A stretch of DNA of 36,069 bases from Acidobacteriaceae bacterium. GTDB lineage: Bacteria; Acidobacteriota; Terriglobia; Terriglobales; Acidobacteriaceae. Positions 1 to 36,069 of this stretch are shown here, piece by piece; positions within the stretch are counted from its first letter, which is position 1, and each line of letters begins with the position of its first letter. The notes under the pieces are model-generated. The model made no database searches. It was given only the letters and a program-made list of their open reading frames with translations, and was not told the origin of the DNA. The position numbers were made by a program, and so were the translations under genes. The stretch covers positions 1 through 36,069 of the forward strand of contig PLBE01000217.1 in NCBI GenBank assembly GCA_003134435.1, given 5' to 3'.

Positions 1-1155
1 ATCAGCTATGGCCGCATGGCGCGGGTCTATCCGAGCGCCGGGTCGGCCTTCACCTATGTCGGCCAGGAAATCAATCCCGCTCTTGGTTACGTCACGGGCT
101 GGAGTATGGTGATGGATTACATGCTCAATCCGATCATCTGCACCATCTGGTGCAGCCAGCAGGCGCACGTATTTGCCCCGGGCGTGCCCTATGCGGCGTG
201 GGCTGTCTTCTTTGCGGGCGTGTTTACGCTGCTCAACATTCAGGGTGTAAAAACCTCGGCTCGTGTGAACTCCGCGCTGGCGGCCGGGATGGGCGTGGTG
301 ATCGCAATTTTCTTTGTGGTCGCGGCGCGCTACATCTTCGGGCATCCGCATGACAGTGCAGGCTTCTATACTCACCCCTTCTACGATCCGAGCCTATGGA
401 ATACCAAGGCGGTGCTGGGCGGGACCTCGATTGCCGTGCTCACCTACATCGGTTTCGACGGCATCTCCACCCTCTCGGAAGAAGCGGAAAACCCACGCCG
501 CAATATCCTGCTGGCCACCGTGATGACGTGCCTCGTGATTGGCATTCTATCTGCCGTTGAGGTCTACGTGGCGCAATTGATCTGGCCTGCGTCGCAGCCT
601 TTCCCGGACGTCGACACGGCTTTCGTTCACGTTGCCGGCCGTGCATGGGGGCCGATGTTTGGCATTATCGGATTCACCCTGCTGGTTGCCAACTTCGGAT
701 CGGGCATGGGCGCGCAGATCGGCGCCGCCCGCCTGCTTTACGGTATGGGGAGAAGCAACGCGCTGCCGAAATCTTTTTTCGGAGTGGTCGACGCCAAGCA
801 TCGAGTGCCGAGGAACAACGTTTTGTTTGTCGGAGTAGTCGCGCTGATTGGAGCCTTCGTGATGAGCTTTGGTCTGGGAGCCGAGATGCTCAATTTCGGC
901 GCGCTGATCGCCTTTATGGGAGTCAACGCTGCGGCGTTCATGCGCTATGTGGTGCGCGACAGGAAATGGACGGTCTCGTTTGTCGCACCACCCGTCCTCG
1001 GCTTCGTGATCTGCTTGCTGCTCTGGCTGAGCCTCAGCACTCCCGCCAAAATCGCCGGCTCCATCTGGATGGCAGCGGGTATCGCGTTCGGCGCATGGAA
1101 AACGCGTGGTTTCCGCGGGGACCTGGTCAATTTCGATCTGCCCGCGGACGATTGA
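1..1155 (+). CDS. APC-family amino acid permease, 5' end outside window
   Basis: Cytoplasmic-membrane amino acid/polyamine transporter of the APC superfamily. The frame is open from base 1, and the residues before the first ATG (position 16) read ISYGR, continuing into MARVYPSAGSAFTYVG. This is the typical APC motif in the second and third membrane helices, so the gene starts upstream and ATG 16 is internal. About 384 residues are visible, with roughly ten hydrophobic helices and the conserved YIGFDGISTLSEEAENPRR segment of the central loop (bases about 448-505). The protein ends with a short hydrophilic tail. The substrate cannot be told from sequence. The next gene is on the other strand, so this is the end of its transcript; an interspersed inverted repeat follows directly. 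Confidence 0.93.
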   Translation: MSYGRMARVYPSAGSAFTYVGQEINPALGYVTGWSMVMDYMLNPIICTIWCSQQAHVFAPGVPYAAWAVFFAGVFTLLNIQGVKTSARVNSALAAGMGVVIAIFFVVAARYIFGHPHDSAGFYTHPFYDPSLWNTKAVLGGTSIAVLTYIGFDGISTLSEEAENPRRNILLATVMTCLVIGILSAVEVYVAQLIWPASQPFPDVDTAFVHVAGRAWGPMFGIIGFTLLVANFGSGMGAQIGAARLLYGMGRSNALPKSFFGVVDAKHRVPRNNVLFVGVVALIGAFVMSFGLGAEMLNFGALIAFMGVNAAAFMRYVVRDRKWTVSFVAPPVLGFVICLLLWLSLSTPAKIAGSIWMAAGIAFGAWKTRGFRGDLVNFDLPADD

Positions 1156-1167
1156 GGCAAGTCACCG

Positions 1168-1251
1168 TGTCATCCTGAGCGAAGTGAAGGACCTTCCCAT
1201 TCTCCGTGCGCAGGAAAAGTGCAGAGATGCTTCGCTGCGCTCAAGATGACA
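1168..1251. repeat. Interspersed inverted repeat between convergent genes
   Basis: The left arm TGTCATCCTGAGCGAAG (1168-1184) is complementary to the right arm CTTCGCTGCGCTCAAGATGACA (1230-1251), apart from one mismatch and a 5-base insertion. The pair can form a long hairpin with a loop of about 45 nt. It lies between the convergent permease and GH2 genes and could act as a bidirectional terminator. From memory, this core recurs as a MITE- or REP-like repeat in Acidobacteriota and other soil bacteria; copy number cannot be checked here. Confidence 0.7.
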
Positions 1252-1265
1252 ATATCAAGGGCAAT

Positions 1266-3983
1266 CTACTCCACGTTCCAGCCGCTCACTTCGAGTTCTG
1301 GTTTCGCCGCGCCCAGGCTGCTGGCGCGATAGGTTGCGGTGATCTCCCGCTTTTCCCCGGGCAGCAGCGAAATGTAATTGTCTTGCCACACCACCGGCAG
1401 AATCTCCTCGCCGCCTTTGCCTTTTGCAATCTTCAGGCGCACGAAAAACGCCACGGTCTTGCTGGGATTTTCCACGGTGACTCGGCTCACTTCCTCCTCG
1501 CTATTGCCTTTGCGTTCGCTGCGGTTCGCTACGTTCAGCTTCACCTTGGGCAACTGCGCCAGCGCAGTGTAGTCGGCATACGAATCCGTCGGAGTCGTAT
1601 ACCAGGTCGATTTCGACCAGTCTAAAGTCTCCGGTTTCGTCGACAGCCAGTAGAAGTTCGATCCAACTAGCTTGCCCGCCCTGTCGCTGACCCGAAGGTC
1701 CAGAAAGTATGCCGGCGATAATCCTTCGATCTGCGGCAGTTCAAACACTTTCGCCGTGCTGTCGGCAGCCGCATCCAGCGCCGTCTCTTTGGAAAACTTC
1801 TCGGTTCCATCCAGATTGAAGACTCGAGCCGCCAGCTTCAATCCCTTGGCCTCCTCGTATTGACTGCTCACCAGCCATACCGAGTGATCGTCGTATCCGT
1901 AAATTGGGTCGAGCGCCTGCAGCGCTTTCTTCGCCCCAAAGTATCCGCCCCCCGGCCGCAAATAATAATCGTAGAGATGCCAGATCATCGAGGGCCAACC
2001 GTTATTCAGCATCCACTGGATCACGCCGGTTGAGGTGTACTTGTTCCGGCTGTAAGCCTCGTACATGGCGCGCACGCCCTCGTAGGCCATGAGCTGAGAC
2101 TTGTAGGTGAAATTTTTCGCGCTGTCTGCCTTACCATAGCGCGCATTGAGCGCGTCGGCAAAAACCTTTACGGTTTTGAAAGCTCCGCCGCCCGCGTGGA
2201 AGTTCCAGTACTCATCGAGCGGACCGTCCGCCGTCCACAGATGATCTTTCGGAACCATGCGCTCCACACTTTCAATAGGCGGAACCGCGGGCCCCATGCT
2301 GGTTTCCGTATTAAAGCCATAAGCCCCGCCGCACCCGCCCTCGTTGCAGGACTTCTCGTTCGTATGCAGATGAGGGTCCGATGCCCAGTAGGAAGGCGCG
2401 ACATACTCATAGGGCCCGCTCATCTTCACCCCGCTGCCGCCCGTCACGGTCGTTGGTTTCGCGGTCGCCGAAGATACAATCGGATTCGGCCAGCGCAAGT
2501 CGCTTTCAACCTTCAAATACATGTCTTCCACGTCGGGCGGTGGAGGATTGTCGCTCCCATTCAGCCACATCACCAGACTCGGATGACTTCTCATCCGGTA
2601 CATCTGGTCGCGCAGAGAATCCTTGGCGATCTCGAAGTCTTCATCCTTCCAGCTTCCCCAATGTTCCCAGAAATCGCAGCAGCACCATCCCGCCATTACC
2701 AGAACGCCTTGCTGGTCCGCCATCTCAAAGAATTCATCGCTCTCGAGTTTGCCTTCAAGCCGAACCGTGTTCAGTCCCAGGTCGCGTACATAGCGGAATT
2801 CTTCGGCCAGGCGCTCCGGGTTCTGTCTCAGTATCATGTCGGGAGTCCAGCCGCCGCCGCGAATCAGAATGTTCTTGCCGTTAATCTTGAACAGGCGTTT
2901 CAGACGATCCGGCGCCTGTTCGGCCACTTCGGAGGTGATCTCGCGAATGCCAAATTTCGTATGAGAGACGTCGGAAATCTCGCCCTTGCTTCCCTTGCCT
3001 GACTCAGCATCGACCACGAACGCGAGGTTGAGTTCGTACAGGTTCGGTGTCCCCATCTGTGCTGGCCACCACAACCGCGGATTACTGAAGTTGAGTTGGG
3101 GATACTGATCGGGCAGAAAAGTGACGTCTTTCGACTCACCCGCCGCCAGTTCCACCGCTTGCGCAAATTCCACTTTCTCGATCCGTCCCTTCAGTGTCCC
3201 TTTCACAGGGTGGTCGCTGGCATTCTTAACCACCGCCGTTACCGTCAGGTGGGCTGCGTCATTCGAAGGCGAATCTACTTTTGAAAGCACTGCCGGATGC
3301 CGCAGGGCGACCGGTCCACTGGTCGTCAAATAGACTTCACGCCAGAGCCCCATGTCCTTGTCCGGAGGCGCAGGATTCCAGTCCACGAACGTGATCGCCA
3401 GGCTGTTTTCAGTCGGCGCCCACACTTGCACCGCAATTACATTTGCGCCCGGCTTGACCTCGGAAGTCACCTTGAACTCATAGGTACGCCACGCGCCGGC
3501 GACTTGGTCCGAGTTGGCGATCTGCTTCCCGTTGAGAAAAATGTTGGCCCGATAGTTGATGCCCCGAAAGTTCAGCCATAGCGTCTTTCCGTCGTAAACC
3601 TTAGGTAGCGTGAATTCGTTGCGGTACCACCAGGAAACTGCGTACGGACTATCGGGTGGCATGGCAACATTTGAAAAATTGGAACCGATGGGATAGCTCA
3701 CGCCCGGGTACTGGCGCAAGTTCATGCCGAAAAATGGATCTGGCAGCAGGCCGCTCTTTACCTGTGCGCCCACCACCGTGGTCGGAACTTCCGCCTCAAT
3801 CCAATTGCTGGGCTTGAATGACGTGCTGGAGATGGTCTCGCCCGGCGCCGTGACCTTCGTAGAGGACTGCAGCGCCCATCCGGCGCGCAGAGGAAGAGTC
3901 AGGGCGGGAGCGGGCTGGAAACTGGGTTGCGCGGCTGCGAACGCGAGCGAAAAGAACTGGATCAGGAACATTAATCTCTTCAT
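1266..3983 (-). CDS. Secreted GH2 glycosidase, exo-beta-D-glucosaminidase-like
   Basis: Predicted secreted glycoside hydrolase family 2 enzyme of 905 residues, probably releasing glucosamine or a related sugar from the non-reducing end of chitosan-like polymers. The start at 3983 gives a clean signal peptide (MKRLMFLIQFFSLAFAAAQ) and a GAGGAC ribosome site; the frame stays open to 4106 but those residues do not look like a signal. Layout: N-terminal sugar-binding beta domain (about 40-210), Ig-like domain (230-340), TIM barrel (about 360-640), C-terminal beta domains. The acid/base site reads WLNGSDNPP with Asp478 in place of the usual GH2 Asn-Glu, and the nucleophile is Glu560 in FNTETSMGP. 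That Ser-Asp arrangement is known from the CsxA exo-glucosaminidase/mannosidase-like branch of GH2. Specificity within the branch (glucosamine or mannose) is an inference. Confidence 0.85.
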   Translation of the reverse strand: MKRLMFLIQFFSLAFAAAQPSFQPAPALTLPLRAGWALQSSTKVTAPGETISSTSFKPSNWIEAEVPTTVVGAQVKSGLLPDPFFGMNLRQYPGVSYPIGSNFSNVAMPPDSPYAVSWWYRNEFTLPKVYDGKTLWLNFRGINYRANIFLNGKQIANSDQVAGAWRTYEFKVTSEVKPGANVIAVQVWAPTENSLAITFVDWNPAPPDKDMGLWREVYLTTSGPVALRHPAVLSKVDSPSNDAAHLTVTAVVKNASDHPVKGTLKGRIEKVEFAQAVELAAGESKDVTFLPDQYPQLNFSNPRLWWPAQMGTPNLYELNLAFVVDAESGKGSKGEISDVSHTKFGIREITSEVAEQAPDRLKRLFKINGKNILIRGGGWTPDMILRQNPERLAEEFRYVRDLGLNTVRLEGKLESDEFFEMADQQGVLVMAGWCCCDFWEHWGSWKDEDFEIAKDSLRDQMYRMRSHPSLVMWLNGSDNPPPPDVEDMYLKVESDLRWPNPIVSSATAKPTTVTGGSGVKMSGPYEYVAPSYWASDPHLHTNEKSCNEGGCGGAYGFNTETSMGPAVPPIESVERMVPKDHLWTADGPLDEYWNFHAGGGAFKTVKVFADALNARYGKADSAKNFTYKSQLMAYEGVRAMYEAYSRNKYTSTGVIQWMLNNGWPSMIWHLYDYYLRPGGGYFGAKKALQALDPIYGYDDHSVWLVSSQYEEAKGLKLAARVFNLDGTEKFSKETALDAAADSTAKVFELPQIEGLSPAYFLDLRVSDRAGKLVGSNFYWLSTKPETLDWSKSTWYTTPTDSYADYTALAQLPKVKLNVANRSERKGNSEEEVSRVTVENPSKTVAFFVRLKIAKGKGGEEILPVVWQDNYISLLPGEKREITATYRASSLGAAKPELEVSGWNVE

Positions 3984-4300
3984 AAAATGTGTCCTCGGCT
4001 TAACCTGACAAGCAACCATTCGGAATCGCGACGAACAATGGAGACAGCCGGCCAACTTCGCCGCCGCCGTCCAAATCTTCATAACACCTTTATTAATTCG
4101 ATTCAATAGAGGATTTCAGCGCCGCCTCTTCCAGACACGAAACGCCTCTTGACCGGGGCCGCATGACAGGGCGCATGCAGTCCAGTTCCGGCGCCTGATT
4201 TTCATGTGTGCTCGCACGAAATTGCTGGATACGGCACTAGTTTATAATCATAAATTCCCGCTTTTGAGCGCGAAGCAATCGTGATGGAGTTATCTAAAAT
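3984..4300. promoter_or_regulatory. Divergent intergenic region between GH2 and PpiD-like genes
   Basis: This 317-base gap separates divergently transcribed genes and must hold both promoters. The plus side shows a perfect TATAAT; the minus side has AT-rich sequence (about 4090-4115) but no convincing promoter. No tRNA, repeat or small gene was seen. If the GH2 gene used its upstream ATG start at 4082 or 4106, the gap would be shorter. Confidence 0.5.
4222..4248 (+). promoter_or_regulatory. Candidate sigma-70 promoter of the PpiD-like gene
   Basis: A perfect -10 hexamer TATAAT (4243-4248) is preceded by TTGCTG (4222-4227) with a 15-base spacer, which is shorter than the preferred 17. It lies 52 bases before the start codon at 4301. 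The -10 is convincing, the -35 less so. Confidence 0.55.
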
Positions 4301-6283
4301 ATGATCCGACAGCTGCAAAACGCAGGGCCCACCCTGAAAATAATCCTGGGCGCGATGCTCGTCATCATCTGTGCCTCAATGGCGATCACGCTCATTCCCG
4401 GCGGGATTAGTTCCAGTCTTGGCATCGGCGCGCCTCCCGCGGGCGTTCTGGCCACTATTGGCGACCAGACTGTGACCGTGCCCGAAGTCCAACGCGAGGC
4501 CCGGAACATGATCCGCCAGCAGTTCCCTCGCGGCGGGCCGCAGGCCAGCATGTTGTTGCCCTATTTTTCCACCCAGGCCGCCCAGCAACTGATCAATGAG
4601 AAGGCTCTGGTTGCCGAAGCGCACCGCATCGGACTCCGGGTCAGCGACGAAGAACTGCGCGAGGAACTCCAGCATGGGCAACTCGGCGCCATGCTCTTTC
4701 CCGACGGTAAGTTCGTAGGGCAGGAAGAGTATGAAAATTTCGTTCAGCGCAATGACTTGACCGTGCCTCAGTTTGAAGAGCTGGAAAAGAATTTCATTCT
4801 GATTCGTAAACTGCGCGCCTTGGTTTCAACCAGCGCCTTTGTCGGGGACGCCCAGGTGCGCGATGAGTTCAACCACCGCAACACTAAGGTGAAGTTCGAA
4901 TATGCAGTCTTCACCCAGTCCGACATCCTGAAGGGACTGCATCCCACCGACGAAGAACTCAAAGCTTTTTACGAGCGCAGCAAGGCGAACTATAACAATT
5001 CCATTCCGGAAAAGCGGCAGATCAAATACGTCGTCATCGACAGCTCCAAAATGGCGGCTGCGACGACGGTTACCGATCAGGATCTGCAGGCCTACTACGA
5101 CCAACACCGCGAAGAGTATCGCGTGCCGGAGCAGGTGAAGGTCAGCCATATTCTGATCAAAACTCCGCTGCCAGCGCCCGGCGCCAAGCAAGACGATAAA
5201 GCAATCGCCGACGCGCGGGCGAAAGCCGAAGAGGTATTGAAGGAAGTGAAGGCGGGTGGGGACTTTGCCAAGCTGGCGGAGAGGAATTCGGACGACCCCG
5301 GCAGCGCGAAGAATGGGGGCGATCTGGGGTGGATCGGCCGCGGCCGCACCGTGCCCGAGTTCGAGAAGGCTGCATTCTCGCTCGGCAAAGGGCAGACCAG
5401 CGACCTGGTCAAGAGTAATTACGGGTTCCATATCATTCGCGTTGAAGACAAACAGTCAGCCCATCTCAAAACCCTCGCCGAGGTGAAAAGCGAGATTGAA
5501 GAGAAGGTGAAGCAGCAGAAAACGGCGCACGCCACGGAAGCGGCTGCCAATGCCCTGCTCGGCCAGGCGCGCAATGACGGTTTCGACAAAGCGACAGCTG
5601 CCAAAGGCCAGACGGCCATCACGACGGAGTTCTTTAGTCGAACGGATAACTTGCCCGGATTGGCTGCGAATCCACAGTTTATGGACGCCGTCTTCAACGA
5701 AGCGGAAAAAGCCCCACCCGACATGGTGCAGGTCCCGCAAGGCTACGTGGTGTTCCAGTTGGTCGCCGTAAAGCCCCCGGCGACTCCAACCTTCGAGGAG
5801 ATTCGTCCGCGGGTGGAGAGTGAATTCAAGAACGAGCGCGCCGGATTTTTGCTGCAACAAAAAACGCAGGAACTCTCCGACCGCGCCAAAGCGGGGCACG
5901 ATTTAAAGAAGGCCGCAAAAGATCTGGGCGCGACCATTAAGACCAGCGATCTGGTTGCGCCCGACGGGCAGGTTCCAGACATCGGCTCGATGGCCAACGC
6001 GAGCGCGATTTTTGCGCTCAAGCCCGGCGAGATCAGCGGACCGATCACTGCCGGCGGCAATGGAGTGGTCGCACAGTTGCTTGACAAAGAGGCTCCAACA
6101 GATCAGGACTTTGCCGCCAAGAAAGACGAAATTCGGCAGAAGCTCGTCGAGGACAAGCAGAACGATTTGTTTGGGCTGTTCGTTGCCAATCTGCGCAAGG
6201 ATATGGAAAACTCCCATCGGCTTAAGGTCAATCAGGAAGAAATGAAAAACCTGACGCGGCAAAGTGGACAAGAAGGTTCGTAG
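4301..6283 (+). CDS. Membrane-anchored peptidyl-prolyl isomerase, SurA/PpiD type
   Basis: Periplasmic folding factor of 660 residues with one N-terminal membrane anchor (about residues 12-32, LKIILGAMLVIICASMAITLI) and the rest outside the cytoplasm. A SurA_N-like helical region (about 50-230) is followed by a parvulin-type rotamase domain (about 280-375) that begins VKVSHILIK and contains the typical DPGSAKNGGDLGWIGRG loop. A long, charged helical C-terminal region follows, as in PpiD. It probably acts as a foldase or chaperone for exported and outer-membrane proteins. The start ATG follows a GATGGAG site about 11 bases upstream. PpiD of Escherichia coli is of similar length (about 620), but the family name is given with reserve because Acidobacteriota carry several SurA/PpiD paralogues. 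Confidence 0.9.
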   Translation: MIRQLQNAGPTLKIILGAMLVIICASMAITLIPGGISSSLGIGAPPAGVLATIGDQTVTVPEVQREARNMIRQQFPRGGPQASMLLPYFSTQAAQQLINEKALVAEAHRIGLRVSDEELREELQHGQLGAMLFPDGKFVGQEEYENFVQRNDLTVPQFEELEKNFILIRKLRALVSTSAFVGDAQVRDEFNHRNTKVKFEYAVFTQSDILKGLHPTDEELKAFYERSKANYNNSIPEKRQIKYVVIDSSKMAAATTVTDQDLQAYYDQHREEYRVPEQVKVSHILIKTPLPAPGAKQDDKAIADARAKAEEVLKEVKAGGDFAKLAERNSDDPGSAKNGGDLGWIGRGRTVPEFEKAAFSLGKGQTSDLVKSNYGFHIIRVEDKQSAHLKTLAEVKSEIEEKVKQQKTAHATEAAANALLGQARNDGFDKATAAKGQTAITTEFFSRTDNLPGLAANPQFMDAVFNEAEKAPPDMVQVPQGYVVFQLVAVKPPATPTFEEIRPRVESEFKNERAGFLLQQKTQELSDRAKAGHDLKKAAKDLGATIKTSDLVAPDGQVPDIGSMANASAIFALKPGEISGPITAGGNGVVAQLLDKEAPTDQDFAAKKDEIRQKLVEDKQNDLFGLFVANLRKDMENSHRLKVNQEEMKNLTRQSGQEGS

Positions 6284-6288
6284 CAAGG

Positions 6289-6385
6289 CAGTTCTCAGTT
6301 CCCAGTTTCCAGTTCTCAGTCGATGCTGCGAGCTGGGAGCCTCCCACTGAGAAATGACAATTGACAAGCGACAACCGAGAACTGA
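6289..6385. repeat. Short direct and inverted CAGTTCTCAGT repeats
   Basis: CAGTTCTCAGT occurs at 6289-6299 and again at 6310-6320. Inverted partial copies follow: ACTGAGAA at 6346-6353 and GAGAACTGA at 6377-6385. The spacer between the prolyl isomerase gene and malQ is therefore largely repeat and could fold into hairpins. The structure may terminate the upstream transcript or be an interspersed element. Confidence 0.55.
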
Positions 6386-6391
6386 TTTTGC

Positions 6392-7924
6392 ATGTCATTC
6401 CCGCGTGCCAGCGGAATTCTGCTTCATCCCACCTCGTTGCCTGCGCGCGGCGGGATCGGCGACTTTGGTCCTGCGGCCTACGCCTTCGCCGATTTCCTCG
6501 CGTCCGCGCGACAGGGTTTGTGGCAGGTCTTGCCGCTCGGCCCGCTCGGTTACGGCAACTCGCCCTATTCCTCCACTTCTGCTTTCGCCGGAAATCCTCT
6601 ACTGATCAGCCTTGACCGCCTGGCCGATCGCGGCTGGGTTGACCGGGCTCGAGTCGACGCTCTCCCCATCGATGTCGAGACTGTGAATTACCCGGCGGTT
6701 TTCCGCCAGAAGCTCCCCCTGCTTTTTGAAGCTGCGCGCAACTTTCTGGTTAGCGCGCCAGCTAATGCGCGCGCCCGATTCGAAGGTTTCTGTCTCCAAA
6801 ATCAGTGGTGGCTTGACGACTTTGTTCTCTTCGATAGTTTGCGCGCCCGCTTCAAACTGGAAAGTTGGAACCGCTGGCCCCGTGAATTGACTCATCGCAA
6901 TTCGGCGGCCATGGAAAAAGCCCACGCGGAGATGATTGACGAACTCGACATCCGGCGTGTCCTCCAGTTCTTTTTCTTCGAACAGTGGGATGCGCTGCGT
7001 TCCTATTGTGCGCAACGCTCGATCCGCATGGTGGGCGATATCGCGATTTTCGTGAATTTCGACAGCGCCGATGTCTGGACTCATCCCGATCTGTTTCGCC
7101 TCAACTCCGAACTCGATCCCGAAGTCGTGGCCGGCGTCCCTCCGGATTTCTTCAGTAAAGACGGCCAGCGCTGGGGCAATCCACTCTATCGCTGGGACGT
7201 GATGAAGGAGCAGGGATATTCCTGGTGGATTGACCGCATGCGCTGGGTTACCCACAATTTTGATTACATCCGTCTCGATCATTTTCGCGGGTTTGCGCAG
7301 TTCTGGGAGATTCAAGCGAGCGAACCCACCGCGATTCATGGCCGCTGGGTCGACGGTCCGAGCGACGATTTATTCGTGAAACTGCGCGAGGCTTTAGGCG
7401 GCCTTCCATTCTTCGCGGAGGATCTCGGATACATTACACCCGACGTAAATGCCTTGCGCGACCGCCTTAAGATTCCCGGCATGGCCGTGTTGCAATTTGG
7501 TTTTGGCGATCCCGGCGCGCACGCTCATCTCCCGCATATGTTCACCCCCGACAAGGTCGTCTACACCGGCACGCATGACAACGATACGCTGCTGGGCTGG
7601 TGGAAATCAGGCGCAACCGGATACGAACGCCAGCAAGTGGAGGCCTACCTGGGTCGATGCGAGGATGGCATCCACTGGGCGATGGTTCGTGCTGCCTCCG
7701 ATTCCGTTGCCAGCCTCTGCGTGGTGCCGCTGCAGGATGCCTTGGGGTTGGGAAGCGATGCGCGCATGAATGTTCCCAGCCACGCGGAAGGGAACTGGCG
7801 CTGGCGTTTTAGCGCCGAACTGCTGCGCCCGGATCTGGCCACCAAACTCGCTGCGCTCGCTGAGGTCTCTGATCGACTCCCGCAGCCTTTGCCGGCGGTT
7901 GCTCCTGAAGAGTGGGTCGCCTGA
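6392..7924 (+). CDS. malQ: 4-alpha-glucanotransferase (amylomaltase)
   Basis: Cytoplasmic GH77 enzyme that transfers alpha-1,4-glucan segments between maltodextrins, used in maltose and glycogen metabolism. The 510 residues match the short bacterial amylomaltase type. The N-terminus reads SGILLHPTSLPARGGIGD, the family signature. The three catalytic acids are in place: Asp296 in IRLDHFRGF (nucleophile), Glu343 in FFAEDLGY (acid/base) and Asp396 in THDNDT. These are almost the same positions as in Thermus amylomaltase. The upstream spacer is repeat-rich, and the downstream ABC transporter starts 56 bases after the stop, so partial read-through is possible. No other maltodextrin genes lie nearby. 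Confidence 0.97.
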   Translation: MSFPRASGILLHPTSLPARGGIGDFGPAAYAFADFLASARQGLWQVLPLGPLGYGNSPYSSTSAFAGNPLLISLDRLADRGWVDRARVDALPIDVETVNYPAVFRQKLPLLFEAARNFLVSAPANARARFEGFCLQNQWWLDDFVLFDSLRARFKLESWNRWPRELTHRNSAAMEKAHAEMIDELDIRRVLQFFFFEQWDALRSYCAQRSIRMVGDIAIFVNFDSADVWTHPDLFRLNSELDPEVVAGVPPDFFSKDGQRWGNPLYRWDVMKEQGYSWWIDRMRWVTHNFDYIRLDHFRGFAQFWEIQASEPTAIHGRWVDGPSDDLFVKLREALGGLPFFAEDLGYITPDVNALRDRLKIPGMAVLQFGFGDPGAHAHLPHMFTPDKVVYTGTHDNDTLLGWWKSGATGYERQQVEAYLGRCEDGIHWAMVRAASDSVASLCVVPLQDALGLGSDARMNVPSHAEGNWRWRFSAELLRPDLATKLAALAEVSDRLPQPLPAVAPEEWVA

Positions 7925-7980
7925 GTAGTGTATTCTCGCTGTCGAAGAAAATTACCGCATTTTTTCTGGAGTACGATTTC

Positions 7981-9318
7981 GTGGCCGAGCCCATTATCCA
8001 AGCCCGAGCGGTCGAAAAGTTCTACACGCAACCCGATGGCAACCGCATTGAAGTCATTGCGCCCGTCGATCTCGACGTGCAACCGGGAAAAATCATCACC
8101 CTGCTCGGTCCCTCTGGTTGCGGCAAGTCCACGCTGCTGCGGATTCTCACCGGACTCAGCCAGCCTTCCTCCGGCGAAGTTCTCTGGCATGGGGCGCCCA
8201 TCACTTCTCAGAACGCCGGCGTGGCCATCGTGTTTCAGAGCTTCGCCCTGTTTCCCTGGCTCACCGTGCTCGACAACGTCGAAGCCCCGCTGGAAGCGCG
8301 CGGCGTGCCCGCCCTCGAGCGTCACAAACGCGCGCTCCGAATTCTTGATACGGTCGGCCTCGATGGCTTCGAGAGCGCCTACCCCAAAGAGCTTTCGGGA
8401 GGCATGAAACAGCGCGTCGGTTTTGCTCGTGCCCTGGTGGTGGAGCCCGAAGTCCTGTTCATGGATGAGCCTTTTTCCGCGCTCGATGTGCTCACCGCGG
8501 AAAGCCTGCGCAACGAATTGCTCGAACTTTGGCTCAGCAAGAAGATGCCGACCAAAGCCATTTTCATCGTTACTCACAATATCGAGGAGGCGGTGTTGCT
8601 AGCCGATCGCGTGATTGTGCTGGGAAGAAATCCGGCGCGGGTGCGCGCCGATTTTCCGATCGAACTCGCTCAGCCCCGCGATCGCAAGTCTCCGCGCTTT
8701 GTCGAACTGGTCGACTACATCTATAAGATCATGACCCAGCCCGATCTCGCGCTGGCTGCGCCCGACGCTGCAGCCGTGCAAAAGCCGGCCCGTCAGAAAT
8801 ACCAGATGATTCCCCACGCCCGCGTCGGGGGCATCGCCGGTTTGCTGGAATTGCTGCAGGACCGCGGCGGCAAAGAGGACCTGTACCGTCTCGCCGAGGT
8901 TCTCATCATGGACGCGGAGGACCTTCTGCCCATTCTCGACGCCTCGGTGTTACTCGGTTTCGCTACCTTGAACGAAGGCGACGTCGAAATCACCGCTGAC
9001 GGAACCCGGTTCGCCGAAGCCGACATCCTCAACCGCAAAATTCTTTTCCGCCAGGCCGCGCTCACCCACATCGTCATCCTGCAGCAGATCGACAGCATTC
9101 TCCACGCCAAGACGGACCACTCCATTTCTGAAGAATTTTTCTACGACATCCTCGACGAACACTTCAGCGAAGATGAAGTGCAGCGCCAGTTCGAAACCGC
9201 CATGAACTGGGGCCGTTACGCTGAAATATTCGACTTCGATCGTGAATCTCATCGGCTGACCCTCGCCGAGCCCGTCGGAGAGCCACATCCGCCAACCACC
9301 GCTCCGGTGCCGTCGTGA
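7981..9318 (+). CDS. ABC importer ATPase, NitT/TauT type, with C-terminal extra domain
   Basis: ATP-binding subunit of a nitrate/sulfonate/bicarbonate-type importer, on the inner face of the membrane. The chosen GTG start at 7981 has a CTGGAG site 9 bases upstream; an in-frame GTG at 7912 would overlap malQ and adds a poorly conserved leader. Visible motifs are Walker A GPSGCGKST (residues 43-51), signature LSGGMKQR (from 138), Walker B VLFMDEP (158-164) and H-loop His199 in VTHNIEEA. After the ATPase core, residues about 280-430 form an alpha-rich extension resembling the AAA-associated C-terminal domain of nitrate-type ATPases, possibly regulatory. The stop overlaps the start of the permease gene (GTGA), showing translational coupling. 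The substrate is unknown. Confidence 0.93.
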   Translation: MAEPIIQARAVEKFYTQPDGNRIEVIAPVDLDVQPGKIITLLGPSGCGKSTLLRILTGLSQPSSGEVLWHGAPITSQNAGVAIVFQSFALFPWLTVLDNVEAPLEARGVPALERHKRALRILDTVGLDGFESAYPKELSGGMKQRVGFARALVVEPEVLFMDEPFSALDVLTAESLRNELLELWLSKKMPTKAIFIVTHNIEEAVLLADRVIVLGRNPARVRADFPIELAQPRDRKSPRFVELVDYIYKIMTQPDLALAAPDAAAVQKPARQKYQMIPHARVGGIAGLLELLQDRGGKEDLYRLAEVLIMDAEDLLPILDASVLLGFATLNEGDVEITADGTRFAEADILNRKILFRQAALTHIVILQQIDSILHAKTDHSISEEFFYDILDEHFSEDEVQRQFETAMNWGRYAEIFDFDRESHRLTLAEPVGEPHPPTTAPVPS

Positions 9319-11057
9319 AGCGTCCGCAACGAATCGATTTTCAGCCCCTGGTCCGCATCTGGTCGGTATTGCCGCGCGCCAGCGTCGCCAGCCTGCCCGA
9401 CCTCATTATGTTTTCCGGCGGTCTGGCGCTTTTCTATGGCATCGTGCAAGTCGGGCGCAACTGGCTGGGCGCCTTCACTCCACACGTGGAGATCAGCCGC
9501 AGTCTCGGCGCCCTCCCGGTCTATGCCGGATACTCGCTGCTCCGCATCGCGCTGGCCTATGTCCTGAGCCTCCTCTTTGCTGTCACCTACGGATACGTCG
9601 CCGCTTACCGTCCACGCGCCGAGCGTTTTATGATTCCGCTGCTCGACGTGCTTCAGTCCATTCCCGTACTGAGCTTTCTTCCCGGCGTCATGCTGGCCAT
9701 GGCCGCGCTCTTTCCCGGACGCCAACTGGGCGTTGAATTGGGAGCCGTCCTGCTTATTTTTACCGGCCAGGTCTGGAACATGGCCTTCAGTTTCTATGCA
9801 TCGCTGAAGAGCATTCCTCGCGAGATGCGCGAAGCGGCAACCATCTATCGCTTCAACTGGTGGCAACGCTTTCTGCAGATCGAACTCCCCTTCGCCACCA
9901 TCGGACTGGTGTGGAATTCCATGATGTCGGTTGCCGGAGCTTGGTTCTTCCTCATGGCGTGCGAACAGTTTGGCGACTTCCGCCTGCCCGGCCTCGGCTC
10001 CTACCTGCAAGACGCCGCAGACAACGGCGATACCCGATCCATTCTTCTCGGCATCCTGACCATGGTGGCCGTGATTGTGCTGATTGATCAGCTGGTATGG
10101 CGTCCCGTCATCGCCTGGGCCGAAAAATTCAAGATGGAGCAGGTCGAGAGCACGAGCGCCCCAACTTCCTGGGTGTTCGATCTTCTCCGCCGTTCCCGAG
10201 GCATCGCTCTTTTCCGTAAGCGGGCGGTTCGGCCACTTCGAGAGGAGATGATTCACTACTTTGCGCCCCGCCGGGAAGTCCGTGCCGAATCATCCCAGCA
10301 GAACAGCGCAGTCCTGTGGCTCTGGCGAGTGTTCGGAATCGCCGTTCTCGGCGCCATCGGCTACGCCGTCGTGCAGGTCGTGATGATCTTAACTGGACTT
10401 CACTCTTCGGATTTCCGCCAGATCGGCGTCGGTCTGGCCGCGACCTTCCTGCGCGTCAATCTCACCCTGGTGCTGGGCGCTCTGTGGACGATCCCGGTTG
10501 GCGTCGCCATCGGATTCAACCCGCGTCTGGCGCGCATCGCGCAACCCCTGGCACAGATCGCCGCGTCGGTTCCAGCCACGGCTTTGTTTCCGGTCGTGCT
10601 GCTCGTCCTGATTCGCCTCGGCGGAGGGCTCGGGGTGGGCTCCATCGTTTTGCTGCTCCTCGGCACGCAGTGGTACATCCTGTTCAACGTGATCGCTGGC
10701 GCCATCGCCATTCCTACCGACTTGAAAGAAGCTGCCGATGTTTTCGGCATCAAGGGATGGGAGCGTTGGCGCAAGCTGATTCTGCCCGGCATCTTTCCGT
10801 TCCTCGTCACCGGCATGATTACGGCCTCCGGCGGCGCCTGGAACGCCAGCATCGTGGCCGAATATTTCCACTTCAAAGGCCAGACGTATTCCACCGTGGG
10901 GATCGGCGCCATGATTTCCGCGGCTACCGATGCCAAGAATTTCGACCTCCTGCTTGCCAGTACAATCGCTTTAGCCGCCGTGGTGGTCACGACCAACCGC
11001 CTGCTCTGGCGCCGCCTTTACCGTCTCGCTGAAACGCGCTTCAAACTCGAAGGCTGA
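9315..11057 (+). CDS. ABC importer permease, two fused permease units
   Basis: Membrane subunit (580 residues) of the importer whose ATPase lies directly upstream; its GTG start overlaps the ATPase stop by four bases. It consists of two complete BPD_transp_1 units in one chain. Each has about six hydrophobic helices and its own EAA loop contacting the ATPase: REAATIYRFNWWQRFLQIELP-like at Glu173 and KEAADVFGIKGWERWRKL-like at Glu472. A hydrophilic linker (about residues 270-330) joins the halves. The fused chain would replace the usual permease homodimer. No periplasmic substrate-binding protein is encoded nearby, so the substrate cannot be named. Confidence 0.93.
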   Translation: MKRPQRIDFQPLVRIWSVLPRASVASLPDLIMFSGGLALFYGIVQVGRNWLGAFTPHVEISRSLGALPVYAGYSLLRIALAYVLSLLFAVTYGYVAAYRPRAERFMIPLLDVLQSIPVLSFLPGVMLAMAALFPGRQLGVELGAVLLIFTGQVWNMAFSFYASLKSIPREMREAATIYRFNWWQRFLQIELPFATIGLVWNSMMSVAGAWFFLMACEQFGDFRLPGLGSYLQDAADNGDTRSILLGILTMVAVIVLIDQLVWRPVIAWAEKFKMEQVESTSAPTSWVFDLLRRSRGIALFRKRAVRPLREEMIHYFAPRREVRAESSQQNSAVLWLWRVFGIAVLGAIGYAVVQVVMILTGLHSSDFRQIGVGLAATFLRVNLTLVLGALWTIPVGVAIGFNPRLARIAQPLAQIAASVPATALFPVVLLVLIRLGGGLGVGSIVLLLLGTQWYILFNVIAGAIAIPTDLKEAADVFGIKGWERWRKLILPGIFPFLVTGMITASGGAWNASIVAEYFHFKGQTYSTVGIGAMISAATDAKNFDLLLASTIALAAVVVTTNRLLWRRLYRLAETRFKLEG

Positions 11058-11106
11058 GACTCGCCTCATTTGCATCCTGCCCAGTCTGTCATCCCAGTTA
11101 GCCAGC

Positions 11107-11198
11107 AAGTAACTGTCCTCAAGCGCACTTACTCGCTCCTTCGGGAGTTACTTTAGGAATACTCATTCACAAACCTTTAACCGTCTCTTCACAAACCT
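11107..11198. promoter_or_regulatory. Repeat-bearing leader of the OlsF-like gene
   Basis: AAGTAACT (11107-11114) and AGTTACTT (11146-11153) form an 8-bp inverted repeat, enclosing a small CTCC-TTCG-GGAG hairpin with a UUCG-type loop. Further on, TTCACAAACCT occurs twice (11166-11176 and 11188-11198), 22 bases apart, about two helical turns. This may be a terminator for the ABC operon followed by a regulator-binding site for the next gene. The role is inferred. Confidence 0.4.
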
Positions 11199-11226
11199 GC
11201 AACGAAGGCATGGCCACAATCATTTC

Positions 11227-13026
11227 ATGCCCACGTTAATCACTAAGCGAGATGAAGGCTGCGGCGTTCTGGCCGAACCACCCCTTCTTGCCGGGCTCCC
11301 GGGATTCGCCGGGAAATTCATTCCCATGGATCAGGCTCGTGAGCTCTATCAGCGTGTGCGTTTGGCGCCCCCCGGCTTTCGCCTGTCGGCTCTGCTTACG
11401 GAAATGAAGGTCAAGCTCGATGTTCAACCGGCCGACCTTGAGTGCATTCCGGTCCAAGGACCGCTGGTCGCGGTGGCTAACCATCCTTTTGGAGTTCTCG
11501 ACGGCGCGGCCCTTGCGGTGCTCCTGCTGCGCGCGCGTCCGGATGTCAAGATCCTGACCAACTCGTTGCTTGAGGGCATTCCCGAGCTCCACGAGCATTG
11601 CATCTTCGTGGACCCATTTCACACTCCTTCTTCGGCGGAAAGAAATGTCAAGCCGCTGCGGCAAGCGCTGGAATGGGTACGGCGAGGCGGCGCTCTGGCC
11701 GTCTTTCCGGCTGGCGAAGTTTCGCAGTGGAATCTGCGCGAAGCCCAAGTCACCGATCCGGCATGGAGCACGGTGGCCGCTCGTTTGGTCCGTAAGACCG
11801 GGGCCAGCGCGCTGCCGGTATATTTCCGCGGTCACAATAGCGTGACCTTCCAATTGCTTGGTCTGATCCATCCGCGCCTGCGGACGCTTTTCTTGCTCCA
11901 GGAATTTCTGCAGCAGCGCGAGAAAAATGTACATGTTCGCATTGGCAAAGCGATTCCGTCCGAGGTGATTTCGAACCTGGTCAACGACGCAGAAGCGACG
12001 GAGTATCTTCGCCAGCGAACTTATCTCCTGTCGTATCGCGGCAGGAAATCGATTTCTATATCCCACAAGATGCGCGCCGCGTTGCCGCGCAAGCCGTCTG
12101 AGCCAATCGCTCCCGAAGTGCCGTCGCGCTTCGTTAGCGCCGATATCGCCGCCTTGCCTGAAGAACGATTGCTCGTCGAAAATGCAGAATTCGCCGTCTA
12201 TGCCGCGCGGGCTTGCGAACTGCCGCATTTACTCGATGAGCTCGGACGGCTCCGCGAAATCACCTTCCGTGCCGCTGGCGAAGGCACCGGACGCAGCGCC
12301 GACCTCGATCAGTTCGACGCCTATTACTGGCATTTGCTGCTTTGGAACAAACAGAAGCAGGAGTTAGCCGGAGCTTATCGTGCGGGCAATACCGATGAAA
12401 TCATTCGCGCCCACGGCATTAAGGGCCTATACACCAATACCGTGTTTCGTTATGACGAACAGCTGTTCCTCAAGATTGGCTCCGCCCTGGAACTCGGCCG
12501 CTCCTTCGTTTGTCTCCAGTATCAACGTCAGTACGCGCCCCTGCTGCTGCTCTGGAAGGGCATTGCCCGCTTCGTGGCCGCCCATCCCGAGACCCCGGTG
12601 TTGTTCGGAGCCGTCAGCATCAGCAACGAGTACAGTAGCTTGTCGCGCGAAATGATCGTTCGCTATTTCCAACAGCGTAACGATGGCCGCGAGTTTGCCG
12701 ACCTCATTCACGCCCGCACCCCCTTCCGCGCCCCCAGACTTCGCCGCTGGGATTGCGCCGCCGTTTGTAGCGCCTTGCGCGATCTCGACCAACTCGCCGA
12801 GCCCATCTCAGATGTGGAGGAAGATGGCAAGGGATTGCCCATCCTCATCAAGCAATACGACAAGGTCGGAGGCAGGCTGGTGGGCTTCAATCTCGACCGA
12901 AAATTTTCCGATGTGGTCGATGGTCTGGTGATTGTAGACCTGCGCCAGACCGATGCCGCGGTCCTTGAGCGCTATATGGGCAAGGAAGGTTACCGTAACT
13001 TTCGCCGCGCCCACCCGCTTGGCTGA
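11227..13026 (+). CDS. Bifunctional acyltransferase, OlsF-like (ornithine lipid synthesis)
   Basis: The 599-residue protein joins two acyltransferases. The N-terminal half (about 40-280) is a PlsC-like O-acyltransferase of the hemolysin-like branch, with VANHPFGVLDG (Asn85-His86 to Asp92) and FPAGEVS (160-166) standing for the NHX4D and FPEGT motifs. The C-terminal half (about 310-595) resembles the GNAT-fold OlsB/hemolysin family (FLKIGSALELGRSFV, VLFGAVSISNEYSSLSREMI). This order matches OlsF, where the C-terminal domain N-acylates ornithine with 3-hydroxyacyl-ACP and the N-terminal domain adds the second acyl chain, giving phosphate-free membrane ornithine lipids. The substrate is inferred from architecture only. 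The upstream ABC genes are not obviously related. Confidence 0.75.
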   Translation: MPTLITKRDEGCGVLAEPPLLAGLPGFAGKFIPMDQARELYQRVRLAPPGFRLSALLTEMKVKLDVQPADLECIPVQGPLVAVANHPFGVLDGAALAVLLLRARPDVKILTNSLLEGIPELHEHCIFVDPFHTPSSAERNVKPLRQALEWVRRGGALAVFPAGEVSQWNLREAQVTDPAWSTVAARLVRKTGASALPVYFRGHNSVTFQLLGLIHPRLRTLFLLQEFLQQREKNVHVRIGKAIPSEVISNLVNDAEATEYLRQRTYLLSYRGRKSISISHKMRAALPRKPSEPIAPEVPSRFVSADIAALPEERLLVENAEFAVYAARACELPHLLDELGRLREITFRAAGEGTGRSADLDQFDAYYWHLLLWNKQKQELAGAYRAGNTDEIIRAHGIKGLYTNTVFRYDEQLFLKIGSALELGRSFVCLQYQRQYAPLLLLWKGIARFVAAHPETPVLFGAVSISNEYSSLSREMIVRYFQQRNDGREFADLIHARTPFRAPRLRRWDCAAVCSALRDLDQLAEPISDVEEDGKGLPILIKQYDKVGGRLVGFNLDRKFSDVVDGLVIVDLRQTDAAVLERYMGKEGYRNFRRAHPLG

Positions 13027-13065
13027 CCCATTTTAGCCAACGGCGTCCCGTTCCTGCGGAATGGG
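13027..13065 (+). terminator. Possible hairpin terminator after the OlsF-like gene
   Basis: CCCATT (13027-13032) pairs with AATGGG (13060-13065), and inside it AACGG (13039-13043) pairs with CCGTT (13048-13052) around a 4-base loop. No U-tract follows, so intrinsic termination is uncertain. Confidence 0.35.
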
Positions 13066-13217
13066 CTGTCCCTAAGCACCCACTCCTCCGGAAATTCAAA
13101 GATCTCTCTTTGCTAAATCTGGCCGCATGTTGAACAATGAAGAGTTGACGAGTTGTCCCTGGCTGCGCCGGACACTTTCGATTCCGCCCCGCGCCAGCAA
13201 TCACGCAAGGAGCCTTC

Positions 13218-13448
13218 ATGCCTGCAACTGGAGAATTAATACGCCTCATGAATTACATCGACGACATCGCGACCACGCTGCGCCGCATCAGCGCCAGCAT
13301 CCCCGCGATGACCCAGGAAGAATGCGCCCGTCTCGGCGAATACATCCGCAAATCCGAGCCCAGCTATGAGAGCGTGGTGCAACACCTCGAATCGGCTGGC
13401 AAAGACTTGGCCGGCAAAGAGAAAGAGAAAGAGCAGGCGGGCAAGTAG
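13218..13448 (+). CDS. Small unknown protein coupled to the dehydrogenase gene
   Basis: Short gene for 76 residues, not recognised. It starts at ATG 13218 after a strong AAGGAG site with a 5-base spacer, which argues that it is real. The protein is soluble and predicted helical, with a first part containing MNYIDDIATTLRRI and a very charged end GKEKEKEQAGK. Its TAG stop shares one base with the GTG start of the 3-hydroxyacyl-CoA dehydrogenase gene, so the two are translationally coupled. This suggests a related role, or a leader-like gene setting the dehydrogenase level. There is no signal peptide or membrane segment. Confidence 0.7.
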   Translation: MPATGELIRLMNYIDDIATTLRRISASIPAMTQEECARLGEYIRKSEPSYESVVQHLESAGKDLAGKEKEKEQAGK

Positions 13449-14332
13449 TGGCCGAAGTCCGCACGATCGCGGTGATCGGCGCCGGCATCATGGGCCGGGG
13501 CATTGCCCATGCTGCCGCTCTCGGCGGCTACCGCACCATTCTCGAAGACCTGCTTCCCAATGCCCTGCGCAAGGCCGAGACCGAAATCCGTGCCAACCTC
13601 GACCAGGCAGTTGAACTCGGGAAGGTCGATGCCGCCGATGCCGATGCCGCTTTTTCGCGGCTGGAGTACGCCGGTTCCGTCGATGAAGCCGCGCGCGAGG
13701 CCGATCTCGTCATCGAAGCCGTCCCTGAAGAACTCGAATCGAAGATCGAAATCTTCACCATGCTCGACAAGATCTGCCGTCCGACGACGATTCTTGCCTC
13801 GAACACTTCCTCGCTCAGCGTCACCGAAATCGCCAGCGTCACGTATCGGGCGAAGAAGTGTGTCGGCATGCATTTCTTCAACCCCGTGCACAAGATGAGG
13901 CTGCTCGAAGTCGTGCGCGCTCTCGAAACCGATGCCGATACGCTGGCCGCCGTCGTCGAAGTCGGCAAGCGCATGCGCAAGGAAGTTGTCGTCATCAAAG
14001 AAGCACCGGGTTTCATCACGAGCCGCATCAACGCAATGATCGGCAACGAAGCGTTCTACATGCTGCAGGAAGGCATCGCCAGCGCCCAGGATATCGACAA
14101 AGCTCTCAAACTCGGCCTCAATCACCCCATGGGTCCTTTCGAACTCGTGGATCTGGTCGGCCTCGACACGCGGCTCCATATCCTTGAATACCTGCACAAA
14201 ACCCTCGGCGAAAAATTCCGTCCCTGCCCCCTCCTGGCGCAATATGTGAAAGCTGGGCGGCTCGGCCGCAAGTCGGGGCGGGGAGTGTTTGAGTACCCGG
14301 ACCTGAAACCTGCTACTACTCAGTCATCGTGA
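13448..14332 (+). CDS. 3-hydroxyacyl-CoA dehydrogenase (3-hydroxybutyryl-CoA type)
   Basis: NAD-dependent enzyme oxidising (S)-3-hydroxyacyl-CoA to 3-ketoacyl-CoA in beta-oxidation, or the reverse in butanoyl/PHB-type pathways. It acts in the cytoplasm. The 294 residues match the single-domain Hbd/PaaH length (about 280-290). The Rossmann motif is IGAGIMGRG (Gly11, Gly13, Gly16). The catalytic dyad is His142 in HFFNPVHKM and Glu154, with the 12-residue spacing of the family. ASNTSSLSVTEIA and the C-terminal NHPMGPFELVDLVGLD are typical. Translation starts at GTG overlapping the stop of the preceding small gene. No thiolase or enoyl-CoA hydratase lies nearby. Confidence 0.95.
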   Translation: MAEVRTIAVIGAGIMGRGIAHAAALGGYRTILEDLLPNALRKAETEIRANLDQAVELGKVDAADADAAFSRLEYAGSVDEAAREADLVIEAVPEELESKIEIFTMLDKICRPTTILASNTSSLSVTEIASVTYRAKKCVGMHFFNPVHKMRLLEVVRALETDADTLAAVVEVGKRMRKEVVVIKEAPGFITSRINAMIGNEAFYMLQEGIASAQDIDKALKLGLNHPMGPFELVDLVGLDTRLHILEYLHKTLGEKFRPCPLLAQYVKAGRLGRKSGRGVFEYPDLKPATTQSS

Positions 14333-14389
14333 GCGGAGGAGGAACTGCACGAAGGGAGGTTCCTGCGCCGTCAAAGGACCCCTGCCCAG

Positions 14390-14649
14390 GTGAGTGATCG
14401 CCAACGCCTAGTTACGGACGCTGAAGTGCTTCAGGAAATCCTGCATCGCTACGTCGCGATTAACCGTCGCGAAGCTAGCTGTCGACCAGTCCATTGCGGA
14501 GCGTGCCAAAGAAATTGTTCTCGGCCACCGGCAACTCTCGGATCGAGGCGCCATTCACCTTGCCGTCATGGAAAGATCACGGGGTCGAACAGATCCTGTC
14601 TTTCGATGCCGGATTTGACGGATTCCCTGGCATTACGCGCCTCTCCTGA
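14390..14649 (+). pseudogene. Decayed PIN-domain (VapC-like) toxin remnant
   Basis: Three consecutive frames together spell the C-terminal half of a PIN-domain ribonuclease. VTDAEVLQEILHRYVAI appears in the first frame (from 14390). VDQSIAERAKEIVLGHRQL then DRGAIHLAVMER appears in a second frame (from 14481). DHGVEQILSFDAGFDGFPG, ending at the TGA at 14647-14649, appears in the third (from 14575). The N-terminal part with the first catalytic aspartate is absent and the centre seems to have a deletion. At least two frameshifts are needed to read it, so it is not functional. No antitoxin gene was found. A sequencing error cannot explain the missing N-terminus. Confidence 0.75.
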
Positions 14650-15031
14650 GTTTCTGTAAACCGAGTATCGGGTTAATGTCCTCCCTCCCTCCAGTTTCTT
14701 CACCAGCCCGTCCACACAGGTCTGGAACGCCGACGGCCCTGGTCGACGGCGATGTGCTCGGCACAATCCCGTAGGCTCTTACCGGACCTCAGCTTCCTCT
14801 GACGCGGCTCAAACTCAGAACCGCCGACCCCTGCTCCCGCAGGCAGACAAAGCTGCGGACTCCGGTGTCGGCAATTTGCGCGGAATAGCGGCTAACCTCA
14901 TCGTCATCTTCAACGTCTAACTCTCCGGGAGGAGTGTTTCTTTTCACGGAACCCATTCCTATCTTTTCCCGTATTAAGTAACACATGGCAGCGATATCTG
15001 CGCCCACCGGCGAGTGCGCTGCGCACCAACT
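14650..15031. other. Intergenic region without a recognisable gene
   Basis: These 382 bases follow the PIN remnant and precede the MacB-like permease gene. Open frames exist on the minus strand (14566-14766, and part of 14789-15190) but have no ribosome site, no recognisable family and atypical residue composition. GGGAGGAGTG (about 14929-14938) resembles a ribosome site but leads nowhere. The promoter of the permease genes presumably lies here, but no clear -35/-10 pair was seen. The stretch may be further decayed mobile or toxin-antitoxin DNA. Confidence 0.4.
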
Positions 15032-16279
15032 ATGCGGATGCTGATCGAAATCGTTCGCCAGTCGCTGGCCACCCTCTGGGCCCACAAACTGCGCTCGTTC
15101 CTCACCATGTTTGGCATCGCATGGGGCGTCGGATCGCTGCTTCTGCTGGTGGGCTTGGGCGAAGGCTTTCGCAGCGGACAGGCCAAGCAACTGAAAAATC
15201 TAGGCCAGGATATTATGTTCACCTTCCCCGGCCGCATCCCCGCCGTCGAAGGCAGCACCCAGTCCGGCCGCACCTACCACTTCACCTATGAGGATTACCT
15301 CGCCATTCGCAGCGATGCCCGTTCGCTCAAATATCTTTCGCCGGTGCTCAATCGCGAAGACATTCGCGCCGTCAGCGATTATGGTTCGACGAACGGCCAG
15401 GTCTTTGGCATTGCGCCCGAGTATAACCACATCCGGAATATTCCCGTCGGCCCGGGCCGCTGGCTTAACGATGAGGACAATTCCGAAACCCGGCGTGTGG
15501 CCGTCGTCGGCTGGGAACTGTTGAAGAACATTTTTCCCGGTCGTCCGGCCGTGGGCTCTCCCATCCTGCTCAATGGCGTCCGCTTCGAAATCATCGGCGT
15601 GCTCAGTAAAGTAGGACAAGAGGGCAACAACGGCACCAATGCTCGCATCTTTATTCCCATCGAAACTATGCGCAACCTGTTTCGATTGAAAGATCAGAAC
15701 AGCGAAGACGCTATCTCTTTCCTCAACTACCGCCCGCTCATTCCCAGCGCGAATCTGGTCGCGAAGCAGGAAGTCCACGATATCATTGCCCGCCGCCATG
15801 GCTTCGATGCCAAACTCGAGGAATCATTTGAAGACTGGGACACCATCGAGGACAACAAGCGCGTGGAAAAGATCTTCGACGGCATGGATTATTTTCTCGG
15901 CGTCGTCGGCGTGATCACGCTGGCCCTGGGCGCCATCGGCATCATCAACATCATGCTCGTCTCCGTCACCGAACGTACCCGGGAGATCGGACTGCGTAAG
16001 GCCCTGGGCGCAACCCATCGCGCCATCATGACCCAGTTCTTTGTCGAAGGCGCCTTCCTGACCGCTCTCAGCGGAGGCATCGGCCTGGCCATCACCACTG
16101 CCTTGGTCGCCGCCCTCGCCGCCCTGCCCGCGCCTGAAGGATTCGACACTCCCCGCATCGTTCCGTCGTCCGCGGCCATTGCCATTTTCTCGCTGGCGCT
16201 AGCCGGCATCGTTGCCGGACTCTATCCCGCGCGTCAGGCCGCACTGCTGCCCCCGGTGGAGGCGCTGCGCCAGGAGTAG
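15032..16279 (+). CDS. MacB/FtsX-type ABC transporter permease 1
   Basis: Membrane subunit of a type VII (MacB-like) ABC system, 415 residues from ATG 15032; GTG 15014 is an alternative. One N-terminal helix (about residues 18-40, after LWAHKLRSFLTMFGIAWGVG) leads into a large periplasmic MacB_PCD domain (about 45-270), then three C-terminal helices of the FtsX domain with INIMLVSVTERTREIGLRKALGA, the loop that contacts the ATPase. Such proteins transmit ATP-driven movements to the periplasm for export of drugs, lipoproteins or peptides. No ATPase or HlyD-like adaptor gene is in the window, so the partner must be encoded elsewhere. The ribosome site is weak. It is followed after 25 bases by a second permease of the same type. 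Confidence 0.9.
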   Translation: MRMLIEIVRQSLATLWAHKLRSFLTMFGIAWGVGSLLLLVGLGEGFRSGQAKQLKNLGQDIMFTFPGRIPAVEGSTQSGRTYHFTYEDYLAIRSDARSLKYLSPVLNREDIRAVSDYGSTNGQVFGIAPEYNHIRNIPVGPGRWLNDEDNSETRRVAVVGWELLKNIFPGRPAVGSPILLNGVRFEIIGVLSKVGQEGNNGTNARIFIPIETMRNLFRLKDQNSEDAISFLNYRPLIPSANLVAKQEVHDIIARRHGFDAKLEESFEDWDTIEDNKRVEKIFDGMDYFLGVVGVITLALGAIGIINIMLVSVTERTREIGLRKALGATHRAIMTQFFVEGAFLTALSGGIGLAITTALVAALAALPAPEGFDTPRIVPSSAAIAIFSLALAGIVAGLYPARQAALLPPVEALRQE

Positions 16280-16304
16280 GCACCGCAGCGACTAAGGACC
16301 AACT

Positions 16305-17543
16305 ATGATTCTCGAACTCGCTCGCCAGGCCTACAACGCGCTGAAGCACAACCGCCGCCGCAGCATCCTCACCATGCTCGGGATGGCCTGGGGAATCGCC
16401 ACTGTTGTATTGCTGCTCGCTTACGGTTCCGGCTTCGAGCGCGGCCTCTGGGTTGCCTTCCGCTCCTGGGGCACGAACCTGGTCTTCGTGTTCCCCGGAC
16501 GCACATCCCTGCAAGCGGGCGGCACCAAAGCCGGCAGCGAAATCAAACTCACCGTCAACGATCTCGATTACCTTCAGGCGGAGGTGCCGCTGCTCAAGCG
16601 CATCTCGCCCGAAGCCTTCAAACAGAGCTCCGTCGCCTACGCCACCCGCAGTGGCAGTTACGGGATCAGCGGAGTCTATCCCTACTATCAGCACATGCGC
16701 CGCATCGAGGTCGAGAACGGCACCTTCTTCACCGATCTCGATGAGAACATCCACAGCCGCGTAGCTGTCCTCGGCGCCGACGTCAAGAAAAAATTGTTCT
16801 CCGGCGAGAACGCTCTCGGTGAAAAAGTCCGTATCGATGGCATTTCCTATGAGGTCATCGGGGTCCTCAAGCACGTCATTCAGAATGGCGACGACAATAT
16901 GAATGGCAAAGTCTACATCCCGTTTGGCGCCATGAACGACCTCACCAACACGTATTATCTCAACGCCATCGCCATGGAATACGAAGGCGACCACGAAAAG
17001 GTCGCTGCCGCCGTGCGCCGCTCCATGGCCTTCCACCACGAATTCGATCCCAAAGACGAGCGCGCCGTCTTTGTCTTCGACGTCTTTGCCGACCTTCTCG
17101 ATCTCCGTGTCATCACCACCGGCATCAAGATTTTGCTCGGCTTCATCGGCTTGCTCACGCTCGGCATCGGTGGCGTCGGTCTGATGAATATCATGCTCGT
17201 CTCCGTCACCCAGCGCACCCGTGAAATCGGCGTCGAGAAAGCCCTGGGCGCACGCGGTTGGCACATACTCATCCAGTTTCTCGCCGAAGCCCTCGTCATC
17301 ACCCTGCTCGGCGGACTCGCCGGCGTCGCCCTCGCCTACCTCGTCTCGTGGTCGGTCGGATCGCTCACCCTGTGGAGCGCGTTTGTCGAAAATGGCACCG
17401 AAGGCGACATTCACCTCACCATCGATTCCACCATCCTCATGGCCTCCACAATGATTCTTGCATTTGTCGGGATTATCAGCGGGATGATTCCCGCCATCAA
17501 AGCCTCGCGCCTCGATCCCATCGAAGCCCTGCGCTACGAATAG
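16305..17543 (+). CDS. MacB/FtsX-type ABC transporter permease 2
   Basis: Second membrane subunit of the MacB type, 412 residues, with an AAGGA ribosome site. It has the same plan as the preceding gene product: N-terminal helix after LKHNRRRSILTMLGMAWGIA, a periplasmic MacB_PCD domain, and three C-terminal helices with MNIMLVSVTQRTREIGVEKALGA. Overall similarity to permease 1 is evident but moderate, with different periplasmic domains (for example NGDDNMNGKVYIPFGAMND here). The pair probably forms a heterodimer, or two related homodimers, driven by an ATPase encoded elsewhere. It lies 25 bases after permease 1, surely the same transcript. Confidence 0.9.
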   Translation: MILELARQAYNALKHNRRRSILTMLGMAWGIATVVLLLAYGSGFERGLWVAFRSWGTNLVFVFPGRTSLQAGGTKAGSEIKLTVNDLDYLQAEVPLLKRISPEAFKQSSVAYATRSGSYGISGVYPYYQHMRRIEVENGTFFTDLDENIHSRVAVLGADVKKKLFSGENALGEKVRIDGISYEVIGVLKHVIQNGDDNMNGKVYIPFGAMNDLTNTYYLNAIAMEYEGDHEKVAAAVRRSMAFHHEFDPKDERAVFVFDVFADLLDLRVITTGIKILLGFIGLLTLGIGGVGLMNIMLVSVTQRTREIGVEKALGARGWHILIQFLAEALVITLLGGLAGVALAYLVSWSVGSLTLWSAFVENGTEGDIHLTIDSTILMASTMILAFVGIISGMIPAIKASRLDPIEALRYE

Positions 17544-17656
17544 GTCGCGCCGCGACAGTCTCCTCGCCCGTCCGCAAAGTCGGTCGCCGCCAGAAGGTCG
17601 GCAACCGCGTTCCTCCCGTGTGTTATATTTCTGACCACATTTACAGAGGAGGTTTT

Positions 17657-18088
17657 ATGCGCCCACTCGGTGTCACCCTGGTTGGTTTCTATCAGATTCT
17701 GCGCGGTGTGCTTTCCCTGTTATTCGGGCTCTCTGTCCTGCTCTTTGCCGGACTGGCCGCCAAACTCGCTTCCATGGCAGCCGAAGGCAACGCCGTCGAA
17801 CGTCTGCTGCGGGACTTCGGACACGTCGCCGGCTTGGGTATTGTCGTCTTTGCCATCGTGCACATGATTGCCGGCTATGGTGTCCTCCAGATGCAGAACT
17901 GGGGACGTCTCCTCACCGTCCTGTTTTCCGCTGTTGGCCTCGTGCTCGTTCTGCCCGGCATGATTCACGCCCATGTCTTCTCTTTGTTCTTTGGAGCCAT
18001 TAACGCCGCCTGCATCATCTACCTCGCGATGCCTCCGATCAAGCGCGCCTTCCAGGCTGAAGGCAAGACTTTGCGCATGGCCGCGTAA
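17657..18088 (+). CDS. Small four-helix membrane protein, function unknown
   Basis: 143 residues beginning MRPLGVTLVGFYQILRG after an AGAGGAGG ribosome site, which fixes the start at 17657 within a longer open frame. Four hydrophobic stretches are visible (about residues 5-35, 55-80, 88-108 and 112-132), joined by short polar loops. The pattern resembles small DUF-type integral membrane proteins with a GVxLxGxxxxxxGxL first helix, but I do not recognise a named family. It lies 113 bases after the MacB-like permeases on the same strand and might be cotranscribed. No enzymatic residues stand out. Confidence 0.8.
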   Translation: MRPLGVTLVGFYQILRGVLSLLFGLSVLLFAGLAAKLASMAAEGNAVERLLRDFGHVAGLGIVVFAIVHMIAGYGVLQMQNWGRLLTVLFSAVGLVLVLPGMIHAHVFSLFFGAINAACIIYLAMPPIKRAFQAEGKTLRMAA

Positions 18089-18215
18089 CCTGAAGCAGGT
18101 GGAACCGTCCACTTGTTTTTGAGGAGTGCGCTCTGGCCCTGAAGAGGTGAGGAAAAACTCGTGTGGTCACGACGCTTTTTACCCCGTTCAAAAATGTCCT
18201 CTCCTCCTGAGTACA

Positions 18216-18536
18216 ATGGAACCCGTGCCCGATTCCAGCCCTCTTCAAAAAGTCACCGATCACCTGCGACTCTACGATCACCCCCTGCTCTCCTTTTCCG
18301 CCCGTGACCATGACGGCGCCGTTGAAGTTCTGATCGATTTGAAAAACTCCTCCGTTCCAGTGCATACCTACGTCTTTCCCATCCATCCCCGCGATCTCGA
18401 TCATCCTCAGTTTGCCTGGCATCTTCAGCATCAGCTCTACGACGCCCTGCACGACTATTTCATCGAGATGTTTACCCGCACACCCCAGGATCGGAACAGT
18501 CCGACGCCTGCCAAGAATGCGCGCCAGGAAAGCTAG
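18216..18536 (+). CDS. Conserved hypothetical protein upstream of the methyltransferase
   Basis: 106 residues from ATG 18216; the frame is open further upstream to 18126, but that part lacks a ribosome site. Not recognised. The composition is ordinary for a soluble alpha/beta protein (VTDHLRLYDHPLLSFSARDH, VEVLIDLKNSSVPVHTYVFP). There is no signal peptide and the tail is polar and proline-rich. The stop lies only four bases before the methyltransferase GTG start, so the two genes form a translational pair and possibly act together. Frame and codon use fit neighbouring genes. Confidence 0.7.
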   Translation: MEPVPDSSPLQKVTDHLRLYDHPLLSFSARDHDGAVEVLIDLKNSSVPVHTYVFPIHPRDLDHPQFAWHLQHQLYDALHDYFIEMFTRTPQDRNSPTPAKNARQES

Positions 18537-18540
18537 CACC

Positions 18541-19683
18541 GTGTCTCTTCGCCAACAGATCGAGCAGGAGATCCGCCAGCACGGCCCCATCCCATTTTCG
18601 CGCTACATGCGGCTCTGCCTCTTCGATCCTGTCCATGGGTACTATGCCTCCCATGCCGGTCAATTCGGCAAAGCGGGAGACTTCTATACTTCGAGCGACA
18701 TCCATGCCGTTTTTGGACGGCTCCTGGCGCGCCAGTTCGATGAGATTTGGCGGGCGCTCGATCGTCCCCCGCGGATCGAGATTCTCGAACTCGGCCCCGG
18801 GCGGGGACTTTTCGCTCGCGATGTGCTGGATTGGTCGCGGAAGAAATTTCCCGACTTCTTCGCCGCCATCACCTACACGTTGCAGGAATCGTCGCCTGCG
18901 CTGCGAGCGAAACTGCCAGAGACTTTGCGCGAACATGTCGATACTCAGAAGGTAAACATCCCGGCCGCAGGTTCGGAGGATCAACCGAAGCGTCGTCTCG
19001 CCGCAGCGACTCCACTGATCGTCTTTGCCAACGAATTCTTTGACGCGCTCCCCGTGGAAATTCTCAGCCCCGCTGGTAAACTCCACATCACGCTTGAAAG
19101 CAGTCGCCTGCACGAAGTCTGGCTCCCGCCGCTCGCTGATGAACTGGAGTTCCTCGACCGCTACGGCGTTCTTCCCGAAGCCAACGAGCGCATCGAAGTG
19201 CCAGTCGTTGCCCGGGAGTGGGCCAACAGGATCGCCGCTGTCATCGCACGTGGCGTGCTGCTCGTCATTGACTACGGCTACACGCGGCGCGAACAAGTCG
19301 CCGGTCGCCACCGTGGCACGCTCATGGCCTATCGCCAGCACTCCGTCACTTCTGATCCCTACCAGGCTCCCGGCGAACAGGACCTGACCGCTCACGTCAA
19401 CTTCAGTGCCCTCGCCTCTGCCTGCGAACTGGCCGGAATGCGCTGCGAAAAACTCCGCACCCAGGCGCAGTTCCTCATGGGGATAGGCGAGATAAATCAG
19501 TTTGCCGATGCCTTCGAAGACTGCCGCATCCCCCAGGAACGCGCCAAAGTCGCTCTCCAACTCAAACACTTAGTCACGCCCGATGGCATGGGAGAGGGGT
19601 TTCAAGTGCTGATGGCCAGCCGGGACGTGGATCCCGCTCAGATCGCCACCCTCAGCGGCTTGAGCTTTGGCGGTGGATCTTAG
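18541..19683 (+). CDS. SAM-dependent methyltransferase, MidA/NDUFAF7 (DUF185) family
   Basis: Class I methyltransferase of 380 residues. The family includes mitochondrial NDUFAF7/MidA, which methylates an arginine of a complex I subunit; bacterial members are mostly uncharacterised. Visible signatures are PIPFSRYMRLCLFDPVHGYY near the N-terminus, the SAM-binding ILELGPGRGLFARDVL, VFANEFFDALPVEIL, and VIDYGYTRREQVAGRHRGTL. The start is GTG 18541 with AGGAAAG about 8 bases before it; ATG 18517 is an alternative overlapping the preceding gene. No respiratory complex I genes occur in the window, so the target is unknown. Confidence 0.9.
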   Translation: MSLRQQIEQEIRQHGPIPFSRYMRLCLFDPVHGYYASHAGQFGKAGDFYTSSDIHAVFGRLLARQFDEIWRALDRPPRIEILELGPGRGLFARDVLDWSRKKFPDFFAAITYTLQESSPALRAKLPETLREHVDTQKVNIPAAGSEDQPKRRLAAATPLIVFANEFFDALPVEILSPAGKLHITLESSRLHEVWLPPLADELEFLDRYGVLPEANERIEVPVVAREWANRIAAVIARGVLLVIDYGYTRREQVAGRHRGTLMAYRQHSVTSDPYQAPGEQDLTAHVNFSALASACELAGMRCEKLRTQAQFLMGIGEINQFADAFEDCRIPQERAKVALQLKHLVTPDGMGEGFQVLMASRDVDPAQIATLSGLSFGGGS

Positions 19684-19729
19684 TAACTCGCTGATCGCCC
19701 TCTGCAAAAATCAACGCCTCAAAAATCCC

Positions 19730-19758
19730 TTGTTTGCGTAAGTCGAGAAAGTTATACT
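19730..19758 (+). promoter_or_regulatory. Sigma-70-like promoter of the DUF2059 gene
   Basis: TTGTTT (19730-19735) and TATACT (19753-19758) are separated by an ideal 17-base spacer. The -10 lies 22 bases before the GTG start at 19781, predicting a very short leader containing GGAGG. Confidence 0.65.
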
Positions 19759-19780
19759 TTGCGCAGTGTGGAGGTTACCG

Positions 19781-20332
19781 GTGAAGCGCCTACTCTTGCT
19801 TGTCGCGACGGTCTTGGTGTTGGGTTGGACTTGTCTTGCCCAGACCAGCGTTGATGATTCTCCGGCCACCAAAGAAGATGTCGAAAAATATCTCCAGGCC
19901 ATCCATTCTCACGACATGATGAAGAAGATGGCGGCCTCCATGTCGCAGAGTATGCGTCAGTTGTTGCATGAGCAATATCTGAAGGACAAAGACAACCTCC
20001 CCGCCGACTACGAATCGAAGATGACCGCTCGGATGAACGACCTGTTCGATAACATGCCTTGGGATGATATGTTGCAAGCCATGGCTCCGGTCTACCAGAA
20101 GCACCTCACCAAAGGGGATATCGATAACCTGGTGGCGTTTTATTCTTCGCCAACCGGTGAGAAGCTGTTGCGGGAGATGCCTGCGATCATGGCGGAGTCG
20201 ATGCAAAATGCAATGCCGGTCATTCTCAAGTACTCGGAATCGGTGAAGCAAACCCTGTTGAAAGAAACTGACACGATGATTGCCCAGTCCAGGAAGCAAC
20301 CTGCCGGCAACGGTCAAGCCACCCATCAATAG
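19781..20332 (+). CDS. Secreted DUF2059-family protein
   Basis: 183 residues from GTG 19781, chosen because GGAGG lies six bases before it; an in-frame GTG at 19766 would place that site inside the gene. The N-terminus is a clear signal peptide (KRLLLLVATVLVLGWTCLAQ), so the protein is periplasmic or secreted. The mature part is alpha-helical, with the DUF2059 pattern YQKHLTKGDIDNLVAFYSSP followed by TGEKLLREMPAIMAESMQ (about residues 105-145). The biochemical function of this family is unknown. The gene has its own promoter and stands alone. Confidence 0.85.
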   Translation: MKRLLLLVATVLVLGWTCLAQTSVDDSPATKEDVEKYLQAIHSHDMMKKMAASMSQSMRQLLHEQYLKDKDNLPADYESKMTARMNDLFDNMPWDDMLQAMAPVYQKHLTKGDIDNLVAFYSSPTGEKLLREMPAIMAESMQNAMPVILKYSESVKQTLLKETDTMIAQSRKQPAGNGQATHQ

Positions 20333-20541
20333 CGTAGTCTGTCAGTTCGAATTGCTTCCATCGGGCGCGCGGTTGCAAAAGGTCGTCCGAGACCTTCCGT
20401 CGTGGCCGTAAATCATTGAAAATATGTTGCGCCTTAGCGCCTGCGAAGGGGCTCAAAGTCCAAAGGACCGGGTACCAAAGGTATGCACCATTTTCGCTGC
20501 ATTTAACATTCCTGAAATATCTTTCCAGTAAACTGCAGTTG

Positions 20542-21030
20542 ATGAGCTCGCCTCGGGTCTCTCGCTACGCCTTGCCCTTGCAGGTCGCTGCCGTCTGTTA
20601 CCGGCGGGTGAATTCTCATGCCGAGTTCCTGCTCGTCCACACCAACGGTGGCAACAAATGGACGTTTCCCAAGGGAGCCCCGGAGCCTCGTCTCTCGCAC
20701 AGCCAGGCCGCTGAACGCGAAGCCCGGGAAGAAGCGGGCGCCATCGGCACCATCGAGCCCCGACATTTCCATATCTACCTTCATTCCAAGGGCGTATTCT
20801 GGCAACCGGGCGGCGTGCAGGAATACGTGGTCAAGGCGTTTCTGATGGATGTTCGCCAGACCCGCACTCCCGACGAAGACAATCGCAATCCAACATGGTT
20901 CGATCCCGAAAGAGCCCGCGTCATCCTGGCCAAAGGCCGCGAAGTCAAATACGCCCACGAACTCCAGACCGTGATCGACCGCGCGTTGGAGCACATGGGC
21001 ATCACGCGCATGACCGCAAGCGCTCGATGA
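20542..21030 (+). CDS. Nudix hydrolase with altered Nudix box
   Basis: 162 residues from ATG 20542; the frame is open from 20416, but those residues are not conserved-looking. A Nudix fold hydrolysing a nucleoside-diphosphate-linked substrate is indicated by WTFPKG and the REAREEAG core (Nudix box GX5EX7REUXEEXGU). The metal-binding REXXEE glutamates are present, but the first conserved glutamate of the box is leucine (GAPEPRL). It resembles the short MutT/diadenosine-polyphosphate-like members. The substrate cannot be predicted. The ribosome site is weak. It stands between the DUF2059 gene and the ABC-F gene on the same strand. Confidence 0.85.
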   Translation: MSSPRVSRYALPLQVAAVCYRRVNSHAEFLLVHTNGGNKWTFPKGAPEPRLSHSQAAEREAREEAGAIGTIEPRHFHIYLHSKGVFWQPGGVQEYVVKAFLMDVRQTRTPDEDNRNPTWFDPERARVILAKGREVKYAHELQTVIDRALEHMGITRMTASAR

Positions 21031-21135
21031 AGAACCGGTCGCGATCCACATTGTCAAACACCGGACTTTTTGCCAAAAGCTGACGCCTGACCGCTGTTCG
21101 CCGATCTTCCTCCGCTATATTTAGAAGAGACACCC

Positions 21136-23100
21136 ATGATCCAACTCTCCGGTGCCGGGAAGCGCTACGGCCACAAACTGCTGTTCGAAAACGCCGACTG
21201 GTTGATCACGCCCGAATCGCGCATCGGCCTGGTGGGAGCAAACGGCACCGGCAAGTCGACTATCATGAAGATCCTTGCCGGGAGCGAGACGCTCGACTAT
21301 GGGAACATCTCGCGCGCCAAGGGCATCTCCACCGGCTACCTTCCCCAAGACGGCCTTACTCTCACTGGCCAAACCATTTTTGCCGAGTGCTTGTCCGTGT
21401 TCTCCGAAATGCACGCCATCGAAAAGGAAATGGAGTCGCTCACCCGCAGCATGTCCGAACTTGACCATCAGAGCGTCGAGTATTCGGACGTCGCCGACCG
21501 TTATCAGAAACTTGAACATGAATTCGTAGCCCGCGACGGCTACACCCTCGAAGCGCAAGTCGGTCAAGTGCTCACCGGCCTTGGCTTCCACCGCGACGAC
21601 TGGACGCGCCGCACGGAAGAATTTTCGGGCGGCTGGCAGATGCGCATCGCGCTCGCCAAACTTCTGCTCCAGAAACCCAACCTGCTGCTGCTCGACGAAC
21701 CCACCAACCACCTTGACCTGGAGGCCCGCAACTGGCTGGAGGAGTACCTGACCACCTATCCTTACGCGTACGTCATCATTTCGCATGACCGCTACTTTCT
21801 CGACATCACTGTGAAGCGCATCGTCGAGATATGGAACAAGCAGATGCATTTCTACGCTGGCAACTACGATCAATACCTGGCTGGCAAGACGGCGCGGAAA
21901 GAACAAATTGAAAACGCTTACAAGACGCAGCGCGACCGCATCGAACAGCTTGAAGTATTTATCAACCGCTTCCGCTACACGGCGACCAAGGCCAAGCAGG
22001 TGCAGAGCCGCATTAAAGAACTGGAAAAAATGGAGCGGATCCAGATTCCAGAAGAAGAGAAGACGGTCCACTTTTCTTTTCCTCAGCCGAAGCCCAGCGG
22101 ACGCATCGTTGCCGAGTTTGCCAACGTCGCCAAGAGTTACGGCGATCGCGGGACCAATGAACACAAAGTTTTTGGGAATGTAAATTTCATGATCGAGCGC
22201 GGCGAACGCATCGCGCTGGTCGGCGTCAACGGGGCAGGGAAGTCGACCTTGATCAAGTTGCTGGCGCAGCAGGAAAAGCTGACTGCGGGTGAATACAGAC
22301 TGGGCCACGAGGTGCATCTCGACTACTTCGCGCAGGACCAATACAAAGAGCTCGATCCCGAGGCCCGCATTCTCGACGACCTCGGCGAGCTTTCAGGCGC
22401 ATCCACGCAAACCGAGTTGCGCGGTCTGCTGGGGTGTTTCCTGTTCTCGGGCGACGACGTGTTCAAGCGCATCGGCGTTCTTTCCGGAGGCGAGCGCAAC
22501 CGCTACGCTCTGCTGAAGATGCTGCTGCATCCTGCCAACTTTTTGCTGCTCGATGAGCCCACGAACCATCTCGACCTGCGCGCCAAAGACGTTTTGCTCG
22601 AGGCGCTGATGAAGTACACGGGCACGGTGGTCTTTGTTTCGCACGACCGCTACTTCATCGACAAGCTGGCCACGCGAGTGTTCGAGATTGGCGACGGCCG
22701 AGTGGAAATCTACCCGGGAAATTATGAGGATTATCTGTGGCGGAAGCAGGGGAGAGCGGCGGTTGCCAAAGAAGAGCCAAAACCATCCCCCCTATCGTCT
22801 CCGCCCCCCGCCATTCCCGTGAACGGGGCCGGCGGCCTGGCGGCCGAGGCGGCCGAACCAAAGGGCAAGCGCATGAACCCGATCAAGCGCCAGCAGATGG
22901 AGGACCGTCTGCACGAGATCGAGGAAGAGATTGCCCGAGCCGAAGCGGCGATCGGGCTGTGCGAGACGGCGCTGCAGAGCTTCGTCAGCGTGGAGGAGAC
23001 GCAGCGGCGGACGCAGGAACTGGCGAAGAGGAAGCAGGAGCTGCAGAGTCTGATGACGGAGTGGGAGGAAGTTTCGGGGGCGCTGGAGGTTGGCGGTTAG
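21136..23100 (+). CDS. ABC-F family ATPase (Uup/YbiT-like)
   Basis: Soluble ribosome-associated ABC-F protein of 654 residues with two ATPase domains and no membrane part. Domain 1 has GANGTGKST, FSGGWQMRIAL and LLLLDEPTNHLDL; domain 2 has GVNGAGKST, LSGGERNRYAL and FLLLDEPTNHLDL. Between them is the helical P-site tRNA-interaction linker (about residues 250-310, rich in Arg and Lys). A Pro-rich spacer and a C-terminal coiled coil (about 575-650, rich in Glu, Gln and Arg), as in Uup, complete the protein. Family members act on stalled ribosomes, in ribosome assembly or in antibiotic resistance; which applies here is unknown. The start ATG follows AGAAG. Confidence 0.95.
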   Translation: MIQLSGAGKRYGHKLLFENADWLITPESRIGLVGANGTGKSTIMKILAGSETLDYGNISRAKGISTGYLPQDGLTLTGQTIFAECLSVFSEMHAIEKEMESLTRSMSELDHQSVEYSDVADRYQKLEHEFVARDGYTLEAQVGQVLTGLGFHRDDWTRRTEEFSGGWQMRIALAKLLLQKPNLLLLDEPTNHLDLEARNWLEEYLTTYPYAYVIISHDRYFLDITVKRIVEIWNKQMHFYAGNYDQYLAGKTARKEQIENAYKTQRDRIEQLEVFINRFRYTATKAKQVQSRIKELEKMERIQIPEEEKTVHFSFPQPKPSGRIVAEFANVAKSYGDRGTNEHKVFGNVNFMIERGERIALVGVNGAGKSTLIKLLAQQEKLTAGEYRLGHEVHLDYFAQDQYKELDPEARILDDLGELSGASTQTELRGLLGCFLFSGDDVFKRIGVLSGGERNRYALLKMLLHPANFLLLDEPTNHLDLRAKDVLLEALMKYTGTVVFVSHDRYFIDKLATRVFEIGDGRVEIYPGNYEDYLWRKQGRAAVAKEEPKPSPLSSPPPAIPVNGAGGLAAEAAEPKGKRMNPIKRQQMEDRLHEIEEEIARAEAAIGLCETALQSFVSVEETQRRTQELAKRKQELQSLMTEWEEVSGALEVGG

Positions 23101-23406
23101 GGGCGGGGCGTCGAAACCTGCAAATCGACGAAGTGTTCCACGTGGAACGTTGAACGTACCGTAATATACTTATTATTATGTACATGCAATGATGGCAGAT
23201 TGAACAAACCGCTGGGGTTACGGGCGGTCGGGCGGGGTGCGAGAACTGGAAGCTTCGGGATGCTCTTGCGGTCGTGTATAGGTTACTCGAGCGGTGATTG
23301 GCAAGATGAGCGCGGCCACAGGGGAGAGTGGGGCGGCTGCCGAACTGCGGTCGGCTGGGAGGGGCGAGGGCGCCCGTCGCTACACGGAACCTTTCACTCG
23401 AAGAAG
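23101..23406. other. Convergent intergenic region holding a parS-like site
   Basis: 306 bases between the convergent ABC-F and mglA genes. Apart from the parS-like palindrome, it holds an AT-rich stretch (about 23160-23190) and G-rich sequence. No convincing gene or terminator was seen. Confidence 0.6.
23134..23149. promoter_or_regulatory. parS: Candidate parS (ParB-binding) site
   Basis: GTTCCACGTGGAAC (23135-23148) is a perfect 14-bp palindrome, and with the flanking bases (TGTT...AACG) it matches 15 of 16 positions of the parS form TGTTCCACGTGGAACA. This is close to the general bacterial parS TGTTTCACGTGAAACA. It lies in a non-coding gap between convergent genes. ParB would load here and spread as a clamp to help chromosome segregation; such sites usually lie near the replication origin. 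The identification rests on the sequence match alone. Confidence 0.7.
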
Positions 23407-23994
23407 CTAGCCGCCTTGCTTCAATTCGGTGAGTACTTGCTTGGCGATTTCTTTGAGGGTTTCGAACACGCCTATGCCCTGGAAGGCGACAGCCTCGACG
23501 ACGGGCTCGTTCTTCTTGCGCAGTTCCCGGGAGAGTGCGTCCACCGGGAGGATGTTGGGGAGGTCGCGTTTGTTTAACTGCAGGACGTAGGGAATCTTGT
23601 TGAAGTCGTAGCCGTGTTCTTTCAGGTTGGTCATCAGGTTGTCGAGGGCTTCGACGTTGGCGTCCTGGCGCTCCTGCTGGGAGTCGGCAACGAAGACGAC
23701 GCCGTCGACGCCGCGCAGAATGAGCTTGCGGCTGGCGTCATAGAAGACCTGTCCGGGGACGGTGTAGAGGTGAATGCGGGTCTTGAAGCCGCGGACGGTG
23801 CCCAGATCGAGGGGCAGGAAGTCGAAGAACAAGGTTCGATCGGTCTCGGTGGCGAGCGAGATCATCTTGCCCTTCTGCTGTTCTGCTGTTTTCTGGAAGA
23901 TGAACTGGAGATTCGTCGTTTTGCCGCCCAACCCGGCGCCGTAGTAGACGATTTTGCAGTTGATCTCGCGTGCTGCGAAGTTGATGAAACTCAA
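23407..23994 (-). CDS. mglA: MglA-type small GTPase
   Basis: Bacterial Ras-like GTPase of 195 residues, the polarity and motility switch in Myxococcus and widespread elsewhere. The P-loop is GAGLGGKTT (residues 19-27). The switch region carries TVPGQ, the MglA-type replacement of DxxG by TxxG, and the base-recognition motif is NKRDLP. The start is TTG at 23994, read because the conserved N-terminus [18 protein letters not shown] begins right there and TGAGGA lies six bases upstream; no usable ATG exists. The usual partner mglB is not adjacent. The protein probably acts on cell polarity or surface machinery. Confidence 0.95.
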
Positions 23995-24098
23995 GAGGTT
24001 TCCTCAGAAACTCTAGCGAAAAAGGCGCTTGCGCGCGGCTGCAGTGTCGCGAGCCCAGCCGCACATCCATCTGACTGCCGTGTCGGTTACTGCTGATT

Positions 24099-24107
24099 TT
24101 TATACCA
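24099..24107 (-). promoter_or_regulatory. Possible extended -10 promoter of mglA
   Basis: On the minus strand TGGTATAAA reads as an extended -10 (TGn-TATAAA), about 105 bases before the TTG start. No good -35 was seen, which such promoters do not need. Confidence 0.4.
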
Positions 24108-24182
24108 CACCGGGCGGTTCCGGCGCAGGTTACTCACGTTACTAAACCATCACGGGCTCAACTGCTTAGCGTCTGCGCTGCG

Positions 24183-25505
24183 CTACCGCGGCGTGGGCAG
24201 AGGATAGTATCCGGCTTTGGCATACACTTTCATGTCAGCCCGACGCACCTGCACATTGATGTCGCGATAGCCTCCAATGGTGGATTTAGGGGAATACCCG
24301 AGGGTGTATTGATTGCGGGCTTCTCCGATGGCGTTGGCGTAGGCGCGCTCGATATTGGCCTGCGACAATTCATTGTAAACGGTGCCGCCACCTGTGGCGC
24401 TGACGTATTTAGGCAGAATGTCGCTGTAGCCGATGGCCGCCCGTGTCTTGGGCAGGTGGATGCGCTCCAACTTGTCGTAGATGGGGATGGCGGCGCCTTC
24501 GACGCCCACGGCGTAGACGGTGATGTTCTGGGTGAGCAGAACTTTCAAAGTGTCTTTGTAGCTGGCGACCGAACCCTGTTCGCGTCCGTCGCTGATGATG
24601 AAGATGATCTTGCGGCGGGTGCGATCGCGCTTGGACAAATCGCGCGCGGCCTGCAGGATCGCGTCGTTCATCACGCGCGATTCCTTCGGCGGTGTGCTCA
24701 CCGGGTTTACCGGAGAGTTGATGGGAATTCCGTTGATGTAGGGGCCCTGCGGGCCCAGCGGACCGCTGGTGATGGGAGGGCCATTATTGGCTCCGCTGTA
24801 AGCCTTGACCTGATTCAGAGCAACCGTCAACTGCTTGCCCACGCTGGTGAAGTCCGCTACCCGGCCCACGGTACTGCTGTAGGTGTAAATCGAGACTTCA
24901 TCGAACTGGCTGAATGCTCCCTGCAACGCGGGCAGAGTTTCCTGAACCTTTTTCAAAGCGACGTCCGGGATGCCAGTATCGAAAATTATTGCTGCCGACA
25001 AAGCAAAGGGATCGCTGGTGAAGAATTTAAGGGTCTGCCTCTGTCCATTTTCCAGGACCGAGAAATCCTTGGGGAGCAAGCCCCCGACCAAGTGTCCATT
25101 GCTGTCTTTTACCGTAACCGGAACCAGCACCAAGGTGGTAGTGGCCCGGTATTTGTAGAGCTCTTCGCCGGTGTCGAGATCCTTAGGCACGCTGCCGGCG
25201 GGCACGGTCTTTACGGGAGGCATCGGCGGTGGTGTTGCCGACTTGTCGTACACGATATCGGGAGCGCTATGCGGGAGCTCTTTTGACCCGGTGGTCACGC
25301 CCTCCCCGGAATTATCCATCGGGGGCGTATCGCGTTGAACGTTGTCGTCGGCTTCCTGCCGCGGACTAGGGGTTTCGGGCGGTGGTATGGGACGGGTGGC
25401 CGAGGGAGCGTCCGGGATATCCTCCGGCTTCTGTTGTGCCGCCAGAGTGCCCACCAGCAACAATGCCAGACCGAGAATCAATACCGCGCTAGTTCTTGTG
25501 GCCAT
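24183..25505 (-). CDS. Secreted VWFA-related protein with degenerate MIDAS
   Basis: 440 residues from ATG 25505, chosen for the GAGGA site six bases upstream (an in-frame ATG at 25532 would be less good). A signal peptide (ATRTSAVLILGLALLLVGTLAAQQ) precedes a Pro-rich region (about 25-110), then the VWFA-related Acidobacterial module: a leading beta segment (VPVTVKDSNGHLVGGLLPKD) and a von Willebrand A domain (about 165-410). The MIDAS strand reads IIFDTGIPD (Asp176) rather than DxSxS, so metal binding is doubtful. An insert with GPLGPQGP lies around 24725-24790. The module ends with an RNQYTLGYSP segment typical of the family. It is divergently paired with a related gene, and the role is unknown. 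Confidence 0.88.
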   Translation of the reverse strand: MATRTSAVLILGLALLLVGTLAAQQKPEDIPDAPSATRPIPPPETPSPRQEADDNVQRDTPPMDNSGEGVTTGSKELPHSAPDIVYDKSATPPPMPPVKTVPAGSVPKDLDTGEELYKYRATTTLVLVPVTVKDSNGHLVGGLLPKDFSVLENGQRQTLKFFTSDPFALSAAIIFDTGIPDVALKKVQETLPALQGAFSQFDEVSIYTYSSTVGRVADFTSVGKQLTVALNQVKAYSGANNGPPITSGPLGPQGPYINGIPINSPVNPVSTPPKESRVMNDAILQAARDLSKRDRTRRKIIFIISDGREQGSVASYKDTLKVLLTQNITVYAVGVEGAAIPIYDKLERIHLPKTRAAIGYSDILPKYVSATGGGTVYNELSQANIERAYANAIGEARNQYTLGYSPKSTIGGYRDINVQVRRADMKVYAKAGYYPLPTPR

Positions 25506-25564
25506 CCGGAATCCTCTTTTATCCTGCTTCATTATTATCTAATATTTCCGAAATCACGCCGGAA

Positions 25565-25705
25565 GCTTTTTGCTAGTCAGATGCCCGGCAGCGCACTTTT
25601 GGTGCATCTAACCGTTGGAGCGTCTAACCTGGTGCGTTTAACCACCGTGCGTCTAACCAGGGCGGACGCTTACAGGATAGACTAGCAAAGTCTCGGGATA
25701 AAAAG
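25565..25705. repeat. Four GTGCGTCTAACC-like repeats within an inverted repeat
   Basis: GTGCATCTAACC (25602-25613), AGCGTCTAACC (25619-25629), GTGCGTTTAACC (25632-25643) and GTGCGTCTAACC (25647-25658) follow one another with periods of 16, 14 and 15 bases. They are flanked by the perfect 9-bp inverted pair TTGCTAGTC (25570-25578) and GACTAGCAA (25680-25688). A second pair lies further out: AGCTTTTT (from about 25565) and AAAAAGCT (near 25699). The block lies between two divergent VWFA genes. It could be a multi-copy operator for both, or a small mobile element. Confidence 0.65.
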
Positions 25706-25708
25706 CTG

Positions 25709-26872
25709 ATGCTTAACGTACATTGCAAATGGTGCCCGGCTACAGGCGAGTGGGCGGTGGCCTTCTTCAACAAGCATGCGGTGAACTTCGGTCTGGCGAC
25801 GGTTGCGCTGGCGGCGCTGTCCATTGCGGCCGTGGCGCAGAACCGTCCGGTTCCGGCTCCGCCACCACCAGCCGCGTCCTCAACCGGACCGACCTCGAAT
25901 AGTGACTCCGCGCAGTCGGCTAACCCCAATTCGGGAGACCAGTCGCTCGACCAATCGGTCGAGACCTTGAAGGTCAGCGTGGAAGTAGTGCAACTATTTT
26001 TCAACGTGAAGGACAAGCACGGGGCGCTGATTCCCAATCTGAACAAGGACAACTTCGAAATTTTCGAGGATGGCAAGCCCCAGACCATCAAGTATTTCAA
26101 GGCGGAATCGGATCTGCCGTTGACGCTCGGCATCCTCATCGATTCCAGCGGCAGCCAGATGCGCGTCCTGGATATGGAAAAGACAGTGGGAGGCTCTTTT
26201 CTGGAGAGCACGCTGCGGCCGAAGGACGAGGCTTTTGTGATCAGCTTTGATGTCGATATTAACCTGCTGCAGGATTTCACCAATTCCGTGAGCCGGCTCA
26301 AACACGCGCTCAACGCGGCCCGGATCAATACTGGAGGAGTGAGTTGCTCGGGCGGACCGATTGGGCCGCAGGGTCCGATTCCGTGCTCTTCCACCGGGCC
26401 GCGGGGCACGGCACTGTATGACGCGGTGTATCTGGCGTCGCACGACGAATTCAGCCACGAGGTTGGGCGTAAGGCGATGATCCTGCTGACGGACGGGGAA
26501 GACGAAGGCAGCAAGCTGAAGATCAAAGACGCCATCGAAGCGGCGCAGAAAGCCGATGCCATTTGTTATGTGTTGCTGATCGCGGACCGGGGTTTCTATG
26601 GATTCGGCGGTTACTCCGGCGATTCCGAAATGAAGAAGTTGACGCAGGAGACCGGAGGGCGGGTGATCGAAGTCGGCAACAAGATTGAAAAACTGCGCCA
26701 GGCTTTCGACCAGATTTCGCAGGAGCTTCGGAGCCAATACAACATTGGCTATGTGCCGACGAACACGGTTCGCGACGGATCATTCCGCAGAGTGGAGATC
26801 AAGCCCAACCAGTCGGACTACAAGATTCAGACTCGCAGCGGATATTACGCCACGGGGCGCCACGAGGACTGA
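25709..26872 (+). CDS. Secreted VWFA-related protein with intact MIDAS
   Basis: 387 residues from ATG 25709; GTG 25757 with AGGCGAG before it is an equally good start and gives a shorter, cleaner signal peptide (AFFNKHAVNFGLATVALAAL). After a Pro/Ser-rich linker come the family's leading segment (VVQLFFNVKDKHGALIPNLN) and a von Willebrand A domain with a proper MIDAS (ILIDSSGSQM, Asp145). A glycine/proline insert GPIGPQGPIPCSSTGPRG occupies about 26350-26406, matching the one in the divergent gene. The C-terminal SQYNIGYVPTN matches the partner's NQYTLGYSP. It is probably an exported adhesion or scaffold protein; the ligand is unknown. Confidence 0.88.
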   Translation: MLNVHCKWCPATGEWAVAFFNKHAVNFGLATVALAALSIAAVAQNRPVPAPPPPAASSTGPTSNSDSAQSANPNSGDQSLDQSVETLKVSVEVVQLFFNVKDKHGALIPNLNKDNFEIFEDGKPQTIKYFKAESDLPLTLGILIDSSGSQMRVLDMEKTVGGSFLESTLRPKDEAFVISFDVDINLLQDFTNSVSRLKHALNAARINTGGVSCSGGPIGPQGPIPCSSTGPRGTALYDAVYLASHDEFSHEVGRKAMILLTDGEDEGSKLKIKDAIEAAQKADAICYVLLIADRGFYGFGGYSGDSEMKKLTQETGGRVIEVGNKIEKLRQAFDQISQELRSQYNIGYVPTNTVRDGSFRRVEIKPNQSDYKIQTRSGYYATGRHED

Positions 26873-26962
26873 GGCGAGGTTTGAATGGGCCACATGGGTT
26901 ATCCTGTCGAAAGAGGTAGAGTTCGAATCAAAGCGTTGGCTAACGGGTTGTGACGCAAGATT

Positions 26963-26993
26963 CTGCAACATCTCTGCAACATTTCTGCAGCAT
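26963..26993. repeat. Three 11-bp spaced CTGCAACAT copies
   Basis: CTGCAACAT occurs at 26963-26971 and 26974-26982, with CTGCAGCAT at 26985-26993, an exact 11-base period. This equals about one helical turn per copy and suits cooperative binding on one face. It lies between the VWFA gene and the first beta-helix gene. Confidence 0.45.
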
Positions 26994-27032
26994 CGGGCCG
27001 TGTATTTCATTTGCGGGAACTGCAACTTCCAA

Positions 27033-27115
27033 TTGCGCTGACCAGTTCTTAACGATATAGTTAAAGACCGGTTGTGACTTCCGCACAGCCTCGCGCCTTG
27101 TAACGCCAGGCGTTA
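27033..27115 (+). promoter_or_regulatory. Promoter and palindromes before beta-helix gene 1
   Basis: TTGCGC (27033-27038) and TATAGT (27056-27061) have a 17-base spacer. TTAAC-GATATA-GTTAA (27049-27064) is a palindrome over the -10. Downstream, TAACGCC-A-GGCGTTA (27101-27115) is a 7-bp perfect inverted repeat in the leader, 25 bases before the start codon. These look like operator positions for a repressor or a leader hairpin. Confidence 0.6.
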
Positions 27116-27140
27116 TCGACCCACCTACGGAGGAACATCA

Positions 27141-28442
27141 ATGCATCCCAGTGGTATCTCCAGGTTTTCTGGACTCTTCCTGATTTTGATGGCGATGGCC
27201 GCATTGGGCGGGCAGGCATTCGCGGGCTATGCGGCAGTGGGCACGTGCACTCCTCCGACTGCGGTAACTCCGGCGCACACTTTCACGACTATCCAAGCGG
27301 CGGTGACGGGTTCGGCTCCAGGAACGACGATCCAGATTTGCCCCGGCACTTATCCGGAACAAGTTAAGATCTCGAAGAAAATGACGCTGCAAGGAGTGAT
27401 CGATCCTACGGCGCCGACGGTGAATTACGCGGCGATTGTGCCGCCGGTGGCAGGCATGTCGGTGAATGCGTATGACGTGGACGATGCGCACGCGATCGCC
27501 GCCCAGGTGTTAGTGGAAAATACATTCTCCGCATTAGTAAGCCTGAACAACCTGACGATCGACGGAACGGGGAACCAGATTGGGGGCTGCGCTCCGGATC
27601 TGGTGGGCATTCTTTTCCAAAATGGCTCGGGGATTGTGAATCACGTGGCGGTGCGCAACCAGTTACTCGGCGACGTGCTGAGTGGTTGCCAGGCGGGGGA
27701 GTCGATCTGGGCGCAGACGGCAACTGGCCAAACCTCGAAAGTGACGATCGAGAATAGTTCGGTGCACAATTACAACAAGAATGGAATCACGGGCAATGAT
27801 ACGGGGACGACGCTGGTGCTGATTGATGATGTGGTCCAGGGATCTGGGCTGAATCCGGTAGGGCTGGCGGCGCAGAACGGGGTCCAGATCGCGTATGGCG
27901 CGACCGGAAAGATGACCAGCAATACGGTGATCGACAATCTTTATGGGGATCCGACGAGCTATGTTTCGGCTGACGTACTGCTCTTCGATACGGCGGAGAA
28001 TAGCGGAGTGGCGATCGTGAGCAACACCTTCGGCAACAGCCAGATTCCGCTCTACGTGGGTACGGACACGCCGGGAACCTATGGCGACGGAGTGACGATC
28101 ACGGGCAATCACATCTTTGGGTCGGATGTTTTTGACGCCATCGATGTTTGCAGCAACGGCAATTCGGTGACGGGCAATGTAGTTTCTAATAGCGCGGAGT
28201 CGGCGATCCACCTGGATGGATCGTGCGGAGGGACGGGCAACAGCAACACGGCGACCGGAAACACGATTCTGGAAAGCGCATGCGCCGGGATTCTGGCCGA
28301 TCCGGGAACCAGCGGCAACACGACCACGGGTGACACTTACTACACGATGCCTTTCACGATCACCAGCACGACTGCATCTTGCACGATTCCTTTAGGACCG
28401 GCGCGGGTGAAGGCGGGGAACAAGTTCAGCCCGAAGCGATAA
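27141..28442 (+). CDS. Secreted right-handed beta-helix protein 1
   Basis: 433 residues with a GGAGG ribosome site. A signal peptide (GLFLILMAMAALGGQAFA) is followed by the parallel beta-helix pattern of short Thr/Asn/Gly-rich repeats (IQAAVTGSAPGTTIQICPG, GVTITGNHIFGSDVFDAIDV). It resembles pectate-lyase-like/NosD-type folds that bind or cut polysaccharides. No lyase catalytic residues are obvious. Eight cysteines outside the signal match those of the next gene product. The protein is probably extracellular or periplasmic. Its duplicated downstream partner and their matching promoters and terminators indicate tandem duplication. Whether it is an enzyme or a binding protein is unknown. Confidence 0.87.
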   Translation: MHPSGISRFSGLFLILMAMAALGGQAFAGYAAVGTCTPPTAVTPAHTFTTIQAAVTGSAPGTTIQICPGTYPEQVKISKKMTLQGVIDPTAPTVNYAAIVPPVAGMSVNAYDVDDAHAIAAQVLVENTFSALVSLNNLTIDGTGNQIGGCAPDLVGILFQNGSGIVNHVAVRNQLLGDVLSGCQAGESIWAQTATGQTSKVTIENSSVHNYNKNGITGNDTGTTLVLIDDVVQGSGLNPVGLAAQNGVQIAYGATGKMTSNTVIDNLYGDPTSYVSADVLLFDTAENSGVAIVSNTFGNSQIPLYVGTDTPGTYGDGVTITGNHIFGSDVFDAIDVCSNGNSVTGNVVSNSAESAIHLDGSCGGTGNSNTATGNTILESACAGILADPGTSGNTTTGDTYYTMPFTITSTTASCTIPLGPARVKAGNKFSPKR

Positions 28443-28473
28443 AGCGCGACGAGTCGGGTGCGAGAGTTAAGAA

Positions 28474-28505
28474 CGCCGGAAATCGGACTTTAGATTTCCG
28501 GCGTT
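28474..28505 (+). terminator. Hairpin terminator after beta-helix gene 1
   Basis: ACGCCGGAAATC (28474-28485) pairs perfectly with GATTTCCGGCGT (28494-28505) around an 8-base loop; a weak T-rich tail follows. The stem core CGCCGG-AATC recurs in the terminator of the paralogue. Confidence 0.75.
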
Positions 28506-28643
28506 GTTGCGTTTATACGGATTACTTCCTTGGGGCTAGTGCATACCCGGCGGGCACTTAGTAACTCGAAGCAGGATGGGGAGAAGGTGCTGCGAGACTT
28601 CGGAAGAATTGGGTTCGTGTAACTGAGCTGTGCAAAACAAGAG
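28506..28643. other. Spacer between the two beta-helix genes
   Basis: The gap after the hairpin holds no gene or recognisable repeat. With the hairpin and the following promoter, the whole intergenic distance is 304 bases. Confidence 0.5.
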
Positions 28644-28672
28644 TTGCATTGAAGGCTGCATCGGATTATAGT
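28644..28672 (+). promoter_or_regulatory. Sigma-70-like promoter of beta-helix gene 2
   Basis: TTGCAT (28644-28649) and TATAGT (28667-28672) have an exact 17-base spacer, as in the promoter of gene 1 (TTGCGC-17-TATAGT). The -10 lies 74 bases before the start codon. Confidence 0.65.
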
Positions 28673-28746
28673 TGGCGCGGTTTACTTCCCCATGGGCCCT
28701 AGTTCGAGAAGTTCAACAATCACCCATACCTTCCGGAGGAAGATCA

Positions 28747-30027
28747 ATGAAGTTGACTCGTGGTTTCGCATTTTCCTGTCTCGCTCTCGTCGTGCTTGCC
28801 GCGTTTAGCGGGCAAGCGTTTGCAGCCCATTATGCTCAAGTCGGTTCATGCACACCTCCTAACCCTCCTTTGCACACGTACGTTACGATCCAGGCTGCGG
28901 TAACGGCTTCCCCTGCGGGAACCGTCATCGAGATTTGTCCGGGCACTTATCCGGAGCAGGTCACGATCGGCAAGAACTTGACTCTCGAAGGCGTGGGCAA
29001 CCTGAGTTCGGACGCGGTCGTGATTCTGCCTCCTGCCGGAGGAGTAGTTCAGAACGCGACGGATGTGTCGAATAGCGATCCCATTGCGGCGCAGATATTA
29101 GTTCAGTTCGCCACGGTTTCGATCAGCAATCTCACGGTAGACGGAACCGGGAACGGGCTGTTAAACACATGTACGCCCGATTTTGACGGCATCCTGTTTC
29201 AGAATGCTTCGGGCACGGTGAATCACGTTGCGGTGCGCAACCAACTGTTGGGCGACGTTCAAGGTGGTTGTCTTACGGGCGACCCGATCTACGTCGAGAC
29301 TGGAAACGGGTACACCTCGACGGTGACGGTGGAGAACAGTTCTGTTCACAACTACAACCGGAACGGGATCACGGGACGGTATGCGGGGACGACGCTGAAC
29401 GTCAATGGCACTTACGTTCAGGGAGCGGGACCGCTTGGGCTGGGATATGCGGCTCAGAACGGAATTGAAGTGGGTTTTGGAGCGAAGGGGAAAATCACCA
29501 CGAACACGGTGATCGACAATTCTTATGTAGGTCCGACGTATGGAGCATCCAGTATTTTGCTATACGGTGCGGAGGAGAACTCGTCGATCACAGTGACGGG
29601 AAATATACTCGGCAACAGTCAGATTCCGATCGGGCTGTACTCCAACGGCCAAGCCGGACAACTTAACAACGGGGTCACGGTTACGGGTAATAAAATCTTT
29701 GGGACGCCGACGTTCGACGCCATCGATGTTTGCAGCAACGGCAACGTAGTCACGGGAAACACGATTTTCAATAGTGCTGAATCGGGCGTGCATCTGGACG
29801 CGTCCTGCGGCGGCACCGGGCAGAACAATAACGCCCTGAGTAATACCATTTTGGAAAGCGCTTGTGCCGGCGTTCTTGACGATTGGAGCGCCACGGGCGG
29901 CAATAGTTACTCCAGTGAAACTTACTACACGGTGCCATTCCCAGTTGCTTATTCGGCTGGCGGATGCACCATTCCAGGAGAACTGGCACGCGCTAAGACG
30001 GTACACAGGGTAAGGCCGTCAGAATAG
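28747..30027 (+). CDS. Secreted right-handed beta-helix protein 2
   Basis: 426 residues from ATG 28747, set by the GGAGG site and a clean signal peptide (KLTRGFAFSCLALVVLAAFS); the frame is open earlier from 28672. It is a close paralogue of the preceding protein: same repeats (IQAAVTASPAGTVIEICPGT, VNHVAVRNQLLGDVQGGC, FDAIDVCSNGNVVTGN, LESACAGVL) and the same eight mature cysteines. It probably has the same fold and binding role, with divergence concentrated in loops. The gene is transcribed separately, with its own promoter and strong terminator. The catalytic role is unknown. Confidence 0.88.
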   Translation: MKLTRGFAFSCLALVVLAAFSGQAFAAHYAQVGSCTPPNPPLHTYVTIQAAVTASPAGTVIEICPGTYPEQVTIGKNLTLEGVGNLSSDAVVILPPAGGVVQNATDVSNSDPIAAQILVQFATVSISNLTVDGTGNGLLNTCTPDFDGILFQNASGTVNHVAVRNQLLGDVQGGCLTGDPIYVETGNGYTSTVTVENSSVHNYNRNGITGRYAGTTLNVNGTYVQGAGPLGLGYAAQNGIEVGFGAKGKITTNTVIDNSYVGPTYGASSILLYGAEENSSITVTGNILGNSQIPIGLYSNGQAGQLNNGVTVTGNKIFGTPTFDAIDVCSNGNVVTGNTIFNSAESGVHLDASCGGTGQNNNALSNTILESACAGVLDDWSATGGNSYSSETYYTVPFPVAYSAGGCTIPGELARAKTVHRVRPSE

Positions 30028-30063
30028 GTGCGACCAAGAGAAGTCAGGAAAGAAGCAAAGAAG

Positions 30064-30099
30064 CGCCGGGAATCTGATTTCAGATTCCCGGCGTTTTTT
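30064..30099 (+). terminator. Strong intrinsic terminator after beta-helix gene 2
   Basis: CGCCGGGAATCTGA (30064-30077) pairs perfectly with TCAGATTCCCGGCG (30080-30093), directly followed by six T (30094-30099). It is a textbook rho-independent terminator. Confidence 0.92.
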
Positions 30100-30509
30100 G
30101 TGGGTGGGCAGCAAATTCTTCAAGCTGGCGAACACCAGGTGGGCGGGCGATGTAAGAGCAGCGTCCGGGTTGGCCAGGATAGTGCTGGGGCCGCGCGGCT
30201 AAAGGCTTGGTTTTCAAGGATTTTCGCGGCGCGACTGAAGGCCGCGCCTCCTCCAAACCTGGGCTCGTGTTTTGACAACGCCTTTTGCACTGTTTTTCGC
30301 GCTGCCGAACCGGGCAAAGCCCCGTCAGAACGCGATCTTCGAGGCTGGTGAAGGCCCTTGACAGGGGCCTGTTTCCAATCCAAACTGTCTCTACGCTGGA
30401 CGCCCCACCGCGTCCGTTGACCCGGTGCCCCCCATTGTTGGTTGCGTAGCCCAGAGGTTCTTTGATTGCAGGTTCTGTGACCCAGAGTTTCTCTGACTCA
30501 GGAGGTTCT
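30100..30509. other. Hairpin-rich spacer before the astacin-like gene
   Basis: No gene is seen. GGCCGCGCGGCTAAAGG (30189-30205) and GCGGCGCGACTGAAGG (30226-30241) are similar direct copies. AGGCCC (30352-30357) pairs with GGGCCT (30365-30370). Just before the next gene, GGTTCTGTGACC occurs twice (30471-30482 and 30504-30515), the second copy spanning the start codon. The first elements look like a decayed interspersed repeat; the last pair may influence translation of the protease gene. Confidence 0.45.
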
Positions 30510-33500
30510 GTGACCGGTATCCGCCGCATTTCCCTGCCTACGTTTGTTGTTTTTTTTCTGTTTATCGCAGCCAGCCTCCGGGGGCAGACGCCGCAGCCGG
30601 AACTACGAACCGGGATTTGGCGTGGTTTGAAGGTCACCTACAACTGGGTTCCCGGGAAGCATGGCAAGGGCAAAGCCGTGTATCAGGGCGATATTCTGCT
30701 GGATCATGTCGAAGAATCGCCGAACGCCCCGGGGAATTACAGCCTGGGAGTGGCTTACTCGAGCTATCTGTGGCCGAAGGTGGGGAGCGTCTATCAGATT
30801 CCGTATGTCATCGACCCGACTTCCGGGGATACGACGAATCTGGGGTCTGCCATTACCGCCTTTAACAACACGTTTGCCGGAGTGATCGAACTGGTGCAGC
30901 ATGGCAGCGAGACCGATTACGTGAACTTCTATTTCGATCCCAACAATTACAGCGGAGTCTGCGAGGCTTATGAAGGGCGGGTGGGCGGCGAACAAACAGT
31001 GGGCGGCTCGGCGAGTTGCACGGTGGCGACGATTCTGCATGAACTGGGGCACACGTTGGGGGTCTGGCACGAGCAGTCGCGTCCCGACCGCAATATTTAT
31101 GTCAACGTCAACTACAACGCGGTCATCAAAGCTTCGCGCTCGAACTTCGACCAATTTCTGGACAACGACCAGGAGTTGACACCCTACGATTACGCGTCGG
31201 TGATGGAATATCCGGCGTTCTCGTTCTCGCGCAATGGGGAGCCTTGCATCGAATCGATCCCGGCGGGGATTCCGCTGTCGAATCCAAACGGCTACAGTGC
31301 GGGGGACATTGACGGTATCCTGCGGCTTTATGGGGCGGTGCCGACGCAGGTCACGGTGACCAGCAATCCTCCAGGGCTGCAAGTAATCGTCGATGGCTCG
31401 ACCGTTACGACGCCGCAAACCTTCGCCTGGCAACTGAACTCGAACCACAGTCTGAGTGTTCCATCGGGGCCGCAGACGCTCGGCGGCGTCAATTACATTT
31501 ACGGACGCTGGAACGATTCGAGCGTGGAAACGCACACCATCACGGTTACGCCCGGTAACAATACAGTGGCGCAGCCCCACACGGCTCCGGCGATCACGGT
31601 GTATTCGGCGAACTTCATTCAGCTGGTTCCATACGTGAATCAGATTATGCCGGCGGGCACGGGGACGGTCACGCCGACACCGGCTCCGCTGTCGTATCCA
31701 CCGCTTTCGGGGCAGTACTACATCATCCGGCAGCCGGTGACATTGACGGCCGTGCCGAGCGCAGGGCAGAATTTTTACAACTACATTAATTCACCGTACT
31801 ACCTGCCGGGCGGGATCGGGGCGAATCCAAAGTCTTTTTATGTGATGGACGATGGCAGCACGATTAATCTGACGACCTACTTCACCAGCTCTCCGGTTTA
31901 TACGGTGACGACGAATCCGGTGGAATCGAACGTGGGTGTCAGTGTGGATTACTGCAATGCGCCGCCGAACTACTGTTTCTGGTACGCCCCGGTGAATTTC
32001 GCGCTGCCTTACGATTCTTCATGGACTCCGTCGAGCACTCACAGTTTGAGCATTAACTCACCGCAGTATCCGTGGAGTTCGAACACGTATTTTGATTTTT
32101 CGAGCTGGAGCGACAGCGGAGCGCAGAGCCACACCGTGACTTTGCCATCGAGCGGCGGGGCCACGTACACGGCAAATATCACGGGCAACTACTACGTTGC
32201 CGATTACGCGCTGGAAGGTTCGTGTTCCGGGACAATCAACGTAATGCCGGGATCAACCGAGAATGGTTATTATCCGGCAGGCAGTCTGCTGAGTTTCTCG
32301 GAGACGCCGGCCGCGGGCCTGGTGTTAACGGGCTGGGTTTATGACCTCTCAGGAACGACCAACCCGCAGAACCTGACTGTGAATGACGAAGTGCTGGTGG
32401 CCGCGGACTACAACGTCAACTCGACGCCGCTGACCATCACCAGCCTGAGTCCGCCGAGCGCTACGGCCGGCGGCGCCGGATTCACACTCACGATCAACGG
32501 CACGGGATTTACGAACAACACCTACGTATACATCAACGGCCTGTACCGGGCGGTGGGCACATTTGTGAGTGCGACGCAGATCACGATACCGTTGACGGCG
32601 GGTGACATCGCCACGGCCGGCGCGTTCCAGGTTGCGGTCGGCAATTTCAACACTTCGGGTTGCGGCCCCTACGTGCCGTCCACGTTTTATGTATTGATTG
32701 GTACCGGAGGTGGAACTCCGACGGCCAGTGTGAGTCCGACGAGTCTGAGCTTTGGCAATGTGGCCGCTGGGACGAGCAGCTCTTCAAAGGCGGTGAAGCT
32801 CACGAACTCCGGGAGCGGAGCGCTGGCGATCAGTTCGATTACGGCGAGCGGCGATTTTGCGCAGACCAACAACTGTTCGAGTTCTCTCGCGGCGAACAGC
32901 AGTTGCACCGTGAATGTGACGTTCAATCCGAGCGCGCTTGGAGCGATTACGGGTGGACTTACTTTTGCCGACAATGCCAGCAGCAGCCCGCAACTGGTAA
33001 AGCTGACGGGGACGGGGTTGATTCCGCTGTTATTGAGTCCCACGAGCCTGACTTTTCCAAGCACCGCGGTGGGGCAAACTTCGTCCCTGACGGTGACGGT
33101 GAAGAACCAGCAGGCGTCGGCAATCAGCCTGAGCCCGGCCGCGAGCGGCGATTATTCGGTTACGGGCGGAACTTGCGGGGCGTCACTGGGCGGGGCTGGG
33201 AGTTGCACGGTTACGGTGAGCTTTGCGCCGCAGTACAAGGGCTCAATCAAGGGGGCACTTGCGCTCACGACCAATGGGGCGTTCAGTCCGCAGGTGGTTG
33301 CACTGGCGGGAACGGCCACGGGCGGCCCGACAGTGCCCCTGAGCTTCAGCCCGGCTTCGTTGACCTTCGCGGCGACGGGGATTGGCGCGACGAGCGCACC
33401 CGCGACGATCACGGTCACAAACAAGGGCTCGGGGTCGATCACTATCAATACGATCAGCGGGAGCGCTAACTTCACGGCTGCGGGCAGCGGACCGTCACCA

Positions 33501-33965
33501 TGCGGAGGAGTGCTGGCGAAGTCCGCCAAGTGCACGCTGTCGGTGACTTTCAGCCCCTCGGATACGGGATCGATCAAGGGAGCAGTCTCGGTGGTGACGT
33601 CGGGGGCTGGAAGTCCGCAAGTGGTTGGAGTATCGGGGACGGGCGAGATACCGGTGGCATTGTCGCCGAGCAGTCTGACTTTTGCGGCTCAGACAGTGGG
33701 TACGACGAGTGCGCCGCAGACGGTGACTTTAACCAACGATTCAGGGGCGACGCTGACGATTTCGAACATTGTCGCGAGTGGAGACTTCAGCGCCGCGCCC
33801 TCGGGGACAACGCCTTGCGGCGCGACGGTCGCAGCGGCCGCGAGTTGCACCTTCGCCGTGACCTTTACGCCCAACGTGAAGGGCACGATCAGCGGAGCAG
33901 CGACGGTCGGGGAGAGCGCGCCGTTGGGGCCGGCCGTCATCAAACTGACAGGAACCGGGCAGTAG
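30510..33965 (+). CDS. Secreted astacin-type metalloprotease with tandem C-terminal beta domains
   Basis: 1151 residues from GTG 30510, preceded by GGAGG at four bases (an in-frame TTG at 30462 is less likely). The signal segment is [17 protein letters not shown]. The astacin (M12A) zinc site is [19 protein letters not shown] (His177, His181, His187, with catalytic Glu178), and the Met-turn is SVMEYP (Met232, Tyr234). Behind it come a PEGA-like domain (about 285-370), further beta regions, an IPT/TIG-like domain ([20 protein letters not shown]) and four choice-of-anchor-D repeats of about 100 residues starting [39 protein letters not shown] and [13 protein letters not shown]. It is probably an extracellular protease held to the surface or matrix by these beta domains. 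Large frames overlapping it are shadows. Confidence 0.93.
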
Positions 33966-34110
33966 CTGGCGGAGCGACGGGCGTCGAGTCTGAGCGGTGG
34001 GGGACGCTTGCGCTATCTGTGTGACTGGGACTAGTCTCGGGGAATGCGTCCGCATGCAGCCGACGCTTGAGTTGGGTCCTGCTGGAAATGGATCAAATTA
34101 AGGAGAGAAC

Positions 34111-34374
34111 ATGACTCGGATAGTGAGAATTCTTTGCGTCGCACTGCTGACAATCACAGGTTTGGGAATCGCTTCAGCCCCGGCGCGCGCGGACGACAAA
34201 TGCGATAGGCGCATTCACCAGGCGGAAGACAAGTTGCGGGACGCAGTGCAACGTCACGGCGAGGACAGTAAACAGGCGCGTAAGCGCCGTCATGAACTGG
34301 AAGAGGCGAAGCGGCAGTGCGGCGACCACCACGACATGGATCACCATGATATGGATCACCACGACCAGCACTAG
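34111..34374 (+). CDS. Small secreted protein with His/Asp-rich tail
   Basis: 87 residues with an AAGGAGAG ribosome site. The signal peptide (VRILCVALLTITGLGIASAPARA) is followed by a charged helical segment with two cysteines (DKCDRRIHQAEDKLRDAVQR and KRQCGDHH) and a tail DHHDMDHHDMDHHDQH. The tail is a 5-residue repeat DMDHH, made by a 15-base direct repeat at about 34330-34362. Its His/Asp density suggests metal binding (Zn, Ni or Cu) in the periplasm. The family is not recognised. It is convergent with the CAP gene, with a hairpin between them. Confidence 0.8.
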   Translation: MTRIVRILCVALLTITGLGIASAPARADDKCDRRIHQAEDKLRDAVQRHGEDSKQARKRRHELEEAKRQCGDHHDMDHHDMDHHDQH

Positions 34375-34393
34375 ATCGGGACTTCCAACTTGA

Positions 34394-34428
34394 GAATGGC
34401 CTACGCGAGCGGCTGTGCGGGGCCATTC
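34394..34428. terminator. Hairpin between convergent genes
   Basis: GAATGGCC (34394-34401) and GGCCATTC (34421-34428) form an 8-bp perfect stem with a 19-base loop. It is placed to end transcripts from both sides, although no T-run follows. Confidence 0.5.
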
Positions 34429-34495
34429 CTGATATGCAGGCGCGCTCGGTTACGCGAATCGGCGGCTTTTAGCAAGGCGGAGCGCTTGCCCGGGA

Positions 34496-34957
34496 TCATC
34501 TTGCCTGGGAAAGATCTTCCACGGCGAACAACTGTCCGCCCAGTTCTACGACGCCTATTCCAATTGAATCCATGTCGCGGTCGAGAATGTTGGCGCGATG
34601 AGGAGGGGACTTCATGAACTGGTTGTGGATAAACTCGGGCGATGGGCCCTGAGCCACGTTTTCCGAGAGCCAGCCAAAACGGGCGCCAGTCTGCTTGACG
34701 CGCGCCGACAGGGTGGGTTCGCCGGGAAAGCCATGCTGCGCGGAACGGTGTTCGGCCATGACCTCGGCGTGGCGGCGGGCGGCGGCGGCCAGAGATTCAT
34801 CCCATCGCAGGGGAGGCAAACCCTGTGCCCGCCGCGACTGGTTCACGGACGCGAAGAGTTCTCTTTCTACTCGAACGCCCTGGTTCTGGGCATGTGCCGA
34901 CCAGCAAAGCATGATTCCCACCAGCGCGGCCAGCCGGACCCTGACTTGTATTGTCAT
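34496..34957 (-). CDS. Secreted CAP-domain (SCP/PR-1) protein
   Basis: 153 residues from ATG 34957, selected for the AGGTGA site just upstream and the signal peptide (RVRLAALVGIMLCWSAHAQ); the frame extends to 34993. The mature part is a bacterial CAP domain with LPPLRWDESLAAAARRHAEV, GFPGEPTLSARV, SENVAQGP and HRANILDRDMDSIGIGVV. These contain the usual His/Glu cavity residues. Bacterial CAP proteins are exported and of varied or unknown function (adhesion, lipid or peptide binding). The gene is convergent with the His-rich gene and monocistronic. Confidence 0.9.
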   Translation of the reverse strand: MTIQVRVRLAALVGIMLCWSAHAQNQGVRVERELFASVNQSRRAQGLPPLRWDESLAAAARRHAEVMAEHRSAQHGFPGEPTLSARVKQTGARFGWLSENVAQGPSPEFIHNQFMKSPPHRANILDRDMDSIGIGVVELGGQLFAVEDLSQAR

Positions 34958-35091
34958 CGCTTCACCTGTGAATCGAGCGTAGGAATAGATCAATAGAACT
35001 CGGCTTGCGGCATCCCATCAAGTTACTAACGTCTTACTAACGTGGCAGAGTTCTTGACTGCTATGTTACTTGCTTGGATGGTCGACTCGTC

Positions 35092-35343
35092 TTAGCGACG
35101 GTCCCAATACAAGTCACGGCGGTCGCGATTCAAATCGCGATACTCGTAGCGTAGCTCTTTTCGTTCATGGCGGGCAGCCGCGTAGTTTCCGTAGTAGAGA
35201 TCGCGCCGCAGTTCGCGGCGGTCGCGGGCAATCCTGGACTCGTCGCGGCGGATGTCGCGCCGATCGCGCCAACCATCTTCGGCAAACATCGTTCCCGCGC
35301 CCAGTCCGATCAGTAATAGAACTCCAGCAATCATGCGTTTCAT
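35092..35343 (-). CDS. Small secreted Arg/Asp/Tyr-rich protein
   Basis: 83 residues from ATG 35343 with an AAGGA site. A signal peptide (KRMIAGVLLLIGLGAGTMFA) is followed by a strikingly charged segment of RDRRD-type units (DGWRDRRDIRRDESRIARDR, then RRELRRDLYYGNY, RKELRYEYRDLNRDRRDL). It looks like a long amphipathic helix or coiled coil, with Arg alternating with Asp/Glu and tyrosines towards the end. No enzymatic motif. Similar short Arg/Asp-rich exported proteins occur in Acidobacteriota as unknown proteins. It is probably periplasmic, perhaps binding nucleic acid, metal or polyanions; this is a guess. Confidence 0.75.
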   Translation of the reverse strand: MKRMIAGVLLLIGLGAGTMFAEDGWRDRRDIRRDESRIARDRRELRRDLYYGNYAAARHERKELRYEYRDLNRDRRDLYWDRR

Positions 35344-35580
35344 GTTCCTTGTCCCCTTTCGATTTTCGGTTAGAGCGGGCAGCGCCCCCGGATCTGGTTG
35401 CGCTGTGACCGCGTCTACTGCATGGAAACCCGTTTTTCGGAAACAAGTTGCGCGGCTGTCGCGGCACAATTCTTTACAACGGCGGGTTTATGCGTTTGAT
35501 AAGGTGGGTTTGACCGGGGGGCAGAATAAGGGCATCCCCGGCTTTGGGTAAGGCCATCCAACGGAACAGGGAGAACACTT

Positions 35581-36069
35581 ATGCGAAGTCATTTGAGATG
35601 GTTGGCGATGACGTGGTTGGGAACGCTGATGATTACCAGTGGGCTGGCGCAGGATGCCGGAATGCAGGCGGCGCAGATGGCGCAACAGGCGGCGCAGCAG
35701 GCTACGCAACAGGCGAATGACCAGATGATGCAGGCTTCGCAGCAGGCGAACCAGGCGATGATGCAGAACGCGCAGCAGGCAGCGCTGACGCCGCAGTGCT
35801 ATCGCTGTTACGCGGCGAAGCCCAAGTTTTCGGTGAAACCCGGCACTTACGCGGGAGGCGTGACGGTAAAGATGAAGGACGCAACGCGGGGAGCGTTGAT
35901 TTACTACACGACGGATGGCTGGACGCCTACGGCGGCGTCAACCCGTTACACCGGTCCGATTACGGTTGACGCAACGACCACGCTGCAAGCCGTTGCCATT
36001 TCGCCCTATGGAGGGCGCAGCCGGATTGCCTCTGCTGTCTACACGCTGAATGGAGGGTCGGCGGCGGCG
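35581..36069 (+). CDS. Secreted protein with chitobiase-C-like domain, 3' end outside window
   Basis: At least 163 residues, open to the window end. AGGGAGA lies before ATG 35581. A signal peptide (RWLAMTWLGTLMITSGLAQ) is followed by a Gln/Ala/Met-rich low-complexity stretch (AAQMAQQAAQQATQQAND and similar, about residues 28-68), then PQCYRCY and a domain typical of CHB_HEX_C_1 (chitobiase/beta-hexosaminidase C-terminal: KFSVKPGTYAGGVTVKMKD, IYYTTDGWTPT, STRYTGPITV). This beta-sandwich is common in cell-surface proteins and usually accompanies other domains further on. Function unknown; it may be an adhesin or a carbohydrate-related protein. Confidence 0.85.
   Translation, partial: MRSHLRWLAMTWLGTLMITSGLAQDAGMQAAQMAQQAAQQATQQANDQMMQASQQANQAMMQNAQQAALTPQCYRCYAAKPKFSVKPGTYAGGVTVKMKDATRGALIYYTTDGWTPTAASTRYTGPITVDATTTLQAVAISPYGGRSRIASAVYTLNGGSAAA

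Follow-up and report, generated by a model that had tools for sequence, protein, structure and literature searches.

Descriptions of chromosomal parS usually place this palindrome near the replication origin. In the part of PMC3899335 that was available, its copies are usually origin-proximal, and Myxococcus xanthus also has one distant site. To leave parS and to spread by sliding, ParB needs CTP (PMC7053999 and PMC8367383, available sections). On plasmid RK2, KorA stalls the ParB-family clamp KorB at target promoters (PMC11790492, available sections). A search of titles in the open literature found no paper on parS together with BrnA, Acidobacteria, ribbon-helix-helix proteins, or an antitoxin plus a repeat element. 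The site analyzed here is probably a parS with an adjoining array of a second palindromic motif in a 14-bp register, which would be bound by a partner protein, the best candidate being a BrnA-like protein. Such composites are a dispersed class in one Acidobacteriota genus and consist of parS and up to three TGTACGTACA-like units.

The window, i.e. the whole analyzed stretch of 36,069 nucleotides, is contig C147 of G000, a draft genome of 5.75 Mb in 261 contigs. An earlier note on this DNA had described a parS-like palindrome in a non-coding gap between convergent genes. The gap is real and has a length of 306 bp, and the perfect 14-bp palindrome is present in it (Table 1). The note had given a 16-mer, of which the inner 14 bp are indeed palindromic, whereas the outer T (23134) and G (23149) are unpaired. 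In a comparison with the Noc-binding site NBS, the window site has the CACGTG core of parS. The palindrome is the sole match with up to two mismatches in the window, and at least one such match was found in 13 of 100 shuffles of the window, and therefore, the window by itself is weak evidence. The gap also holds a stretch of about 55 bp (23332-23396), a dispersed repeat with dozens of matches of 82–89% identity in at least four relatives (G001, G010, G011, and G014) among the matches listed. Elsewhere in the window, a VWA protein is encoded that matches the acidobacterial family TIGR03436, which places the organism in Acidobacteriota. A structured RNA or single-strand hairpin was also considered and rejected: the window and the loci L076, L079, L080, and L153 yielded no Rfam match at the gathering score, and the fold z-scores were -0.24 for 23120-23230 and -0.20 for one tail copy from G014.

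Table 1. Positions of the palindrome, the array units, and the neighboring genes in the window
Feature	Position	Strand	Remark
parS, perfect 14-bp palindrome GTTCCACGTGGAAC	23135..23148	.	predicted ParB loading site
Array unit 1, GAACGTAC	23152..23159	+	7/8 to GTACGTAC, begins 3 bases after parS
Array unit 2, ATACTTAT	23166..23173	+	degenerate, 5/8, 14 bp on from unit 1
Array unit 3, GTACATGC	23180..23187	+	6/8, 14 bp on from unit 2
ABC-F family ATPase gene, left neighbor	21136..23100	+	ribosomal protection-like by NCBIfam
Small Ras/Arf-like GTPase gene, right neighbor, convergent	23407..23994	-	conserved DNA starts here in relatives; similarity to six of them (G001, G002, G010, G011, G014, G015) picks up again at 23405-23408

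The count over the whole genome settles the reality of the site, because G000 contains 10 exact copies of the palindrome versus about 0.024 expected (zero-order model, if the G+C content is 60%), and the reversed pattern, used as a control, had no exact copy in G000. Two further places match with one mismatch and 27 with two. The palindrome does not occur at random frequency, and three of the ten exact copies are located at parA, within 210 bp upstream of its likely start codon and with parB adjoining. At this locus, parB is truncated, and the gene beside the parA-upstream copies is rsmG-like, a name that we take from its translation. The other seven exact copies are single, one each on seven different contigs. 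Three copies directly upstream of parA, seven single ones, and a total far above expectation make parS the natural reading. Both one-mismatch places look like background, because they have no array beside them and one lies inside an ORF of 759 aa. The motif was counted at 101 sites in ten genomes, 71 of which are single; sites on C196, C207, and C290 of G014, C119 and C180 of G028, and C168 and C274 of G019 lie outside this set. With a crude ORF caller, the nearest genes are convergent at 23 of the 71 single sites, co-directional at 24, and divergent at 9, while 13 sites lie inside ORFs of at least 150 aa, which are often doubtful, and 2 at an edge. A convergent gap is thus not a general property of the sites.

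The earlier note had seen the parS and missed the phased array next to it. The three units in the window have a total score of 18/24, which is reached at no other place in the window (both strands, one-base shift allowed) and in none of 20,000 shuffled flank sequences. On one side of each of the seven single G000 copies, GTAC-like words are found at offsets 3, 17, and 31 (counted outward), frequently with a second word at 7, 21, and 35, and the scores of these copies are 15–19/24, compared with 7–11 on either side of the three parAB copies. Every one of the 17 exact GTAC words that start within 42 nt of the seven single sites is at offset 3 or 7 modulo 14. The array unit is itself a TGTACGTACA-like palindrome, and the units are centered 14, 28, and 42 bp from the parS center, so that parS and units form one 14-bp ladder. 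For nine genomes of the genus (128 flanks), 96 of 106 GTAC words fall into the classes 3, 4, 5, 7, and 8 modulo 14; in G028, which belongs to another genus, the 14 flanks contain no GTAC word and none of the 7 sites examined has an array. A score of 12 was used as the array cut-off in the later comparisons and was passed by 45 of the 71 single sites. Because the sites were gathered by the exact palindrome, composites with a mutated parS are under-counted; two of these came up via their gene. A separate observation concerns L166 (C108 of G028, another genus of the family): six parS copies of this genome are clustered near parA, within about 670 bp, and nine more are located in other places, of which the seven examined lack GTAC arrays.

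Exact copies of GTTCCACGTGGAAC, called the TCC form, are present in 42 of 61 genomes (G000 itself and members of its genus, family, order, and class), with 0 to 19 copies per genome. In genus members that have no GTTCCACGTGGAAC and a readable region upstream of parA, the sites in this region are GTTTCACGTGAAAC, called the TTC form, or near variants of it. Genus members with GTTTCACGTGAAAC at parA also have GTTTCACGTGAAAC dispersed genome-wide. In 13 genomes of the genus, both exact forms were looked for, and 11 of these genomes contained a single form; G017 and G018 had GTTCCACGTGGAAC as well as GTTTCACGTGAAAC. Hybrid sites, combining the two forms, occur upstream of parA in G001, G018, and G022, the parAB piece of G029 has just a two-mismatch site, and no site was found in the parAB pieces examined from G003, G004, G007, and G032.

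Seventeen ParB proteins were aligned and assigned to groups according to the form of the exact sites upstream of parA, leaving out G000 (cut short) as well as G002 and G013 (ParB outside the stretch examined), and 16 of them reach the recognition helix. One residue of this helix splits the groups in all 16 proteins, SRE[T/S] versus SRE[Q/K]: the nine ParBs of the TCC group all have Thr or Ser, and the seven of the TTC group all have Gln or Lys. It is the sole separating column that is filled in all 16 proteins, the others being gappy, and it was equated by eye with Caulobacter position 175, using the G-x-S-R....N pattern and the residues named in the available part of PMC7383237. The ParB of G000 itself ends at the contig edge before the HTH, and its residue would be expected to be that of its relatives; the cut fragment scores 91.3 versus a Noc cut-off of 315, a value that holds for the fragment only. 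On the ParB tree with the discriminating column masked, the form label needs 3 changes (bootstrap 2–4), compared with a mean of 5.5 for shuffled labels; 15 of 500 shuffles were as low as 3, and the starred branches force 1 change only. The Thr-bearing ParB of G010, which is included in the 16, is located beside three GTTCCACGTGGAAC sites. G010 has a second ParB (L217, contig C10) with Gln, and its stretch holds a GTTTCACGTGAAAC site; the draft is rated 6% contaminated, and contamination is possible. ParB-family proteins were also seen in open frames of about 540–620 aa in G002, G003, G008, G012, G018, G031, and G050, mostly beside a shorter ParB of the chromosomal type.

The form changes at parA and genome-wide together and the ParB residue follows the form, and therefore, the palindrome appears to evolve together with ParB, as its target. 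Strong support for the parS identity comes from the parA-upstream copies, the joint change of form, and the ParB residue in 16 of 16 proteins, and the palindrome is almost certainly a genuine parS of ParABS. The likeness to a parS form of other phyla, claimed in the earlier note, also held, and the 16-mer TGTTCCACGTGGAACG is the Myxococcus xanthus consensus in the available part of PMC3899335. The joint shift of the parS form and of one ParB residue represents a natural experiment on ParB specificity.

Among the genomes with TTC-form sites, G007, G009, and G018 as well as one G004 site have a clear array, G006 has another layout, and the array is absent or weak in G003, G008, and G017. Summed over the TTC-form genomes, 49 of the 60 GTAC words that start within 42 nt fall into classes 3–5 or 7–9 modulo 14, and the phase is looser than in the TCC group. 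Since the array persists beside TTC parS, its reader looks distinct from the changing ParB; the array looks recognized by something that stayed unchanged when ParB changed. Most sites of G002 and G019 have low scores, the array being weak or missing there. Thus, parS alone seems to be enough in G002, G019, G028, G003, G008, and G017.

The occurrence of the composite in other lineages was analyzed with a scan of genome_contigs (one genome per species, 84,980 species) for a GTTCCACGTGGAAC-form parS followed by GTAYGTAC at 12–20 bases. The pattern was matched by 33 stretches, 29 of which are from Acidobacteriota MAGs. The other four (Sphingomonas, Shewanella, Kurthia, and Uhrbacteria) have flank scores of at most 13/24 at any parS of the stretch. 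The composite is thus almost confined to Acidobacteriota. Four viral contigs also match the pattern, with flanks that are closely alike; a phage-borne array is unsupported, as these flanks reach 8–12/24 versus 15–19 in G000, and no viral contig matched the TTC form of the composite.

The G000 copy on contig C82 precedes a gene for a 90-aa protein of the BrnA antitoxin family (PF14384), and this layout recurs in relatives; the proteins from L160 (G015), from C82, and others are over the PF14384 cut-off. By family, BrnA proteins are ribbon-helix-helix proteins. An exact parS is found 0–500 bp upstream of 22 of the 61 PF14384 genes of 22 genomes, compared with 0.12 expected, and the other 39 genes have none at this distance. 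This count covers the genomes with parS positions in one exact form, including G028, and omits G005, G016, G023, and the more distant relatives other than G028. All 61 genes but one are from the genus, as are the 22 parS-linked ones; in 11 of the latter, the matched protein domain begins 51–57 bp after the end of the parS. The 16 best-scoring distinct genes come from loci that were partly picked for parS; 13 of them are accompanied by an exact parS, and 2 by one with a single mismatch, at roughly the usual distance. G011 contains arrays, yet the parS of its single PF14384 gene has one mismatch. No toxin family, BrnT or other, was found among the 10 neighboring ORFs of two cassettes, and the BrnA-like genes look solitary. 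The protein has a basic N-terminal stretch. Its AlphaFold2 model (two sequences) had a mean pLDDT of 60.5, too low to use, and a search by sequence yielded no solved relative, with one match at chance level (E 0.66). On plasmids, the L160 protein has BrnA-family matches in 631 records, chiefly from Acinetobacter.

The majority of the composites, including that of the window, have no gene. BLAST matched the window to L160 of G015 with 76% identity. A brnA relic in the window was nevertheless rejected, as a profile of eight intact genes found nothing significant there. Applied to 45 composites, the profile matched the eight gene-bearing ones and, among the others, only L171 of G011, weakly (E 0.0025).

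The turnover of the site was analyzed by probing seven relatives with positions 16000-30000 of the window. All seven match. The flanks of the gap are on a single contig in six of them and on different contigs in G012. None of the six readable orthologous gaps contains an exact parS, and the best match in them has at least 4 mismatches of 14 (the G014 gap being seen in part). The genome-wide site lists have no exact parS on the contigs with the orthologous gap, and the three exact sites of G010 are all at parA. The orthologous gap has about 0.9–1.9 kb in G010, G014, and G011 (L301, L302, and L304), with a different sequence in each, and less than 150 bp in G015. The locus of the window's parS is an insertion-prone gap.

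Some composites are common to relatives, e.g. those on C141 of G000 and C25 of G014 (86% over 658 bp). In G014, six copies have about 200 bp in common, including a tail that comprises GCAAGTCATTGATAATGCT and what follows it, and this tail is also found 3′ of the intact BrnA-like gene in L080. The tail word was found with up to three mismatches 10 times in G014, twice in G000, 4 times in G012, and not in G015; its reversed control gave one match in G014 and one per strand in G015. In part, the composite resembles a small dispersed cassette in its behavior, because the window site has no exact counterpart in the six readable relatives and the G014 copies have a common tail. A tail of about 100 bp with inverted repeats of the TGTGG..CCACA and TTACA..TGTAA types was observed at the end of parS-bearing repeats in L076, L077, L079, L081, L082, and L085 of G014 and behind the BrnA-like gene in L080. 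In L153 (C154 of G000, parS at L153:18554), the tail motif is upstream of parS, not downstream, as if two elements once adjoined.

Two readings concern the site as such. That the palindrome arose by chance, or is an E-box-like site for a different regulator, would be compatible with the weak evidence of one site in 36 kb, given the 13 matching shuffles, but it is hardly credible in view of the 10 exact genome copies, the change of form with ParB, and the conserved flank. The earlier note had regarded the site as a member of an origin-proximal cluster. For this speak the mostly origin-proximal position of known parS (PMC3899335, in its available part), the three copies at parAB, and the skew flip near parAB in G015. 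In that genome, parAB is at about 103 kb of contig C12 and the sign flips between samples at 85–105 kb and 170–190 kb, although the sampling is sparse and noisy and the sign flips several more times. However, the singles of G000 are on seven contigs, and of those of G015, two are located at 364 and 641 kb of C12, at distances of about 0.26 and 0.54 Mb to parAB, with two others on C1 and C10. We regard cluster membership as unlikely. That the site places this region in an origin-proximal ParB domain is not supported, with the dispersed singles in both genomes and none of six relatives having the site.

The other readings concern the array and the gene. The site could be an ordinary parS, with the GTAC words as further degenerate ParB sites that aid spreading or bridging: the unit xTTGTACGTACAAx has.TT..ACGT..AA in common with parS and is equal in length (14 bp) and register. 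Because the units remain GTAC-like even in genomes with the TTC form of parS, ParB sites in the array are disfavored, and the parAB-proximal G000 copies are without GTAC units; we consider this reading improbable. A stronger competitor, although we still hold it to be below an even chance, is that parS and array serve as promoter/operator for a solitary BrnA-like cassette, small and either mobile or decaying, with parS as a passenger or ParB as a regulator and the gene-less copies as remnants. The distance of 51–57 bp in half of the linked genes, the common 200 bp of the six G014 copies with a tail that also follows the gene in L080, and the absence of an exact parS from all six readable orthologous gaps would fit. 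Against it, neither a transposase nor consistent ends were seen in the loci inspected, short of a systematic search, the window has no gene relic, and parS is perfect in gene-less copies though their spacers diverge, the one-mismatch G000 copies being at background level.

Under the preferred reading, parS with a partner-bound array, ParB would load as a CTP clamp at the parS of the composite, and the adjoining array would be filled by a second DNA-binding protein. The array-bound partner would hold or steer ParB on the array side, and a small ParB complex would form locally at each composite, at a distance from the parAB cluster. The second protein would be the solitary BrnA-like protein that is encoded just 3′ of the array in the more complete copies. 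We infer a protein on the array, its BrnA-like identity, its effect on ParB, and any segregational or regulatory role from the arrangement of the motifs and genes. That a second protein acts at the array is probable. Its identity with the BrnA-like protein has roughly an even chance. Stalling of the clamp by the array-bound partner, which is drawn from an analogy, is rather doubtful. KorA, the partner in this analogy, is presumably unrelated to BrnA. It is conceivable, though somewhat unlikely, that the composites form a two-protein centromere-like element, in which scattered ParB clamps would be held one-sided by an antitoxin-derived ribbon-helix-helix protein on the array and which would spread as a cassette and outlive the loss of the gene.

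Many copies in one genus lie elsewhere and have a companion motif in fixed register, unlike the usual near-origin parS. The palindrome is identical with the chromosomal parS of ParABS in the form of Pseudomonas aeruginosa and Myxococcus xanthus, with copies at parAB and elsewhere as here (PMC3899335 and PMC7022226, available parts). Compared with that system, dispersed singles with a phased second motif at their edge that turn over between species are found here. Noc and NBS are a ParB paralogue and an altered palindrome, and few residues change the specificity; in the present case, the ParB of the parAB locus changes, and the residue equated by eye with Caulobacter 175 is not among the four switch positions in the available part of PMC7383237. 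The gene 3′ of the array matches the same family, PF14384, as the antitoxin of the type II toxin-antitoxin system BrnT-BrnA, but here no toxin was found at the two cassettes examined, the protein has a basic N-terminal stretch, and a parS lies in front. KorB-KorA of RK2, a clamp and a second DNA-binding protein, is a model for how the composite might function. It differs in being a plasmid repression system with a clamp that travels up to 1.5 kb to its target (PMC11790492, available sections). Here, the array, a putative operator, abuts parS. The composites offer a natural test of whether a partner can position ParB clamps on chromosomes, like KorA does for KorB on a plasmid.
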